DNA from: Akkermansiaceae bacterium
Lineage (GTDB): Bacteria; Verrucomicrobiota; Verrucomicrobiia; Verrucomicrobiales; Akkermansiaceae
NCBI GenBank assembly: GCA_028822935.1
Contig: JAPKCM010000004.1
Coordinates: forward strand, 1 to 64,000
Direction of reading: 5' to 3'
DNA: 64,000 bases
The position numbers and the translations under genes were made by a program. Shown piece by piece: positions 1 through 64,000 of the stretch. How positions within the stretch are numbered: position 1 is the first letter of the stretch; every line of letters begins with the position of its first letter. The notes beneath the pieces are model-generated. The model did not search any database, was not told where the DNA came from, and was given only the letters and a program-made list of their open reading frames with translations.

Positions 1-293
1 ACCCAGGCCATCGCGGTATAGACTTCACTACCGTCTCCACCGCCCAAGCCGAGCTGGGTTCCAGTGAGGCCAGTTTGGATGTAGCCATCATTCGCTCCGG
101 TGCGGTTTCCCTGCCAAGCGTTTCCTGATACGCCAGCGGCGAAGGTGCCTCCACCTACCACAGTTCCGTCTCCACCGGTTCCGCTATTGGCCGCGGTGTT
201 GTCATCAAAGGTATAGTGAACGAGGAGTGCGGCGTTTGCTATTGAGGCCCCCAAAAGAGGCGCTGCCGCTAATATAATTAGTCTATTTTTCAT
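1..293 (-). CDS. Secreted protein with LamG/concanavalin-like N-terminus, partial (runs off window start)
   Basis: Reverse complement reads MKNRLIILAAAPLLGASIANAALLVHYTFDDNTAANSGTGGDGTVVGGGTFAAGVSGNAWQGN...; signal peptide then LHYTFDD-type LamG start. Confidence 0.75.
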   Translation of the reverse strand, partial: MKNRLIILAAAPLLGASIANAALLVHYTFDDNTAANSGTGGDGTVVGGGTFAAGVSGNAWQGNRTGANDGYIQTGLTGTQLGLGGGDGSEVYTAMAW

Positions 294-560
294 AATTCTT
301 CGGTTTGCATGTGAATCGTCAAAACCGCTTATAACTTAAGCGATCTGCTCCTTCTAAGTAAACAGTGGATCAGTTGCAACTCAAAAGTTGAGGAAAATTA
401 ACAGGGAAATTAGCAAAGATTAACAATAACCCCTTAGATGATAGGAGGGCGGGGCGGTTTTAGAATTCTAGCACATAAATTTTAGAGTTACAGAGGCGGG
501 GGGGGGCTAGTCTGGTTTTACAACAAACTGACTATAAGTGAAAAAAACCACCGCCTCTGC

Positions 561-740
561 GTGGAAGATCGCAAAGTAATTCACAACATAAATAAAGGCG
601 GTTTTGGCCAGGCTGAGATCGGGCAATCGACCGTGAGTAAGGAACTTTCGCGAAACAAGGGTAAGAGAGGATATCGATCCAAGCAGCCTGATGATCTGGC
701 CAAGGAGAGACAGGAGCTTAAAAGGGCACTCCCGACATCA
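561..740 (+). pseudogene. IS30-family transposase N-terminal remnant
   Basis: Translation EDRKVIHNINKGGFGQAEIGQSTVSKELSRNKGKRGYRSKQPDDLAKERQ resembles the IS30 HTH (STISRELRRNRGxRGYRPKQA); only the N-terminus is present. Confidence 0.7.
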
Positions 741-883
741 CCCCGTAAACCGGAGAGAAAAACGCCCTCACTCATATCACCTATGATGGAGTCAACCAAG
801 TCGCCCTCACCTGGCGATCGCTCCCCGGCGTCCCCGTAAATCAGCAACCCTTCTTCCTGAGAATCATCGAAGTCGCTCGTTAG
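741..883 (+). pseudogene. C-terminal remnant of a secreted/surface protein
   Basis: Frame reads GEKNALTHITYDGVNQVALTWRSLPGVPVNQQPFFLRIIEVAR*, a plausible C-terminal tail with no N-terminal part, abutting the IS30 remnant. Confidence 0.35.
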
Positions 884-1061
884 CCCCAATCGGGATGAAC
901 TAATGTAGCCCCGAGGCAAAGCGACGCCCTGGGTTTTCCGTCCCCACATCCAATGTAGCCCACCGTCAACACTCCGCCGCAGCCCTCTCCTTAGCCCCGC
1001 CGCACCAAACCCCCATGATTTGCGTGTTAGATTTCCTGATTTATGGAATAATCGTATTCTG

Positions 1062-1265
1062 ATGGCCTTCCGCTTGCTAATCCTCCTCTTTGGCTCCCTG
1101 TCCGCTCCCCTCTCAACAACCAGCGTGGATTTCAAAAAGGAAGTCGCTCCCTTCTTTGCGGACAACTGCCTCAAATGCCTCAAATGCCACGGCGCTACAA
1201 AACAGCCCCCCTTTCGAGCCCCTCCGCTCCGGCCCAAAGGCGGCTTCAAGGCCCTCCCGCTATAA
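1062..1265 (+). pseudogene. Truncated planctomycete/verrucomicrobial cytochrome-c-like protein N-terminus
   Basis: MAFRLLILLFGSLSAPLSTTSVDFKKEVAPFFADNCLKCLKCHGATK has a signal peptide and CxxCH; sequence then runs into the dispersed repeat (RPKGGFKALPL*). Confidence 0.6.
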
Positions 1266-1285
1266 GAAAATTCCTAGCAGTCAGT
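1206..1285 (+). repeat. Dispersed repeat core, copy A
   Basis: ctccggcccaaaggcggcttcaaggccctcccgctataagaaaattcctagcagtcagt; matches copies at 5143, 7929 and 10806 (reverse). Confidence 0.85.
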
Positions 1286-1325
1286 TCAAGGTTACCAATC
1301 TCACCTGCTCGATTGAGCCCGAAAA

Positions 1326-2711
1326 CTACTCCGTCAACTGCTTCACGCGGTAAAATGTCTTTTTGGCTTCATCTGCAGGAGTGGTGAAGCTCGTTGTATC
1401 ACCTTCTGAATCGATATCGTCATCTAGTTCAAGCCACGATTTCAAATCAATTGAAGAATCTATGGCGTAGCGAGCACCCTCAACGGACGACCACGACAAG
1501 GTAACCGTCCCGCCAGCATTGCGTTCGACCGAGAAAATCTCGAAGCCCTCTTGAACGTTCGCAGCTCCAGTATTGATCAGCCTCAAGTTATCGAGATAGA
1601 GGTTCACCGGTGTCCCCCAAGGCTGGCTACTGTTATGAATAACCGTAATTATGGGAAGAAAATCCCATTCCACCAGTCCAAGATTGATGACGCGCGTTCT
1701 GACGTTCCCATCACGGGCCCACGACTCAGTCACACCCATTCCCGGTCCACCTGGATTGAGTGTTTCTTGAAACCAGTTCACCGTCGCCCCTTCAGTCTCT
1801 ACAATCCAATCCCACGCGAGAGAATACTGTAACCGCTCCTCCTGAGGCAGCTGAAGGATTCCCTCTAATGCTGGATAAGAATCCAACTGGATTGAGAAGT
1901 CCTGCTGGTAACCGCCAGAGGTGTCCGAGAGGACAAACTTCGCACTCCCTGAACCCTCGGTAATATACAACGCATTCGCATTAATGGTGGGAGCATCAAT
2001 CACCCGCGGTCCCTTTTGCTGCAACGAATCGAGCCCCTCCTCAAACGAATCGAGCACCGTCACTTCTGTCACTCCGCCTTCAGGCTTCGTGTCCAGAAGA
2101 CGAATGTTGTCGACATAAATATCCATTGGAAGAGTAGAGTTCCCATTGAAAATGAATCGCATAAACGTTTGATCACCATTGTCGCCCTCAAGAGCCAATA
2201 AGAATCCTTCCGGCAATCCGGCACCAAGATCGTAAGTCATCGTCACCGCTTGATTCCCTCCTCCCCATTCTATTTGAATGCCAGTATGATACCCTCCAAT
2301 ATTGAGTGGATTGTTCGACCAGCCAGCGTCAGACTCCAACTTGTCCCAGGTGATATCGTAGAGCAGGTAGTAGCGCCCTAATTCTGATGAATCTTCCAAT
2401 TCTTCAACAACGCCCTCGAGGATCGCCGTCGATTCTGGCGAGAGCAAAACACTGAAGTCGTCCTTCCAGCCACTGACCGCCTCAAAACTCACTTTCAGTG
2501 CTTTTTCACCGTCAGTGATTTGATCATAATCATTGATCTCAGACTGCGCAAAGGCCGTGATCCTACGGTCATCTTCTGCAGCAATATGGTAAACATTCTC
2601 AATGTTTTCTTCGAACGACTCCAAAAGTGTCACTGTTTCAGCTCCGGCAATTCCTGTCATAGCCAATCCCGCCACAACAAATCCTATCTTACCGATCATC
2701 GCATTATTCAT
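1326..2711 (-). CDS. Secreted protein with two tandem carbohydrate-binding-like domains and a short C-terminal domain
   Basis: 461 aa, signal peptide; internal duplication VTLLESFEE.../VTVLDSFEE..., MDIYVDNIRLLDT/VNLYLDNLRLINT. Confidence 0.8.
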   Translation of the reverse strand: MNNAMIGKIGFVVAGLAMTGIAGAETVTLLESFEENIENVYHIAAEDDRRITAFAQSEINDYDQITDGEKALKVSFEAVSGWKDDFSVLLSPESTAILEGVVEELEDSSELGRYYLLYDITWDKLESDAGWSNNPLNIGGYHTGIQIEWGGGNQAVTMTYDLGAGLPEGFLLALEGDNGDQTFMRFIFNGNSTLPMDIYVDNIRLLDTKPEGGVTEVTVLDSFEEGLDSLQQKGPRVIDAPTINANALYITEGSGSAKFVLSDTSGGYQQDFSIQLDSYPALEGILQLPQEERLQYSLAWDWIVETEGATVNWFQETLNPGGPGMGVTESWARDGNVRTRVINLGLVEWDFLPIITVIHNSSQPWGTPVNLYLDNLRLINTGAANVQEGFEIFSVERNAGGTVTLSWSSVEGARYAIDSSIDLKSWLELDDDIDSEGDTTSFTTPADEAKKTFYRVKQLTE

Positions 2712-2896
2712 TGCTTATACGCTAACAAACTGTTAATGAATAGTCAATAGGAAATCTATTACAATTAGCGCAACCAGATCTCAAAGAAAACCTGCTCAGG
2801 ACCGTCCGGGTGGTGTGTCGGCCGTGTGCCTTTTAAATCTCTTCGGAGATCCTCCAGCCTTTCGCTTTTCTAGACCAACCTTGGTCAAACTAAAAT

Positions 2897-4189
2897 CTAG
2901 TCTCCGAAGCAATAGAGGCTCTTGGTCGTGCGCAGGTAAAGTTTGTCATCGAGGGGTATCGGCGTCGCGACAATCCCTCCTTCAAACGTCGCACTGTGGA
3001 GCAATTTGAATCCTTCGGGTCCAATCTTGCCGCAAAAGAGAGTTCCATCCTCTCGTCCACAGTAGAGAAGATTCCCCGCTAGCACGGGCGAGGAATAAAA
3101 ATTCTTGCTCGAGCGGGGAAGCTTCTCTGTCCAAATGTCCTTACCCGTTTTGAGGTCGAGGCAATGGATCACTCCACGGTCGGTGAGAAGATAGAGACGC
3201 CCCTTGTCCGCGACCGGAGAAGGACAATCCGCTCCGATCCCATTCCTCTCCCAAAGACGATGCGTCGCGGTAATATCGCCTTTGCCACCAAGCTTGACTC
3301 CAGCTAAAAATTTCGTGCGACCGTAGGGCACCGCAGCAATGCCATCACTCAGTGCCGGTGAAGCAATCACTCGCCACATCGCCTTGTCATTGGGATTGAA
3401 TCCGCCACAACTCCACACGGGCTTGCCGGAATTGGCATCGTGAGCGGTGAGATGGTCTGCTCCCCAGGTCACCAGAACCTGACGACCATCTTGATCGATA
3501 AGCTGGGGCGTGGTGTAGGCTTGATCGGTTTCTGTCTGGGTCTTGTAATTGCGATCTGATTTCCAGGCGATATTGCCTGTCTTTTTGTCGCAAGCTACCA
3601 GATAGGAACTCCCCTCGTGCAACACCGCGACCACAACATACTTCTCTGTCAGGACCGGTGAGGAACCCAAAGGCCACCACAAAGTGTCTTTCCCATACTT
3701 TTCCTGAAGATTGATCTCCCATTGTTTTTCCCCGGCGTGAGTGAACGAAGCCAGGCGACCGCTTTGGAAATAGGAAAAAATATGCGTTCCATCGCCCACC
3801 GGAGATGGATTGCTGGTACTTCCGTTGCGGTGCTCCCGCTGTCCCTTGCCCTCCGGTCCCAGAGTCTTGCGCCAAAGCTCCTTTCCCTTGAGGTTTAGAC
3901 AAACCACTCCGTCCTTCCCTTCGATCGGGCTCGTCATGAAAAGTCGATCACCGGAGATGGTGGGAGTGGAAGTCCCCTTGCCCGGTAGCTCGTATTTCCA
4001 AAGCACATTCTCCTTCTCGCCAAATTTGGTTGGGTAATCACCCGAAGGAGCAACTCCATTTCCCTGGGGGCCACGCCACTGGGGCCAGTCATCCGCCTGC
4101 GCATAGGGTAGGACAGAGGCCAGAAGAAGCGGGACGTTAACCAACTTCGGAGAAACGATCAGATGACGGAAAAAGGGGCGGAGTTTCAT
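2897..4189 (-). CDS. PQQ-like beta-propeller repeat secreted protein
   Basis: ADDWPQWRGPQGNGVAP... and repeated GxLYCGREDGTLFCG-type blades; start chosen at MKLRPFFRHL before the signal peptide. Confidence 0.85.
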   Translation of the reverse strand: MKLRPFFRHLIVSPKLVNVPLLLASVLPYAQADDWPQWRGPQGNGVAPSGDYPTKFGEKENVLWKYELPGKGTSTPTISGDRLFMTSPIEGKDGVVCLNLKGKELWRKTLGPEGKGQREHRNGSTSNPSPVGDGTHIFSYFQSGRLASFTHAGEKQWEINLQEKYGKDTLWWPLGSSPVLTEKYVVVAVLHEGSSYLVACDKKTGNIAWKSDRNYKTQTETDQAYTTPQLIDQDGRQVLVTWGADHLTAHDANSGKPVWSCGGFNPNDKAMWRVIASPALSDGIAAVPYGRTKFLAGVKLGGKGDITATHRLWERNGIGADCPSPVADKGRLYLLTDRGVIHCLDLKTGKDIWTEKLPRSSKNFYSSPVLAGNLLYCGREDGTLFCGKIGPEGFKLLHSATFEGGIVATPIPLDDKLYLRTTKSLYCFGD

Positions 4190-4390
4190 AGTGGTGAAAA
4201 ATGCCAAATCAGACCGGACACTGCAAGCTCGACCTCGGGAATCCGGGATTTCGGAACGATCTTTCCATTTCGACAAAGGGACGATAATCGAGAGCTGACA
4301 ACGGCCCCCTTGGATCATCTGGTCGATATATCCTGAAAGCCCCCGGAATCGAAGCGCTTCTTCGTTTCCCAATTCCATCAAGCTCCCTTA

Positions 4391-4506
4391 TCTAAAGGGA
4401 ACACCTTGCCTTTTAGTCCATCGTGCTAACAATGTGCTACCATTCAGTGAAAGTCCGTGACGTTCCGGATTGTCCTTTGAGGGATTTGAAGATCAAACGC
4501 CCCCGC
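4391..4506 (+). repeat. Extended dispersed repeat module, copy E
   Basis: Shares tccatcgtgctaacaatgtgctaccatTcagtga...gtgacgttccggattgtcctttgagggatttgaagatcaaacg with the reverse complement of 10880-11058. Confidence 0.85.
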
Positions 4507-4817
4507 AGTCCCCGCAGAAAAGCCGATTAATTTTTTTCAACACCCTATTATATATAGACCAACCCACCGAAAAAACCGCACCCCACCGGTGGCGTGTCTC
4601 CCCTTTTACAGAGATCCACCGAAGGCGATTCACCCCTCCCCTTTCCTGATTGGGTGATACTGCTTACGGGGGATCGGCAACTCAAAAATCTAAGTAACAC
4701 AAAGCCGGCCTCTAGCGCGCATGAAGAACTAAGCCGTCTCTTAGTCGCTGCATTATAAACGACTACTCGGATTGTAATGTCTCGCGGCAGGTTACTTCGA
4801 CATAATCACACACATCT

Positions 4818-5198
4818 ATGAAATACTCTAAGCTCTCTAACAAATCCTTTACCGCAACAATGAAACACCTACTCCTGATGGCTTTCGCTATCCTAACGAT
4901 TGGCTGTGGTGAGAAGAAGTCAGAAGACGTTAATCTAGACGAATTGGGAGTCAGAGAGGGTGTCGCTTATCTCAAAAACTCGGATAGTCCTTATACAGGA
5001 AAAGTTTTTGAGTTTCACGACAACGGGCAGAAAAAGTCAGAAATCACCTTGAAAGACGGCAAGGAGGATGGACTCTCGGTAACTTGGCACGAAAACGGGC
5101 AAAAAGAGTCAGAATATAACTACAAAGACGGTAAGTTTGATGGCCCCTTCCGGTCCAAGGGCGGCTTCAAGGCCCTCCCGCCAAAAGCAAATTCCTAG
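4818..5198 (+). pseudogene. MORN/YwqK-type lipoprotein, 3' truncated by repeat
   Basis: Lipobox-like ILTIGCGEK; repeats FHDNGQKKSEITLKDGKEDG / WHENGQKESEYNYKDGKFDG; C-terminus FRSKGGFKALPPKANS is encoded by the repeat. Confidence 0.7.
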
Positions 5199-5200
5199 CA
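5143..5200 (+). repeat. Dispersed repeat core, copy B
   Basis: ccccttccggtccaagggcggcttcaaggccctcccgccaaaagcaaattcctagca. Confidence 0.85.
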
Positions 5201-5280
5201 TTACAAAAATTAAGTAAAATTGTAATGGGATTGGAGTCTTTTTTTTAATAATATATAGCCTCGGATAATTAAGATAAATT

Positions 5281-5898
5281 ATGAACGCTTTATGGGATTT
5301 TTATATAAGCTACGAACCTGCGATGCGGACTTTCGTAGGGCTTGGTGCCGTTTCCAGTTTAGTTCTGTTCATTCAAATGATTGTCATCCTGCTTGGCGGT
5401 TCGGACTTGGATTTTGATCTTGGTGAGGTTGGCGAAGGTGGTGCGACCGGAATCTTTTCGATTCGCAGTATCGGTTCCTTTTTCACAGGTTTCGGGTGGA
5501 CCGGAGCAATGTTTCTGCAGAACGGTCACTCCGTTGGAGTTGCCACTCTTGCAGCTACCTTGGTCGGCTCTTTAATACTTGCAGGGTTCCTAGGCCTAAT
5601 GAGTTGGCTACATAACTTTAAATCAGATGGAACCGTGAATTATAAGAACGCGGTCGGCAATGTTGGCAGCGTTTATATCCCCATTCCTCCAAAGAGAAAA
5701 GGAATGGGGCAGATTCAAGTCGAGGTTCAGGGGCGGCTTTCTGTGGTCAATGCTGTCAGTGACAGCGAAGAGAAGATTGAGAATCGAACTGCGGTCAGGG
5801 TCGACAGTCTCGTGGACTCGAGGACGTTGCTCGTTGTAACTTTAGAGGAAGAAGCTTTGAAGGAGAAAAAAATAAGTCCCACCGAACTACAAGAATAA
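5281..5898 (+). CDS. NfeD/YqiJ-like membrane protein (flotillin partner)
   Basis: Several TM segments then a soluble OB-like C-terminal domain (NAVGNVGSVYIPIPP...GRLSVVNAVSD), directly upstream of flotillin. Confidence 0.7.
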   Translation: MNALWDFYISYEPAMRTFVGLGAVSSLVLFIQMIVILLGGSDLDFDLGEVGEGGATGIFSIRSIGSFFTGFGWTGAMFLQNGHSVGVATLAATLVGSLILAGFLGLMSWLHNFKSDGTVNYKNAVGNVGSVYIPIPPKRKGMGQIQVEVQGRLSVVNAVSDSEEKIENRTAVRVDSLVDSRTLLVVTLEEEALKEKKISPTELQE

Positions 5899-5932
5899 AA
5901 CAAAAAAACTAACACCTAAAAAAAATAGAAAA

Positions 5933-7363
5933 ATGGATTTAACACTAATATTAGTAATTTCAGTAATTGTCATCGGACTCGGGACGATAATATTTTTCTT
6001 TTCGCGATACCAGAAGTGTCCCTCGGACAGAATTTTGGTCATTTACGGAAAGACAGGAGGGGAGGGAAGATCTTCGAATTGCATGCACGGTGGTGCTGCC
6101 TTTGTGTGGCCGGTCATTCAGGCGTTCGAGTATCTGGACTTAACCCCTATGTCGATCGAGATCCCTCTGGAGGGAGCTCTTTCGAAGCAGAACATCAGGG
6201 TTAATACACCCTCAACCTTCACGGTAGGTATTTCCACTGAAGCTGGAGTGATGAGCAACGCGGCCGAGCGTCTACTAGGACAAAATCTTTCGCAGATTAG
6301 CAACCTTGCCAAGGAAATCATCTACGGACAGATGCGTGTGGTAATTGCGACGATGGACATTGAGGCAATCAACGCGGACCGCGATGTCTTGATTGAAAAA
6401 ATCAGAGACGGTGTTGAGGTCGAGTTGACGAAGGTCGGCCTGAAGCTGATTAATGTGAATATTCAGGACATCACGGATGAGTCGGGATACATTGAGGCTT
6501 TGGGTAAAGAAGCTTCTTCCAGGGCTATTAACGATGCGAAAGTTCAGGTCGCGCAGCGAGAGAGAGACGGAAACATTGGTCAAGCTGATGCGCAGAGAGA
6601 CCAAAGAATTCAGGTTTCTGCAGCGCAAGCGCAGGCCGTTGAAGGGGAAAACCTTGCAAAAGTAAAAGTAGCCGAGTCTGACGCGGCAAGGCGAGAGAAG
6701 GAGGCTGAGGCCGAAAGACTCGCTTCTGCAGCAGAGAAAGTGAAGCAGGCTCAGGCGCTCGAGGAAGCTTATACTTCAGAGCAAAAAGCAGAGGTGGAGC
6801 GTGCGGAAAGGGACAAGTCAACCCAATACGCTGACGTGGTTGTGCCGGCCGAAATTGAGAAGCAAAAGATTGAAACGCTCGCCGAAGCAGACGCGGAAAA
6901 AACTCGTAGACTTAAGAAGGGTGAAGCTGATGGCATTCAATCAGTGATGGAAGCTGAGGCCAAGGGCATTCTAGCAACTCTCCAGAGTAAGGCGCAGGGA
7001 TTTAGTGACATTGTCAAGGCTGCAGGAGGAGCCGCAGATGATGCTACTTTGCTTCTTGTTACAGAGCAGTTGCCGGCACTTGTTGAAGAACAGGTCAAGG
7101 CAATCTCTAACTTGAAGATTGATTCGGTCACGGTCTGGGACTCGGGAAAGGGTGAAGGGGGGAAGACTGACACTGCCAACTTCGTGTCCGGCCTTGTGGG
7201 TGCGCTTCCTCCATTACACGCATTGACCAAGAACGTTGGAATTGAATTACCTGAGTTTCTTGGGAAGTTAAGTGATAATCCGGTAGGGGCGGCTAAAATA
7301 ATTGAGAAGGCAAAAGCAAAGACAGTGGATCATGCGCCTGAAGTTCCAGGAGCTGAAGCTTAA
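5933..7363 (+). CDS. Flotillin/SPFH-domain protein (YqiK-like)
   Basis: N-terminal TM, SPFH domain (ILVIYGKTGGEGRSSNCMHGGAAFVWPVIQAFEYLDLTPMSIEIPLEGALSKQNIRVNTPSTFTVGIST), Ala/Glu-rich coiled coil. Confidence 0.9.
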   Translation: MDLTLILVISVIVIGLGTIIFFFSRYQKCPSDRILVIYGKTGGEGRSSNCMHGGAAFVWPVIQAFEYLDLTPMSIEIPLEGALSKQNIRVNTPSTFTVGISTEAGVMSNAAERLLGQNLSQISNLAKEIIYGQMRVVIATMDIEAINADRDVLIEKIRDGVEVELTKVGLKLINVNIQDITDESGYIEALGKEASSRAINDAKVQVAQRERDGNIGQADAQRDQRIQVSAAQAQAVEGENLAKVKVAESDAARREKEAEAERLASAAEKVKQAQALEEAYTSEQKAEVERAERDKSTQYADVVVPAEIEKQKIETLAEADAEKTRRLKKGEADGIQSVMEAEAKGILATLQSKAQGFSDIVKAAGGAADDATLLLVTEQLPALVEEQVKAISNLKIDSVTVWDSGKGEGGKTDTANFVSGLVGALPPLHALTKNVGIELPEFLGKLSDNPVGAAKIIEKAKAKTVDHAPEVPGAEA

Positions 7364-7392
7364 ACATAACAATTAATTATTTAATTAATGAT

Positions 7393-7427
7393 AAGTGGCG
7401 GCCCTTGCGGGCTGCCACTTTTTTATT
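7393..7427 (+). terminator. Rho-independent terminator after the NfeD-flotillin pair
   Basis: aagtggcggcccttgcgggctgccacttttttatt: GC-rich stem-loop plus T tract. Confidence 0.8.
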
Positions 7428-7437
7428 ATAGATTCAG

Positions 7438-7922
7438 TTATTTTGCAACGAGCTTTAAAAAGCTTTTCTTAGCCTCTTCCGATACAATTAAAAAGAAAGT
7501 GTCTCCAACTTCAATCATATCTGTTACCCTCGGCAACTTTTGCGTGGATACCCTTAATAACGGCTACAAAAATAGAGCCTGGAGGGAGGGAGATTTCACC
7601 AACGGTCTTGCCTGCCACTTTGGACTTTTCTCTGATTGTTGTTTCGATTATTTCACCTGCTGGAATTTTCTTCACAATGTGATATTTGTCTGAAGTGATG
7701 AAGCGCATCAATTCCCGTCTCACCACTTCTCTAGGACTAATCACTTCCTTGATTCCGAGTTGGCTCTTTGCTTGGTTCACTGCATTTGCATAATCTGTTC
7801 TGTGGATGAGAGGAATGCAGCTCTTCGTTCCAAGGTTCTTTGCTTGGAGGCAAGTCATTACGTTATCTTCATCACTGTGTGTTGTTGCTACAAAGAAATC
7901 TGCTATTCCTATCTGTTCTTCC
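7438..7922 (-). pseudogene. trkA: trkA C-terminal fragment, 5' truncated and frameshifted
   Basis: EEQIGIADFFVATTHSDEDNVMTCLQAKNLGTKSCIPLIHRTDYANAV...SPREVVRRELMRFITSDKYHIVKKIPAGEI; frame breaks near 7525 and continues TDMIEVGDTFFLIVSEEAKKSFLKLVAK*; N-terminus ends at the repeat. Confidence 0.8.
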
Positions 7923-7928
7923 CGCCAA

Positions 7929-8003
7929 CCCCCTCCCCCCTTTGCTCCGGTCCAAGGGCAGATTCAAGGCCCTCCCGCCAAAAGAAAATTCCTAGCAGTC
8001 AGT
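7929..8003 (+). repeat. Dispersed repeat core, copy C
   Basis: ccccctcccccctttgctccggtccaagggcagattcaaggccctcccgccaaaagaaaattcctagcagtcagt. Confidence 0.85.
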
Positions 8004-8285
8004 ATGAAAGAAGAAAGTAAAAATCATGCTCTAGCAACTAAACTGTCTAATCGAGGAGCTGGATTGTTTCTAGCAGGTATATTACTTAGCTTACTCTTAC
8101 TGGATCCTGGCATCGGAGGAATAACCCTTATATCTTCTTTCTTTCTAGGAGTTATTGCATGCTGCCTCGGTATCTCCGCAAAGAATACCCGAGCAATTAT
8201 TGTAGGAGCTGTTCCCGCTATATTGGTTATTGTGTTTATGATCATTAGTACAATTGCAATGAATAATGGTATGGTTGTTGAATAA
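8004..8285 (+). CDS. Small membrane protein, unknown function
   Basis: MKEESKNHALATKLSNRGAGLFLAGILLSLLLLDPGIGG...; two to three hydrophobic segments; starts directly at the edge of repeat copy C. Confidence 0.55.
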   Translation: MKEESKNHALATKLSNRGAGLFLAGILLSLLLLDPGIGGITLISSFFLGVIACCLGISAKNTRAIIVGAVPAILVIVFMIISTIAMNNGMVVE

Positions 8286-8319
8286 GGAACTCCGATATAA
8301 TTAGGTATGGAACGAAAGA

Positions 8320-9207
8320 CTATTCAGCAACCAGCCCCCTTTCTCCCCTCCGGTAGGATACGGAAATTTCTCGTAGGAGGAGCAAGAGTGGGATGAGCCA
8401 GTGCGGGGTGCGGACGAGGGCCTCGATCAGCCAGGGGTCCAGTCCGTATCGAGGGAGCTCGGTATCGTAGTAGGCTAAGATGCGAGCGAGGGTGGTCAGG
8501 CCTCCCCAGCAGGCCATGTAGGCCAGGGCAGCCCGCCGTGTGATGGGCAGGAAGATGAGCGCGACGACGATAAAATCGAGCCAGCCGACAATTTTCAAAA
8601 ACATGAGGCTGGCCGTTTCCGAGAGAGGTAAGATTTCGGTCATCATCATCCGAAACTCCAGAGGCACGCTGTAGTAACCTACTGCATAGAGTCCGTGACC
8701 GGTGAAGGTAGAGGCGGCGGCGATGAGGAGAATCCACTTTATGACATTTTCACGTCTCACCGAGGTGGTCTTTGCCCCCAGGAGAATAAGGAGAGCAATG
8801 GGGCTGGCAATCTGGAGGGCGTATTCCATTCCGATACCAGCCTGCATGTCTTTTGCGACCCAGCGTGAGAAGGCGTCGAGGATGACGATGACGATTCCAG
8901 GGAGCAGGAGCCATCGCATCCAGCTTACCCGTGAGATCCCGGAAAGCCACGGAAGGAGTGCGGAGATGACTAGGAAGATCCCTATCGCATCCAGGGTGGG
9001 GCTGATCCAGGCATCAGAAGTGCGCGCAAAATGACTCCAGGTGATGTCAAAATTTTTAAGGACCGGAGTCCACCAAGCTTCTTGCCAAATGAGTTCGCGG
9101 ATGGGGCTATCCCAGCGCCAGGTTAGCCAACCTCGCGCGAGGAAGATGAGGCTAACGACAAGCTGCAAGGTTCCTTTGCTGAGAAGGTCCGTTTTATTCC
9201 TCATCAT
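8320..9207 (-). CDS. Multi-pass membrane protein, unknown function
   Basis: 295 aa, many hydrophobic helices. Confidence 0.75.
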   Translation of the reverse strand: MMRNKTDLLSKGTLQLVVSLIFLARGWLTWRWDSPIRELIWQEAWWTPVLKNFDITWSHFARTSDAWISPTLDAIGIFLVISALLPWLSGISRVSWMRWLLLPGIVIVILDAFSRWVAKDMQAGIGMEYALQIASPIALLILLGAKTTSVRRENVIKWILLIAAASTFTGHGLYAVGYYSVPLEFRMMMTEILPLSETASLMFLKIVGWLDFIVVALIFLPITRRAALAYMACWGGLTTLARILAYYDTELPRYGLDPWLIEALVRTPHWLIPLLLLLREISVSYRRGERGLVAE

Positions 9208-9261
9208 ATCCTACTCTCGGTTTTTGTGGCAAGGGGGCCACGCTTTCCTCGGTGGGTTTTT

Positions 9262-10533
9262 TTAGTCTGCGGGAATGGTCAGGACCTCATCGCCACCGCG
9301 GGGCGCCCAGAGCGAAATTCCCGCAGGGTTCTCATAGGGTTTCTTAGGATCGATTTCCCCGATTCTAGCGACGTTTTCGATCTTCACGGTCTTGTCATAC
9401 ATCGCCTTTGGAGTGACGTGGATCCAGTCGAAGCCGTTGAAAGATGCTGCGCCTACCGTCCAGGGGAAGGCAACATCCGCCTTACGCAATGGGGCACCCC
9501 AACAACCTTCACCGAGATAGGTGGTCGCATTAGGGTCATCGGGAGCTGCCCTAAAGCCACCTTTTCCGCTGGCGTCAGGACGAATGGGCAGGGTGCGTTT
9601 CATGACATGCGAGTCGGACTCCATCGCCAAGTCCAAGCCTGCTTCATAAAAAGTCTTGGCCCATTTGGCGGGGTTTCTTCCAAGTGCTTTTCCGCTGGTA
9701 TGAGGAAGCATCGGCTTGTGATATCCGGCGACGAGGTGAGTCACGCCATTGGCATTTTTTCTGAGGTCATCGGAAAGCCAGGCACCCTGAGCTCCGTCAG
9801 CAGGGATTTCGCTGTTTAAGATGTAGTAGCGGAAAAGATCACCACCGATGGAAAAGGCAGCGTAGGAGTCCTTGGGCATGCCGAAGTGGTTGGGGATGGA
9901 TTCGGGGCGGCCTTCGTGATTGCCTCGGTGCGGGGCGATGGGGAGGAGGTGGCCCTTTTCGTTGATGGTCAATTGCCAGTCATCCAGCCAGTGACTCCAT
10001 TCTTCAGCGTTATCTTGGCTGATCATATCTCCGGTGAAGGCCACGAAAAGAGGGGCCAGTTTTTTACAGAGAGTATTCGCGGCTTGTCGAACGTCCCGAA
10101 AGTTCCGTGAATCGCCACCGCAGATAAAGGTAAAGGCCTCCGGCTTGTCAGGTGCGGTCTTGAAATAAAAGCGACGGCTGACGCCAAAATCATCACCGAG
10201 GCACATGAAATACCAGCTATCTGGCACGAGATTTTGCAAGCGCACGAAGCAGTTGATCATGCCATCATACTTGACGACACGATTTACCTTGGCCCGGTTC
10301 GAATATTTCCCTTTCTGGCGATTTTGGTTTTGTAGACCGTAGTAGAGAGTTGCGGGATCGCCTGCGAGCTGGTTCCACACGAAGGTTGCGGTGGTGGTGG
10401 GATCCTCAAACCACACGAGGCGGTATTTTTCAGTTTGAGACGTGTTGGTGTTTCTTTCTCTTGTCTGGGCGCTGGCGGGAGCGGCCAAATGCAAAGCACT
10501 CACCAATACGAGGAGAATATATTTACGAATCAT
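9262..10533 (-). CDS. Purple-acid-phosphatase-like metallophosphoesterase, secreted
   Basis: Signal peptide; FICGGDSRN, FTGDMISQD, RGNHEGR, AGYHKPM, ESDSH metallophosphoesterase motifs. Confidence 0.85.
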   Translation of the reverse strand: MIRKYILLVLVSALHLAAPASAQTRERNTNTSQTEKYRLVWFEDPTTTATFVWNQLAGDPATLYYGLQNQNRQKGKYSNRAKVNRVVKYDGMINCFVRLQNLVPDSWYFMCLGDDFGVSRRFYFKTAPDKPEAFTFICGGDSRNFRDVRQAANTLCKKLAPLFVAFTGDMISQDNAEEWSHWLDDWQLTINEKGHLLPIAPHRGNHEGRPESIPNHFGMPKDSYAAFSIGGDLFRYYILNSEIPADGAQGAWLSDDLRKNANGVTHLVAGYHKPMLPHTSGKALGRNPAKWAKTFYEAGLDLAMESDSHVMKRTLPIRPDASGKGGFRAAPDDPNATTYLGEGCWGAPLRKADVAFPWTVGAASFNGFDWIHVTPKAMYDKTVKIENVARIGEIDPKKPYENPAGISLWAPRGGDEVLTIPAD

Positions 10534-10805
10534 GGAAATTTTTTTTTGAACGATCATCTTTTTTGCTGGTTGGTTTTATGATTGGTAAGGTGACTTGGGC
10601 GTCCTTGCAAAGCTAAACACACCATTGACCGATCCTAGCTGGAGCCTTGGCCGATTGAGGCCAAGACCTTTTCTGATTAACAATGGTCTCTACGGGACTA
10701 AGAGCGTGTTTTTTCCTCTGAAGGGTTGGTGCGAAAACTCAAAGCGCCGCCGCCGCCCACCATGTGGACTCTTCTTAATCGCAATCCCACCGGGCATCCG
10801 CCCCG

Positions 10806-10880
10806 TCAGACTGCTAGGAATTTGCTTTTGGCGGAAGGGCCTTTAACCCGCCCTTGGACCGGAGGGGGAGAAAGGGGTTT
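10806..10880 (-). repeat. Dispersed repeat core, copy D
   Basis: gactgctaggaatttgcttttggcggaagggcctttaacccgcccttggaccggagggggagaaagggg is the reverse complement of copies A-C. Confidence 0.85.
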
Positions 10881-11058
10881 GCGGGGGACGTTTGATCTTC
10901 AAATAGATAGGTCTATTTCTGGGCTCATCGCTAAGACGCCCTCAGATTTGAGGGAGTCTTCAAATCCCTCAAAGGACAATCCGGAACGTCACAGATCCTC
11001 ACTGGATGGTAGCACATTGTTAGCACGATGGACCAAAAAGTAAGGAATTCCCTTTAGG
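10880..11058 (-). repeat. Extended dispersed repeat module, copy D (with extra 61 bp)
   Basis: Reverse complement matches 4391-4506 except for a 61-bp segment bounded by CTTCAAAT direct repeats at 10897 and 10958. Confidence 0.85.
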
Positions 11059-11204
11059 TGAGGTGGTTTTATGGAATGGGGAATCGAAGAGCTTTTTAAT
11101 TTACCCATTCCAACGATAGATCAGGCACAAAAAAGGCCCATTTCCCCGAATCTTCACATTCAAATCATCAAGCCTTCACAAAGCACAGTCACTGTTTCTT
11201 CGTC

Positions 11205-11372
11205 ATGAAGACCAGTTCCCTGCTCCTCATTTTGCTATATTCTTCTCTTTCTCCTTCGGCCGCAAGTGTTTCCGCTGCTGTTCAAGAAGAGACAAATTTG
11301 ACCGCTCCGCCCGTTGTCATCCTCAGCCAGTTCCACGATTCCGAGCTCCCCCCACTGACTCCTTTCTTCTAA
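11205..11372 (+). CDS. Small secreted protein (55 aa), probably coupled to the next gene
   Basis: MKTSSLLLILLYSSLSPSAASVSAAVQEETNLTAPPVVILSQFHDSELPPLTPFF*; stop abuts the ATG at 11373. Confidence 0.5.
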   Translation: MKTSSLLLILLYSSLSPSAASVSAAVQEETNLTAPPVVILSQFHDSELPPLTPFF

Positions 11373-12158
11373 ATGTCCGCCCAACTCGCAGCTCTTCTCA
11401 TCGGCGCACCCGATGACTTACGGGTGTGGATCGAGACGCCCTCTCGACGCAACCTCGTGATCTGCCTTGCCACCATCGTGCTGGGTTTCGGGAGCTACGG
11501 ACTCACCGTGGGACTGTGGCGCGCCCCCACCATGGGATTCTATGTCGCGCTCAAGATGCCTGCGCTCATCTTCATCACCCTTGCCTGCAACGGGCTTCTC
11601 AACGGCATGCTCGCTCTCCTCCTCGGCAGTGGCCTAGGCTTTCGTCAGTCTATTTTAGCGCAGCTTCTCAGCTTCTCGGTCGCCGCACTTATTTTGGGAT
11701 CCCTTGCTCCCGTTCTCTTATTCATGGCGCTGAATGCCCCCTCTCCCGACGCCCCCAATGCCGGAACGGCCCATGCCAACTACATGGTCATTCACACCGC
11801 CATCATTGCCTATGCTGGCGTCATCGCAAATGGTCACCTCGCCCGCTTACTCGTGGTCACCACGCCCAGCAAGAAAATCGCCGGAGCCACCTTGGTCGCC
11901 TGGCTTGGAGGGAACGCCTTTATGGGCGCACAGTTCTCCTGGATCCTCCGCCCCTTCTTCGGAACTCCCGGATTAGAAGTCGCCTTCCTCCGCGCCGATC
12001 CCATGCGAGGTACCTTTTACGAAACGATCTGGCGCTCCATGGGCGTCATGACCGGCGGCCATCCCATTGAAGGCTTCGTGGCCGCCTGCTTCGGCCTCTT
12101 CCTCCTCCTCATCCCTCTCTTAAAATTCTTCACCGACCCAAATTCCATCAAATCATGA
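11373..12158 (+). CDS. Multi-pass membrane protein
   Basis: 261 aa, about six hydrophobic helices, overlaps the next gene by 4 bp. Confidence 0.8.
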   Translation: MSAQLAALLIGAPDDLRVWIETPSRRNLVICLATIVLGFGSYGLTVGLWRAPTMGFYVALKMPALIFITLACNGLLNGMLALLLGSGLGFRQSILAQLLSFSVAALILGSLAPVLLFMALNAPSPDAPNAGTAHANYMVIHTAIIAYAGVIANGHLARLLVVTTPSKKIAGATLVAWLGGNAFMGAQFSWILRPFFGTPGLEVAFLRADPMRGTFYETIWRSMGVMTGGHPIEGFVAACFGLFLLLIPLLKFFTDPNSIKS

Positions 12159-12937
12159 ATGACCAAAATCCCACTCCACCCGCCCTTCCTCTAAAAGAAG
12201 AGCACAGCACCGAGCCGGTTCTGAGCCAAAAGGCCACTCTCTCTGAAATTTTTGAGTGCCTCCTCAAGCACCCTCACTCCCTCATCAATACCATCCGTCA
12301 AAACGATGGTCCCCCCGCGCTCGCAGCCAAACTTCTTGGACTCACCTTTGCCGCCTTCATCATCTTCGGGCTCACCCTGGGAAGTTTCTCTTTCAATGAA
12401 CAACTCTGGGCCGCTCCGCTCAAGATCCTGATGGGCGTGATCGTCAGCGCCATCATTTGCCTCCCCAGCCTCTACATCTTCACCGCCCTCACCGGAACGT
12501 CCCTCAAGCTCCCCGAAATCGCCCAAGGCCTCGCCGCCGCCCTTGCTCTCATCGCAGCCCTTCTATTGGGATTCACCCCCGTCCTCTGGGTCTTCTCCCA
12601 ATCCACCGAATCCCAGCCCTTCTTCGGCTTCCTCGTCCTCGCCGCCTGGCTCATCGCCGTCGGCTTCGGCACCGGGCTTCTCATGAAGATGCTCAAGCAC
12701 ACCCAAACAACCAAAACCACCCCGCTTCGTATCTGGATTGGAATTTTCCTCCTCGTCACCCTCCAAATGTCCACCACTCTGCGCCCCATCATCGGCCGCG
12801 CCGACACCCACTTCACGAGCAAAAAACGCTTCTTCCTAGAGCACTGGATTGGCGAAATGTCTCCTGAAAAAACTCCGATTAAGAAAAAGATCGAAAATGA
12901 CCCACGCACTGATGGATGGCAAGATAAAGGCGAGTAA
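12155..12937 (+). CDS. Multi-pass membrane protein (Yip1-like layout)
   Basis: 260 aa; N-terminal soluble segment then five TMs. Confidence 0.75.
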   Translation: MNDQNPTPPALPLKEEHSTEPVLSQKATLSEIFECLLKHPHSLINTIRQNDGPPALAAKLLGLTFAAFIIFGLTLGSFSFNEQLWAAPLKILMGVIVSAIICLPSLYIFTALTGTSLKLPEIAQGLAAALALIAALLLGFTPVLWVFSQSTESQPFFGFLVLAAWLIAVGFGTGLLMKMLKHTQTTKTTPLRIWIGIFLLVTLQMSTTLRPIIGRADTHFTSKKRFFLEHWIGEMSPEKTPIKKKIENDPRTDGWQDKGE

Positions 12938-12943
12938 AACGGC

Positions 12944-13368
12944 CATGAAACACAGCCCTCGCTCAGATATTTGGTGTGGAGTCTTCCCCCTCTTCCTCAC
13001 GTTCATCCTCGCCGGCATCATCATTCCCGCAACTTTCACGACTCGATTCCAATCCCTACCACCGCAACTTCGCTTACCTTCGAGGTGACAACTCCGTTGC
13101 CAGAAAACGAATCACCAAAGACGGTCGCGCCTTCGTAAAAGGAATCAAAAAAGACTTCTTCGAAACCGGACCCGATACCCACTGGGGAGAAAAGCCCCCC
13201 AAAATTCATCACCCGCTTCCATGCCGCGTCCTCCCTGAGCCCAAATTTAAGCTCTTGGAATCGATAAACTTCATCGTCTTTCTGATGCTCGCCTGCGGAC
13301 CCATCATCTACTACCTCCTCCTAAAATTCTCCGCCGCCAGAAAAGAAAGTAGTTCCCCATCTCCATGA
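12944..13368 (+). pseudogene. Membrane protein gene with apparent frameshift
   Basis: MKHSPRSDIWCGVFPLFLTFILAGIIIPATFTTRF in one frame continues as NPYHRNFAYLRGDNSVARKRITKDGRAFVKG...FIVFLMLACGPIIYYLLLKFSAARKE in another; break near 13040. Confidence 0.5.
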
Positions 13369-13697
13369 AAAATCGGCTCTTTTTTACGATTCTCGCCCTC
13401 ATATTAATTTCCGCGATGATTCCTCCAGTAGTGAAGACAAAGAAAAATGCCGCCAAAGCGAATGGGATCTACAGCGCGAAGCGTCTCGGCATCACGATGA
13501 ACGAATTCGATGCCGTCAATGACCACTACCCTCTTCCCTACGGGCTAAAAGCAACTCCAAGTCCCCAAAAAATAAAATGGGGCAGCCGGGCCGTCGTTCT
13601 TTTATCCCTCGTTCTCCTCATCTTCCTAGTATCCCGCTGGATTTGCGCGCCATTAAAGCGTTTACAACCCACTCCAGATCCCCATCCACACCCCTAA
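13365..13697 (+). CDS. Small membrane protein
   Basis: 110 aa with N- and C-terminal TM; overlaps the upstream ORF by 4 bp. Confidence 0.65.
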   Translation: MKNRLFFTILALILISAMIPPVVKTKKNAAKANGIYSAKRLGITMNEFDAVNDHYPLPYGLKATPSPQKIKWGSRAVVLLSLVLLIFLVSRWICAPLKRLQPTPDPHPHP

Positions 13698-13716
13698 ATT
13701 CTTTTCTCCTAGAATC

Positions 13717-13732
13717 TGGCACGGCAGTTGCT
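13717..13732 (+). promoter_or_regulatory. Sigma-54 (RpoN) promoter -24/-12
   Basis: TGGCACGGCAGTTGCT exactly fits TGGCAC-N5-TTGCW; 30 bp before the glnB ATG. Confidence 0.85.
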
Positions 13733-13752
13733 ACCTTTTGTGCAGATCTTAA

Positions 13753-14109
<357 letters not shown>

Positions 14110-14128
14110 ATCATCCCTCTAAAATTTT

Positions 14129-14167
14129 AAAAGGCCGCTTTACTTCCGGGAAGTGGCCTTTTTATTT
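14129..14167 (+). terminator. Rho-independent terminator after glnB
   Basis: aaaaggccgctttacttccgggaagtggcctttttattt. Confidence 0.8.
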
Positions 14168-14212
14168 CAGTCCGAGATCTGAAATCTGAGGTCCGACATC
14201 TGACATCCGAAA

Positions 14213-14443
14213 TTATCCCAGATCCTCTGCCGTCACACTCCGCTGCTCACGGGTTCCAAGCTCCAAAGCCTGATCTACCACACGCTCAGGGCTCCCATCA
14301 AAACGGTAGCCATGACAGTTCGGACAAATCACGACATCGCTGACCACAATCGAATCACAGCCCTCGCAGACCTTGTAGGCCACGGGATTGTTGGCAATCT
14401 CCTTGGCTTTTTTGAGGCGGTCTTGCTGGTTCTGACTGGACAT
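14213..14443 (-). CDS. Small zinc-ribbon protein
   Basis: CEGCDSIVVSDVVICPNCHGYRF (CxxC...CxxC). Confidence 0.7.
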   Translation of the reverse strand: MSSQNQQDRLKKAKEIANNPVAYKVCEGCDSIVVSDVVICPNCHGYRFDGSPERVVDQALELGTREQRSVTAEDLG

Positions 14444-14453
14444 GATCGGGGAT

Positions 14454-14489
14454 AAAAAAAGCCAAGAGGTGACGACCTCCTGGCTTTTA
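14454..14489 (-). terminator. Rho-independent terminator after rpsT
   Basis: aaaaagccaagaggtgacgacctcctggctttt; A/T tracts flank the stem. Confidence 0.75.
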
Positions 14490-14515
14490 GAAAAAATTAA
14501 AAGCTGAAGGAACGC

Positions 14516-14776
14516 CTAAGCAGGCTTGATCGCCTTATTGGTGCGGCTCTTCATGTTTGCCGCTTTGCTGTCATTAATGACGTTGCGCTTCGCTGCCTTG
14601 TCGACGGCTGAAGCAAATGCACTGAATGCGGTCTTCGCTTCATCGGCATTACCACCCTCAGCAGCAGTAAGAGTCTTCTTGTGGAGAGTCTTAATTTCGC
14701 TCTTGATCGCACGATTACGAACGGTGCGCTTTTCGATCTGACGCACACGCTTTTCTGCTGACTTGCTATTGGCCAT
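14516..14776 (-). CDS. rpsT: 30S ribosomal protein S20
   Basis: MANSKSAEKRVRQIEKRTVRNRAIKSEIKTLHKKTLTA... Confidence 0.95.
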   Translation of the reverse strand: MANSKSAEKRVRQIEKRTVRNRAIKSEIKTLHKKTLTAAEGGNADEAKTAFSAFASAVDKAAKRNVINDSKAANMKSRTNKAIKPA

Positions 14777-14892
14777 AATTAAATCCGCTTTCTGAGCGGA
14801 CCGAGAACCTAGAGAATTCAGAGCATCTGTCAAGTTCCAGTCCTCGGAAATTTTCGATAGCACCTTTGCCCGCCCTGTGGGAAACTCTTTTC

Positions 14893-15693
14893 ATGAAAAC
14901 AAGCATCGCTCTTACTCTTCTCAGCCTCCTTTCCCCGCTTAGGGCTCAGGATCGCCCAGAAATCCCCCCAGACCTACTCGATGACGAACATTTCCGCTCC
15001 GATAGTGCTCTCAATGATTTTACCGTTCCATCAATCGTCAAGGTCTTCGACGAATTGGAAAAGATTTCCCCGCTGGCCTATTCCTCCGATCATCTAAAAA
15101 GACACGAACGCCTTCCACTCGACCGCTCCAAGTTAGCCCTCCGACTCGGAACTCTGATCGCCGATGGCTTCATTGCGGTGCAAACTGGCAACTCCGACGA
15201 CGTCCCCTCGATCGCCTCCCACCTTTCCCGCTACGCCAAAGCCCTCGGCGCGGGCGATCGTATCACGCGCCACGCCGCTGCCCTTCTCGATCACGCCAAG
15301 GCCAAGGACCTCGATAAACTAAAAGCCGCCCTCGCAGCCACCCAGCGAGACGTCGAACGAGAACTCGTGAGCCTGCGCGATCCCGATCTCTCCCACCTCA
15401 TCTCCCTCGGAGGTTGGATCGAAGCCCTCGAAGCCGCCTCGACTGCCGTTGATAAGAAATTCACCCCCGAGCGCGCCCAGCGTCTCTTCCGCGAAGATAT
15501 CGCCGATTACTACTCCGAATCAATCGGCACCCTAAATCCCCAAATTAGCGATCTCCCCCATATCAAAAAAATGCGGGAGTATCTCTCCGGCCTTCGCAAC
15601 GCGATGGCCCTCGAAGAAGGAGCCAAACCTACCAAAGAAGGAGTGCTCGAAATTAGAGAGGTCGCTACCGCCCTTGCTAAATTTGCCCGCTAA
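14893..15693 (+). CDS. Secreted protein, unknown function
   Basis: Signal peptide MKTSIALTLLSLLSPLRAQ; 266 aa. Confidence 0.75.
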   Translation: MKTSIALTLLSLLSPLRAQDRPEIPPDLLDDEHFRSDSALNDFTVPSIVKVFDELEKISPLAYSSDHLKRHERLPLDRSKLALRLGTLIADGFIAVQTGNSDDVPSIASHLSRYAKALGAGDRITRHAAALLDHAKAKDLDKLKAALAATQRDVERELVSLRDPDLSHLISLGGWIEALEAASTAVDKKFTPERAQRLFREDIADYYSESIGTLNPQISDLPHIKKMREYLSGLRNAMALEEGAKPTKEGVLEIREVATALAKFAR

Positions 15694-15701
15694 TCACTCA
15701 C

Positions 15702-17369
15702 ATGACTCTCCTTCTCGGACTCGGCATTATTGGTTCCCGCTGTGCAGACCAACTCACAGCGGAAAAAATTGACCTCAAAACTTGGAATCGCACTCCCAAG
15801 GATCGGCCCGACTCGGTCAGCGATCTCCCTGCGGCGGCGGCGGAAGCCGACGTCATCGTCTGCTATCTCATGGATGAAATTGCGGTGCGCGATGTCTTTT
15901 CGCAAATCGCCCCTTCCCTCGGAGAAGGCAAAACCTTCATCAACCACGCCACCATCGATCCCGACACCACGATGTGGCTCGACGCCCAATGCCGAACACT
16001 CGGCTGCCACTTCCTCGACTGCCCCTTCACCGGTTCCAAGAACGCCTCTGCCGGGGGCAATCTTGTTTACTACCTTTCCGGAGATCCCGAAGTAATCGAA
16101 AAACATCGCGCACTTCTGGAAATCACCTCCCGTGAAATCGTCTTCCTCGGCCCGCCGCCCGCCGCCACCGTCGTAAAGGTCACCACCAATCATGTTACCG
16201 CAGCGCTCGTGCAAGCGATGACTGAAGCCTTGGAGATTTCCCGACGTCACGGCGTCGATCCCCGCGCCTGGCACGAAGCCGCCAAGCTTAACGGCTGCTA
16301 CGCCGGAGCGATAGGCATGAAAATTCCAACTCTGTTAGAAGGCGACTTTACCCCGCATTTCTCAACCAAGAACATGCTCAAGGATGTGGACTACTCCGCC
16401 GAGCTCGGACGCACTGCCGGAGTGGAGACACCCATTGCAAAACAGGTCGGCTATCAACTGGCTTGGCTCAAACCGGAGCATCAGGAAAATGATTTTTCCT
16501 CAACCTACCTCCTCCAGCAACAAGTCACTGGAGATCCCAGCACCGTAAACCTAGGACGCTGCACCATTATAAAAGTAAGCGGCCCTGACTCGGTCCGTTT
16601 TCTCAACGGGCAAATCACCAATGATGTCACACTCACGGACTCAGGGAAATCGATCTCCGCATGCGTTCTCAATATGAAAGGAAAAATGGACGCCTTTATC
16701 CATCTCTCCCATCATGAAGGTGCCTTTTACCTTGATGCTCCTATCTCCTTGCGCACCGTTCTTTTTCAACGACTGGATCGCTACCTCATCGCCGATGACG
16801 TAAAACTCGAGGATGTCAGCGATCAATTTGATCTCTTTCACAGCCCTGAGGACATTGAGTTTCTTCATCAAATCGGAGCGTTCACCTCCTCAGCGAATCG
16901 CTTCGGTTATGACGCCATCGACACCTTCGTTCCTTCGGGAAAATTTGAAGTCGAATCTTTGCCCTTTGCCGTGTCTCAAGCCGAAGCCGCCCGCATCCTC
17001 AACGGCATCCCAAAGTGGCCCAACGAACTCTTCCCCGGACTCCTCCCTCCCGAAGCGGGACTCGAGGAAACCGCAATTTCCTACAACAAGGGTTGCTACA
17101 CGGGACAAGAAGTGATTTCCCGCATGAAGCGCGCCGGAAAGATAAATCGTAAGCTCGTGAAGCTCACTCTCAACAAACCGCTCATCCCGACCAAAGCGAA
17201 ACTCCTCGTCGATGGAAAGGAAGCCGGATTCATCACCTCCGTCGCCTCTCTCTACCCGGATCAAGAAATCGCCTTGGGCTACCTCAAACGAAAATTCGAA
17301 GACGCTTCCGAATTCCAGATCGCCTCCCCATACGATGGAAAAATCATCGGCGAAGCCCAGCTTCGATAG
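15702..17369 (+). CDS. Fusion: 3-hydroxyisobutyrate dehydrogenase-like domain + YgfZ/GcvT-like folate-binding domain
   Basis: GLGIIG Rossmann start and DCPFTGSKNASAGGNLVYYLSGD; C-terminal VSGPDSVRFLNGQITNDV and KGCYTGQEVISRM (YgfZ signature). Confidence 0.9.
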   Translation: MTLLLGLGIIGSRCADQLTAEKIDLKTWNRTPKDRPDSVSDLPAAAAEADVIVCYLMDEIAVRDVFSQIAPSLGEGKTFINHATIDPDTTMWLDAQCRTLGCHFLDCPFTGSKNASAGGNLVYYLSGDPEVIEKHRALLEITSREIVFLGPPPAATVVKVTTNHVTAALVQAMTEALEISRRHGVDPRAWHEAAKLNGCYAGAIGMKIPTLLEGDFTPHFSTKNMLKDVDYSAELGRTAGVETPIAKQVGYQLAWLKPEHQENDFSSTYLLQQQVTGDPSTVNLGRCTIIKVSGPDSVRFLNGQITNDVTLTDSGKSISACVLNMKGKMDAFIHLSHHEGAFYLDAPISLRTVLFQRLDRYLIADDVKLEDVSDQFDLFHSPEDIEFLHQIGAFTSSANRFGYDAIDTFVPSGKFEVESLPFAVSQAEAARILNGIPKWPNELFPGLLPPEAGLEETAISYNKGCYTGQEVISRMKRAGKINRKLVKLTLNKPLIPTKAKLLVDGKEAGFITSVASLYPDQEIALGYLKRKFEDASEFQIASPYDGKIIGEAQLR

Positions 17370-17489
17370 GTTTTCCTCAATTAAAAACCTCTCCGCAAAA
17401 CTCAGGAATAAATCCGCGCCCATCCGTGGTTCAAATCCACCTCCAGACTTTAGATTGGTCTCCCTCTCTCGATCCGCTACCATCCTCAC

Positions 17490-18014
17490 GTGCAGGGAAA
17501 TATCGTCCTGATCGGGTTCATGGGGACGGGTAAGTCCACCATCGGGCGTGAGCTGTCGAAAATGCTTAGCTACCCGCTCATCGATACCGATCACGCGATT
17601 GCCAAAAAGGCCGGAAAGTCGATCCCCAAGATCTTTGCCGAAGATGGTGAAGAAGCCTTTCGAAAAATGGAAACCGACTTGCTTGAGGAACTCATCGAAA
17701 AAGAAGGCAACATCATCGCCACTGGAGGCGGAATCGTCGGATCGGAACGCAATCGCGATATCTTACGCCGACTCGGCTACGTCGTCTGGCTCGCAGCCAG
17801 CCCAGAAGAAATCCTCGACCGAACCTCGCGCAACAGCAACCGCCCGCTACTCAACAACGAAGACCCGTCCGGGACAATCCTGAGACTCCTCGCGGAAAGG
17901 GACCCGCTTTACTCAGAAGCTTCTCATCTCAATATCGAAACCGACCAGCTTTGCTTCGATGAGATCTGCAACGGAATCATCGAATCCGCCCGCTACCACT
18001 ACGGAACCAAGTGA
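17490..18014 (+). CDS. aroK: Shikimate kinase
   Basis: IVLIGFMGTGKSTIGRELS, DTDHAI, ATGGGIV, RPLL motifs; GTG start. Confidence 0.92.
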   Translation: MQGNIVLIGFMGTGKSTIGRELSKMLSYPLIDTDHAIAKKAGKSIPKIFAEDGEEAFRKMETDLLEELIEKEGNIIATGGGIVGSERNRDILRRLGYVVWLAASPEEILDRTSRNSNRPLLNNEDPSGTILRLLAERDPLYSEASHLNIETDQLCFDEICNGIIESARYHYGTK

Positions 18015-18017
18015 ACG

Positions 18018-19031
18018 ATGGATTCGACAATCGTTAAATCGAACGTCCAGTTCATCGCCCGCCAACTGGGCTTCGATGACTGTCGCATTTCCCTAGCCGG
18101 CCGGGCCGCGCATGCCGACGACTACCTCGCCTGGGTCGAAGCCGGACATGCCGGAGACATGGGTTGGATGAAACGCAATCTCGAACGCCGCTGTGACCCA
18201 CGGGAAGTTCTCTCCGGCTGCCGCTCTGTCATTTCCCTGGCCCTCAATTACCTTCCCGCCAAAGAACATCCAAAGGTGGGCTACCGCATCGCCAAGTATT
18301 CCTGGAATGACGACTACCACGACATCATCGAGGGAAAGCTCAAGGACCTCGATACCGCACTCCAGGAAATGGGCGGCCTGCAGCGCTACTACGTCGATAC
18401 CGGCCCCATCCTTGAGCGCGATTTCGCCTCCACCTCCGGCCTCGGCTGGAATGGAAAATCCACCGTGCAAATTCACAAGAAATTGGGAACCTGGTTCTTC
18501 CTCTGCGAACTCCTGACCACTCTCGAGCTGGAGCCCGATCAACCTTCTCCCGATCACTGCGGAAAATGCACCGCCTGCATCCAGGCCTGCCCCACCCAAG
18601 CGATCACCGGCCCTCGAAAAATGGAGGCCACCCGCTGCATTTCCTATCTCACGATCGAACATAAGGGTTCGATCCCAATGGAATTCCGCAAAGCCATGGG
18701 CGACCGTATTTACGGCTGCGACGATTGCCTCGACGCCTGCCCCTGGAATCGTTTCGCAAAAATCTCACGTGAAACACGCCTCCACGCCCGGGGCAAAATC
18801 TTCGAGCACCGCCTCCGCGACTTTCTCGAAATGGACGTAGAGCAATTCCGAAACGTCTTCGCCAAGTCCCCCATCAAACGACTCAAACGGGAACGCTTTT
18901 TGAGAAACGTCTGCGTCGCCCTCGGAAACGTCGGCAAGACCGAGGACCTCCCCGCTCTCCGCAAAGTACGAGAAGAATCAGAAATGCTCAAAGAGCACGC
19001 CGACTGGGCCATCAGCGAAATCGAAGGCTAG
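18018..19031 (+). CDS. queG: Epoxyqueuosine reductase
   Basis: DYLAWVEAGHAGDMGWM, VDTGPILERDFA, CGKCTACIQACPTQAI...CDDCLDACPWNRFA. Confidence 0.95.
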   Translation: MDSTIVKSNVQFIARQLGFDDCRISLAGRAAHADDYLAWVEAGHAGDMGWMKRNLERRCDPREVLSGCRSVISLALNYLPAKEHPKVGYRIAKYSWNDDYHDIIEGKLKDLDTALQEMGGLQRYYVDTGPILERDFASTSGLGWNGKSTVQIHKKLGTWFFLCELLTTLELEPDQPSPDHCGKCTACIQACPTQAITGPRKMEATRCISYLTIEHKGSIPMEFRKAMGDRIYGCDDCLDACPWNRFAKISRETRLHARGKIFEHRLRDFLEMDVEQFRNVFAKSPIKRLKRERFLRNVCVALGNVGKTEDLPALRKVREESEMLKEHADWAISEIEG

Positions 19032-19102
19032 GAAAAATCTGTGAAATCATCTTAAATCCTCCCAAATCTGGGTAAAAAAAACCAGATCTAGACCGTCAAT
19101 CT

Positions 19103-20158
19103 CTAAGCATGAGGCTGAAAAAGAACCTTCAAAAGCCCCTCTTTCCCCTCACGCAAACGCGCAAAATAATCAGCGCCTTCCTCAAGCGGCACAGTCGCCG
19201 AGGTCAACGGCTTCACCTGAATCTCCCCTGAAGCAATCGCCTCAAGCGCTTCGGTGCACTCACCAGCAGCAGCGCAGGATCCAATCAGCGAAATCTCGCG
19301 AGTCACTACGTATTGCAAAGGAAATTTCACTTCCGGAACGACGTTCCCAACAAGCCCAACTCGCCCCCCTTTTCTCAGTGACTTAATCGCCAGATCCAAC
19401 GTTGGCCCGGCACCCACGACTTCCATCGAAAGGTCCACGCCCCCCTCAGGAAGCACGATCTCATCTTCCAGCGAGTGAAATGCGGAAGTCGCACCCAGCT
19501 TCATTGCAAGCTCGAGTCGACCACGGTCCAGATCAACCGCGATAATCTCACCACAACCAGCCCGCTTAAGCGCCTGGATCACGAGAAGTCCGATCAGGCC
19601 TGAACCCACCACCAGAGCACTCTCACCCGGATTCACTTTCACCAAATTAACGGCGTGAAGTGCCACCGCAAGGGGCTCGGTAAAGGCCGCTTCCTCGAAG
19701 CTCAGACCTTCCGGAATGCGCTCCAAGATGCGCGCTGGCACGATGACCCATTCCGCGAAGGCCCCATCACGTTTAAACTCATCGCAGGAAACCCCCATGA
19801 CTTGACGTTCATCACAAAGGTTCGTCTCCCCCCGTTCACAAAAATCACATTCCCCACAGAAAACCATTGAATCAAAGGACACGCGATCCTCGACGGCCCA
19901 GCCTTCCACGCCCTCACCCAACTCGGCAATCACCCCACTGGCCTCGTGCCCCATCACCATCGGTGGGATCCGACGCCCGCTGCTGTTGTCCATCCCATGT
20001 ACATCACTCCCGCAGATCCCACAAAAGGAAACTTTAATCAGCACCTCACTATTCCCAGGCGAAGGCTTGGGCTTTTCGGAAACCACAAATTGGGAAGGCG
20101 CAATGAGTTCGAGAACTTTCACAGGGACTTTTGTAGCGGCAGTCAATGACAGCCGCAA
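19103..20158 (-). CDS. Zinc-dependent alcohol dehydrogenase (MDR/sorbitol dehydrogenase-like)
   Basis: CGICGSDVHG, GHEASG, CGECDFCERGETNLC, VVGSGLIG. Confidence 0.92.
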   Translation of the reverse strand: MRLSLTAATKVPVKVLELIAPSQFVVSEKPKPSPGNSEVLIKVSFCGICGSDVHGMDNSSGRRIPPMVMGHEASGVIAELGEGVEGWAVEDRVSFDSMVFCGECDFCERGETNLCDERQVMGVSCDEFKRDGAFAEWVIVPARILERIPEGLSFEEAAFTEPLAVALHAVNLVKVNPGESALVVGSGLIGLLVIQALKRAGCGEIIAVDLDRGRLELAMKLGATSAFHSLEDEIVLPEGGVDLSMEVVGAGPTLDLAIKSLRKGGRVGLVGNVVPEVKFPLQYVVTREISLIGSCAAAGECTEALEAIASGEIQVKPLTSATVPLEEGADYFARLREGKEGLLKVLFQPHA

Positions 20159-20267
20159 GCCCCCACACAGGACATCAAAATAGTCATTGGACTGGCTCCC
20201 TTAGGAGATTATGCCCCGTTTCCCCGACTGAAACGTGTTTCGACTTAGTAACAAAATGATGCGCAGC

Positions 20268-20861
20268 TCAAATCCCAGGCGCGTTAAGCTCTGCTGAAAA
20301 ATCACGATCCGAGATCTCGCGCAGCATTTCTAGCTCCATTTGAAGAGTCACCCGCGCGGGGCTGGCGCCTTCCGTCAGCCGACCACACGGCGTCTGCGAG
20401 GCAAATCCGGCAGGATCATTCTCCGGCCGACGGAGGGTCAGGACCGGCCTTCCGTCTTGCGATTCGAGAAGGATGGGATGCATCCAGCAGGAAATCGGTT
20501 TATAGAACCACGGATGCTTCCCTTCAGCCACCGAGCGCAGTTGCCACTGACAGCGATGTTGCTCATCCAAAAAGACGCAGCGGGTCTTTGAAAAATGTCC
20601 CGGAAAATCATCGGCTCGCTCGGCGGCTTCCGATGACACCGTTGCCGTTTTTTGACGTCCGTCAGGAAGCTGAATAGTTCCTTCGGAAATGAAGGCTGCC
20701 TCCTCCTCGGACAACACCACTCCATCATGACAGCAGGTCGCGCGGCATTCCGAAAGCTGACAAAGCGGAAGCGGAATCTCGAAGGATTCGTGATCAACCG
20801 CAGCCTCACGGAGTTGCCGTGCCAGCGCCTTGATCGTCTCCGGATAAGCGCTCTGGCTCAT
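20268..20861 (-). CDS. YkgJ/DUF3109-like cysteine-rich protein
   Basis: CQLSECRATCCHDGVVLSEEE...CVFLDEQHRCQWQ...PISCWMHP. Confidence 0.55.
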   Translation of the reverse strand: MSQSAYPETIKALARQLREAAVDHESFEIPLPLCQLSECRATCCHDGVVLSEEEAAFISEGTIQLPDGRQKTATVSSEAAERADDFPGHFSKTRCVFLDEQHRCQWQLRSVAEGKHPWFYKPISCWMHPILLESQDGRPVLTLRRPENDPAGFASQTPCGRLTEGASPARVTLQMELEMLREISDRDFSAELNAPGI

Positions 20862-23020
20862 TTCCTAATCTGATCTTTTTTCGTGATACTAATGACAAAG
20901 CGATGGCCCCCATATTCCTCGATCGCCTTGCCTGTCACGGTAATCTCATGTCCTACAAAATTCTTAAGAAACTCCAGATCAAGCCCTTCTTCCGCATCCT
21001 TCACCTTCACTCCCAACGCAAGAATCGGACGTTTGTCCGTGAAGTTGAGATAGAGGGTTTTTCCCGAACTCGAAGCGCTTGCGCTGAGAATTTTTCCCCG
21101 CACGGTGATGACTTCTCCTTCGCTTGCGCGGATCTTGATCTGATCGGCGACCGTAAACTCTTTTCCTTTATCGGGCGCGACAACTGACTCGCCCACCTCA
21201 ACGTCGCTGGCCTTCTCGATCACCAGCAACCCCGAATTTTTCAGCACTCCCACTGCAGTCACCATCCTTCCGGCCACATCCTCGATCTCACCTTCATTCA
21301 ATTTCGCCGTCAAGGGCTCTCCTCCCTCATCGACCACAAATTGAAACTCGCCCTCGTCGCTCACCTTCTCGACCTGACCTTCTAAAATCACCCAGCGCCC
21401 TTCGTTCTCCTCACGCGCTTTCTCATCCTCCGCTTTGACTTCCTTCATCTCTCCAAGAGAAGGACGTTCATTTCTCGGCTTTGCCGGTTCCGATGGCTTT
21501 TTCGCAATCGCTCCAACCGGTGCTTCCCCTGCTAATTCAAGATCCTTATTGCGCTCAAAGAGGACGTATTGTCCTTTTCTCGATAACGACTTCGTTACGA
21601 CACCGGTCACCGTGATGTTCTTCCCAACCAATCCCTTAAAGAACTTCGCGTCGTGAGTCTTTGTGAATTTTTTCTTGGAGATCTTTCCCGCCAAAATCGG
21701 GTTCTTCCCTTCCAGCTTTTTAAAATGAAGAAAAATTGAAGTGCTCCCTTCTTCGAGTTCGAGCACCTCGCCCGTCAGACGAATCGTTCGCCCTCCCATT
21801 TCTTCAATCCGTGCCGCGTCCTGAACCGTGAAGGGACTCCGCTCCTCGAGCAATTCATCATCGGCCAGAACATCATCCCCCCAAAGTTTCGGAATGACGA
21901 GGAGATCCTTATTCACCAGGAATCCGATCACGGCAACCGCTTGCCCTTCCACCTTAAGCGTCGATATCCCTTCAAGTCGGGCCTTGAGCGGGACTCCCTC
22001 GCTTCTTTCGATCTCAAAGGTCCACTCACCTTCCCCACTGACCGCCTCAACCCATCCACGCACATTGACCCACTTACCCGCTAGCTCTTTGCGGCGCCCT
22101 TCGTCCTTTGCCGACAATTGCTGATTTTTCTCCAACCATTCAATATCCGGCCTTTCGGGACGTCCCTTCAATTTCGACGTCTTCTCAGAACTCTCAACTG
22201 GCCGGCGGGCGGAAGCTTCTATTTTCTTAGGCCTCCCCTCAGAGACCGCTTTCGAGGCCTTCTTCTCTTCGCTCTCTGCAATCGAGGCAACTTCAGGCTC
22301 TTTTGGTTTTCTATTCTTCAGGAAGGCGAACGCTCCCATTACCAGTATTACGAGAACTCCCACCATCAGAAACACCTTGCCCGTTAACCCGCTCGATTTC
22401 GCAGATGCCAACTGAGTGACCGCAGCTGGCCCGGTCACGGTTGGGAAGATCGGCCGCCTGATCGGCGGCCCTTGGATCAAGGTCACGAGGTTAGCCAACT
22501 TCCGGTTGGGATCGACTGACGAGCCCGGAGAAACTCCAGAAGCCCAATCGTCGAACCAATGAAAGAGATCAATTGTGAAGGTTTCGATCGTGCTCCCATC
22601 CGCCGCCTTGGTGTTGATGATGAAATTCGGCTGAAAGGCGATCGCTCCAGCAAATGGCGAAATTTTTTCAATGAGGACCTGAGCCAACCCATGCAGGCGC
22701 TTGAGTTCCGGCTCTCCAAATTGCTGATCGGCAAGGCGGTCTTCGAGATTTGCACCCTCCCACCATTGGCTAATCACCCAGGGTTGATTGTCGACTTCGT
22801 CCAATCCGCCATCCACCACCCCCCTGAGACAGGGATGCTCCAAGGTCATAAGCTGGGATAAGGCGGCATCAAATTGCTCGGAAAGAAAGCTCTCCAACAT
22901 CTCATCACTTAGGACCAATCGAGTCAGCGCATAACTCTGTCCTTTTTTGTCGGTAGCAAGGTAGACAACCATCTTCGCCGACTGCGCAACGAGTTCTTGG
23001 ATTTGGTAGTCGTTCTTCAC
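20858..23020 (-). CDS. Pseudokinase-like domain + TM + repeated OB-fold-like modules
   Basis: 720 aa; N-lobe-like YQIQELVAQSAKMVVYLATDKKGQSYALTRL lacks VAIK Lys and HRD; TM GKVFLMVGVLVILVMGAFAFL; two pairs of repeats (GKWVNVRGWVEAVSGEGEWTFEI / GRWVILEGQVEKVSDEGEFQFVV). Confidence 0.65.
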   Translation of the reverse strand: MKNDYQIQELVAQSAKMVVYLATDKKGQSYALTRLVLSDEMLESFLSEQFDAALSQLMTLEHPCLRGVVDGGLDEVDNQPWVISQWWEGANLEDRLADQQFGEPELKRLHGLAQVLIEKISPFAGAIAFQPNFIINTKAADGSTIETFTIDLFHWFDDWASGVSPGSSVDPNRKLANLVTLIQGPPIRRPIFPTVTGPAAVTQLASAKSSGLTGKVFLMVGVLVILVMGAFAFLKNRKPKEPEVASIAESEEKKASKAVSEGRPKKIEASARRPVESSEKTSKLKGRPERPDIEWLEKNQQLSAKDEGRRKELAGKWVNVRGWVEAVSGEGEWTFEIERSEGVPLKARLEGISTLKVEGQAVAVIGFLVNKDLLVIPKLWGDDVLADDELLEERSPFTVQDAARIEEMGGRTIRLTGEVLELEEGSTSIFLHFKKLEGKNPILAGKISKKKFTKTHDAKFFKGLVGKNITVTGVVTKSLSRKGQYVLFERNKDLELAGEAPVGAIAKKPSEPAKPRNERPSLGEMKEVKAEDEKAREENEGRWVILEGQVEKVSDEGEFQFVVDEGGEPLTAKLNEGEIEDVAGRMVTAVGVLKNSGLLVIEKASDVEVGESVVAPDKGKEFTVADQIKIRASEGEVITVRGKILSASASSSGKTLYLNFTDKRPILALGVKVKDAEEGLDLEFLKNFVGHEITVTGKAIEEYGGHRFVISITKKDQIRK

Positions 23021-23077
23021 CTGCGCAAAGAATTAGCAAACTCACCGATAATCTCCAACATATTCCCTCTTGCTGGA

Positions 23078-25627
23078 ATGCCATTGTCGGGAGATGTTCC
23101 ACACCTCGTGAAGGTAGTTTTTCTCCTTATTCTCAATAGCTTGCTACTTCCTGCGGCAGAGCTGCGGGTAGCCACCATGAATGTGTTTCTCGGGATCGAA
23201 GCCCCCGGGACCGTAAGCCATGACGCGCTTGCAGCCGTTCTTGGGAGAATCGACGCCGATGTCGTGGCTCTGCAGGAAGTACGTACAAACGATCGCTCGG
23301 GGAACCCCAGCAACTTGAACCGACTGGCCTCCAGCTTGGGTTATTCCCACCTTTTTATCCCCAGCGGACCGGCCTTTGACACTGGGTCGGGCGTGATTTT
23401 GATGTCAAAACTCCCGTTTTTGAGCACTCACAGCATTATTTCGCCATCGGGAGCCAAAGATCTCACCCGTATTCATGCAGCGGCCGTCGTCGATGTCCCA
23501 GGCACCGCCAGCGATCCCACCATCATCACGCTCCATCTAAAATGCTGTTTTATGCCGGACGATCCCTTTCGCCGGGCCGTCGAAATGGAGAGGGTTAAAA
23601 TTTTCCTTGATAACGAAGGCCTCGACGGCTCGGACCATATTATCGTCTTGGGCGACTACAATTTACTTGGCTCTCCTATCAGCTTCAACTCGCTCCCTTC
23701 CGGACTCCCATCCACTTATTCCTTGGGCTCCGACATTTCCTTCCCGGTGCAATATTACATGAACCCGGCCTCCTATTTCACGAGCTACCCTCTCCTCAAT
23801 CCTCTGCCTCTCCAGCAAAATGGACTGAAGGATGCCACCTTCCAAGGAGGCTCTGTCCTCGACTACATTCTCATTTCTCAAGCCCTCGCAAACCGCGCCC
23901 CCGTCCTTGAGGTCTTTAATAGCGAGCTGGAAGCAAGATTCCCAGGCCTCCCCAAATCAGGGTCACCTCTGGCCTCAGGAGTCTCGCAAGATGCCTCCGA
24001 CCACTTCCTCGTCTTTGGCGACTTTGATCTGGAAGACGCCGACCCCCTCATCCTCACTCTCAGCACCAATCTCATTGCGGAAGGATCAGCCGGGACTACC
24101 CTCACCGTAACTCTTCCCGAGGCTCCGGCAGCGGGAGAAGCGGTCACCGTTTTACTCTGCTCCTCTGACACCAGTGAAGTGATGCCCACGGACATGACGC
24201 TCACCTTTCCCCCGGGAGCGACCACCCGGTCCACCACCCTTCTTCCAAAACCGGATAGCATCATGGATGGCAGCCAAAGCGTCACCATCACCGCGGCCGC
24301 CGTAGGCTTCGAGGGAGATGCCGAAACCCTCACCGTGACCGATGCCGATACCGCCACCTACGAGATCACCGCCTTCGGCACGGCAGTCCTGGAAACCTTC
24401 GACGGATTCGAAGGCACCACCCACCCCTCGGAATGGACCATCTCGGATTCAAGCTGGATCGGAACCGACGACGGCTCCTCCATCGCCGATGGCCTGCGCT
24501 CCTATGGAAACGAAGGCTCCATGGGGATTAAGGATGGTGAACTCATCACCTTCTCGGGAACCTTTCACAATGCCACCATCGCCGAAATCAGCTCTTTGGA
24601 AATCAGCTACGACGCCGAGCAATGGTATTCATCCTTCGAAGGCTCGATTGATCGTTGGGAAGTCCAAGTCATCACCGCCGCGGGCACCATCTCAATTCCT
24701 GCTCTCACCTTCACCGCAAACAACACACTCACTTCCGGATCGATTACAAACGGAGCCACCACGACCCTAAGCGCCACCATTCAAGGAGTAGCGATTGCCG
24801 CCAATGAAACTTTCGAGATCCAATTTAGCGCCATCCCTGGAACGCCTGGGACCGGAGGAAGCGACACCATTTTCCTCAACGAACTGCACTACGATAACGC
24901 CAGTAGTGATGTCGGTGAATTTATCGAAGTAATCGTCGGCCCCAACTTTCCAGGAGCCATCGCTGATGTCGAAATTATCCTCTATAATGGCAACAACAGC
25001 CGCACCTACGGCACCCACGGCCTCGATACCTTCACCCTCGATAAAACCGCCGCCAGCGGCCATCGCATCTTTTCCAAAGCGATCAGCGGCATTCAAAACG
25101 GAGGCTCCGATGGTATCGCCATTGTGCACAATGCCTCAGTGCTTCAGTTCCTCAGCTATGAAGGAACCATGCTCGCCATGGATGGCCCGGCCAATGGCAT
25201 CACTTCGACCGACATCGGAGTTTCACAGAGCAGAGCGCAGGAAGCAGGTCAGGGAAGTCTTGGACTCACCGGAAACGGATCAGGGCCAGACGACTTCACC
25301 TGGACCAAATTCAGCAACCCCTTTACCAAGGGAGCGCTCAACGAGGGACAAAGCTTCGGCATCTCCGTCCAGAGACAAGGAATCGCCATCGATAATCTCA
25401 CAGTCACCGCTCTCCTTCCCCCACTCGACATCCCCCTTTCGATCTCGCCAGACCTCATTCTTAGTTTCCCCACCGTCAATGGCACAACCTACGAAGTCCA
25501 AACATCAATCGACCTCGAGAACTGGACCTGTTTCACCTTGATCAATGGAAACAATGCTCCCGTGATAATCGACGTCACCAGCCTCGTTCAAAAGCGCTTC
25601 TTCCGGGTCGGCGTAGCGAGTCCTTGA
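23078..25627 (+). CDS. Secreted endonuclease/exonuclease/phosphatase-family protein with Calx-beta-like and lamin-tail-like domains
   Basis: RVATMNVFLGIE...DVVALQEVRTND...VLGDYNLLGSP...SDHFLVFGDF; DTIFLNELHYDNASSDVGEFIEV. Confidence 0.8.
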   Translation: MPLSGDVPHLVKVVFLLILNSLLLPAAELRVATMNVFLGIEAPGTVSHDALAAVLGRIDADVVALQEVRTNDRSGNPSNLNRLASSLGYSHLFIPSGPAFDTGSGVILMSKLPFLSTHSIISPSGAKDLTRIHAAAVVDVPGTASDPTIITLHLKCCFMPDDPFRRAVEMERVKIFLDNEGLDGSDHIIVLGDYNLLGSPISFNSLPSGLPSTYSLGSDISFPVQYYMNPASYFTSYPLLNPLPLQQNGLKDATFQGGSVLDYILISQALANRAPVLEVFNSELEARFPGLPKSGSPLASGVSQDASDHFLVFGDFDLEDADPLILTLSTNLIAEGSAGTTLTVTLPEAPAAGEAVTVLLCSSDTSEVMPTDMTLTFPPGATTRSTTLLPKPDSIMDGSQSVTITAAAVGFEGDAETLTVTDADTATYEITAFGTAVLETFDGFEGTTHPSEWTISDSSWIGTDDGSSIADGLRSYGNEGSMGIKDGELITFSGTFHNATIAEISSLEISYDAEQWYSSFEGSIDRWEVQVITAAGTISIPALTFTANNTLTSGSITNGATTTLSATIQGVAIAANETFEIQFSAIPGTPGTGGSDTIFLNELHYDNASSDVGEFIEVIVGPNFPGAIADVEIILYNGNNSRTYGTHGLDTFTLDKTAASGHRIFSKAISGIQNGGSDGIAIVHNASVLQFLSYEGTMLAMDGPANGITSTDIGVSQSRAQEAGQGSLGLTGNGSGPDDFTWTKFSNPFTKGALNEGQSFGISVQRQGIAIDNLTVTALLPPLDIPLSISPDLILSFPTVNGTTYEVQTSIDLENWTCFTLINGNNAPVIIDVTSLVQKRFFRVGVASP

Positions 25628-25636
25628 AAAAATCTC

Positions 25637-26413
25637 CTAGCTCTCTTTCACGATCCACCGCCCCTTCACCTTTCCGGCTTTCCAACCATCGGAAAAAGTT
25701 ACCTCACGGGCCGTCACCCATTCATCATCGATATCGACGCACCAAGGTCGGCTCGTCCTCATGAACGATCCCGTATTAATCGCGACCCGGCCCTCTTTCT
25801 CCCAACTCCCGGCCCGATGAAAATGCCCGCAAACGACAATCCTACTCTCGGGTGACACTCGTTCCAAAAAGCGCAGGCATTCCTCGCCCATCGTCGACCA
25901 AACTCGAAACATCTCGAGCGTCCGACTCGGTGGCCAGAGCGCAGTGACCAAAAAATTAAAAGGCACGGGAAGCTTCGGAAGCGGAATCGGTTTGATCGTG
26001 AGTGCGATATCCCTCGCCCGATCCGAGCAAGCCTGCGCGTCCTCTTCATCATAGCGACTCACAATTTCTTCCACGGCCTTCCGGTGGGGCGACATCTCCC
26101 GTGACCAAGGAGTGGCGTCCCGATAAACGGCATCCCCGTGAGTCACCAGAACAGACTTCCCGGCCAACCAAGCGATTCCTTGTTCCGTGCCGGGATCATG
26201 ATTTCCCCGAAGAAAAATACCTTGCTCGCCCACCAACTCACGGAGCTCCGAAACCATTCGCGCCGGACGTTCACTTCTGTGTTCCTTTTCCTGCCAAACA
26301 TCACCGGCAAAGATGATCTCATCGCTACCCTCAAAGAGCGGAGCAAGCTGCGCCACATCCTGAATTCGCGACGCAGTGTGACCCAGATGAAGATCTGACA
26401 GAATACGAATCAC
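25637..26413 (-). CDS. Calcineurin-like metallophosphoesterase (LpxH-like)
   Basis: [35 protein letters not shown]. Confidence 0.85.
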
Positions 26414-26976
26414 TTTACGACCTCCCGCTGCCTCACGGCCTCGTAGAGACAGACTCCGGTAGCAACACTGACATTAAGACAATCAACAGAACCCTTCATC
26501 GGAAACTTCACCAAGAAGTCGCATTCTTTTTCGGTAAGTTGCCGCATCCCTTCACTCTCTCGGCCCATGATGATCGCAATTGGACCCTTTAAATCGACTT
26601 CATAAAGCGATTGAGTGGCGCGGTCCGACGTCCCCACCATCCAGACGCCACGCTCTTTCAATAGCGCCATCGTCCGCACCAAGTTGGTCACCTTCACAAA
26701 AGGAACATGCTCCGCCGCGCCCACCGACACACGTCGCACCGTATCGGTCAAACCAACCGCCTTATCCTTCGGCGCAATCACCGCATCCACGCCCGCCCCA
26801 TCGGCAGTCCGCAGGATCGCCCCCAGGTTATTGGGATCCTGAATGCAATCTAGAATGAGAAGAAAAGGAGCGTCCTTTCCCTCGAGAAGATCGTTAAGAT
26901 CACCCTCATTAAATGGTTTTGCCTCGCGGGCACCACTGTGACGATTCTGTCTAGCTTCCCCGGCGCGCTTTCTCAT
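26410..26976 (-). CDS. TrmH/SpoU-family 2'-O-ribose methyltransferase (RlmB-like, short N-terminus)
   Basis: [62 protein letters not shown]. Confidence 0.9.
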
Positions 26977-27085
26977 AGGCTGTTTCCTAACGTTGCTTCG
27001 CCCTTAGCTCAAGCCCTGAGAAAACGGTGAGGACTCTCATTTTTCAAGATCGCGTTTCTACATGTCTCTTTGCTAGCGTGACATA

Positions 27086-28558
27086 ATGATTCGTTCACTC
27101 CTTGCACCCCTGCTCATTGCGTCCGCTTCGGCCGCCTCAAAGCCCAACATTATCTTTATTCTAGCCGATGACCTTGGCTACGGTGAAGTCGGCTGTTACG
27201 GGCAGGAAAAAATCAAGACCCCCCATCTTGATCAGCTTGCCAAGGAAGGCCTTCGGTTCACCCACCACTACACCGGAGCCGCCGTGTGTGCGCCAGCCCG
27301 CTGCACCCTTCTTACCGGAAGACATCTCGGCAATGCCGAAATTCGCTCAAACGGAGATTCAAAAAACGGCCGCCCCTTCCCCGGCCAGTGGCCTATCAGC
27401 GACGAAGCCATCACCATTGCGGAGGTTCTCAAGACGGCCGGCTACATCACGGGTGGATTCGGAAAATGGGGACTCGGCCCCACCGACTCCACCGGCTCGC
27501 CCATGACCCAGGGCTTCGACCGCTTCTACGGCTACAATTGTCAGCGCAACGCTCATTCCTTTTACCCACCCTTCCTCGACGACGACCTTTCGATCGACCC
27601 CATCAACAAGAACCCCATCCCCGGACACGCCCGCCAACCCAAGGGCGAAGTCCTCGCCGACACCTATCGCGCGGAAATCTACGCGCCCGATCGCATCCTC
27701 GAAGAGGCCCTCGACTTCCTCGACAGCAACAAGGACAAGCCCTTTTTCCTCTACCTCCCCTTCGTCGAACCCCACGTCGCCATGCATCCGCCCCAAGCGT
27801 GGATGGATCGCTACCCGAAAGAATGGGACGATGAAAATGGTCCCTATCGTGGCCAAAATGGCTACCTTCCCCACCCGCGCCCCCGCGCCGGTTATGCCTC
27901 GATGATTTCCGATCTCGATGAGCACATCGGAACCGTCCTGACGCGCCTCAAGGAACACGGCCTCGAGGAAAACACCCTCGTTATCTTCACTTCAGACAAC
28001 GGCACGACTCATCCCAGTCGTGACCCCAAATTCCACGTCGGTGGCGTCGACGCGCCCTTCTTCAACTCATCCGCCGGCCTCCGTGGTTGGAAAGGCTCGC
28101 TCTACGAAGGCGGCATTCGCGTTCCCACCATCGTGCGCTGGCCCGGAAAAACAGAAGCCGGATCAACCACCGATGCACCCTCCTATTTCCCCGATTGGTT
28201 CCCCACGCTCTGCTCAGTCGCGGGAACCGAAAAACCGGACGGACTCGATGGCTCCGACCTCACCTCCGCCCTCACCGGGAAAGAATTCAAACGCAGCAAA
28301 CCCATGGTCTGGGAATTCCACGGCTACGGACTGCAACTCGCCGTCACCGACTACCCCTGGAAGGCCATCCGCCAGCAGGCAAGGAAAGGCAAGTTGCCCT
28401 GGGAGCTCTACAACCTCCAGGACGACCCCAACGAAACAAACAATCTCGCCGAGAAAAACCCCGACATCCTCAAGCGCCTCGCCCACATTTCCAAAACCGA
28501 CCGCACCCCCAGCGAGAGACTCCCCCTCCCGCTTTACGACGGACCGCAGAAAAAGTAG
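27086..28558 (+). CDS. Sulfatase (arylsulfatase/GALNS-like)
   Basis: NIIFILADDLGYGEVGCYGQ; formylglycine motif CAPARCTLLTGRH. Confidence 0.95.
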   Translation: MIRSLLAPLLIASASAASKPNIIFILADDLGYGEVGCYGQEKIKTPHLDQLAKEGLRFTHHYTGAAVCAPARCTLLTGRHLGNAEIRSNGDSKNGRPFPGQWPISDEAITIAEVLKTAGYITGGFGKWGLGPTDSTGSPMTQGFDRFYGYNCQRNAHSFYPPFLDDDLSIDPINKNPIPGHARQPKGEVLADTYRAEIYAPDRILEEALDFLDSNKDKPFFLYLPFVEPHVAMHPPQAWMDRYPKEWDDENGPYRGQNGYLPHPRPRAGYASMISDLDEHIGTVLTRLKEHGLEENTLVIFTSDNGTTHPSRDPKFHVGGVDAPFFNSSAGLRGWKGSLYEGGIRVPTIVRWPGKTEAGSTTDAPSYFPDWFPTLCSVAGTEKPDGLDGSDLTSALTGKEFKRSKPMVWEFHGYGLQLAVTDYPWKAIRQQARKGKLPWELYNLQDDPNETNNLAEKNPDILKRLAHISKTDRTPSERLPLPLYDGPQKK

Positions 28559-28600
28559 CCACCTCAATTTGTCCCGGGGCCGAAGCAAACTTAAGGAATC

Positions 28601-29389
28601 TTAGCGCCCTTTCAACTTTCCCCTGACCCACTTCACTAACAATCCGTGCGCGGGTATCGCCATCCCCCCATGGTCAAATCCCTCGAGTTCAAACAACTCA
28701 CAATCCGGGTGCTTCACTTCCTGCATCATGCGCCAAAAGTAAGCATTCTCCTCATAGCGTCCTAACATCTCCTTATCCCGATCTCCCGTAATTAACAAAA
28801 TAGGCGGAGCATCTTTCCTCGCATGAAATAGTGGCGCCATTTCGTCCACGATCACCTTGGTGTTCGCCAAGCCCCGCTCCCTACGCACATTGAAATGAGT
28901 AATCGTGTGCCCGCTATAAGGAATCAACCCAGCAATCTGATTCAACTCAACATCGTGAGGTTTAAGCCACCGTTCATCCAAACCCAACATGCTCGTCAGA
29001 TAACCTCCCGCCGAATGGCCACTGATAAAGATCTTCTCTTTCGATCCCCCCAGTCTCTCGATATTTTTAAAGGTCCAAGCCACTGCCGCTGCCGCATCTT
29101 TTAAGCACTCAACCGACGTCACCTTAGGACTCAAACGATAAGAAGGAGCGACCACCGCAAACCCTTGCCCACGTAGCTCTTTGGGAATACTGCGTTTGCC
29201 ACCCGTCAACCCACCGCCATGAAACCAGACCACCGTGGCAAAATTCTTCTCCCCCTCCGGCAAGTCATAATCGAGCAGGCACTTTTCGGCAATGTAGCCG
29301 TCATTCTCCGGATTGGCCCGATAAGGCACCGCCATATCATCCCCCGCCAAACTTCCCGTCAACAAAACCGCCATTATCAAGAACCTCAT
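28601..29389 (-). CDS. Alpha/beta hydrolase, secreted
   Basis: VVWFHGGGLTGG, ISGHSAGGYLTSML; signal peptide. Confidence 0.88.
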   Translation of the reverse strand: MRFLIMAVLLTGSLAGDDMAVPYRANPENDGYIAEKCLLDYDLPEGEKNFATVVWFHGGGLTGGKRSIPKELRGQGFAVVAPSYRLSPKVTSVECLKDAAAAVAWTFKNIERLGGSKEKIFISGHSAGGYLTSMLGLDERWLKPHDVELNQIAGLIPYSGHTITHFNVRRERGLANTKVIVDEMAPLFHARKDAPPILLITGDRDKEMLGRYEENAYFWRMMQEVKHPDCELFELEGFDHGGMAIPAHGLLVKWVRGKLKGR

Positions 29390-29484
29390 CACCCATCCAC
29401 CCTGCTCTCCCAAAAAAAATCCGTCAACCTGCTAAACAAATGCTCAATCCCAAATCTCCCACCAGAACCCAAGCCCCATAATCC

Positions 29485-29532
29485 ATCCGTAGTTTGAAAA
29501 TCTGCGTCAATTTGCGAAATCTGCGGATAAAT
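29485..29532 (+). repeat. Short intergenic repeat family (AATCTGCG...CGAAATCTGCGGATAAA), copy 1
   Basis: catccgtagtttgaaaatctgcgtcaatttgcgaaatctgcggataaa immediately upstream of the CDS at 29562. Confidence 0.6.
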
Positions 29533-29561
29533 TCCCCGTCCCCCACCGTAGTCCTCAACGA

Positions 29562-31814
29562 ATGCCACGAGTTCTCCAATTCCTCCTCCTGCTTCTGCCA
29601 TCGCTCGCCCTCTCCGCGCCCGATGGCTCCGCAATTTACACCAAGCACTGCGCCTCCTGCCACGGAGACCAAGGCCAGGGAGTCGATGACGAATATGACG
29701 AAGCCCTCATCGGCAAGCGATCCCTCGAATCGCTCACCAAATACATCCACAAATCGATGCCCGAGGACGAAGAAGACCTCGTCATCAACGAAGACGCCCA
29801 AGCCGTCGCAGCCTATATCCACGCCGCCTTTTACTCCCCCGAAGCACAAGCCAAGCTCCACCCCGTTCGCCAAGATCTCCTCCGCCTCAGCCAACAACAA
29901 CATCGTCGCTCCATCACTGACATCGTCCAGTCCTTCCGCAATCGTCCCTACCAAGGCGACAAGCAAGGCCTCCAAGGAAACTATTTTAACAAGGAAAAGA
30001 TGAACAACCGAAAAGGAAAGCTCATCGAACGTCTCGACCCCGTCCCAGCCTTCGAAATCAACAGCAAGCACGGAGTCGATGGCATCAATCCAAAAGCCCA
30101 CTCCATTTACTGGACCGGATCCCTCCTCCCGCCCGAAACCGGAACCTATTCCTTCCGCATGATCTCTCCCAATGGGATGCGCATGTATCTCAACGAATCC
30201 GACCACAAAAAAGTCCCCTTCATTGACGGTTGGGTTTCCTCAGGAAATGAAATGCGCACTATCGAATCCTCCCTCTTCCTCCTCGGCGGTCACGGCATCT
30301 CGGTCTTCATCGAGTTCCTCTGCTTCAAAGAAGAAAAATCATCCCTCCGCATCGAGTGGAAACCACCCCACGGCGCTTGGGAACCCCTTCCGCCTCATGT
30401 TCTTTACCCCGATGGCGCTTCGGAAGCCGCCCTCATAACAACTCCTTTCCCAGCCGATGATGCCTCAATGGGCTACGAACGTGGCTCCTCCATTTCCAAA
30501 GCCTGGAGTGAAGCCGTCGCCAATGCCGCCATCGAGGCCACCATGCTCATCTTCGATGACATCGACGAACTCGCCCGCACTAAATCCGACCAGCCTGACC
30601 GTGCCAAAAAGTTCAAACAATTCTGCGCCGACTTCGCCAGCCGCGCCTTCTCCCGCCCCCTCACCCCGGAACAGCGCAAGACCCACGTCGATGCCATTTT
30701 CGCCCAGCCCGGAAGCGACTACGAGACCGCCACCAAGCGCTCTCTCATGCTCATTCTGACCTCGCCCTCCTTCCTCTATCCTTCTTTCAAACGGAACGAA
30801 AAAGGCGATTACGATCAACACTCCACCGCCGCCCATCTCGCCCGCACCCTCTGGGATTCCGTCCCCGACAAACGTCTCCAAGAGCTCGTCCAAACAGGAC
30901 AGCTCGTCACTCCAAAGCAAATCCAGGACGAATGTTGGCGCATGCTCGGCGACCCCCGTGCGCGAACCAAGCTCAATGCTTTTTTCTACCACTGGCTCTC
31001 CCTTTCCGAAAAAGAACACCTCAACAAAGACCCTAAAACCTTCCCCGGATTCGATGAACACATCATCGCCGACCTAAGAACCTCGCTGAACCTTTTTATC
31101 GATGATGTCGTCTGGTCCGAGGCCTCCGACTACCGCCGCCTGTTCACCTCCGAAAACGTCTACCTCAACCCCCGCCTCGCTAAATTCTACGGAGCCACCG
31201 CGCCCAAGGACGGCACCTTCCAATTTCTCCCAACCCCCGACCGACAACGGGCCGGCCTCTTCACCCACCCCTACATCCTCACCGCCTTTTCCTACCACAA
31301 GCAAACCTCCCCCATCCACCGCGGCGTCTACCTCAGCCGAAATATTCTCGGTCGTTTCCTCAAACCCCCACCCAATGCCATCGAGTTCAAGGACGCCGAC
31401 TTTGATCCCACTCTCACCATGCGGGAAAAGGTCACCGATCTCACTAAGGACCAAGCCTGCATGGCCTGCCACTCCATCATCAACCCCATCGGATTTTCCC
31501 TCGAATACTACGACGCCGTCGGCCGCTTCCGTACCTCCGATAACAACAAACCCATCAATTCCGAAAGCGACTACGAAACTCCCGATTTAAAAAAGATCCG
31601 CATCAAGGGCCCTCGCGATCTCGCTCGCCTCGCCGTCGAATCTCCCCACGCCCACCGCGCCTTTATCAAGCACCTCTTCCATCACCTCATCCAGCAACCC
31701 GTCAATAGCTACGGGTTCGCAAAAATGGACGAACTCCACAAGACCTTACAGGACTCCAACTTCCACATCCGAAACCTCATCGCCACGATCGCCGCTTCGA
31801 CCGTTCCCCAATAA
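29562..31814 (+). CDS. DUF1592/DUF1588/DUF1585-type cytochrome protein with PA14-like domain
   Basis: CASCHG and ACMACH haem motifs; GLQGNYFN...TGSLLPPETGTYSFRMISPNGMRMYLN; YDAVGRFR. Confidence 0.85.
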   Translation: MPRVLQFLLLLLPSLALSAPDGSAIYTKHCASCHGDQGQGVDDEYDEALIGKRSLESLTKYIHKSMPEDEEDLVINEDAQAVAAYIHAAFYSPEAQAKLHPVRQDLLRLSQQQHRRSITDIVQSFRNRPYQGDKQGLQGNYFNKEKMNNRKGKLIERLDPVPAFEINSKHGVDGINPKAHSIYWTGSLLPPETGTYSFRMISPNGMRMYLNESDHKKVPFIDGWVSSGNEMRTIESSLFLLGGHGISVFIEFLCFKEEKSSLRIEWKPPHGAWEPLPPHVLYPDGASEAALITTPFPADDASMGYERGSSISKAWSEAVANAAIEATMLIFDDIDELARTKSDQPDRAKKFKQFCADFASRAFSRPLTPEQRKTHVDAIFAQPGSDYETATKRSLMLILTSPSFLYPSFKRNEKGDYDQHSTAAHLARTLWDSVPDKRLQELVQTGQLVTPKQIQDECWRMLGDPRARTKLNAFFYHWLSLSEKEHLNKDPKTFPGFDEHIIADLRTSLNLFIDDVVWSEASDYRRLFTSENVYLNPRLAKFYGATAPKDGTFQFLPTPDRQRAGLFTHPYILTAFSYHKQTSPIHRGVYLSRNILGRFLKPPPNAIEFKDADFDPTLTMREKVTDLTKDQACMACHSIINPIGFSLEYYDAVGRFRTSDNNKPINSESDYETPDLKKIRIKGPRDLARLAVESPHAHRAFIKHLFHHLIQQPVNSYGFAKMDELHKTLQDSNFHIRNLIATIAASTVPQ

Positions 31815-31854
31815 GAATTCGGCTCTAGCATCCTCCTCAAATCACCCTCACCCT

Positions 31855-32814
31855 ATGAAAATGGGTAACTCTCATGAAGTTGGCTTGGTCCTCGACGATC
31901 TCTACCTCAAGCACGTCACCGGCCAGCATCCCGAGCACTTTTCCCGCTACCATGCGATCACCGCGATGTTCGAAGAAAGCGGCCTCGCAACAAAAATGAA
32001 ACCGCTCCAATCGCATCGGGCCGCTGGAGAGGATCTTCGAGCAGTCCACAATCCCTCCTACGTCGCGCTCGCCGAAAAAGAAATTCTCTCCGGCGTCTCC
32101 CAACTCTCCACCGGAGATACCGATGTCTGCCCGGACAGCTGGGAAGTTGCCACCCATGCAGCTGGGTCCGTCTGCGCCGCAGTCGATGCCGTTTTCTCAT
32201 CGGAGCCCGATCCCATCAAGCGCGCCTTCTGCGCCGTCCGTCCTCCCGGTCACCATGCCACCCCGAATCGCGGTATGGGATTTTGCGTCTTTAATAACGT
32301 TGCCGTGGCAGCCCGCTACGCGCAGCGAAAATACGGCGTCGGAAAAGTCGCTATCCTCGACTGGGACGTCCACCACGGAAACGGCACCCAGGACATCTTC
32401 TACGAAGACGAAACCGTCCTCTTCTGCAGCACCCATCAATCTCCGTGGTATCCCGGCACCGGTTTCAACGATGAAAAAGGAAGCGGAAAAGGCCGCGGCC
32501 TCACCCTCAATGCAGCCCTCCCTTCCGGCTCCGCCATGAACGAAATCGGCGGCGTGATCGACGACCAATTCCTCTTCGCCATGAGAAAATTCAAACCCGA
32601 ACTTGTCATGATCTCCGCCGGCTTCGACTCCCGTCTCGGCGATCCTCTCGGCCAGTTTCGCCTCCTCGACGAAGACTACCAAACCCTCACCAACTGGATG
32701 CGCCAGATCGCCGACGAATTCTCCAATGGCCGCCTCGTCTCAGCCCTGGAAGGCGGCTACTCCCTCGAAGGCTTGGCCGCCGGCGTCAAAGCCCACGTGG
32801 GAGCTCTCCTCTAG
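31855..32814 (+). CDS. Histone deacetylase / acetoin utilization-like amidohydrolase
   Basis: AVRPPGHHATPNRGMGFCVFNNVAVAA, DWDVHHGNGTQDIFY, ISAGFDSRLGDPLG. Confidence 0.93.
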   Translation: MKMGNSHEVGLVLDDLYLKHVTGQHPEHFSRYHAITAMFEESGLATKMKPLQSHRAAGEDLRAVHNPSYVALAEKEILSGVSQLSTGDTDVCPDSWEVATHAAGSVCAAVDAVFSSEPDPIKRAFCAVRPPGHHATPNRGMGFCVFNNVAVAARYAQRKYGVGKVAILDWDVHHGNGTQDIFYEDETVLFCSTHQSPWYPGTGFNDEKGSGKGRGLTLNAALPSGSAMNEIGGVIDDQFLFAMRKFKPELVMISAGFDSRLGDPLGQFRLLDEDYQTLTNWMRQIADEFSNGRLVSALEGGYSLEGLAAGVKAHVGALL

Positions 32815-32823
32815 GTCCCGAAG

Positions 32824-32873
32824 CACCTGTCGCGCCGTATCCTCGGCAAAAGAGGCTTCGAAGACGGAAGTCT
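32824..32873 (+). repeat. REP-like palindromic repeat, copy 1
   Basis: cacctgtcgcgccgtatcctcggcaaaagaggcttcgaagacggaagtctg. Confidence 0.45.
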
Positions 32874-32924
32874 GCTCAAACCTCACCGTTCATGTTCAAA
32901 CCTCACCCCCTCAACCACTTTCTC

Positions 32925-32960
32925 AAAAATCTGGCTTAATCTCCGAAATCTGCGGATAAA
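32925..32960 (+). repeat. Short intergenic repeat family (CGAAATCTGCGGATAAA), copy 2
   Basis: caaaaatctggcttaatctccgaaatctgcggataaa just upstream of the CDS at 32990. Confidence 0.6.
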
Positions 32961-32989
32961 ACCCTCTCCCCTTCCCCGTATACTCTCCC

Positions 32990-34297
32990 ATGACCTCACG
33001 CCGCCAATTCATCCGCGATCTCGGCATCTCCACGGCCGCGCTTCCCTTCGTCTCCGGCCTTCCCGCCTTTGCCGACCGCGCCACCGTCGGCCGTAAGCAG
33101 CGGATCATCGTCATGTTCTCGCCAAACGGCACTGTCCCGGCAAAGTTCTGGCCCAGCGACCCCAACGATCTCAAGACCTCCCCCATTCTTTCCTGTCTCG
33201 CTCCCTTTCAAAAGCAGTCCATGGTCCTCAAGGGAATCGCCAACCGCGTCGGCGGCGATGGCGACCGACACATGCGCGGCATGTCCTGCCTTCTCACCGG
33301 AGCACGACTCCACCCCGGCAATATTCAAGGAGGATCCGACTCACCAGCCGGCTGGGCCTCCGCCATTTCCATCGATCAGGAAATCAAAAACTTCCTCCAG
33401 AAAAATAAAGCCACGCGCACGCGCTTCGGCTCTCTCGAAATAGGCATCGCCGTACCCGACCGCGCCGATCCATGGACCCGCATGTCCTACGCCGGATCAA
33501 ACCAGCCCGTCGCCCCGATGGACGATCCCTACCAGATGCTCAACAAGCTCTACGGCCAGTCAAAGGATCGCGAAACCTACACCTCAATCCTCGACTCCCT
33601 TGGAAGCGATCTCAAAAAAGCGTCCAAATCCCTTGCCGCCGAAGACCAAGCCCTCTTGCAACAGCACATCGAACTCGTCCGCCAACTCGAGCTGGAAATG
33701 CAGGCTTCCGCGAAGCAAGGCAAACTCGTCCATCCCGAGCCCGAACTCGACCCAAATATCGAACTCGTCAATGATAACACTCCCCAAATCGCACGCATGC
33801 AGATGGATCTTCTCATCAACGCCATGGCCAATGACATGGCCCGCGTCGGCACCCTGCAGTTCATGCGTTCCGTCGGACAAGCTCGCATGAATTGGCTCGG
33901 CATCAATGACGGCCACCATTCCCTCAGTCACGAACCCGATAATAATCAAGAGGCGCAAAACAAGCTCGAAAAGATCAATATCTGGTTCGCTCAGCAGCTC
34001 GCCTACCTCGCCGGAAAACTCCGCGACACTCCGGAACCCGGAGGCGATGGCAACATGCTCGACCACACCACAATCGTCTGGGTCAACGAACTCGGAAAAG
34101 GAAACACCCACACTCTCGACGACATCCCCACCGTCATCATCGGGGGAGGCAGCGGCCTCGCTACTGGCCGGATGCACAACTTCGTCAAAGTCGCCCACAA
34201 CCGGCTCCTCATGTCCCTCGCCCACTCCATGGGCCACGACATCCCCCACTTCGGCGAAGAAAAACTCTGCCAAGGCGGAGCCCTCCAGTTCTCCTAA
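32990..34297 (+). CDS. DUF1552 family protein
   Basis: RRQFIRDLGISTAALPF Tat-like start; FSPNGTVPAKFWP; NDGHHSLSHEP. Confidence 0.85.
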   Translation: MTSRRQFIRDLGISTAALPFVSGLPAFADRATVGRKQRIIVMFSPNGTVPAKFWPSDPNDLKTSPILSCLAPFQKQSMVLKGIANRVGGDGDRHMRGMSCLLTGARLHPGNIQGGSDSPAGWASAISIDQEIKNFLQKNKATRTRFGSLEIGIAVPDRADPWTRMSYAGSNQPVAPMDDPYQMLNKLYGQSKDRETYTSILDSLGSDLKKASKSLAAEDQALLQQHIELVRQLELEMQASAKQGKLVHPEPELDPNIELVNDNTPQIARMQMDLLINAMANDMARVGTLQFMRSVGQARMNWLGINDGHHSLSHEPDNNQEAQNKLEKINIWFAQQLAYLAGKLRDTPEPGGDGNMLDHTTIVWVNELGKGNTHTLDDIPTVIIGGGSGLATGRMHNFVKVAHNRLLMSLAHSMGHDIPHFGEEKLCQGGALQFS

Positions 34298-34344
34298 AGG
34301 AACAAACCCAAAGGCCGCCACTCCTCAACCCAGGCAAAGCGAGG

Positions 34345-34394
34345 ACACCTGCCGCGCCGTTGGCATTGCAAAGGACGAAGCCTGCAACCTTTAG
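34345..34394 (+). repeat. REP-like repeat, copy 2, adjacent to RAYT remnant
   Basis: acacctgccgcgccgttggcattgcaaaggacgaagcctgcaacctttag. Confidence 0.4.
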
Positions 34395-34589
34395 ATTGCC
34401 AAAGTTGTCTGCTACCGCGTGAGATACTTTCGCGACGGAGTCGTCTTGGAAAGTCGCAGCTTTGTCGGCGGAGTCTTCAATCTAAGCCGTGAAAAATTTG
34501 GGTCCAAACGCGAAACCGGAGCCCAGAAGCCACGCGGAGCCCTGACTGACCTCGCCGGAGAGAACTGGTCCCTTCGGGACTGGCCGTAA
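34395..34589 (+). pseudogene. REP-associated (Y1/IS200-like) transposase C-terminal remnant
   Basis: IAKVVCYRVRYFRDGVVLESRSFVGGVFNLSREKFGSKRETGAQKPRGALTDLAGENWSLRDWP* resembles RYFTDGxVxGSxxFVxxxFxxxRxxFGxKRxxGA...LRxLR tails of RAYT-like proteins. Confidence 0.65.
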
Positions 34590-34636
34590 TAAGCGAAAAC
34601 ACCTGAACTGCGATGCTCCCCTCATTCCTCGGTGGG

Positions 34637-35010
34637 CTAGCTCTTCGCCGTGGTAGCTTTCCAGATGAGGAAAAAGCTGAGGACTAGGAGGATGAGGAGC
34701 CCTAACGTGTTGAGGCTATTGCTCTGGCCACCTTTTTTCTCGAACTCGAGTTCCAGTTGCAGTGGCTTTTCTCCGCTGACTTGGATCTCGCGTTCGAAGA
34801 CGATGCTTCTTCCGGATGAAGAAATGACGGGATCGAGAAGTTGAGGAACCGGCTCGGTCACTCGCTGATGCTTGATCCACTTCGTAGCAATCGTGTTGAG
34901 CATGCGATTGACCTGGATGTTGTTCCCCAAGGTCACATTGGCAAAGTCATTCTTGTCGTAGTTCAGGTTCCCGGAAAAGACGGGATTGGGATTGGCATTG
35001 GCAGCGCCCG
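34637..35010 (-). pseudogene. C-terminal fragment of a membrane protein
   Basis: AGAANANPNPVFSGNLNYDKNDFANVTLGNNIQVNRMLNTIATKW...LNTLGLLILLVLSFFLIWKATTAKS*; no start, joined to an ATPase fragment. Confidence 0.55.
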
Positions 35011-35226
35011 CGTGCCCGTCTTATCGAGAGCGATCGTATCAATCTGCGCCAATTCCTCAATCGCACTTCCTCCCCGAAACAACACTCCATGCTTCGCACC
35101 CCACGCTATTCCCGCCAGGATCGCCGACGGAATCGACAACACCAGCGCACACGGACTCGCGACCGCCAAAAAGGCCATCACCCGATAAAAGGCATCGCAA
35201 GCGATCACTTCGACGCCATAGCTCAC
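35005..35226 (-). pseudogene. Heavy-metal P-type ATPase internal fragment
   Basis: MAFLAVASPCALVLSIPSAILAGIAWGAKHGVLFRGGSAIEELAQIDTIALDKTGT: SPCAL and DKTGT motifs, no N- or C-terminal parts. Confidence 0.85.
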
Positions 35227-35251
35227 AGAGGAAAGGAAGAAACCAAGTCTC

Positions 35252-35315
35252 TCAAATTTTAGCGTTCAAGCTCAAATCTTAAATTCAAGGCCTTCAATGT
35301 TCAACGTTCAAAACT
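35252..35315 (+). repeat. TTCAACGTTCAA-type intergenic repeat, copy 1
   Basis: caaattttagcgttcaagctcaaatcttaaattcaaggccttcaatgttcaacgttcaaaac. Confidence 0.55.
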
Positions 35316-35317
35316 TC

Positions 35318-36025
35318 CTATCCGCGCGCCTTTTCCAATCTCGCAAGCACTTCCTCATAGCCTTCCATCACACCGCCGAGATCTTCACGGAATCGATCCT
35401 TGTCCATCTTCTTTCCGGTCGTGGCATCCCAAAGACGACAGGTATCCGGGCTCACCTCATCGGCGAGCACGATCTTACCATTACAATCTTTTCCAAACTC
35501 AATCTTAAAGTCCACCAGCTTGAGCCCGCACTGCAGGAAAAAGTCGGACATGACGTCGTTGATCACGAGCGCTTGCTTTTTCAAAAAGGCGCAGTCCTCG
35601 GGCGAAGCGATATTCATCTCACGGGCGTAATCGTCATTAATGAGAGGATCTCCGAGTTCGTCAGACTTGTAGGAAAATTCCACGATGGGGATCTTAAACT
35701 TCGTCCCCTCTTCCATGGCCGTCCGCTTGCAAAAGCTCCCCGCCGCGATATTCCGCACGATGACCTCCACCATCAGGATATCCACCTTCTTCACCAACAG
35801 ATTGACCTCATCGACATCAGACACGAGATGGGTTGGCACCCCTTTTTCCTCCATCATCTGGTACATCAGGAGCGTGATCGCCTTGTTCAGCCTACCCTTA
35901 TTTTCAAACTGGGCCTTCTTCTGCGCATTGAAGGCAGTGGCGTCATCTTTATACTCCATGCGGAGCACTTCGGGGTCGTCGGTCGTAAAGAGTTTCTTGG
36001 CTTTGCCCTCGTAAATTGGCTCCAT
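35318..36025 (-). CDS. purC: Phosphoribosylaminoimidazole-succinocarboxamide synthase
   Basis: YEGKAKKLFTTDDPEVLRMEYKDDATAFNAQKKAQFENKG; VLADEVSPDTCRLWD. Confidence 0.96.
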   Translation of the reverse strand: MEPIYEGKAKKLFTTDDPEVLRMEYKDDATAFNAQKKAQFENKGRLNKAITLLMYQMMEEKGVPTHLVSDVDEVNLLVKKVDILMVEVIVRNIAAGSFCKRTAMEEGTKFKIPIVEFSYKSDELGDPLINDDYAREMNIASPEDCAFLKKQALVINDVMSDFFLQCGLKLVDFKIEFGKDCNGKIVLADEVSPDTCRLWDATTGKKMDKDRFREDLGGVMEGYEEVLARLEKARG

Positions 36026-36185
36026 GCGGGAAAGTTAGTTTCCCACCTCGCTCTTGCCAATCATAGATTCACGGAGAAGCAGCGAACACGAGCGGAATCA
36101 CTAAGAAACCTAAAATACTGGCCACTTTTCCCCTTGGCATTAGTCTCTTCTCGCAGAGAATCGGCACACACCTCCTTCCTGCTCC

Positions 36186-37208
36186 ATGAACATTCTTTTC
36201 AAAAAATTCCTTTGGTGGGTCGCGCCTCTCACGATCTTTCTCTCCACCGCTGGCCAGGCAGCCGATTATGCCTGGAAAAAAGTGGAGCGCAATGGCGTCG
36301 AATACGTAGACCTCTCTCAAGTCAAAGGCTTCTACAAGTTCCCGACCCTCTCTCGCTCTGGTTCTAGGATCGAGATGAAGAACAAGGACATCACCGTTCG
36401 CTTCGCCGCCGGTGCCCAGGAAGTTCTGATGAATAACGTCAAATTCATCTTCAGTAATCCCATCATTGCAATCAACGGAAGCTACCACGTCTCGGTCACC
36501 GATCTGCTTAAAATCATCGATCCCATCCTCCGGCCCGCGTCCATCGCCTCGGCCACCCCTTTTGACACCGTGATCATCGACCCAGGCCACGGAGGCAGCG
36601 ATTCAGGTTGTAATAATAGCCTCGGCACCGAAGCAAACTACAACCTTAAGGTCGCGCGTATGCTTAAGGACCACCTCACCAAGCTGAAGTTCAAGGTCGT
36701 CATGACCCGAAACTCCGATAAATTCCTCACCCTCCAGCAACGTGTCAATATCGCGAATAAATATTCCAACGCGATCTTCGTCAGCATCCACTTCAATGCC
36801 ATCGGCCAACGGGGACGCACCCGCGCCCGGGGCATTGAAACATTCACCCTCTCCCCTGTCGGAGTGGCCCACTATGGCCGTTCCCTCAAGGCATCGGACT
36901 TCGTCCTCAAAGCAGGAAACCGCCAAGACTCTGCCAACATTGCCTTGGCCACCGCCATTCATTGGGGCACTCGCATGCATCTCAAAAAAGCCGGCATGGA
37001 AGTGCCCGATCGCGGAGTCCGCCGCGCCCGCTTCAGTGTCCTCACTGGAGTCAAGCATCCCGCCGTCCTCCTCGAAGGCGGCTTCATGAGCCATCCCACC
37101 GAAGCCCGACTCATCCACAGCACCTCCTACCAGAAGACCCTTGCTCGCTCCATCTGCGACTCGATCGTCTTCTACCGCACTGCCACCATCCAGCGACGCA
37201 AGCGCTGA
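36186..37208 (+). CDS. N-acetylmuramoyl-L-alanine amidase (Amidase_3)
   Basis: VIIDPGHGGSDSGC, LKVVMTRNSDKFLTLQQRVNIANKY, FVSIHFNA, LLEGGFMSHPTEARLI. Confidence 0.93.
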   Translation: MNILFKKFLWWVAPLTIFLSTAGQAADYAWKKVERNGVEYVDLSQVKGFYKFPTLSRSGSRIEMKNKDITVRFAAGAQEVLMNNVKFIFSNPIIAINGSYHVSVTDLLKIIDPILRPASIASATPFDTVIIDPGHGGSDSGCNNSLGTEANYNLKVARMLKDHLTKLKFKVVMTRNSDKFLTLQQRVNIANKYSNAIFVSIHFNAIGQRGRTRARGIETFTLSPVGVAHYGRSLKASDFVLKAGNRQDSANIALATAIHWGTRMHLKKAGMEVPDRGVRRARFSVLTGVKHPAVLLEGGFMSHPTEARLIHSTSYQKTLARSICDSIVFYRTATIQRRKR

Positions 37209-37283
37209 TCGAAGAGCTCTGCCACTAAGGAAGATACTTTCTGGAAAAGGAGCCACAACCGTCCCGGCCTGCGTCTCTCACGA

Positions 37284-37475
37284 TCAATAATTCTCTCCTC
37301 TCCCTGAGAAAGCCCCCAACTCAGCGAAGGACAAATCACCAATGTCGTCTCTCATAAAAGTCGCGGCGAGCTCTTTACCCACCTTCAGACCCATCACGCT
37401 GAAATCCTCACAGTGATAGGAGTTGACCCGAGGACGGAAGAAGATGCTCTTCGTCGTCGCTGTTACTCGAGCTAA
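37284..37475 (-). pseudogene. Possible gene remnant (C-terminal fragment)
   Basis: Reverse frame LARVTATTKSIFFRPRVNSYHCEDFSVMGLKVGKELAATFMRDDIGDLSFAELGAFSGRGENY*; protein-like composition, no clear start. Confidence 0.3.
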
Positions 37476-37548
37476 TCACCTCCAAAAAACGCCTCATTCC
37501 CCTCACGAATCATTTGCCTTTTTCCCACCGCGAGACTAGCTCACTCCC

Positions 37549-38286
37549 ATGCGCCCGCCTGAGAGACGTCGTGGATTCCTTGCTCAAGAAGGCTACCTTA
37601 TCGTGCGGGAATTCTTTTCGCCTGAGGAGATCGAAAAGGTCGCCACCGTACAAGACGCCTACTACCGGGGCGAGCACGACATCCAGCCCGTTTTTTCCTG
37701 GCCTGGCCCGCGACCCTGCCGAGCACGCACGCGCAAGAATCCCTTCGCTTCCTTCTTTCTTTCGCCCCTCGCCCAGCTCCTACGGGACGGGCGACTGGCA
37801 AAGCTCGTCGCAGAAAACACCGGGATGGATGGCATCCGCTTTTGGCATGATCAACTTCTCTACGAAGAGCCCCGTGATTCCGGCAAAGCTAACTACCATT
37901 GGCATCGGGAGGAATCGCGCTGGCTCACTTGCGAAGCCTCACAAATGGCAACCGCCTGGATTCCTCTCATCGATTACACCGACGAAATGGGCCCGATCAC
38001 CATCATTCCCGATGGCCGCGCTGAATCGCACATCAAACGGATGGCGCTCAAGGCTGGCGACCTCGTCATCTTCAACTCGCACACCCTTCACGGAAACCCG
38101 CCCAACTTCGGTGACATCCCCCGTCGAGCGGTAGCAGCGCACTTCGCTTCCGCAGATCTCCGCTATCGAAAAGCGGGGAAATTTTCCCACGTCAACGAAC
38201 GCCTCGTTTCCCGGAGAAATGGAGTGCCCGATTTCCAGGACGAGCGAGTTTGCCCCACTATCTCAGTGAGGGAATCTTGTCGCTAA
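37549..38286 (+). CDS. Phytanoyl-CoA dioxygenase (PhyH) family protein
   Basis: GYLIVREFFSPEEI...YHWHREESRWL...AWIPLIDYTDEMGPITIIP...HTLHGNPPN. Confidence 0.85.
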   Translation: MRPPERRRGFLAQEGYLIVREFFSPEEIEKVATVQDAYYRGEHDIQPVFSWPGPRPCRARTRKNPFASFFLSPLAQLLRDGRLAKLVAENTGMDGIRFWHDQLLYEEPRDSGKANYHWHREESRWLTCEASQMATAWIPLIDYTDEMGPITIIPDGRAESHIKRMALKAGDLVIFNSHTLHGNPPNFGDIPRRAVAAHFASADLRYRKAGKFSHVNERLVSRRNGVPDFQDERVCPTISVRESCR

Positions 38287-38746
38287 TGAGACGAGAAACC
38301 TCCTCAAAATCCTCCGGCGTCTCAAAGGACTCCTTCGGGAGGATGAGATACTGATTCTTCTGAGGGTAGAGAAGGATGCACTTGGGAGAAAGAAAGCGAT
38401 CGCAGAGCGATTCCCACTTGAGATCGACATCATGAAACTCAGACTTCTGGTGGATCCCATCCTCACGAAACGTCCAATGCAACTTGTGCCCGGCCTGCGG
38501 AGAACTCTTAGCATTCTGTATCAGCCGATATTGCCAGAAGAACTTCCGCACAAAAAGAATCGGCCCTGTCATGAGAAAGAGGTAGCCGAACATTTCGTCC
38601 CCTTTCCACAAGAGGAAAGCACCCAGAGGAATGAGCAAAAGATACAGATACCGCATCACCACGAAAACTGGATGCCGGTAGCGCATATGCAAAGCCGAGC
38701 CGAGCTTCAGTGTCGTAATATCAAAGGAGCTGGTTGCCTTAATCAT
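38258..38746 (-). CDS. YcxB-like membrane protein
   Basis: Two TMs then FREDGIHQKSEFHDVDLKWESL...CILLYPQKNQYLILPKESF. Confidence 0.7.
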   Translation of the reverse strand: MIKATSSFDITTLKLGSALHMRYRHPVFVVMRYLYLLLIPLGAFLLWKGDEMFGYLFLMTGPILFVRKFFWQYRLIQNAKSSPQAGHKLHWTFREDGIHQKSEFHDVDLKWESLCDRFLSPKCILLYPQKNQYLILPKESFETPEDFEEVSRLISDKIPSLR

Positions 38747-38749
38747 TCC

Positions 38750-39880
38750 TTAGCGCTCACCGATGGGAGGCACTGGCGAGAGTGTCGCAGGTCCCACGTA
38801 TTTCGTAAGCGGACGATAGAGGCGGCTGTCTTCCAGTTGCTCGAGCACCTGCGCTGTCCATCCCGCCATGCGCGCAATCGCAAAGATAGGCGTGAAGAGA
38901 TCGGTCGGAATTCCAAGCGAGTAGTAAACGGTCGCAGAGTAGAAATCGACATTGGCATTAAGGCCTTTCTTCTCACGCATGAGAGTGGCAATGCGCTCAG
39001 ACATGTTGATCCACTTGGACTCGCCAAGTTCCTCGGTCAGTTTGATCGCCATTTTCTGGAGATGCGGCGCACGAGGGTCGAGCACCTTGTAGACGCGGTG
39101 ACCGATACCCATAATCTTCTTCTTGTTCGCAAGGCAGTCTTCGACGAAGGCGTCCACCTTATCAAGCTCTCCGATCTTCTTAAGCATCTTGATCACTCCT
39201 TCATTGGCTCCTCCGTGCAGAGGTCCCTTGAGAGTTCCAATAGCCGAAGTCATCGCCGAGTAAAAATCGGAAAGGGTCGCGATGGTCACGCGCGCCGAGA
39301 AGGTCGATGCATTCATCCCATGATCCGCATGAATCGTGTAGGCGATATCGAGAGTCTTGACCGCCGCAGCGGAAGGCTCTTCTCCCGTCATGAGGTAAAG
39401 AAAGTGAGCTGCCTCGGAAAGATCACCTCGAACGGGCAGAAGATCGAGCCCCTGACGAGCACGGTGGAAGTAAGCCACGATCACCGGAGTTTGAGCCACA
39501 AGAGAGAGTGCCACGTGCCGATTCGCTTCCTGATCCGGCTCACCAACTTTGGCACGAGGGTCATAAAGGCCGAGCATGGAAACTGCCGTGCGGAGAACAT
39601 CCATGGGATTGGCATCTTTCGGAGCTCCTTTGAGAAATTCGATTACTCCTTCCGGAATCTCGCGATCCCCGCGAAGCTCATCTTGAAAAGAAGAAAGTTC
39701 AGCAGCATTCGGAAGCTTCCCGCGGTGAAGAAGGTGCGTCACCTCTTCGAAAGAGCAGTTCTCCACCAGCTCATCGATGCCGTAGCCAAGATAGGAAAGA
39801 CGACCTTCTAAGCCCTCTACTTTGGAGAGGGCGGATTCATTGGCGATGACTCCTTCGAGACCTTTAGCGTAATCAGACAT
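38750..39880 (-). CDS. gltA: Citrate synthase
   Basis: LHGGANEGVIKMLKKIG, MGIGHRVYKVLDPRAPHL, FTPIFAIARMAGWTAQVLEQ. Confidence 0.95.
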   Translation of the reverse strand: MSDYAKGLEGVIANESALSKVEGLEGRLSYLGYGIDELVENCSFEEVTHLLHRGKLPNAAELSSFQDELRGDREIPEGVIEFLKGAPKDANPMDVLRTAVSMLGLYDPRAKVGEPDQEANRHVALSLVAQTPVIVAYFHRARQGLDLLPVRGDLSEAAHFLYLMTGEEPSAAAVKTLDIAYTIHADHGMNASTFSARVTIATLSDFYSAMTSAIGTLKGPLHGGANEGVIKMLKKIGELDKVDAFVEDCLANKKKIMGIGHRVYKVLDPRAPHLQKMAIKLTEELGESKWINMSERIATLMREKKGLNANVDFYSATVYYSLGIPTDLFTPIFAIARMAGWTAQVLEQLEDSRLYRPLTKYVGPATLSPVPPIGER

Positions 39881-40024
39881 GGTAAATAATAGGTGGACAG
39901 TGAAAAATCGATGATGCGGGCCGAAAAGAAATAAGGGCGGGATCGGAACCACGCAAGGGTTTCTCTTCTGTGAGAGGTCGTTTTTTTATTTAGCAGGAGT
40001 GAACTGTCTGCCAGCCTTACAGAG

Positions 40025-40651
40025 ATGGAGACGAAATGGACCTTAGCAATGGAAACAAGTGTGGCCCAAGCCACCCTTGCGCTGGCCCATGGTGACAAAA
40101 TGGTCGCCCAGGCAACTTTCCACAGTGAAAGGTCACAGGAAGTAGATCTCTTTGCTCCTCTCGCTGATATTCTCAGCGCACTTCCTCCAGGAGAGACGCT
40201 TGATGCGGTCGTTCTTGGAACCGGGCCAGGAAGCTACAATGGCGCCAGGGTCGGCATTGCCGCCGGACAGGCCCTTGCTCAGGTACATCGCTGCGGCGTA
40301 GCTGGATTGTGCTCCTTCGAGAGTGTCCCAGAAATTGCCTGGGCCGCCGGAGATGCGCGTCGGGGGAGTTTTTTCCTCATGCCCATCGGCGGAAAACCCG
40401 AACTCTTTGAACACGAAGAGTTCCTGAAGAAACTGGAAAAATGTTCGGGCGGCATCGGGACCTTCGAGGCCGTCGAAAAACTCAACTGCCCGGCTCAGCG
40501 GGTCAGTCAAGTCACCTCGACTGCTGAAGGATTGCTGCAAGCTTGGCTCCAACGCTCCGAATCGGAAAAGGAAGCACTCCAGAAAATCCCGCCCGAGGCC
40601 TTTTATATTCGGCCTCCCCACATCACTATTTCCAAAAAAAAGCCCATCTAG
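40025..40651 (+). CDS. tsaB: tRNA threonylcarbamoyladenosine biosynthesis protein TsaB
   Basis: LAMETSVAQATLAL, DAVVLGTGPGSYNGARVGIAAGQAL. Confidence 0.9.
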   Translation: METKWTLAMETSVAQATLALAHGDKMVAQATFHSERSQEVDLFAPLADILSALPPGETLDAVVLGTGPGSYNGARVGIAAGQALAQVHRCGVAGLCSFESVPEIAWAAGDARRGSFFLMPIGGKPELFEHEEFLKKLEKCSGGIGTFEAVEKLNCPAQRVSQVTSTAEGLLQAWLQRSESEKEALQKIPPEAFYIRPPHITISKKKPI

Positions 40652-40698
40652 TGGAAGCACGGAAATGAGCCTGGCTACTCATCACCGATCCATTCTAA

Positions 40699-40732
40699 AA
40701 ACTTCAATATTCAACGTTGAGCGTTCACGGAC
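40699..40732 (+). repeat. TTCAACGTTCAA-type repeat, copy 2 (overlaps C-terminal codons of the next gene)
   Basis: aaacttcaatattcaacgttgagcgttcacgg. Confidence 0.5.
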
Positions 40733-41904
40733 TTCCATCGCTTCGACTTCATTTCATAGCGCTCCAAACTGCCCGACTCCACTTCCTCCACCGGAATGCG
40801 CAGGCTGAAAACTTCCTGCAGTCTCTGCGCCAAGTCAGCGCTCCCGGAGCCTTCGACCCGAAGCCTCACTTCAGACATTGCATTCACCTCTTCAATGACG
40901 ACCTCGTATTCGAGAATGCCCACTACGCTTCGCACCACCTCCTCGACCGCACCCGGATAGAGATTCACCCCCCGCACCACCACCATGTCATCGACCCGCC
41001 CGATGATACCGCCTTTTAAGGCAAAGCCATCCTCGGTCTCGACCGGCTTCACCAAGTCCCCGGTACGATAACGGAGCAAGGGTGAAGCATAACGACCCAG
41101 CGTTGTCAGAACCAGCTCACCCACCCCTTTCTCATCCTGATTGATGATCTCGCAGAAATATGATGAGTGCTTGATTTTCAAAAGCGTCGGATCTTTGAGA
41201 TCTCCCACCGTCACCGGTCCCACTTCAGTCATCCCGTGGTGATCGATCACTTCCGCACCCCACGCTTCCTTGAGCCTTGCGCGAACCTCAGGTAGACTCC
41301 CACCTGGTTCACCTGCCACAATAAGTTTTTGAACTCCCAAATCAGCGGCGTTGTCAGCAATTTCGGCGAGCCTCAGCCCATAAGTCGGGGTGCAGCATAA
41401 AACATCGGGCCTCAACCGTTCCATCATCTTGATCCGGTTCTCACTCGAAAGCCCCCCGGCCGGAATCGCACGAATTCCCAGCGCGGTCGCCGATTCAAAG
41501 CCCGCCCAAAACCCCAGAAACGGCCCAAAGGAAAACGGAAAAATAGCCGAGTCACTCGGCTTCACTCCCGCTTCCTGCCAGACCCATTCCCAATTTCCGC
41601 GCACCCATTCCCATCCTTCGGGATCATCCAGCCACACCATCGGACTCCCGCTGGTCCCACTCGTTTGGTGCAGACGTGTGTATTCCGAGAGGGGACGACT
41701 CAGATTAGTGCCATAGGGCGGATGGTCGTCCTGGTCGGCAGCCAACTCCGCCTTCGTCGTAAAGGGAACCTTTTCCGAAAACTCCGAAAGGTCCCTCACC
41801 TTGCTAAGGCCCCCCAGTTTCCCCTGATAAAAAGAGTTCTGCGATGCCGAAAGCCCAGACAAGAGAAGATTTACCATACGCAATTGCTCCACTTCCAATG
41901 ACAT
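40711..41904 (-). CDS. AMP-dependent ligase, phenylacetate-CoA ligase (PaaK)-like
   Basis: LHQTSGTSGSPMVWLDD, YGLRLAEIA, HHGMTEVGPVTV, YRTGDLV, GRVDDMVVVRGVNLYP. Confidence 0.9.
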   Translation of the reverse strand: MSLEVEQLRMVNLLLSGLSASQNSFYQGKLGGLSKVRDLSEFSEKVPFTTKAELAADQDDHPPYGTNLSRPLSEYTRLHQTSGTSGSPMVWLDDPEGWEWVRGNWEWVWQEAGVKPSDSAIFPFSFGPFLGFWAGFESATALGIRAIPAGGLSSENRIKMMERLRPDVLCCTPTYGLRLAEIADNAADLGVQKLIVAGEPGGSLPEVRARLKEAWGAEVIDHHGMTEVGPVTVGDLKDPTLLKIKHSSYFCEIINQDEKGVGELVLTTLGRYASPLLRYRTGDLVKPVETEDGFALKGGIIGRVDDMVVVRGVNLYPGAVEEVVRSVVGILEYEVVIEEVNAMSEVRLRVEGSGSADLAQRLQEVFSLRIPVEEVESGSLERYEMKSKRWKSVNAQR

Positions 41905-42070
41905 CCTCCCCCTATGAAGCAAAATCTCCTCCTGATGTAAATAACTCCCATCGCCCCACCTCTCATCAAAAAATCCTAGAATTTTCCCACTCCACTGGCT
42001 ACGCTCTCCTTGGAATTCTTCTCGAATATCACTTGCGGACTCAAAAAACCGGAAGACTTTTTATAAAGCC

Positions 42071-42688
42071 ATGGCTTCTATCCTTTTCCACCCTGTCACC
42101 ACCTTTTTTGCGGGTATTCTTCTGGCGGTAATCGCGCTCGGACTGATTCTCAGTTCCTACTCTGGACCCAACCAGACGAAAAAATCAGTGGTTACCTACC
42201 GCAATGCCATGTCCAAAGCGGAAGAAGTCGGTCCTGTGGCAGGTTCCACCGGCGAAAAAGAAGCCCTCGAGCACTTCTCCAATTTTCTTAGGAATGTCGG
42301 AAAAAAAGACTACCTCGAATCCAACACCGCCAAAGTCTACGCCCTCGGAGCCTATCTCAATGACACGCTCGCCACGCACTACGGACCCAATGAGATTAAA
42401 GCCTATTTCCTCAAAACTGCCGACACGATGACGAGCTTTGAGGTTCAGATCGATGACACCTCACGCTCCGGCCCAGATCACTACATTCGTTGGACCATGA
42501 TCTTTTCCGCTCCAAAGCTTGGAGGAGGAGAGCCCATTCATTCCGTCGGAATTAGCCAAGTGCGTTTCAATAATAAAGGCCAAGTAAATTTCCATCAAGA
42601 CTTCTGGGACTCCGGACAAAATATCTATCGCCAAATCCCCCTTGTCGGCGGCCTCATCGGAATCGTTCAAACGCAAATGAAGCAATGA
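42071..42688 (+). CDS. Membrane-anchored protein, unknown function; first gene of lipid cluster
   Basis: One N-terminal TM then a soluble domain (NTF2-like fold suspected); co-directional with the following genes. Confidence 0.6.
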   Translation: MASILFHPVTTFFAGILLAVIALGLILSSYSGPNQTKKSVVTYRNAMSKAEEVGPVAGSTGEKEALEHFSNFLRNVGKKDYLESNTAKVYALGAYLNDTLATHYGPNEIKAYFLKTADTMTSFEVQIDDTSRSGPDHYIRWTMIFSAPKLGGGEPIHSVGISQVRFNNKGQVNFHQDFWDSGQNIYRQIPLVGGLIGIVQTQMKQ

Positions 42689-42737
42689 GTTCTCTAAATT
42701 CATCAGCGGAGTAAATCCGTTGTTTACCGTGACCCCG

Positions 42738-43721
42738 ATGAATCAAAACCCCACCCCCTCACCTCTCCCTCGAAAGCAGGGTCTCTTTCAGACGATCTTT
42801 CGAGTCGTCGGGCAGTGGTTGGATTCCGACTTCCGCCGGAGTGACGCCCCTGATCCCAAAAAACTCCCCGACAAGGTCAATTGGGAACGGACCCTTCCTT
42901 TTGTCTTCCTCCACCTTGGCTGCCTTGCCGTCTTCTGGGTCGGTATCAGCTGGACCGTCGTAGTCGCCGCGATTGTCCTCTACCTGATTCGCATGTTTGC
43001 CATCACCGGATTTTACCATCGCTATTTCTCCCACAAATCCTTCAAGACCTCGCGCCCGGTCCAGTTCCTCTTCGCCGCCTTGGGAAATAGCTCGATGCAA
43101 CGCGGACCACTCTGGTGGGCTGCCACCCATCGGCACCACCACCGGCATTCCGATGAAGAGGTCGATATCCACTCCCCCGTCGTGCACGGCTTCACTTGGT
43201 CCCACATTGGCTGGCTCACCTCGATGAAGAATTTCCCGACCGCTTACGAAAACATCCCTGATCTCAAAAAATTTCCCGAACTCGTCTTCCTAAACCGTTT
43301 CGATCAAATCGTCCCCCTGATTTACGGACTCATCATGCTCGCCATCGGCTCCCTCCTCGAAACCTTCGCCCCCTCGCTCGGAGTCACCACCGGACAGTTC
43401 TTCATCTGGACTTTTTTCATCAGCACGACCGTCTTGCTGCACGGAACCTTATTCATCAATTCTCTCGCGCACGTCTGGGGGAAACGTCGCTACGAAACCA
43501 GCGACGACAGCCGTAACTCCCTTCTCCTCGCCATCATCACCCTTGGTGAAGGATGGCATAACAACCACCACCGCTACCCGCACTCAACCCGCCAAGGCTT
43601 TCAATGGTGGGAATTCGACCCCACCTACATGGGGCTCAAATTCCTCTCATGGACCGGCCTAATTTGGGACCTTCGCCCTGTCCCAAAATCCGTCAAAGAA
43701 GAGGCCCAATTTTCCGCCTAA
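42738..43721 (+). CDS. Fatty acid desaturase (acyl-CoA Delta9-like)
   Basis: HRYFSHKSF, HRHHHRHSDEEVDIHSP, GEGWHNNHHRYPHS histidine boxes. Confidence 0.95.
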   Translation: MNQNPTPSPLPRKQGLFQTIFRVVGQWLDSDFRRSDAPDPKKLPDKVNWERTLPFVFLHLGCLAVFWVGISWTVVVAAIVLYLIRMFAITGFYHRYFSHKSFKTSRPVQFLFAALGNSSMQRGPLWWAATHRHHHRHSDEEVDIHSPVVHGFTWSHIGWLTSMKNFPTAYENIPDLKKFPELVFLNRFDQIVPLIYGLIMLAIGSLLETFAPSLGVTTGQFFIWTFFISTTVLLHGTLFINSLAHVWGKRRYETSDDSRNSLLLAIITLGEGWHNNHHRYPHSTRQGFQWWEFDPTYMGLKFLSWTGLIWDLRPVPKSVKEEAQFSA

Positions 43722-43725
43722 GAAG

Positions 43726-44979
43726 ATGGAACGCCAACGCATCGCCATTGTAGGAAGCGGAATTTCCGGGCTGGCCTGCGCTCATTTTCTGCATCCTCAT
43801 CACGAGATCACTCTTTTTGAAAAAGACGACCGCATCGGTGGCCACTCCCACACCGTCATGGCCTCCGAGAACGACCGCGAAGTGCCGATCGACACCGGCT
43901 TCATGGTCTACAATGAAATCACCTACCCTCACCTCACCCGCCTTTTTAAAGAGCTCCACGTCGAGACAAAGAAAACCACCATGTCCTTCAGCGTGCAACA
44001 CCGCCAGGACAAGCTCGAGTTCAATGGCGGCTCACTCAATCTTCTCTTCGGCCAGCGCCGCAATCTCCTCCGGCCCCGCTTTTGGAAAATGCTCCTGCAA
44101 ATCAACCGCTTCAATAGCGAAACGGTGGCCGAGCTTAAGAACCCTCAACACGCTGAGCTAACCCTCGCCGAATATGTCGAAAAGCGCGGCTACGGCCAAG
44201 ATTTCCTCCGCTGGTATCTCTCGCCCATGGCCGCCGCCGTCTGGTCCAGCCCGCCCGAGAAGATCGAGGAATTCCCCGCTCACACGCTCATGCGCTTCTG
44301 GCACAATCACGGCTTCCTCGGCCTCGATACCCAACACCAATGGCGCACCGTCTGCGGCGGCTCCCGCAAATATGTCACGAAGATCAGCGCCCCTTTCTCC
44401 GATCGCATCCACCAAGGCTCAGGAGTGCAAAGCATCTCCGCCGAAAACCGCATCACACTAAAGGACGGGGCAACTCAGGACTTCGACCTCGTCATCTCCG
44501 CCGCTCACGGCGACCAAGCCCTCCAACTTCTCGCCAGCCCCACTCCCTTGGAAAAGGAAGTCCTCGCAAATTTCTCCTACCAAAAAAACGAAGCCGTCCT
44601 CCACACCGATCCCCGGTTCATGCCTGAAACCCGACGTTGTTGGGCTTCCTGGAACTACCAGATCACCGGCGGTAAACATTCCACCATCTACTGGATGAAC
44701 TGCCTCCAGGGAGTCTCGGATCGCGAGAATTACTTCGTCTCGATCAATCCCTCCGGACCGATCGACGAATCCAAAGTGATCCGCCGTCTCGACTACGAAC
44801 ACCCTCTCTTCGACCTCAAGGCCATCGGAGCCCAAGCCCGCATTCCCGAACTTCACCAAGCCGGCCAGAAGTCCGGTCGCTACTTCTGCGGCGCGTGGCA
44901 ACGCAATGGCTTCCACGAAGACGGCCTCTGGTCCGCCCTCGAACTCTGTAGATCCCTCCTCGGAAAGGACCCCTGGTAA
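43726..44979 (+). CDS. FAD-dependent oxidoreductase (amine oxidase-like)
   Basis: RIAIVGSGISGLACAHFLHPHHEITLFEKDDRIGGHSHTV; YFCGAWQRNGFHEDGLWSAL. Confidence 0.93.
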   Translation: MERQRIAIVGSGISGLACAHFLHPHHEITLFEKDDRIGGHSHTVMASENDREVPIDTGFMVYNEITYPHLTRLFKELHVETKKTTMSFSVQHRQDKLEFNGGSLNLLFGQRRNLLRPRFWKMLLQINRFNSETVAELKNPQHAELTLAEYVEKRGYGQDFLRWYLSPMAAAVWSSPPEKIEEFPAHTLMRFWHNHGFLGLDTQHQWRTVCGGSRKYVTKISAPFSDRIHQGSGVQSISAENRITLKDGATQDFDLVISAAHGDQALQLLASPTPLEKEVLANFSYQKNEAVLHTDPRFMPETRRCWASWNYQITGGKHSTIYWMNCLQGVSDRENYFVSINPSGPIDESKVIRRLDYEHPLFDLKAIGAQARIPELHQAGQKSGRYFCGAWQRNGFHEDGLWSALELCRSLLGKDPW

Positions 44980-45758
44980 TGAGAGCGGCCCTCTACGAAT
45001 GCGATGTCATGCACCGACGGCTCAAGCCGGAGCAAAAGCGCTTCGACTACCGCATTTTCATGCTCAGCGTCGACCTCGACGCCATCCCTACCCCCACTTT
45101 TCTCAGCCACAACCGCTTCAATCTCTACTCTCTCAACGACGCCGACCACATCGACCTCGGCCACCCCGGCGGCATCAAAGCCAATCTCCTCGCCTGGCTC
45201 GCCGGACAAAAGATCGAAGTGCCTAACGATGTCAAAGTCCGACTCGTCACCCTGCCTCGAATCTTGGGATACGGCTTCAACCCGGTGTCATTTTTCTATC
45301 TCAACAAAGCCGATGGCACGCCCCTCTTTGCCGTTGCTGAAGTGGTCAACACCTACCGCGAAATGAAACTCTATCTTGTCGATCAGGACGGCGCTGAGAT
45401 TTGGAAAAAGAGAATCGCGAAAGACTTCTACGTCTCCCCCTTTTCCGATCCCGGCGACGCCTTCGACTTCCGCCTTGGACTTCCCCGGGAGAAGTTCCGC
45501 GTCACCATCAATAACCTCACTGAAAACGAAGTCACCCTCACTTCCACCGTCCGTGGATCCGCCCGCGACCTCACCTCTCTCCGTCTGGTCGCTTACGCCT
45601 TCAAATACCCTCTCCTCTCGCTCAAGATCATCACTCTGATCCACTGGCAGGCCCTGAAACTCTGGCTCAACAAAGTCCGCTTCTACAAAAAGTCCGATCG
45701 CCCGGAAGCGCAAAAAGAAGTCCTCCGCCCCCACTCTTCCCTCACCAAAAAACCATGA
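44979..45758 (+). CDS. DUF1365 family protein
   Basis: MRAALYECDVMHRRLKPEQKRFDYRIFMLSVDLD; LLTLPRILGYGFNPVSFFY-type core. Confidence 0.9.
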   Translation: MRAALYECDVMHRRLKPEQKRFDYRIFMLSVDLDAIPTPTFLSHNRFNLYSLNDADHIDLGHPGGIKANLLAWLAGQKIEVPNDVKVRLVTLPRILGYGFNPVSFFYLNKADGTPLFAVAEVVNTYREMKLYLVDQDGAEIWKKRIAKDFYVSPFSDPGDAFDFRLGLPREKFRVTINNLTENEVTLTSTVRGSARDLTSLRLVAYAFKYPLLSLKIITLIHWQALKLWLNKVRFYKKSDRPEAQKEVLRPHSSLTKKP

Positions 45759-46993
45759 ACTCCGTCGCCCCAGCCAAACACGGCCTCCCCGAAAAACTCG
45801 TCCTCGGACTCCTCAAAAAGATGCCCCTCGGTGGACTCCGCATGGAATATGCCGATGGTTCGATTCGTCAGTTCGGGGCGCCCGATTCCGACGTCACCGC
45901 GAGCGTCAAAATCAATAACGACGAAGAGTTCTTCAAGCGCTGCGCCTACTATGGAAACGTCGGCATGGGCGAGGCCTACACCGATGGCATCTGGGACACC
46001 CCCGACATCCGCGCCGTCATCTCCTGGTTCATCTTTAACATGGAAGCCCTGCAAGGCTCGGACACCGCCTCGGACAAACTTCCCGGCGTCAACCTCCTCA
46101 AGGTCGTCAATTGGTTCCGCCACCTCAAGCGCGCCAACACCGTCGAGACCAGCCGTCGTAACATCGCCGAGCACTACGATCTCGGAAACGAATTCTACTC
46201 CCTCTGGCTCGATAAAACGATGACCTACTCCTGCGCCAAATTCGAAAACCCCGACGCCGCTATCGAAGATGCCCAGACCGCAAAATACGACGCCCTCTGT
46301 CAAAAACTCAAGCTCACCGCCGACGACCACGTCCTCGAAATCGGCTGTGGCTGGGGCGGCTTCGGCTACCACGCCGCCGCAAACTACGGCTGTAAGATCA
46401 CCGGCGTCACCATCTCCGAAGCACAAGCCGCATACGCCCGCCAGCGCGTCAAGGACGCCGGCCTCGAAGACAAGTTCGAGATCCGCATCGAGGACTACCG
46501 CCACATCAAGGGCACCTTCGATAAAATCGTCTCCATCGAAATGATCGAAGCCGTCGGCGACAAGTTCCACGAACCCTTCTTCGCCAAGTGCCACGAGGTC
46601 CTGAAACCCGAAGGCCTCCTCGCCATCCAGATGATCACCGTCCCCGATAATCGATACAAGAGCCTCACCAAGGGCGTCGATTGGATTCAAAAAGTGATCT
46701 TCCCCGGCTCCCTCCTCATGAGCATCGGCCGCGTCAATGACGTCCTCGCCAAAACCTCCGACATGTTCCTCCACGACCTCGAAGACTTCGGTGCCTACTA
46801 CGTCAAAACACTCGGCCACTGGCACGAACGCTTTAATGCTTCCTCCGAAAAGCTCGCCGAGCTTGGCTTCGACGAACCCTTCATTCGCACTTGGAATTAC
46901 TACCTAAAATACTGCCAAGCCGGCTTCGGCACTCGAAACATCTCCGTCGTCCAAGCCGTCTACACTCGTCCCAACAACCCAACACTAAGCTAA
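45755..46993 (+). CDS. Cyclopropane-fatty-acyl-phospholipid synthase family methyltransferase
   Basis: NIAEHYDLGNEFYSLWLDKTMTYSCAKFE, VLEIGCGWGGFGYHAA, IEMIEAVGDKF, YYLKYCQAGF. Confidence 0.95.
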   Translation: MNSVAPAKHGLPEKLVLGLLKKMPLGGLRMEYADGSIRQFGAPDSDVTASVKINNDEEFFKRCAYYGNVGMGEAYTDGIWDTPDIRAVISWFIFNMEALQGSDTASDKLPGVNLLKVVNWFRHLKRANTVETSRRNIAEHYDLGNEFYSLWLDKTMTYSCAKFENPDAAIEDAQTAKYDALCQKLKLTADDHVLEIGCGWGGFGYHAAANYGCKITGVTISEAQAAYARQRVKDAGLEDKFEIRIEDYRHIKGTFDKIVSIEMIEAVGDKFHEPFFAKCHEVLKPEGLLAIQMITVPDNRYKSLTKGVDWIQKVIFPGSLLMSIGRVNDVLAKTSDMFLHDLEDFGAYYVKTLGHWHERFNASSEKLAELGFDEPFIRTWNYYLKYCQAGFGTRNISVVQAVYTRPNNPTLS

Positions 46994-47075
46994 ACTGAGC
47001 TTCCCAATCTGTGGAATCAGTTCTCAATCCGGTGAAATTTGTGTAAGAACTGCCTTCACCTTTTGGACCTATTTC

Positions 47076-47582
47076 ATGACCGAAGCAATACAGCAACGAA
47101 CCTCCTGGTGGAGGCGGTGGTTCGTCCAGCCCATTACCAAGCAGCTCACTCAGGGCATCACCCCTGAAAAACTCGGCTGGACCATCGCCACCGGAATCGT
47201 CCTCGGCATCTTCCCAATCATGGGATCCACCACCTTCATCTGCTTCTTCGCCGCCTGGTTCTTCAAGCTGAACCAACCCGTTATGCAAGTCGCCTGCCAC
47301 GCCGTCTATGCCCTTCACCTTGCCCTGATCCTCGTCTTCATTCGTGCCGGCCAGTGGCTCTTCGGAGCAGAACCTATCTCTCTCTCCATTCCCCAACTCA
47401 TCAAACAATTCATGGGAGATCCCTGGCGATTCGCTCAAAATTTCGGTGTCGCCGCCCTGCAAGGAATCGTCGCCTGGTTGATCCTCGCTCCTGTCCTTCT
47501 CATCCTCATCAAAGCAATTTCAATTCCGCTCCTTAAACGCCTCGCGCGTCGAATCAAACAGCGAAAAGAAACCACCGCATGA
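47076..47582 (+). CDS. DUF2062 family membrane protein
   Basis: LTQGITPEKLGWTIATGIVLGIFPIMGSTTFICFFAAWFFKLNQPV. Confidence 0.85.
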   Translation: MTEAIQQRTSWWRRWFVQPITKQLTQGITPEKLGWTIATGIVLGIFPIMGSTTFICFFAAWFFKLNQPVMQVACHAVYALHLALILVFIRAGQWLFGAEPISLSIPQLIKQFMGDPWRFAQNFGVAALQGIVAWLILAPVLLILIKAISIPLLKRLARRIKQRKETTA

Positions 47583-48364
47583 ACGATTGGAGCATCTTCC
47601 TCAGCGTCGGACTCCTCATCCACGCCCTCTTCTTTATCGGCTGGCTCGTTGGTAAAAAAGTCACCAACTACTCCCTGGTCGATGCCCTCTGGGCTTTCGG
47701 GATCGCCCTCTCCGGCATCCTCTTTGCTCTCCTCGGAAATGGCGATGAACCGAAACGTATCGCAGCCGGTGCACTCGCCGCCTTCTGGGGCATTCGCCTC
47801 GGCTACCATCTCCAGAAGCGCATCCGCAAGCACCACCCTACCGAAGACTCCCGCTACCAAAAACTCCGCGAGATCTGGCAGGGGCGCGTCCACTCCGCCT
47901 TCTTCTGGTTCTTCCAGGCCCAAGCCCTCTCCGTCCTCATCCTCGCCCTTCCCTACTTCCTCGTCTCCCGCGACGCCACACCCTGGGGACTCTTCGAGAC
48001 CATCGCCCTCACCATCGCCCTCATCGGCATCTGCGGAGAAATTCTCTCCGACCACCAACTCTCAACATTTGTCGAAAATCGCACCGACCCCAACGCCATC
48101 TGCAAGACCGGCCTCTGGCGCTACTCCCGCCACCCCAACTACTTTTTTGAAATGGTCATCTGGATCGGCGTCTACCTCTTCGCCTGCGGATCAGCCTTCG
48201 GCTGGGCCACCCTCCACGCCCCCGTCATCATCACATACCTCCTTCTTAAGGTCACCGGCATACCACCCTCGGAAGCCTCTTCATTAAAGAAAAAAGGCGA
48301 CCGCTATCGCCAATACCAACGCACCACCAGCCCTTTCATCCCTCTCCCACCCAAATCACCATGA
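47579..48364 (+). CDS. DUF1295 / steroid 5-alpha-reductase-like membrane protein
   Basis: DALWAFGIALSG; CKTGLWRYSRHPNYFFEMVIWIGVYLFA. Confidence 0.92.
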   Translation: MNDWSIFLSVGLLIHALFFIGWLVGKKVTNYSLVDALWAFGIALSGILFALLGNGDEPKRIAAGALAAFWGIRLGYHLQKRIRKHHPTEDSRYQKLREIWQGRVHSAFFWFFQAQALSVLILALPYFLVSRDATPWGLFETIALTIALIGICGEILSDHQLSTFVENRTDPNAICKTGLWRYSRHPNYFFEMVIWIGVYLFACGSAFGWATLHAPVIITYLLLKVTGIPPSEASSLKKKGDRYRQYQRTTSPFIPLPPKSP

Positions 48365-49398
48365 GCACCATCGACGACCTTCTCGCCAAGGACATCCTCC
48401 CAGACTTTCTCATCCGCTACGGCATCCGACAGCGCCTCCAGGAAACTCTCGACCCCTTCGAAAAGCTTGACCCCGAAGGCCGCCAAAAGCTCCTCATGGA
48501 GCACGTCGCCGACCTCAAAACCTCCCCCATTGCCATCGCCACCGATGAAGCCAATGAGCAGCACTACGAGCTCCCCACCGCCTTCTTCCAAAAGTGCCTC
48601 GGCCCCAACATGAAATACAGCTCCGGCTACTGGGACCCCGGCGTCACCGACATCAAAACCTCTGAGGACCGCATGCTCGCCCTCACCTGCGAGCGCGCCG
48701 ACCTCCAAGACGGACACCGCATCCTCGAACTCGGCTGCGGCTGGGGATCCCTCACCCTCTGGATGGGGAAACATTACCCCAACGCAAAAATCACTGCCGT
48801 CTCAAACTCCCGCACCCAGAAGGATTACATCGACGCCCAAGCCAAAGAGCGCGGCCTCACCAACATCGAGATCAAGACCGTCAACATGATCGACTACCAA
48901 GGCGAGGGCGCCGACATCTTCGACCGCGGCGTCTCCGTTGAAATGTTCGAGCACATGAAGAACTACCAGCTCCTGTTAGAGCGCATCTCCACCTGGCTCA
49001 AACCCGGCGGAAAACTCTTCGTCCACATCTTCACCCACCGCGAATACGCCTACCACTACGAAGCCAAAAACGAAGACGACTGGATGGCCCGCTATTTCTT
49101 CACTGGTGGCCAAATGCCTTCCGACGACCTCCTCCTCTACTTTCAGGACCACCTCAAGATCGACGACCACTGGCAAGTCTCCGGCACCCACTACCAAAAA
49201 ACTTCCGAAGCCTGGCTCGCCCTCATGGACCAGCACACCGATGAGCTCAAACCCCTCATCGCCGAAACCTATGGTGCCAACCAAGCCAAAAAATGGTGGG
49301 TCTGGTGGCGCTGCTTCTACCTCGCCTGCGCCGAACTCTGGGGCTTCAAGAACGGCCAGGAATGGATCGTCTCACACTACCGCTTCAAAAAACCATAA
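48361..49398 (+). CDS. CFA-synthase-like SAM methyltransferase resembling coclaurine N-methyltransferases
   Basis: ILELGCGWGSLTLWMGKHYPNAKITAVSNSRTQKDYID, VEMFEHMKNYQLLLERISTWLKPGGKLFVHIFTHREYAYHYEAKNEDDWMARYFFTGGQMPSDDLLLYFQ. Confidence 0.9.
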   Translation: MSTIDDLLAKDILPDFLIRYGIRQRLQETLDPFEKLDPEGRQKLLMEHVADLKTSPIAIATDEANEQHYELPTAFFQKCLGPNMKYSSGYWDPGVTDIKTSEDRMLALTCERADLQDGHRILELGCGWGSLTLWMGKHYPNAKITAVSNSRTQKDYIDAQAKERGLTNIEIKTVNMIDYQGEGADIFDRGVSVEMFEHMKNYQLLLERISTWLKPGGKLFVHIFTHREYAYHYEAKNEDDWMARYFFTGGQMPSDDLLLYFQDHLKIDDHWQVSGTHYQKTSEAWLALMDQHTDELKPLIAETYGANQAKKWWVWWRCFYLACAELWGFKNGQEWIVSHYRFKKP

Positions 49399-49521
49399 CC
49401 CAAAAAGGTGTCGCGGCGCCCCGCCGCTTAGCTTCGCAGGTCCCAAGTCCAAGCTCCCCGACCAAGATTAGCCTCATTCGCAACATTCGCGTTCCAATCT
49501 CCCCAACCAAGAATTCACTCT

Positions 49522-50649
49522 TCAAAACCAAACCCTCTCCACCGTCCACCAAATCCCCACCCCAGCAATCCCCAGCGAGGCAAATTTTCGAAACACCTCA
49601 AACCCCGCCTTCTTAACCGCCCAAAAGGTCAAAAGGAAAGCCCCACCCAAGATTGCCACCTGTCCCAGCTCCACCCCCAAATTGAACCCAATCAGCGGTT
49701 TCAATAAACTCCCCGTCGGCAGCTCCAGCTCCTGCATCACTGACGCGAAACCCATCCCGTGAAGCAAGCCCAGCGCGAACACGAACACCACCCGACGCGG
49801 CTTCAGCTCCTTCACCCATAAATTCTCAAGCCCCACATAGGCGATACTCAGTGCGATCGCTGCCTCAACGAAACGTCCCGGCACCGTGATCGTCCCGAGC
49901 ACGACAAGCGCAAGCGTGATGGAATGAGCAATGGTAAAAGCAACCGTCTGGGAAAGAAGCGACTTCATTTTCGGCACGAGCAGGAAGAGCCCAAGGATGA
50001 AAAGAATGTGATCCAGCCCCTTCGGCAAAATATGCTCAAAGCCCGACTTCACCCAACTCCACAACGACGCCTCCACCACTTCCGGCTCCCCACCGGCAGA
50101 AAAGACAAGTAACTCCTGCGCCCCGCTTCCCGACTCGATCGTCCGAGCCTCCAGCATCACTCCCAGCCTCCTAACTTTTAAAATCAAATCCGCCTCGTCC
50201 GGTTCCTCCCAAATCACCGAAAAACTCCCCACTGGCACCTCCGGAAGCTCCCCCTCCATCCGAATCCGCAGCAGCGCATTGTAATTTGCGTTTAGCTCAA
50301 ACTTCCAAGGTTCCCTCCTCAGATCAGGAAAAGAAAAAGCAACTTCCAGCACCTTATCCTCTAACCTCGGTTCGAAAAAATTCCTAACATCCGCTTCCGC
50401 CATCTTCTTTATCACCTTCCACGCCTCATCATCGAGCGAGTCCATCCACCCCTGCCCCGAACTCCCCGCAATCGTTGGATCATCCTTCGCCAACGGCCCG
50501 GCCTCCGGATAGAACATCCACCCTTCCATCCAAAACGTCGCCTCCCACTTCTTCTCTCCTACCAGTATCTCCCCGCGCACAAAATTTCCGTAATGCCCCC
50601 AGAGTGGAGAGGACAGCACGCTCGCTAGGAAAAAGAGGAAGATCTTCAT
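49522..50649 (-). CDS. HupE/UreJ family protein
   Basis: GFEHILPKGLDHILFILGLFLL, FTIAHSITLAL, LGLLHGMGFASVM, FNLGVELGQ. Confidence 0.9.
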   Translation of the reverse strand: MKIFLFFLASVLSSPLWGHYGNFVRGEILVGEKKWEATFWMEGWMFYPEAGPLAKDDPTIAGSSGQGWMDSLDDEAWKVIKKMAEADVRNFFEPRLEDKVLEVAFSFPDLRREPWKFELNANYNALLRIRMEGELPEVPVGSFSVIWEEPDEADLILKVRRLGVMLEARTIESGSGAQELLVFSAGGEPEVVEASLWSWVKSGFEHILPKGLDHILFILGLFLLVPKMKSLLSQTVAFTIAHSITLALVVLGTITVPGRFVEAAIALSIAYVGLENLWVKELKPRRVVFVFALGLLHGMGFASVMQELELPTGSLLKPLIGFNLGVELGQVAILGGAFLLTFWAVKKAGFEVFRKFASLGIAGVGIWWTVERVWF

Positions 50650-50661
50650 CAGTTCAAAAAA

Positions 50662-51693
50662 TCAAGCACCCTCATTCCGAATTGGACTCACCTGCCAGGT
50701 CTTTTCCTTCTCGTGCCCATCGGGCCGTTCCCAGCACAGCACAAGATGGAGATCATAGGTTCTCGTTAACCATGATTTTTCATTCGAATCCAATCGTTCA
50801 AATTCGAATGCGCTTTCTCCAACCTCATCTTTTTTCAAAGGCACCAAGTCACCCTTCCAGCCCGGATTTTCTTGCTTCCATTTCTTGAACCTCTGCTGGG
50901 ATTTCATGCGCACCAAGCCGATCTTACATTTGCGAAAATCTGGGCGCTCCACGGGTTCGGGCATCCACATCAAACTCAATGTCCCCGGAGCACTCCCATG
51001 TAAACCAAGCTGCATCATCGACCCGCATACCGTCACCCACGCCGGAGGTCGCGAACCAAACAAAGATCGAAACGTCGTCCTCAAGAGGAAGAGTCCCACC
51101 AGAACGAACGGGACCAAGATAAGAGAAATCATCAGAGCCGTCGAATCCCCCGTCATCCACATTTGAATCACCACAATAAGAAACACGGAGATAATGCCAT
51201 TCCAAAAAATCGAGACCAGCAAGAGAATGACTCCTTCATGAATACTCTGAACCCCTGTAAAGGTCAGTTTATTTTCCTCTGAATCATGCGGGCCTCTTAG
51301 CTCTTCCGCAATCCGGGCTGGCGCCTCCGAAATCAGCTCCTCTTTCAACTTCTGGCTCCGACTCCAGACCGCACCACCTAAAAGTGCGTAGCTCACGCCG
51401 ACAATCCCCACCAAAAGAAAAGGGATTGAAAAAGGAACCATGATCCAAACTTGCGACGAAAGCGCTCGAATCATCAGAGACTCTACTTCACTGCTCGTTA
51501 CGATCGCTTCCGCCGCAACCCACTGTTGCGATTCGATAAAATTAGAAACGGGGACTACCCAAGCCGACGCCATCAACAAACCTCCTCCCAAAAAAGCTCC
51601 CGAGAAAAGAAGCGCAAAAACCTGCCCCTTGATCGTCGGTTTCTTAAAAACCAAGCCACGCAAGATCCGCTGAAAGAAGCCTAATTTTTTCAT
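50662..51693 (-). CDS. DUF3592-like membrane protein
   Basis: Several TMs; FIESQQWVAAEAIVTSSEVES as in DUF3592 proteins. Confidence 0.6.
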   Translation of the reverse strand: MKKLGFFQRILRGLVFKKPTIKGQVFALLFSGAFLGGGLLMASAWVVPVSNFIESQQWVAAEAIVTSSEVESLMIRALSSQVWIMVPFSIPFLLVGIVGVSYALLGGAVWSRSQKLKEELISEAPARIAEELRGPHDSEENKLTFTGVQSIHEGVILLLVSIFWNGIISVFLIVVIQMWMTGDSTALMISLILVPFVLVGLFLLRTTFRSLFGSRPPAWVTVCGSMMQLGLHGSAPGTLSLMWMPEPVERPDFRKCKIGLVRMKSQQRFKKWKQENPGWKGDLVPLKKDEVGESAFEFERLDSNEKSWLTRTYDLHLVLCWERPDGHEKEKTWQVSPIRNEGA

Positions 51694-52742
51694 TCCCCCG
51701 ACCCCGTAAGAAGATACGTCGCAAATGAACCCAGCCAATGCTCCCCCGCATAGCTTCCACTAAAAATCTGCTTCAATCCCTTCTCCTCATGCGCCTTCGC
51801 AATCGCGAGAAACTTCTCCTTTTGAGGATTTTTTAGAGCCGACGTCACCCCACGTAAACTCCAAGCCCGATTTAAGTTCAGCCCCGCAAGGTGCACCAAA
51901 TGCCCGTCTTCCAAATCACTCACCGACACCGGCTCAGCCAAGTTTCCCAGATCGAATTTGGGAAAGAACTCCGAGAGCCACTTCCGATAGTCCTCCCTAC
52001 CCATCACCCGGCGCATGAGATCTGCCTCATTGAGGCCCGCCGAAAAGAAGTCCGTCCCGCTCGGTTCATAGCGCACCGGATAGGCCCGATCCTTCGAATA
52101 AAAATGAGCCGCCTTAAGGAGAAGAAGAGTCTCAAATTCTTCCTCTCCAGTCGCCCTCGCCCAATCCAACATCTGCCCCATCGGAAAAGCCGACTCCGGG
52201 TGAAAGCCACAGCGCACCGGCCAATCAAGCTTGGGCAAATAAACCTTCGCATTCGAGACAATCACCTCCTCCAGCGCCCGATACCACTTCGCCCACTTCT
52301 TCCCCTCCTCATCTTCTAAAAGGCGCAACTCCATCCCAAGCCGCAGCGCCCAAGCCCAGCCATACATCCGCTCAAACGACTTATTCGCCTTCAGATAGGC
52401 CGCCTCTTGCTGAAGCTTTTTCTCCGAAAACTTCCCCCGCAGCGCTTCTCTCACTTTTTCCTGCCAATCAGCTTCCGGAAACATCCGCATCAACCGCACC
52501 AGCGTCCAATGACCATGCACCGATGAATGCCAATCAAAGTGCCCATAAAAAACCGGAAACATCTCCTGCGGCGTCTTCAAATCCGCTTCGCTCTTCAGCA
52601 CCACCGAAATCTTACTCGGAAACTCTTTCGCCAACCCCTTCAGCGCCAACTCCACAAACCTCCCCGCCTGCGCCTCCGTCATCCGGTTTTCCCCCTTCAA
52701 TACCATCGTCAAAGCGATCAACAAAATACCAAGCAACTTCAT
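51690..52742 (-). CDS. DUF2891 family protein
   Basis: FPVFYGHFDWHSSVHGHWTLVRLMRMFP, SYAGEHWLGSFATYLLTG. Confidence 0.88.
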   Translation of the reverse strand: MKLLGILLIALTMVLKGENRMTEAQAGRFVELALKGLAKEFPSKISVVLKSEADLKTPQEMFPVFYGHFDWHSSVHGHWTLVRLMRMFPEADWQEKVREALRGKFSEKKLQQEAAYLKANKSFERMYGWAWALRLGMELRLLEDEEGKKWAKWYRALEEVIVSNAKVYLPKLDWPVRCGFHPESAFPMGQMLDWARATGEEEFETLLLLKAAHFYSKDRAYPVRYEPSGTDFFSAGLNEADLMRRVMGREDYRKWLSEFFPKFDLGNLAEPVSVSDLEDGHLVHLAGLNLNRAWSLRGVTSALKNPQKEKFLAIAKAHEEKGLKQIFSGSYAGEHWLGSFATYLLTGSGE

Positions 52743-52798
52743 TGCCCAACACTCAAACAATCCTCCTCATCTGTCCACCACGCATCTCTCACCACAAC

Positions 52799-52850
52799 CA
52801 TCTGTCGCGCCGTCTCGTCCGCCGTAGCCCGAAGGGCGAAGGAGGAAACC
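52799..52850 (+). repeat. REP-like repeat, copy 3
   Basis: tctgtcgcgccgtctcgtccgccgtagcccgaagggcgaaggaggaaacc. Confidence 0.45.
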
Positions 52851-52907
52851 CCCTATCCAAAACCCCCTCCCCAGTAGTCCAAATCTTTCAAAACCCAAGT
52901 CCCTCAC

Positions 52908-52947
52908 TTGAACGTTCAATGTTGAACGTTCGATGCTGAACGTTCAC
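52908..52947 (+). repeat. TTGAACGTTCAATGTTGAACGTTC repeat, copy 3
   Basis: cttgaacgttcaatgttgaacgttcgatgctgaacgttca ends ~10 bp before the ATG at 52957. Confidence 0.65.
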
Positions 52948-52956
52948 CCTCCCCCC

Positions 52957-53856
52957 ATGCCAAGCCCCCTCATCGCCACCATCGAAGCCGGAGGCACCAA
53001 AATGGTCGCCGCCCTCGCCTCTGGGCCCGATGACATCCGCGCCCGGGAACGAATCCCCACCACCATCCCCGAGGAAACGATCCCCGCCCTCATCTCCTTC
53101 CTCAAATCCGCCATCGCCAATCACGGCCAGCCCGACGCCCTCGTCATCGGCACCTTCGGCCCCGCCGACATTACCCCCACCTCTCCCGTATACGGCCACA
53201 TCACCGCCACTCCCAAGCCCACCTGGGAAAACACCAACCTCCTCGGCCCCATCCAAGAAGCTCTCGGCGTCCCATCACTCTTCGACACCGATGTCAACGC
53301 CGCCCTCTTTGGCGAAGCCCGCTGGGGGGCCGCCGCAGGATTAAAAAATACCGGCTACTTCACCATCGGAACCGGCATCGGCGGTGCGGTCATGATCGAT
53401 GGCAAACTCATCCACGGCATGGGCCACACCGAGATGGGCCACATGCGCATTGCCCGACACCCCGATGACTCCTTTAAAGGTCACTGCACTTTTCACCAAG
53501 ATTGCCTCGAAGGCCTCGCCGCCGGCCCCGCCATCGAAGCCCGCTGGGGAAAACCCGCCCAAGAACTCCCCGCCGATCACCCCGCCTGGGAAATCGAAGC
53601 CGACGCCCTCGCCCAAGCCTGCCTCAACCTCCTCACCATCGCCCCGCCCGAGCGAATCATCCTCGGCGGCGGCGTCATGCACCAAAGCCAGCTCTTCCCG
53701 ATGGTCCGAAAACGCCTCAAGGAACTCCTCAATGGCTACCTCGCCCACCCCCCACTTCAAGGCGATCTTACAAACTTCATCGTCCCCCCATCCCTCGGCG
53801 ATAACGCCGGCCTCCTCGGCTGCGTCGCCCTCGGTCACCACCTTCTCACCAGTTGA
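52957..53856 (+). CDS. ROK family sugar kinase (fructokinase-like)
   Basis: ATIEAGGTKMVAALA, FTIGTGIGGAVMIDGKLIHGMGHTEMGHMRIARHPDD, GHCTFHQDCLEGLAAGPAI. Confidence 0.92.
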   Translation: MPSPLIATIEAGGTKMVAALASGPDDIRARERIPTTIPEETIPALISFLKSAIANHGQPDALVIGTFGPADITPTSPVYGHITATPKPTWENTNLLGPIQEALGVPSLFDTDVNAALFGEARWGAAAGLKNTGYFTIGTGIGGAVMIDGKLIHGMGHTEMGHMRIARHPDDSFKGHCTFHQDCLEGLAAGPAIEARWGKPAQELPADHPAWEIEADALAQACLNLLTIAPPERIILGGGVMHQSQLFPMVRKRLKELLNGYLAHPPLQGDLTNFIVPPSLGDNAGLLGCVALGHHLLTS

Positions 53857-53865
53857 AAACTAGGT

Positions 53866-54280
53866 TCATTCTTTTCGTCGGATCCAAATCATTGGGAGTC
53901 CAAATAATAGCAGGAGCGCTGATGACGGCTCGGGGATGAGACGGATAGAGTTCAGCTTAATTTCCGATTATTGCTCCAGAGGAAGGACATAAACTCGGAG
54001 CCAATGCTCATCACTAAAGTCTGGGTTACCGAGAATATCAGAAAAAGAAAACTGCGTATCTGTTCCTGAGATCCTTTTGAGTATCGTAAAACAAGGTAAT
54101 CTCCTCCAAACTCCGTCGATCCAATATCAATCTAAAAGGTTAGAGATTGGGACCTCATTTCCTGCGCTGCTGACCAATCTCATCGAGAATGCCCCGTCAC
54201 TCGCATGGTGCGAAACACACGATCATCGAGGGATCTTGCAAAGGAAGGAATCAGCCGATTACCGCTCCCAATCATAAACG
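53866..54280 (-). pseudogene. PEP-CTERM protein, decayed (internal stops/frameshift)
   Basis: Reverse frame ...GTDTQFSFSDILGNPDFSDEHWLRVYVLPLEQ*SEIKLNSIRLIPEPSSALLLLFGLPMIWIRRKE*: PEP motif, TM, RRK tail, upstream stop. Confidence 0.75.
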
Positions 54281-54512
54281 AACTATGTGAAAAATCGTCA
54301 ATGAGGCCAGCGGAGTCTAGCTCATGTCATCGACATCTGTGATGCAGGTTAACGACCCAATTTCTCTTCGGAGTTTACGTCTTTAAACACTACCCAATGA
54401 AATATTTTCATTCATGATATAATTACATTGCATCCACACTCTTCACGAATGGTAAAGTTGAATCCCAGCAAATCAGCGACCCTCATTTGGCCAACTGCCA
54501 TCGTCATACAAG

Positions 54513-54531
54513 CCTAGGGCAACGCCCTAGG
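54513..54531. repeat. Perfect inverted repeat CCTAGGGC-aac-GCCCTAGG
   Basis: cctagggcaacgccctagg in a gene-free interval. Confidence 0.8.
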
Positions 54532-54655
54532 TAATCTGAGCCACCGTTAATTGGCCAAGCCCAGCATCCCCCTTCCACCCGCTCATCCCACCTCGACCCT
54601 CAAATCTCCCATGTTTAGAGTTTCGCAATCAAGATTTAGCGCTTAAATCACCCAT

Positions 54656-55540
54656 ATGTATCTCACCGGATTCGCCGACGAAGCGGCCAAGGACCTCGTC
54701 ACCCAGATCAAAGCCACCAAAGAAGTCGGCTGGACCCAGATCTCCGCCCGTGGCGTCAACGGCGCCAACATCCACGAACTCCCGCAGGAGGAATTCGAAA
54801 AAGTCGCCGACCAACTCGACGAAGCCGGCATCACCATCCCCGAGTTCGGCTCTCTCATCGGCAACTGGGGTAAAAAGATCGACTCCGACTTCGACGTCAC
54901 CCTCGCCGAAGTTGACCGCGCCATCCCCCGCATGCTCCGCCTTGGCACCCGCCTCATCCGCGTCATGTCCTACGCCCAGGAACCTTGGGGAAATGATCAA
55001 AACGAAAACGAGCGCTTCCGCCGCCTCCGGGAAATCTACTCCCGCTTCGCCGACGCTGGCCTTCAGGCCATCCACGAGAACTGCATGAACTGGGGCGGCT
55101 TCTCCCCCGACCACACCCTGCGCCTCGTCGAAGAAGTTCCCGGCCTCAAACTCGTCTTCGACACCGCCAATCCCATTTTCCAAAAAGACCGCTCGAAAGA
55201 AGAGCCCTTCCCTTGGCAGGACCCGCTCGAGTTTTACGAAAAGGTCAAAGAACACGTCGTCCACGTCCACATCAAGGACTGCATCAATCCACCCGAAGGC
55301 GAAACGGAACCCGCAAAATACACCCTCCCCGGCGAAGGCCAGGCCAAGGTCCGCGAAATCCTCACCGCTTTGAAAAACGACGACTACAATGGCGGACTCG
55401 CGATCGAGCCGCATGTCGCAACCGTCTTCCACGCCGTCGATGGCGCCGAACCCGATTGGAAGCAGTGCTACGACTCCTACATCGAATACGGTCACGCCAC
55501 CAACGCTCTCCTCAAAGAGCTCGACTGGGCAGCAGAGTAA
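54656..55540 (+). CDS. Sugar phosphate isomerase/epimerase (xylose-isomerase-like TIM barrel)
   Basis: MYLTGFADEAAKDLVTQIKATKEVGWTQISARG; VFDTANPIF; HVVHVHIKDCI; LPGEGQAKVREIL. Confidence 0.88.
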   Translation: MYLTGFADEAAKDLVTQIKATKEVGWTQISARGVNGANIHELPQEEFEKVADQLDEAGITIPEFGSLIGNWGKKIDSDFDVTLAEVDRAIPRMLRLGTRLIRVMSYAQEPWGNDQNENERFRRLREIYSRFADAGLQAIHENCMNWGGFSPDHTLRLVEEVPGLKLVFDTANPIFQKDRSKEEPFPWQDPLEFYEKVKEHVVHVHIKDCINPPEGETEPAKYTLPGEGQAKVREILTALKNDDYNGGLAIEPHVATVFHAVDGAEPDWKQCYDSYIEYGHATNALLKELDWAAE

Positions 55541-55565
55541 ATCAGTGGCCCGTTTGTAGTGTAGG

Positions 55566-57239
55566 CTAAGCCCTCAAGAGATTCCAGGCACTCACAAGTG
55601 CCTTGAGTCCCGCCATCTCAATACTAGGATCGACTCCGACACCCCAAAGAATACGGCCGTCATCATGGCGCAATTGCACGTAAGCTGCTGCGTCCGAACT
55701 CGACCCACCACGCACCGCATGGGAGCGGTAATCGGTGAGAACAAAATCCTTCAACTTCGCTTTATCCAATGCAGAAACAAAGCTGTTGATCGGACCATTC
55801 CCGATCCCTTGGACGCTCTTCGACTCCCCGGCGATCAAGATCTCTGCGGTGCACAGCACCTCCCCGCGACCAGCAGCATGATGATTCAAATTGTAGTCGA
55901 GAATCTTCATCTCCGTCGCAACGTTGGCAAATTCTTCCAGGAAAACCTTCCCAACTTCTTCAGCCGAAAGCTCCTCACCTCGCTTATCGGCCAGATCGTA
56001 AACTCGCTTTCCAACTTGCGGATGCATCGTCTTGGGGAGATCGAAGCCGTGCTCTTGATCAAGGATGTAGGCGACGCCTCCCTTTCCACTCTGTGAATTG
56101 ATCCGAACGATCGCCTCGTAGCTCCGTCCAATATCGTGCGGATCGATCGTCAAATAAGGCACACCCCATTTTTCAGACTCTTCCTTCGCCCGACGATCCA
56201 AGCCTTTCTTAATGGCGTCCTGATGACTCCCGGAGAATGCAGTAAAGACAAGCTCTCCCGCATAAGGCTGACGATCCGGAACGATCATGCGTGTGGTGCG
56301 CTCGTAAACTTCTCGCAAACGCGAAAGATCGGAAAAGTCCAACCCGGTCGCAATCCCGTGGCTGTTCATGTTAAGCGCGACAATCACGATATCGAGATTC
56401 CCGGTCCGTTCGCCACTTCCGAAAAGAGTGCCTTCCACCCGATCCGCACCCGCCATGAGACCCAACTCAGTGGCAGCTACTCCGGTGCCCCGGTCATTGT
56501 GCGTGTGCAGGGAAATGATGACCGAGTCCCGCTTTGAAATATTCCGGCACATCCACTCGATCTGATCCGCATGCACATTCGGCGTGGCCCACTCCACCGT
56601 CGCCGGCAGATTCAAAATGAGCTTCTTCTCCGGAGTCGGTTCCCAGACATCAATCACCGCTTCACAGCATTCCAAGGCAAAGTCCAACTCGGTATCGGAA
56701 AAGGACTCGGGCGAATATTGCAGCACAATTTCCGTCTCGGGAATCGTCGGCACCAGTTCCTTCACGACCTCTGCACCGCTCACCGCGATCGCCTTGATGT
56801 CCTCACGCGAAGCATCACCGAAAGTCACGCGGCGCTGTAGCGGGCTCGTCGAATTATAAATATGAACGATCACTCGCTTGGCCCCCTTGATCGCCTCAAA
56901 GGTCCGCTCGATCAAATGCCGCCGCGTCTGCACCAGCACCTGCACTGTGACATCTTCCGGAATGCGATTCTCATCAATGAGGCGACGCATAAAGGCGAAT
57001 TCGGTATCGCTCGCCGAGGGAAAGCCGATCTCGATTTCCTTAAAGCCGACATCCACCAGCATATCGAACATCTCCAGCTTCTCCTCGACTGACATCGGAA
57101 TCGGGAGCGATTGGTTCCCATCACGGAGGTCAACCGAAGCCCAAATGGGAGCGGATTCAATGACACGGTCGGGCCATGTCCGGTCGCGCAAGTCGACAGC
57201 CGGGAATGGACGGTATTTGGAGATGGATTCGGATTTCAT
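55566..57239 (-). CDS. leuA: 2-isopropylmalate synthase
   Basis: DLRDGNQSLPIPMSVEEKLEMFDMLVDVGFKEIEIGFPSAS; SLHTHNDRGTGVAATELGLMAGADRVEGTLFGSGERTGN. Confidence 0.96.
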   Translation of the reverse strand: MKSESISKYRPFPAVDLRDRTWPDRVIESAPIWASVDLRDGNQSLPIPMSVEEKLEMFDMLVDVGFKEIEIGFPSASDTEFAFMRRLIDENRIPEDVTVQVLVQTRRHLIERTFEAIKGAKRVIVHIYNSTSPLQRRVTFGDASREDIKAIAVSGAEVVKELVPTIPETEIVLQYSPESFSDTELDFALECCEAVIDVWEPTPEKKLILNLPATVEWATPNVHADQIEWMCRNISKRDSVIISLHTHNDRGTGVAATELGLMAGADRVEGTLFGSGERTGNLDIVIVALNMNSHGIATGLDFSDLSRLREVYERTTRMIVPDRQPYAGELVFTAFSGSHQDAIKKGLDRRAKEESEKWGVPYLTIDPHDIGRSYEAIVRINSQSGKGGVAYILDQEHGFDLPKTMHPQVGKRVYDLADKRGEELSAEEVGKVFLEEFANVATEMKILDYNLNHHAAGRGEVLCTAEILIAGESKSVQGIGNGPINSFVSALDKAKLKDFVLTDYRSHAVRGGSSSDAAAYVQLRHDDGRILWGVGVDPSIEMAGLKALVSAWNLLRA

Positions 57240-57361
57240 GATCTCAGTGATTGAGGGTCAATGAAGCACGGAAGCTCTCGATAAGTCCTGTTCCTTGGAC
57301 GGTGATTTCTCCGCGACAGTTGGGAGATGGATGGTTGACCAAAGAACGGGGCGACTGCGGA

Positions 57362-57409
57362 CTAGAGTCCGAGTCGCAAACTTAGGAGGAGGGCCAACGT
57401 GATCTTCAC
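57362..57409 (-). promoter_or_regulatory. Candidate leu leader peptide upstream of leuA
   Basis: GTG AAG ATC ACG TTG GCC CTC CTC CTA AGT TTG CGA CTC GGA CTC TAG = (V/M)KITLALLLSLRLGL*, 7 Leu of 15. Confidence 0.6.
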
Positions 57410-57468
57410 GAACAAACTCTCTCGCAGAGGACCCCACTTGTCACTTCCAAAAACAGGGCATCGAAACT

Positions 57469-58998
57469 TCAGTTCTTAAAACCGAGTTCCACACTCTCCA
57501 AAATCGGCTTCGACTTGTTGTCTGTCGAATCCGTCAACTTGATTTCAAATTGAAATCCGTATCCCTCCGGCAGCGAGGACACCTCGAGCGATGCGGGAGT
57601 CTTTTTGACCTGCTTTGAGAATCCCGGGAGGTAGTCGTAAGCCTCTTTGACTTCCTTCCAGTCGGTCCACTGATCCGTTTTGCCATCATTGTCGGTATCC
57701 ACTCCGACGCGAACCTCGGCTGTTTCTACCCACGGTCCAGGACTGGTAAAGTCGGTTGGCTGCTGGGTCGCCAAGTAGAAGCGGCCTTCCGCAAAACAAA
57801 CGTCCGGGTCGGGATGTCCTTTGCCAATGCTATCACAAAAGGCGAACTGTTTCCCAATGTCCGACGAGGTGAACCACGCCGCCTGCATCGGTTTCCCGTG
57901 TTCGGAATCATAATCACCGAAGAGGTAATACTGTCCTCCGATTGAAATGGCGGCCCAATCGCCAAAGGCTTCCTGATTGGGACTGTGCACCTCATACTCA
58001 GCGATATTGGAGGGATAATTTTTTGGGTCCTCCTTGGTCCAATGAGGGTGCTTGTAGGTTTTGATCTCTCCGGTGGGTTTGGTTCGCACATCGACAGCAG
58101 GAGTTTCTTGAATTTTGAATAGCGACACTCCGTCCGGGCTCACCGCATGACCGGCCAGCGGCGAATCCCACGCCCGCTTGCTCGCATTGATCGGATCCCA
58201 ATTTTCAAAGATGACATGGAAATTTCCCTCGAGATCGCGAATGAATCCAGCGTCCGACCCATGAGAGGGATCGCTCAAAACCTTCCCCATGTTCTCTCCC
58301 GGTAGTCCATCAGCGAGATCGGCATCAACGTAGACATGAGGGTCCTGGTCGTTGGGGAAGTCGTAATAGATGTAGGTTTTGCCATCCACATGTTCAGCAC
58401 TCGTGACCCAACGGGAAAAGCCCTCCGTCACCGGCCCGTGGTGCACCCAGCTCACCATATCCCTACTTTGCCAGGCATGGTAGCCGCCGGTTCTCGGCTT
58501 CAAACCACCGGGAGCATCGTATTGATTCGCAAAACGGGTCGTCTTGAGCGGTATCTCAAATCCTTCGAGCCTCGCATCCTTCGGGCTATGCTTGACCAGT
58601 GGCTTCCCTTTCTCCCCCTTCTTCCGGCGAAGCTGCCCGCCGCCATATTTTCCGAACATCCAGTAGTTATCCGGCCCGATCGTCAGGAGAACCGGCGCAT
58701 CCCCCAAGTTCGACGGACCCAGATTCTCAGTCGGATTCCAGTTTTGCCAAATCGGAGATTGAGTGAGCGTGATCGAACTCACCGCGCGCTTCTTATCGAA
58801 CCGCTTCACCACACTCTGAAAGGTGCCCGACTTTTCGGTTGGAGAAATGCTCCCCTTTTGCACATCCAGCCCGCTTTGGGAAGCTTGCGCTTTCGTCCAA
58901 TCTTCTTGGGAATCGACGGTCCAGGATTCGTCAGCACTGGATGGGTGAACGAAGAGTAAAGAGCAGAGCCAAAAATACGAAAAAGTAGAAGATCTCAT
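57469..58998 (-). CDS. Secreted glycosidase-like protein (GH43-type five-blade fold)
   Basis: Signal peptide MRSSTFSYFWLCSLLFVHPSSA; GSDAGFIRDLEGNFHVIFENWDP, YYLFGDYDSEHG, GHPDPDVCFAEGRFYLATQQ. Confidence 0.7.
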   Translation of the reverse strand: MRSSTFSYFWLCSLLFVHPSSADESWTVDSQEDWTKAQASQSGLDVQKGSISPTEKSGTFQSVVKRFDKKRAVSSITLTQSPIWQNWNPTENLGPSNLGDAPVLLTIGPDNYWMFGKYGGGQLRRKKGEKGKPLVKHSPKDARLEGFEIPLKTTRFANQYDAPGGLKPRTGGYHAWQSRDMVSWVHHGPVTEGFSRWVTSAEHVDGKTYIYYDFPNDQDPHVYVDADLADGLPGENMGKVLSDPSHGSDAGFIRDLEGNFHVIFENWDPINASKRAWDSPLAGHAVSPDGVSLFKIQETPAVDVRTKPTGEIKTYKHPHWTKEDPKNYPSNIAEYEVHSPNQEAFGDWAAISIGGQYYLFGDYDSEHGKPMQAAWFTSSDIGKQFAFCDSIGKGHPDPDVCFAEGRFYLATQQPTDFTSPGPWVETAEVRVGVDTDNDGKTDQWTDWKEVKEAYDYLPGFSKQVKKTPASLEVSSLPEGYGFQFEIKLTDSTDNKSKPILESVELGFKN

Positions 58999-59153
58999 GA
59001 GTTTTTTGAACTTGAAGTGAATGTCAGACATTTTGATACGCAAAAGAGAGACGAATCTAAGATGTTTTTCCAAAAATTCCAAACCATTAGAAATGAAGAA
59101 TGATTCCGTAAGTGGAGCTGACGAAGGACTGGTATTCTGTTACTACCTGAGCG

Positions 59154-59675
59154 ATGAACGACCTCGTCCTCAATGAAGACATCCATCAACGAGTCATTGT
59201 CGAGATGGTTCCTCGGGCGGAGCGCTTTCTCTGGATCGTCACTGCCGACGTCAAAGATCTCCACGTTAAGAAAGGGCGCCGCTTTGTCCCCTTTCTCGAA
59301 ATCCTCTCAGATACGGTGCAGCGCGGTGTCGCCGTCCGCCTCTTTCACGCAAAGGAACCCGGGCCCCGCTTCCGCGCCGACTTCGACAAATACCCCGCCC
59401 TTATCGAATCCGATCTCTTCGAGCGTATCCTCTGCCCGCGTATTCACACCAAAGCTGTCGTGGTCGATGGACAGGAAGCCTTCATCGGTTCCGCGAACCT
59501 CACCGGAGCCGGGCTCGGTGCAAAAAGCCCTCTTCGGAGGAATTTTGAAGCCGGCTTTGTCACCGACGAAGCCCGACATCTCGACCCAATCATGGAATGG
59601 ATCGATGCCCTTTACCTCGGTGACTTTTGCCAGAAGTGCCAGCGGCGTAGCACCTGTCCCGATCCCATCGCCTAG
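59154..59675 (+). CDS. Phospholipase D-like (single HKD) protein with C-terminal Cys cluster
   Basis: IHTKAVVVDGQEAFIGSANLT; C-terminus FCQKCQRRSTC. Confidence 0.85.
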   Translation: MNDLVLNEDIHQRVIVEMVPRAERFLWIVTADVKDLHVKKGRRFVPFLEILSDTVQRGVAVRLFHAKEPGPRFRADFDKYPALIESDLFERILCPRIHTKAVVVDGQEAFIGSANLTGAGLGAKSPLRRNFEAGFVTDEARHLDPIMEWIDALYLGDFCQKCQRRSTCPDPIA

Positions 59676-59726
59676 TCAGGGACATCACCGTATCGCCCAA
59701 CCTTAATCATCAAAAACCTTCCGGCC

Positions 59727-60101
59727 TCAATCCTGGTCCAGCCAATCCCCGGAACTCACGACCTCAAATCCCTCCAGCCCCTTGAGCCACTCGTAAATCC
59801 AAACTTCTGTGGAACTTCCATCAAGAAGGATCTCTCGCTTCACTCGATGATACTCACCATTGCGCTCATCCTCCAATCCGATGCCCTCAAACTCATCGAG
59901 TTCCTTGAGAAGTTCCGGCCCAATCTCGTAGACCTCCCCCTTGACCCATCTTCCCGAGCCAAGAACGAGCCCGGGATACCAATCGATCTTCAAAAGACTC
60001 CCTTCAACTTCGGCCGGTCCCAGCCAACGCGCATCCTTCATGCGCCAGTCATTCGACGCCCCTTTCCGGAGCGCGCCATAGACAAAAATCAGATCAGGCA
60101 T
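59727..60101 (-). CDS. Gamma-glutamylcyclotransferase/AIG2-like protein
   Basis: FVYGALRKGASNDWRMKDARWLG...YPGLVLGSGRWVKGEVYEI. Confidence 0.88.
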   Translation of the reverse strand: MPDLIFVYGALRKGASNDWRMKDARWLGPAEVEGSLLKIDWYPGLVLGSGRWVKGEVYEIGPELLKELDEFEGIGLEDERNGEYHRVKREILLDGSSTEVWIYEWLKGLEGFEVVSSGDWLDQD

Positions 60102-61161
60102 TCTCCTGCTTCTCCATGATTTCTTCGAGAGCGTCTTTCACCTTGTCGAGTCCTTCTTCCTTATCTGCAGAAATGGAGACGATCCTGACCTTTGGAAAAC
60201 GCTGCTTGAAGAATTCGAGGTTCTCGGTCGATGCCTCGAGATCCATCTTATTGGCAATGACCATCCAAGGAAACTTCGCGAGGTCCTCGTCATACATTTT
60301 GATCTCCGTCCGGAGCGTCTGAACGTCTGCGATCGGATCACGCCCTTCGCTTCCGGCCATATCGACCACGAAAAGGAGCACCCGGCATCGCGTAATGTGG
60401 CGTAGAAACTCATGTCCAAGTCCCCGGTTCTCATGAGCTCCCTCGATCAGCCCTGGAATATCAGCCAAAGTGCAGCGCACGTGCCCGCCAAGCGGAACCA
60501 CCCCAATCTGAGGCGTCAACGTCGTGAAAGGATACGAGGCCACCTTCGGCTTCTTGGCGGAAAGTTTACCAAGCAAGGTCGACTTACCGGCATTCGGGAA
60601 TCCCACCAAACCGGCGTCCGCAATGCGCCGCAGCTCAAGGTAGAAAATGCCCTCGGTTCCATCGGTTCCCATCTCGCGCTCCTGCGGGACCTGATTGGTC
60701 GAGGTGCGGAAATGAAAATTACCACGTCCTCCTTTTCCTCCGACACAGAGAGTAATTTCCTGACCGTGCTCCGTAAGATCGATCACCGGTTCGAGATCGA
60801 TGCCACCTTCGCTGCGCTCCATCGCAACCGCATCCGTCACCGTAACGGCCGGACTCTTGTAGATCACCGTTCCAGGGGGAACGCGACCAATCGCCGTCTT
60901 GCCATTCTTTCCATGACGTTTGTAGGTCTGGCCCTGAGCACCATTCTCAGCGATGAGCTTGGGATCATAATGGAATGCCCGCAGGTTATCGGTGTTTTCA
61001 TCCACCTTGATGACGACCTGGCCACCATCGCCTCCGTCACCACCATCAGGACCACCCCGGGGGACAAATTTTTCCCGTCGAAAACTGACGATGCCATTTC
61101 CACCATCCCCCGATTTACAGCGGATACGGATGTGGTCGACGAATGATTTGTCCCCTTTCAT
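60094..61161 (-). CDS. obg: GTPase Obg
   Basis: FVDHIRIRCKSGDGGNGIVSFRREKFVPRGGPDGGDGGDGG; GFPNAGKSTLL; DIPGLIEGAHENRGLGHEFLRHI. Confidence 0.97.
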   Translation of the reverse strand: MKGDKSFVDHIRIRCKSGDGGNGIVSFRREKFVPRGGPDGGDGGDGGQVVIKVDENTDNLRAFHYDPKLIAENGAQGQTYKRHGKNGKTAIGRVPPGTVIYKSPAVTVTDAVAMERSEGGIDLEPVIDLTEHGQEITLCVGGKGGRGNFHFRTSTNQVPQEREMGTDGTEGIFYLELRRIADAGLVGFPNAGKSTLLGKLSAKKPKVASYPFTTLTPQIGVVPLGGHVRCTLADIPGLIEGAHENRGLGHEFLRHITRCRVLLFVVDMAGSEGRDPIADVQTLRTEIKMYDEDLAKFPWMVIANKMDLEASTENLEFFKQRFPKVRIVSISADKEEGLDKVKDALEEIMEKQENA

Positions 61162-61169
61162 AAAAAAAA

Positions 61170-62195
61170 TTAAGCGTTGGTTGGCCCAAAGGCCTTCATC
61201 AGGCAAACTTCAAGCGCAAGGGCTTCCGTGACATTGGTCTCAAGCAACCGTCGCAGTTCCTCCACCGCGGTAACACGTTGGAGGAGAGAGTCGAGCGTTT
61301 CGTTGGAAACAGCCGCATTAGTCACCGCCGCAAAGTCTTCAAACTCTAGCCCCGTCGCTCCCGCCTTCTGGCGGATGAGATCGCCCATCCAAGCAAGCAG
61401 AGCATCGATCATGCGCGAGCGCTCGCCGAGATAGTCGGCCGCCGTTTGCGCTTCATACATTTTCTCCCGCTGCGCCAGCCAGTCTCCTTCGATCGCTTGT
61501 TTGTATTTGGCGGACTCTTCCTTAAAAGTAACCTCGTAGCCCTTTGCAATGATTGCCTTGCGCTCTTTGAGGAGATTTTCAAAGCCAGCTTTCACCAGCA
61601 GCCCGGCATCAAGTTGGCCCAAACCATCCCGCGTCGCGGTCTCCAGGATCGGCAACAACGCCTCGATTTCCTCACCGCGAACCGCATCGACGGGCTTCAG
61701 AAGCGCCAGATGAACACAGCGCGACCAAATCGTAGGAAGAAGTCGCTCCGGCTCTCCTGAGAGGAGCAGTAAAAGACTCTGCCCCGGAGGTTCCTCAAGC
61801 GTCTTCAAAAAAGCGTTCTCGGAAGACTCATTCATGCGATCGGCATCGACAATCACGCCAATCTTCCACTTTTTTTTCGGGGCTGATTGATTCATCATCT
61901 TCTCAATCCCACGCATTTCCTCGACCCGGATGATACGCGATTTCGACCGAGGACGAATCAAGCGAACAAACTCTCCTTCAACTCCCTCCAAAGTGGGAGC
62001 CTCTTTCGCGACCGGATCCCCCCAAAGGTCACCTCCGGCAGCATCGTCTTCTCCATTAAGAAGATCGGCCATTTGCGCCGCCAAAGCCTCTTTCCCGCTG
62101 CCCTTCGGGCCCGTGATGAGAAAGGCATGGGCCAGTCGCCCACGCTCATGCGCGGACTCAATCAACTCAAATGCTTTTTCGACGGAAAATGCCAC
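61170..62195 (-). CDS. holB: DNA polymerase III delta' subunit
   Basis: AHAFLITGPKGSGKEALA; DADRMNESSENAFLKTLEEPP. Confidence 0.88.
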   Translation of the reverse strand: MAFSVEKAFELIESAHERGRLAHAFLITGPKGSGKEALAAQMADLLNGEDDAAGGDLWGDPVAKEAPTLEGVEGEFVRLIRPRSKSRIIRVEEMRGIEKMMNQSAPKKKWKIGVIVDADRMNESSENAFLKTLEEPPGQSLLLLLSGEPERLLPTIWSRCVHLALLKPVDAVRGEEIEALLPILETATRDGLGQLDAGLLVKAGFENLLKERKAIIAKGYEVTFKEESAKYKQAIEGDWLAQREKMYEAQTAADYLGERSRMIDALLAWMGDLIRQKAGATGLEFEDFAAVTNAAVSNETLDSLLQRVTAVEELRRLLETNVTEALALEVCLMKAFGPTNA

Positions 62196-62301
62196 GCCCC
62201 GATGTATCCCGTAGACGCTTCTCGGGCAAGCTTGAGAAAGAAGATCCTTACTGCCGTCATTTGGACTGTGAGCCTAACCCTTCTCGCTCTAAAAGGCCAC
62301 C

Positions 62302-63000
62302 ATGCTTATTGACAAAAAAGTCCTCATCACAGGAGCCTCTTCCGGGATTGGAAAGGCCATCGCCGAAGCCCTTCTTAAAGAAGGAGCAGAAGTCATCGGT
62401 CTCTGTCGCTCAGTCGAAAACCTTCCTCCAGGCGTCGCTCCTCTTTCCTGCGATCTCAGCGAACCCGATCAAATAGCCACCGCTTTTTCTTCCCTCGACC
62501 AGCTCGACATCCTCATCAACAACGCCGGCCTGGCCTACCTCTCACCCATCAGCACCGGTGATCCCGAAAAATGGCAGCGCATGTGGCAGATCAACGTCCA
62601 CGCCCTCGGACTCTGCTCTCAGTATGCTCTCAAACTTTTCCCTCCATCCGGCGGCCACATCTTAAACATCTCGTCCCTTTCCGGCCACCGCGTCCCTCCC
62701 ACTGGAGGATTCTACGCCGCCACCAAGTTCGCAGTCCGCGCCATGACCGAAGCCCTCCGCTCCGAGCTCAAACTCGTAAATTCAGCAACCCGGATTTCAT
62801 CCATTTCCCCCGGCTTCGTCGATACACCTCTCCTCGACCACTACTTCGCAGGCCGCGAAGACCAACTCGCGCAAACCCGAGCCAAGGTCAACATGCTCAC
62901 CCCACAAAACATCGCCGCCACCGCCCTCCACATTCTCAGCGCACCTCCCGGAGTCGAAATCAACGACGTCCTCCTCCGCTCCTCCGACCAAGCGGTCTAG
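62302..63000 (+). CDS. Short-chain dehydrogenase/reductase
   Basis: KKVLITGASSGIGKAIAEALL, INNAGLAYL, GGFYAATKFAV. Confidence 0.95.
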   Translation: MLIDKKVLITGASSGIGKAIAEALLKEGAEVIGLCRSVENLPPGVAPLSCDLSEPDQIATAFSSLDQLDILINNAGLAYLSPISTGDPEKWQRMWQINVHALGLCSQYALKLFPPSGGHILNISSLSGHRVPPTGGFYAATKFAVRAMTEALRSELKLVNSATRISSISPGFVDTPLLDHYFAGREDQLAQTRAKVNMLTPQNIAATALHILSAPPGVEINDVLLRSSDQAV

Positions 63001-63078
63001 CAAATTCGAAAGACTCGGAATGAGTCTAAGACATTAGTAGGTCATTCACTTTGTGACCTTCACACCGCCCCTTCGGTC

Positions 63079-63461
63079 ATGATCGTAGAAGGAACAGTTG
63101 GGAAAATAGAAGTTATCAAAGAGTTTATCTACCCGCTTCCCGGAAAGAAAAAAGAATTCAAAACCGAGAACCTCGGAGTCATCGAAACCTTCCGCATCCA
63201 CCCCCTCAACAGCGAAAAAAAATCACCTTCAACGCCCTCGTCCAAGTCAAAGAAAACCTCGGCTTCGAAACGGAAAAATTAAATCCCGCTCAGCCCATTT
63301 TCAAAGAGTGCCGCTTCGATGAAAAAGTTACCCTCACCAGCGGCCACTCCATCCTCTTCCGCGGCCTCATCTCCGATCAGCAACAGAAAACTGAAGACGC
63401 CACTCCCGTCCTCAGCGACCTCCTTCTCTTCGGCCCCCTCTTCACCAAAAAGCCCAATTAA
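63079..63461 (+). CDS. Small protein, frame broken at an A8 run (indel or -1 frameshift)
   Basis: MIVEGTVGKIEVIKEFIYPLPGKKKEFKTENLGVIETFRIHPLNSEKK | ITFNALVQVKENLGFETEKLNPAQPIFKECRFDEKVTLTSGHSILFRGLISDQ...LFTKKPN*. Confidence 0.55.
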
Positions 63462-63550
63462 CAACCTCCCTCTCTAGATCCAACACCCTCGACCAAGCCA
63501 TCCCATCAATCCCATCGATCCGTGGTTTTTCTTTCCACTTGCCCTGCCCT

Positions 63551-64000
63551 TCAAGCTTGAACCCGGAACGCCTTCTCCACCTCCTCCGCGATGATCTCAA
63601 TCGCTTCTTCCACCATCTTGGGGGGCATCGTGTAAGTCATCCGGATGCACTCGCGCGTGTGCCCCCAATCGATCCCCTCGGGAAGCCCGAAGAAGAAGTA
63701 TTCTCCGGGGACGATGAGAACGCAGCGCTCTTTCAGTCGTTGGTAGAGTTCCTTGGTCGTAATGGGCAGTCCTTCAAACCAAATCCAAAGAAAAAGAGCG
63801 CCCTCGCTCCGATGAACAAAGTAAGGAAATTTCTCGCCAAAATACTGCGAAATCCATTCCTGCGCCTGCTTCGACTTTTCCTCATAGAAAGGCTTCACCA
63901 CCTCCTGACTCAACCGCAGCACCTCGCCCGATGCGATCAGAGGACGCATGATCTCCTGGCCGACATTTCCATTCGCCAGCCCCACAATCGAGGTCATCGA
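63551..64000 (-). CDS. avtA: Valine-pyruvate aminotransferase, partial (5' end beyond window)
   Basis: TSIVGLANGNVGQEIMRPLIASGEVLRLSQEVVKPFYEEKSKQA...FPYFVHRSEGALFLWIWFEGLPITTKELYQRLKERCVLIVPGEYFFFG. Confidence 0.92.
   Translation of the reverse strand, partial: SMTSIVGLANGNVGQEIMRPLIASGEVLRLSQEVVKPFYEEKSKQAQEWISQYFGEKFPYFVHRSEGALFLWIWFEGLPITTKELYQRLKERCVLIVPGEYFFFGLPEGIDWGHTRECIRMTYTMPPKMVEEAIEIIAEEVEKAFRVQA

Follow-up and report, generated by a model that had tools for sequence, protein, structure and literature searches.

A gene cluster predicted to make dimethyl furan fatty acids in an Akkermansiaceae bacterium

The eight-gene cluster on the + strand at positions 42071 to 49398 of the 64,000-nucleotide stretch analyzed here (the window) very probably converts phospholipid acyl chains to methylated furan fatty acids (FuFAs), probably of the dimethyl type. 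Judged from its sequence, it is best read as a complete dimethyl-FuFA locus fed by its own desaturase. The gene set is no new combination; a pathway known from purple bacteria is extended here to another phylum, from which our literature search found no furan fatty acid report. The four-enzyme FuFA pathway of Rhodopseudomonas palustris was described by Lemke in 2020 (PMC7380195), and the role of each gene in the present genome was assigned from orthology and gene linkage.

Results

All eight codirectional open reading frames (ORFs) were found where the first-pass annotation had placed them, with the domains it had named (Table 1). Above the Pfam cutoffs were FA_desaturase in g2, Amino_oxidase in g3, DUF1365 in g4 (2e-66), DUF2062 in g6, DUF1295 in g7 (8e-65), and CMAS in both g5 (2e-87) and g8 (3e-37). 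The several 4-bp overlaps reported earlier amount to three junctions (g4/g5, g6/g7, and g7/g8). Additionally, g3 and g4 overlap by 1 bp (TAATG), g2 and g3 are 4 bp apart, and a single 82-bp gap separates g5 from g6. Sigma-70 promoters and terminators were not more frequent than in shuffled sequences. A lack of co-conservation in related genomes had been named as grounds for rejecting a functional cluster, but the seven-gene order g2 to g8 is shared by 11 further genomes from the phylum, and the arrangement is therefore far beyond chance.

Table 1. Genes of the cluster, with predicted roles and the evidence for each
Gene	Position	Strand	Assignment	Basis
g1	42071..42688	+	N-terminally anchored NTF2/SnoaL-like protein, accessory	SnoaL_2 below cutoff; Acinetobacter homologue
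g2	42720..43721	+	Membrane fatty-acyl desaturase, three histidine boxes	PF00487 above cutoff
g3	43726..44979	+	UfaD-type FAD desaturase	PF01593; R. palustris UfaD identity; linkage to UfaO
g4	44979..45758	+	UfaO (DUF1365)	PF07103; Rhodopseudomonas UfaO identity
g5	45755..46993	+	UfaM-type SAM methylase of unsaturated acyl chains	UfaM identity, clade, signature
g6	47076..47582	+	DUF2062 membrane protein, accessory	PF09835 above cutoff
g7	47579..48364	+	DUF1295 membrane protein (ICMT/steroid 5-alpha-reductase superfamily)	PF06966
g8	48361..49398	+	FufM-type SAM methylase	FufM identity, clade, signature

When the proteins were compared by blastp with the Rhodopseudomonas genomes of R. palustris XCP, strain BR0M22, and R. 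pseudopalustris DSM 123, each of the four pathway enzymes had a one-to-one orthologue in the cluster. Each of these genomes has one ufaD-ufaO-ufaM locus and an unlinked fufM with a DUF1295 gene immediately upstream, which is the arrangement described for CGA009; XCP and BR0M22 also carry a third CFA paralogue. UfaD, UfaO, and UfaM adjoin in identical order in R. palustris and in the present cluster, and in both the DUF1295 gene lies directly upstream of fufM and overlaps it. However, fufM is unlinked in R. palustris, whereas here all of the genes lie in one locus, which, unlike the loci of R. palustris and R. sphaeroides, also contains genes for a desaturase, an NTF2-like protein, and a DUF2062 protein. 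The R. sphaeroides operon is part of the RpoE/ChrR response, with ufaM located elsewhere, whereas the present genome is without ChrR: the anti-sigma factor model (TIGR02451) had no match anywhere in it, with a positive Caulobacter control, so the absence first noticed in the window holds genome-wide. The earlier description of a lipid-modification cluster was thus sound and its mention of furan fatty acids relevant, but it had placed the furan enzymes merely in related families. Direct comparison with R. palustris instead assigns the DUF1365 protein as UfaO, the FAD protein as UfaD, and the second methyltransferase as FufM type.

The g3 protein was 40 to 41% identical over its full length to R. 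palustris UfaD and has the Rossmann motif GSGISG. UfaD adjoins UfaO in 58 of the 61 loci whose gene neighborhoods we surveyed. The g4 protein, predicted to be UfaO, which depends on O2 to close the furan ring, scored 224 bits against PF07103 (cutoff, 25) and keeps the invariant residues H12, R14, N124, T125, K148, S153, and P154. Its identity to Rhodopseudomonas UfaO was only 34 to 36% and the near-invariant H20 is replaced by Lys, both of which speak against the FuFA reading. UfaO had no relative in a PDB sequence search, in which weak single-sequence beta-propeller matches disappeared when a profile was used, and its structure predicted from the single window sequence was poor (mean pLDDT, 38.6).

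The first-pass annotation labeled g5 a cyclopropane fatty acid (CFA) synthase, and this label did not hold. The protein was 39% identical to R. palustris UfaM and fell in the UfaM clade (SH-aLRT of 95, in a quick tree with some long branches). All 54 rows of this clade, R. palustris UfaM included, have E-A-Q-I-Y at the bicarbonate site, where true CFA synthases have E-H-H-I-Y, so that tree and signature together part g5 from the true CFA synthases, including the R. palustris paralogue. The best PDB match was E. coli Cfa (6BQC; E = 2e-57), which has the same fold family but a site of C-E-H-H-I-Y, compared with C-E-A-Q-I-Y in g5. When the CFA bicarbonate-binding residues C139, E239, H266, I268, and Y317 were sought in g5, H266 was found to be Gln; H240 is also replaced, by Ala. 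Furthermore, g5 scored below every NCBIfam CFA equivalog cutoff, and UfaM is fused to DUF1365 (UfaO) in 10 relatives. Because of its clade and its E-A-Q-I-Y site, we do not regard g5 as a cyclopropane synthase. Plant cyclopropane synthases have the A/Q signature too, yet make cyclopropanes, and therefore sequence alone does not fix the product of g5 itself.

The g8 protein was 45% identical over its full length to R. palustris FufM and fell in the FufM clade (SH-aLRT, 100), for which the signature is E-H-H-F-Y (45/45 rows). We predict that it is a FufM-type methylase, the enzyme for the second methyl group on the ring. It had earlier been described as CFA-like and "CNMT-like"; identity, clade, and signature make it FufM type. 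Across 289 genomes of the phylum, every FufM carrier also had UfaO (53/53), 11 genomes had UfaO without FufM, and none of the 225 UfaO-free genomes had FufM (Fisher p = 2e-47). FufM is confined to UfaO genomes, and the pattern is therefore nested as the pathway demands.

The g7 protein scored 219 bits against PF06966, was 35% identical to the Rhodopseudomonas gene immediately upstream of fufM, and by profile matched ICMT and SRD5A structures. UfaO was present in 58 of the 59 carriers of this DUF1295 among the 289 genomes. No DUF1295 relative was found in viral contigs, and the structure predicted from the single window sequence was poor (mean pLDDT, 54.1). A strain of R. palustris CGA009 with its DUF1295 gene deleted (delta-RPA0923) was built earlier.

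The first-pass annotation also held that the desaturase, DUF1295, and second methyltransferase genes set this cluster apart. However, a plasmid of Acinetobacter sp. WY4 (NZ_CP053948.1) carries desaturase, FAD (UfaD), DUF1365 (UfaO), CFA-like (UfaM), DUF1295, and FufM genes in like order and orientation, and DUF1295 adjoins FufM in R. palustris, Cupriavidus, and Rhizobium; the extra genes therefore do not make the cluster unusual. Identity to the Acinetobacter cluster was 52% for g8 and 50% for g2, whose counterpart there has the same position, and an NTF2-family gene lies nearby. The Acinetobacter cluster additionally has genes for a lipocalin, a chalcone-isomerase-like protein, a histidine kinase/response regulator, and an adjoining photolyase, and it lacks DUF2062. 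The Rhizobium genes lie beside sigma/ChrR.

The g2 desaturase has the histidine boxes HRYFSH, HRHHHRHSD, and HNNHH and is the probable producer of the cis-monoene to which UfaM adds its methyl group. The genome carries three other PF00487 genes, and therefore g2 need not be the sole source of substrate. Its start is TTG in the ORF list; an in-frame ATG at 42738 is equally likely. The g1 protein scored 24.6 bits against SnoaL_2, under the cutoff of 27 bits, and was 25% identical (E = 5e-15) to the "nuclear transport factor 2 family protein" of the Acinetobacter cluster. Homologues of g1 were present at 14 of the 61 loci and DUF2062 (g6) at 19, the latter being absent from the proteobacterial clusters seen.

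Discussion

Three other products were weighed against a dimethyl FuFA. The presence of a methylase next to a flavoprotein and the reductase-like DUF1295 protein suggests a likeness to actinobacterial BfaA/BfaB (TmsA/B), in which methylase and reductase yield 10-methyl branched saturated acids, and the first-pass annotation had proposed that comparison. It was the wrong one: the BfaA/TmsA flavoprotein is of the FAD_binding_4 type (PF01565), whereas g3 is of the amine-oxidase/phytoene-desaturase type (PF01593, PF13450, and PF01266) with no PF01565, and UfaO has no role in such a route, which is thus very improbable here. A cyclopropane (or cyclopropene) acid is also unlikely, if less so; g5 would then be a cyclopropane synthase working with a UfaD-like protein, on the model of plant fusion enzymes, some of which make cyclopropanes (Sterculia), and the DUF1365 protein would act on the product. 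Against this stand the missing H240 and H266 of g5, its grouping apart from the four true CFA synthases in the tree, its scores under the CFA equivalog cutoffs, and the linkage and co-inheritance of UfaO and FufM, for which only furan-yielding substrates are known, even though g5 belongs to the CMAS family and plant enzymes do join UfaD-like and UfaM-like domains (PMC10940516).

The cluster might instead make a monomethyl FuFA only, with g8 and DUF1295 acting on another lipid or amine, since g8 matches plant coclaurine N-methyltransferase well (E = 2e-77). We give this little credence, less than the cyclopropane product, given the full-length identity and clade of g8, the restriction of FufM to UfaO genomes, and the in vitro methylation of 9M5-FuFA by R. 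palustris FufM (PMC7380195).

In the dimethyl-FuFA pathway that we favor, g2 would supply a cis-monoene; UfaM (g5) would move a SAM methyl onto the chain, with a shift of the double bond; UfaD (g3) would introduce a further double bond, giving a conjugated diene with a methyl branch; UfaO (g4) would close the furan ring with O2-derived oxygen; and FufM (g8) would put the second methyl on the ring. For the four steps after g2, the chemistry has been shown experimentally in Rhodobacter/Rhodopseudomonas (PMC7380195). The DUF1295 protein is a real member of the module, and the NTF2-like and DUF2062 proteins are accessory.

Linkage gives good support for DUF1295 as a pathway member, and we lean toward it being a fifth enzyme of dimethyl-FuFA synthesis, conserved in alpha-, beta-, and gammaproteobacteria, in this phylum, and among the genes with which a green alga responds to singlet oxygen. 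In Chlamydomonas, CFA1, CFA2, DUF1365, and DUF1295 genes are co-induced among the SAK1-dependent singlet-oxygen genes (PMC4067076, Table 5), and elsewhere the same paper lists CFA2 under the name CPLD27, coclaurine N-methyltransferase. Unlike the present cluster, this set is eukaryotic, unlinked, and known by expression only, and furan chemistry is not reported there. Because the superfamily includes enone reductases (steroid 5-alpha-reductase), DUF1295 could reduce the ene-dione from singlet-oxygen-oxidized FuFA, a speculation that we consider unlikely to be correct; if true, it would recycle or detoxify spent antioxidant.

Furan fatty acids act as potent antioxidants in membranes, and by analogy with proteobacterial regulation, the product likely protects the membrane against singlet oxygen or peroxyl radicals. 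Tests of FuFA genes have so far covered two alphaproteobacteria, and such genes have also been proposed in plants. The locus comparison provides a sequence test that parts UfaM and FufM from cyclopropane synthases, with which they are mixed up in databases, and points to DUF1295 as a conserved partner of the pathway. Taken together, the cluster predicts FuFA production in a further phylum, where the UfaO marker is present in about a fifth of the 289 sampled genomes, by a single-locus version of the pathway that could be transferred in one piece.

Layout of the locus and its match to known pathway enzymes

Lemke et al. (2020, PMC7380195) worked out the furan fatty acid (FuFA) pathway in R. sphaeroides and R. 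palustris. UfaM methylates phospholipid-bound cis-vaccenate, and the NAD/FAD-binding UfaD (RSP1091) converts the methylated acid by desaturation to 11Me-10t,12t-18:2. UfaO, the DUF1365 protein RSP1090, then closes the furan ring with oxygen taken from O2, yielding 9M5-FuFA, which FufM (RPA0924) methylates once more to 9D5-FuFA. The eight ORFs g1 to g8 were confirmed where the first-pass annotation had placed them, all on the plus strand, and its domain calls agree with Pfam; the sole weak call is g1, SnoaL/NTF2-like and below the Pfam cut-off. Overlaps of 4 bp occur at g4/g5, g6/g7 and g7/g8 and one of 1 bp (TAATG) at g3/g4, and the one gap in the cluster, 82 bp, separates g5 from g6.

The cluster and its flanking genes
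Feature	Position	Strand	Remark
Cluster g1-g8	42071-49398	+	NTF2/SnoaL-like, desaturase, UfaD, UfaO, UfaM, DUF2062, DUF1295, FufM
CoA-ligase-like gene	40711-41922	-	divergent from the cluster, 149 bp away; identified by eye
HupE/UreJ-like membrane protein gene	49522-50649	-	convergent with the cluster; identified by eye

Rhodopseudomonas genomes were located via the light-harvesting protein and then searched. R. palustris XCP, strain BR0M22, and R. pseudopalustris DSM 123 each carry one ufaD-ufaO-ufaM locus and one fufM touching a DUF1295 gene immediately upstream; in XCP and BR0M22 a third CFA-type paralogue is also present. The layout is that of R. palustris CGA009 (RPA2571-2569, RPA0923-0924, RPA3082), assigned by gene order rather than locus tag. 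Proteins of these genomes are matched one to one by those of the window: g3 is 40-41% identical to UfaD, g4 33-36% to UfaO, g7 35-37% to DUF1295, g8 44-45% to FufM, and g5 39% to UfaM (283-289 bits, versus just 192-201 for the CFA paralogue).

Two methylase types

The residues at the positions of E. coli Cfa C139/E239/H240/H266/I268/Y317 are C-E-H-H-I-Y in E. coli, Aquifex and the two R. palustris paralogues, x-E-A-Q-I-Y in every one of the 54 UfaM-type rows (R. palustris UfaM and g5 among them) and x-E-H-H-F-Y in every one of the 45 FufM-type rows (R. palustris FufM and g8 among them). A maximum-likelihood tree agrees (SH-aLRT 95 for the UfaM clade, 100 for FufM). The tree came from a quick search, has some long branches and uses rows collected by similarity to the window proteins. 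The UfaM signature marks a subfamily and not a product, because plant cyclopropane synthases likewise read EAVG...Q. By sequence, g5 is a UfaM-type and g8 a FufM-type methylase, and no other CMAS gene in the genome scores above the cut-off. The earlier CFA-synthase label for g5 gives way to this assignment; g5 reaches none of NCBIfam's CFA equivalog cut-offs. The name CNMT-like, earlier given to g8, leads to FufM as well, since LIME1 (AT4G33110), which we take to be coclaurine-N-methyltransferase-like, resembles FufM. This Arabidopsis protein is 38% identical to it (PMC10940516).

DUF1365 proteins have a near-invariant His20 that is replaced by Lys in g4 and by Arg and Asn in two surveyed loci (L115 and L094, respectively), and so may not be strictly catalytic.

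Conservation within and beyond the phylum

Among 289 genomes from the phylum, UfaO occurs in 64, g7-type DUF1295 in 59 and FufM in 53. UfaO accompanies FufM in 53/53 genomes (Fisher p=2e-47) and DUF1295 in 58/59 (p=9e-53), these genomes being related and not independent trials; DUF1295 is present in 51 of the 53 FufM genomes. FufM lies within 12 kb of UfaO in 38/53, and DUF1295 adjoins fufM in 38 genomes, ufaM in 35 and at least one of them in 54/59. Near UfaO, in 61 loci including the window, we counted UfaD (58), UfaM (49), FufM (39), DUF1295 (33), desaturase (32), DUF2062 (19) and g1 homologues (14). The cluster genes are co-conserved in related genomes: the g2-g8 order recurs in 11 others (L066, L075, L077, L079, L080, L081, L088, L091, L093, L097 and L098), and in L066, a member of the same family, it extends to all eight genes. 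Other genomes split the module into FufM-UfaD-UfaO and DUF1295-UfaM loci. Ten loci (L108, L109, L114-L118, L122, L124 and L125) encode one fused UfaO-UfaM (DUF1365 + CMAS) protein, which supports direct substrate hand-over.

One genome that has UfaO but no intact FufM carries a decaying DUF1295-fufM pair, in which a DUF1295 gene interrupted by stop codons (G121:C1:1259194-1260270) lies beside a partial FufM match. The listed genomes of one genus (taxon label g2 of family f1; about 20 small genomes) lack UfaO and FufM, while other f1 members have both; an anaerobic lifestyle would fit this absence because the pathway needs O2.

The first-pass annotation held that the desaturase, DUF1295 and second methyltransferase set the cluster apart, but all are ordinary module members, recurring in clusters outside the phylum. 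An Acinetobacter plasmid (WY4, NZ_CP053948.1) has the order lipocalin-desaturase-FAD-DUF1365-CFA-like-DUF1295-FufM, flanked by photolyase, two-component pair, chalcone-isomerase-like and NTF2 genes. DUF1295-FufM lies beside UfaO and UfaD in Cupriavidus and, with sigma/ChrR, in Rhizobium; in Phyllobacterium, UfaD-UfaO and DUF1295 surround sigma/ChrR, followed by photolyase. The pathway may spread horizontally, since the WY4 plasmid, the one Acinetobacter plasmid opened, is mobilizable and carries the whole cluster. FufM-type genes of 50-52% identity occur on it and on six other Acinetobacter plasmids (H61-H67). Two Klebsiella pneumoniae records (NZ_CP129856.1 and CP125156.1; H2 and H3) hold DUF1365 genes, one overlapping a CFA-family gene.

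DUF1295 and the probable purpose of the cluster

The DUF1295 profile matches ICMT and steroid 5-alpha-reductase structures. DUF1295 is not obviously needed for either furan step, because expressing UfaM, UfaD and UfaO in R. sphaeroides is enough to form 9M5-FuFA, and expressing FufM there is enough to form 9D5-FuFA (PMC7380195); a helper, repair or recycling role fits better. A strain deleted for the R. palustris DUF1295 gene (delta-RPA0923) is listed in that paper, whose main text gives no phenotype for it. The SAK1-dependent singlet-oxygen genes of Chlamydomonas include those for DUF1295, DUF1365, CFA1 and CFA2 (PMC4067076). DUF2177, also in that gene set (Table 5), is a candidate further partner; its genes lie beside the Rhizobium (L128 10557-10955) and Phyllobacterium (L129 3004-3417) clusters.

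The UfaM, UfaD, UfaO and FufM orthologues would share the chemistry of the characterised enzymes, with g2, one of four desaturases in the genome, supplying the monoene substrate; ring position would follow from its regiospecificity. ChrR was not found in the genome, and we found no literature report of a FuFA pathway for this phylum. The cluster would serve in protection from photo-oxidative stress. It is a real, complete pathway locus of an already known kind, and the role of DUF1295 is the one useful question that it raises.
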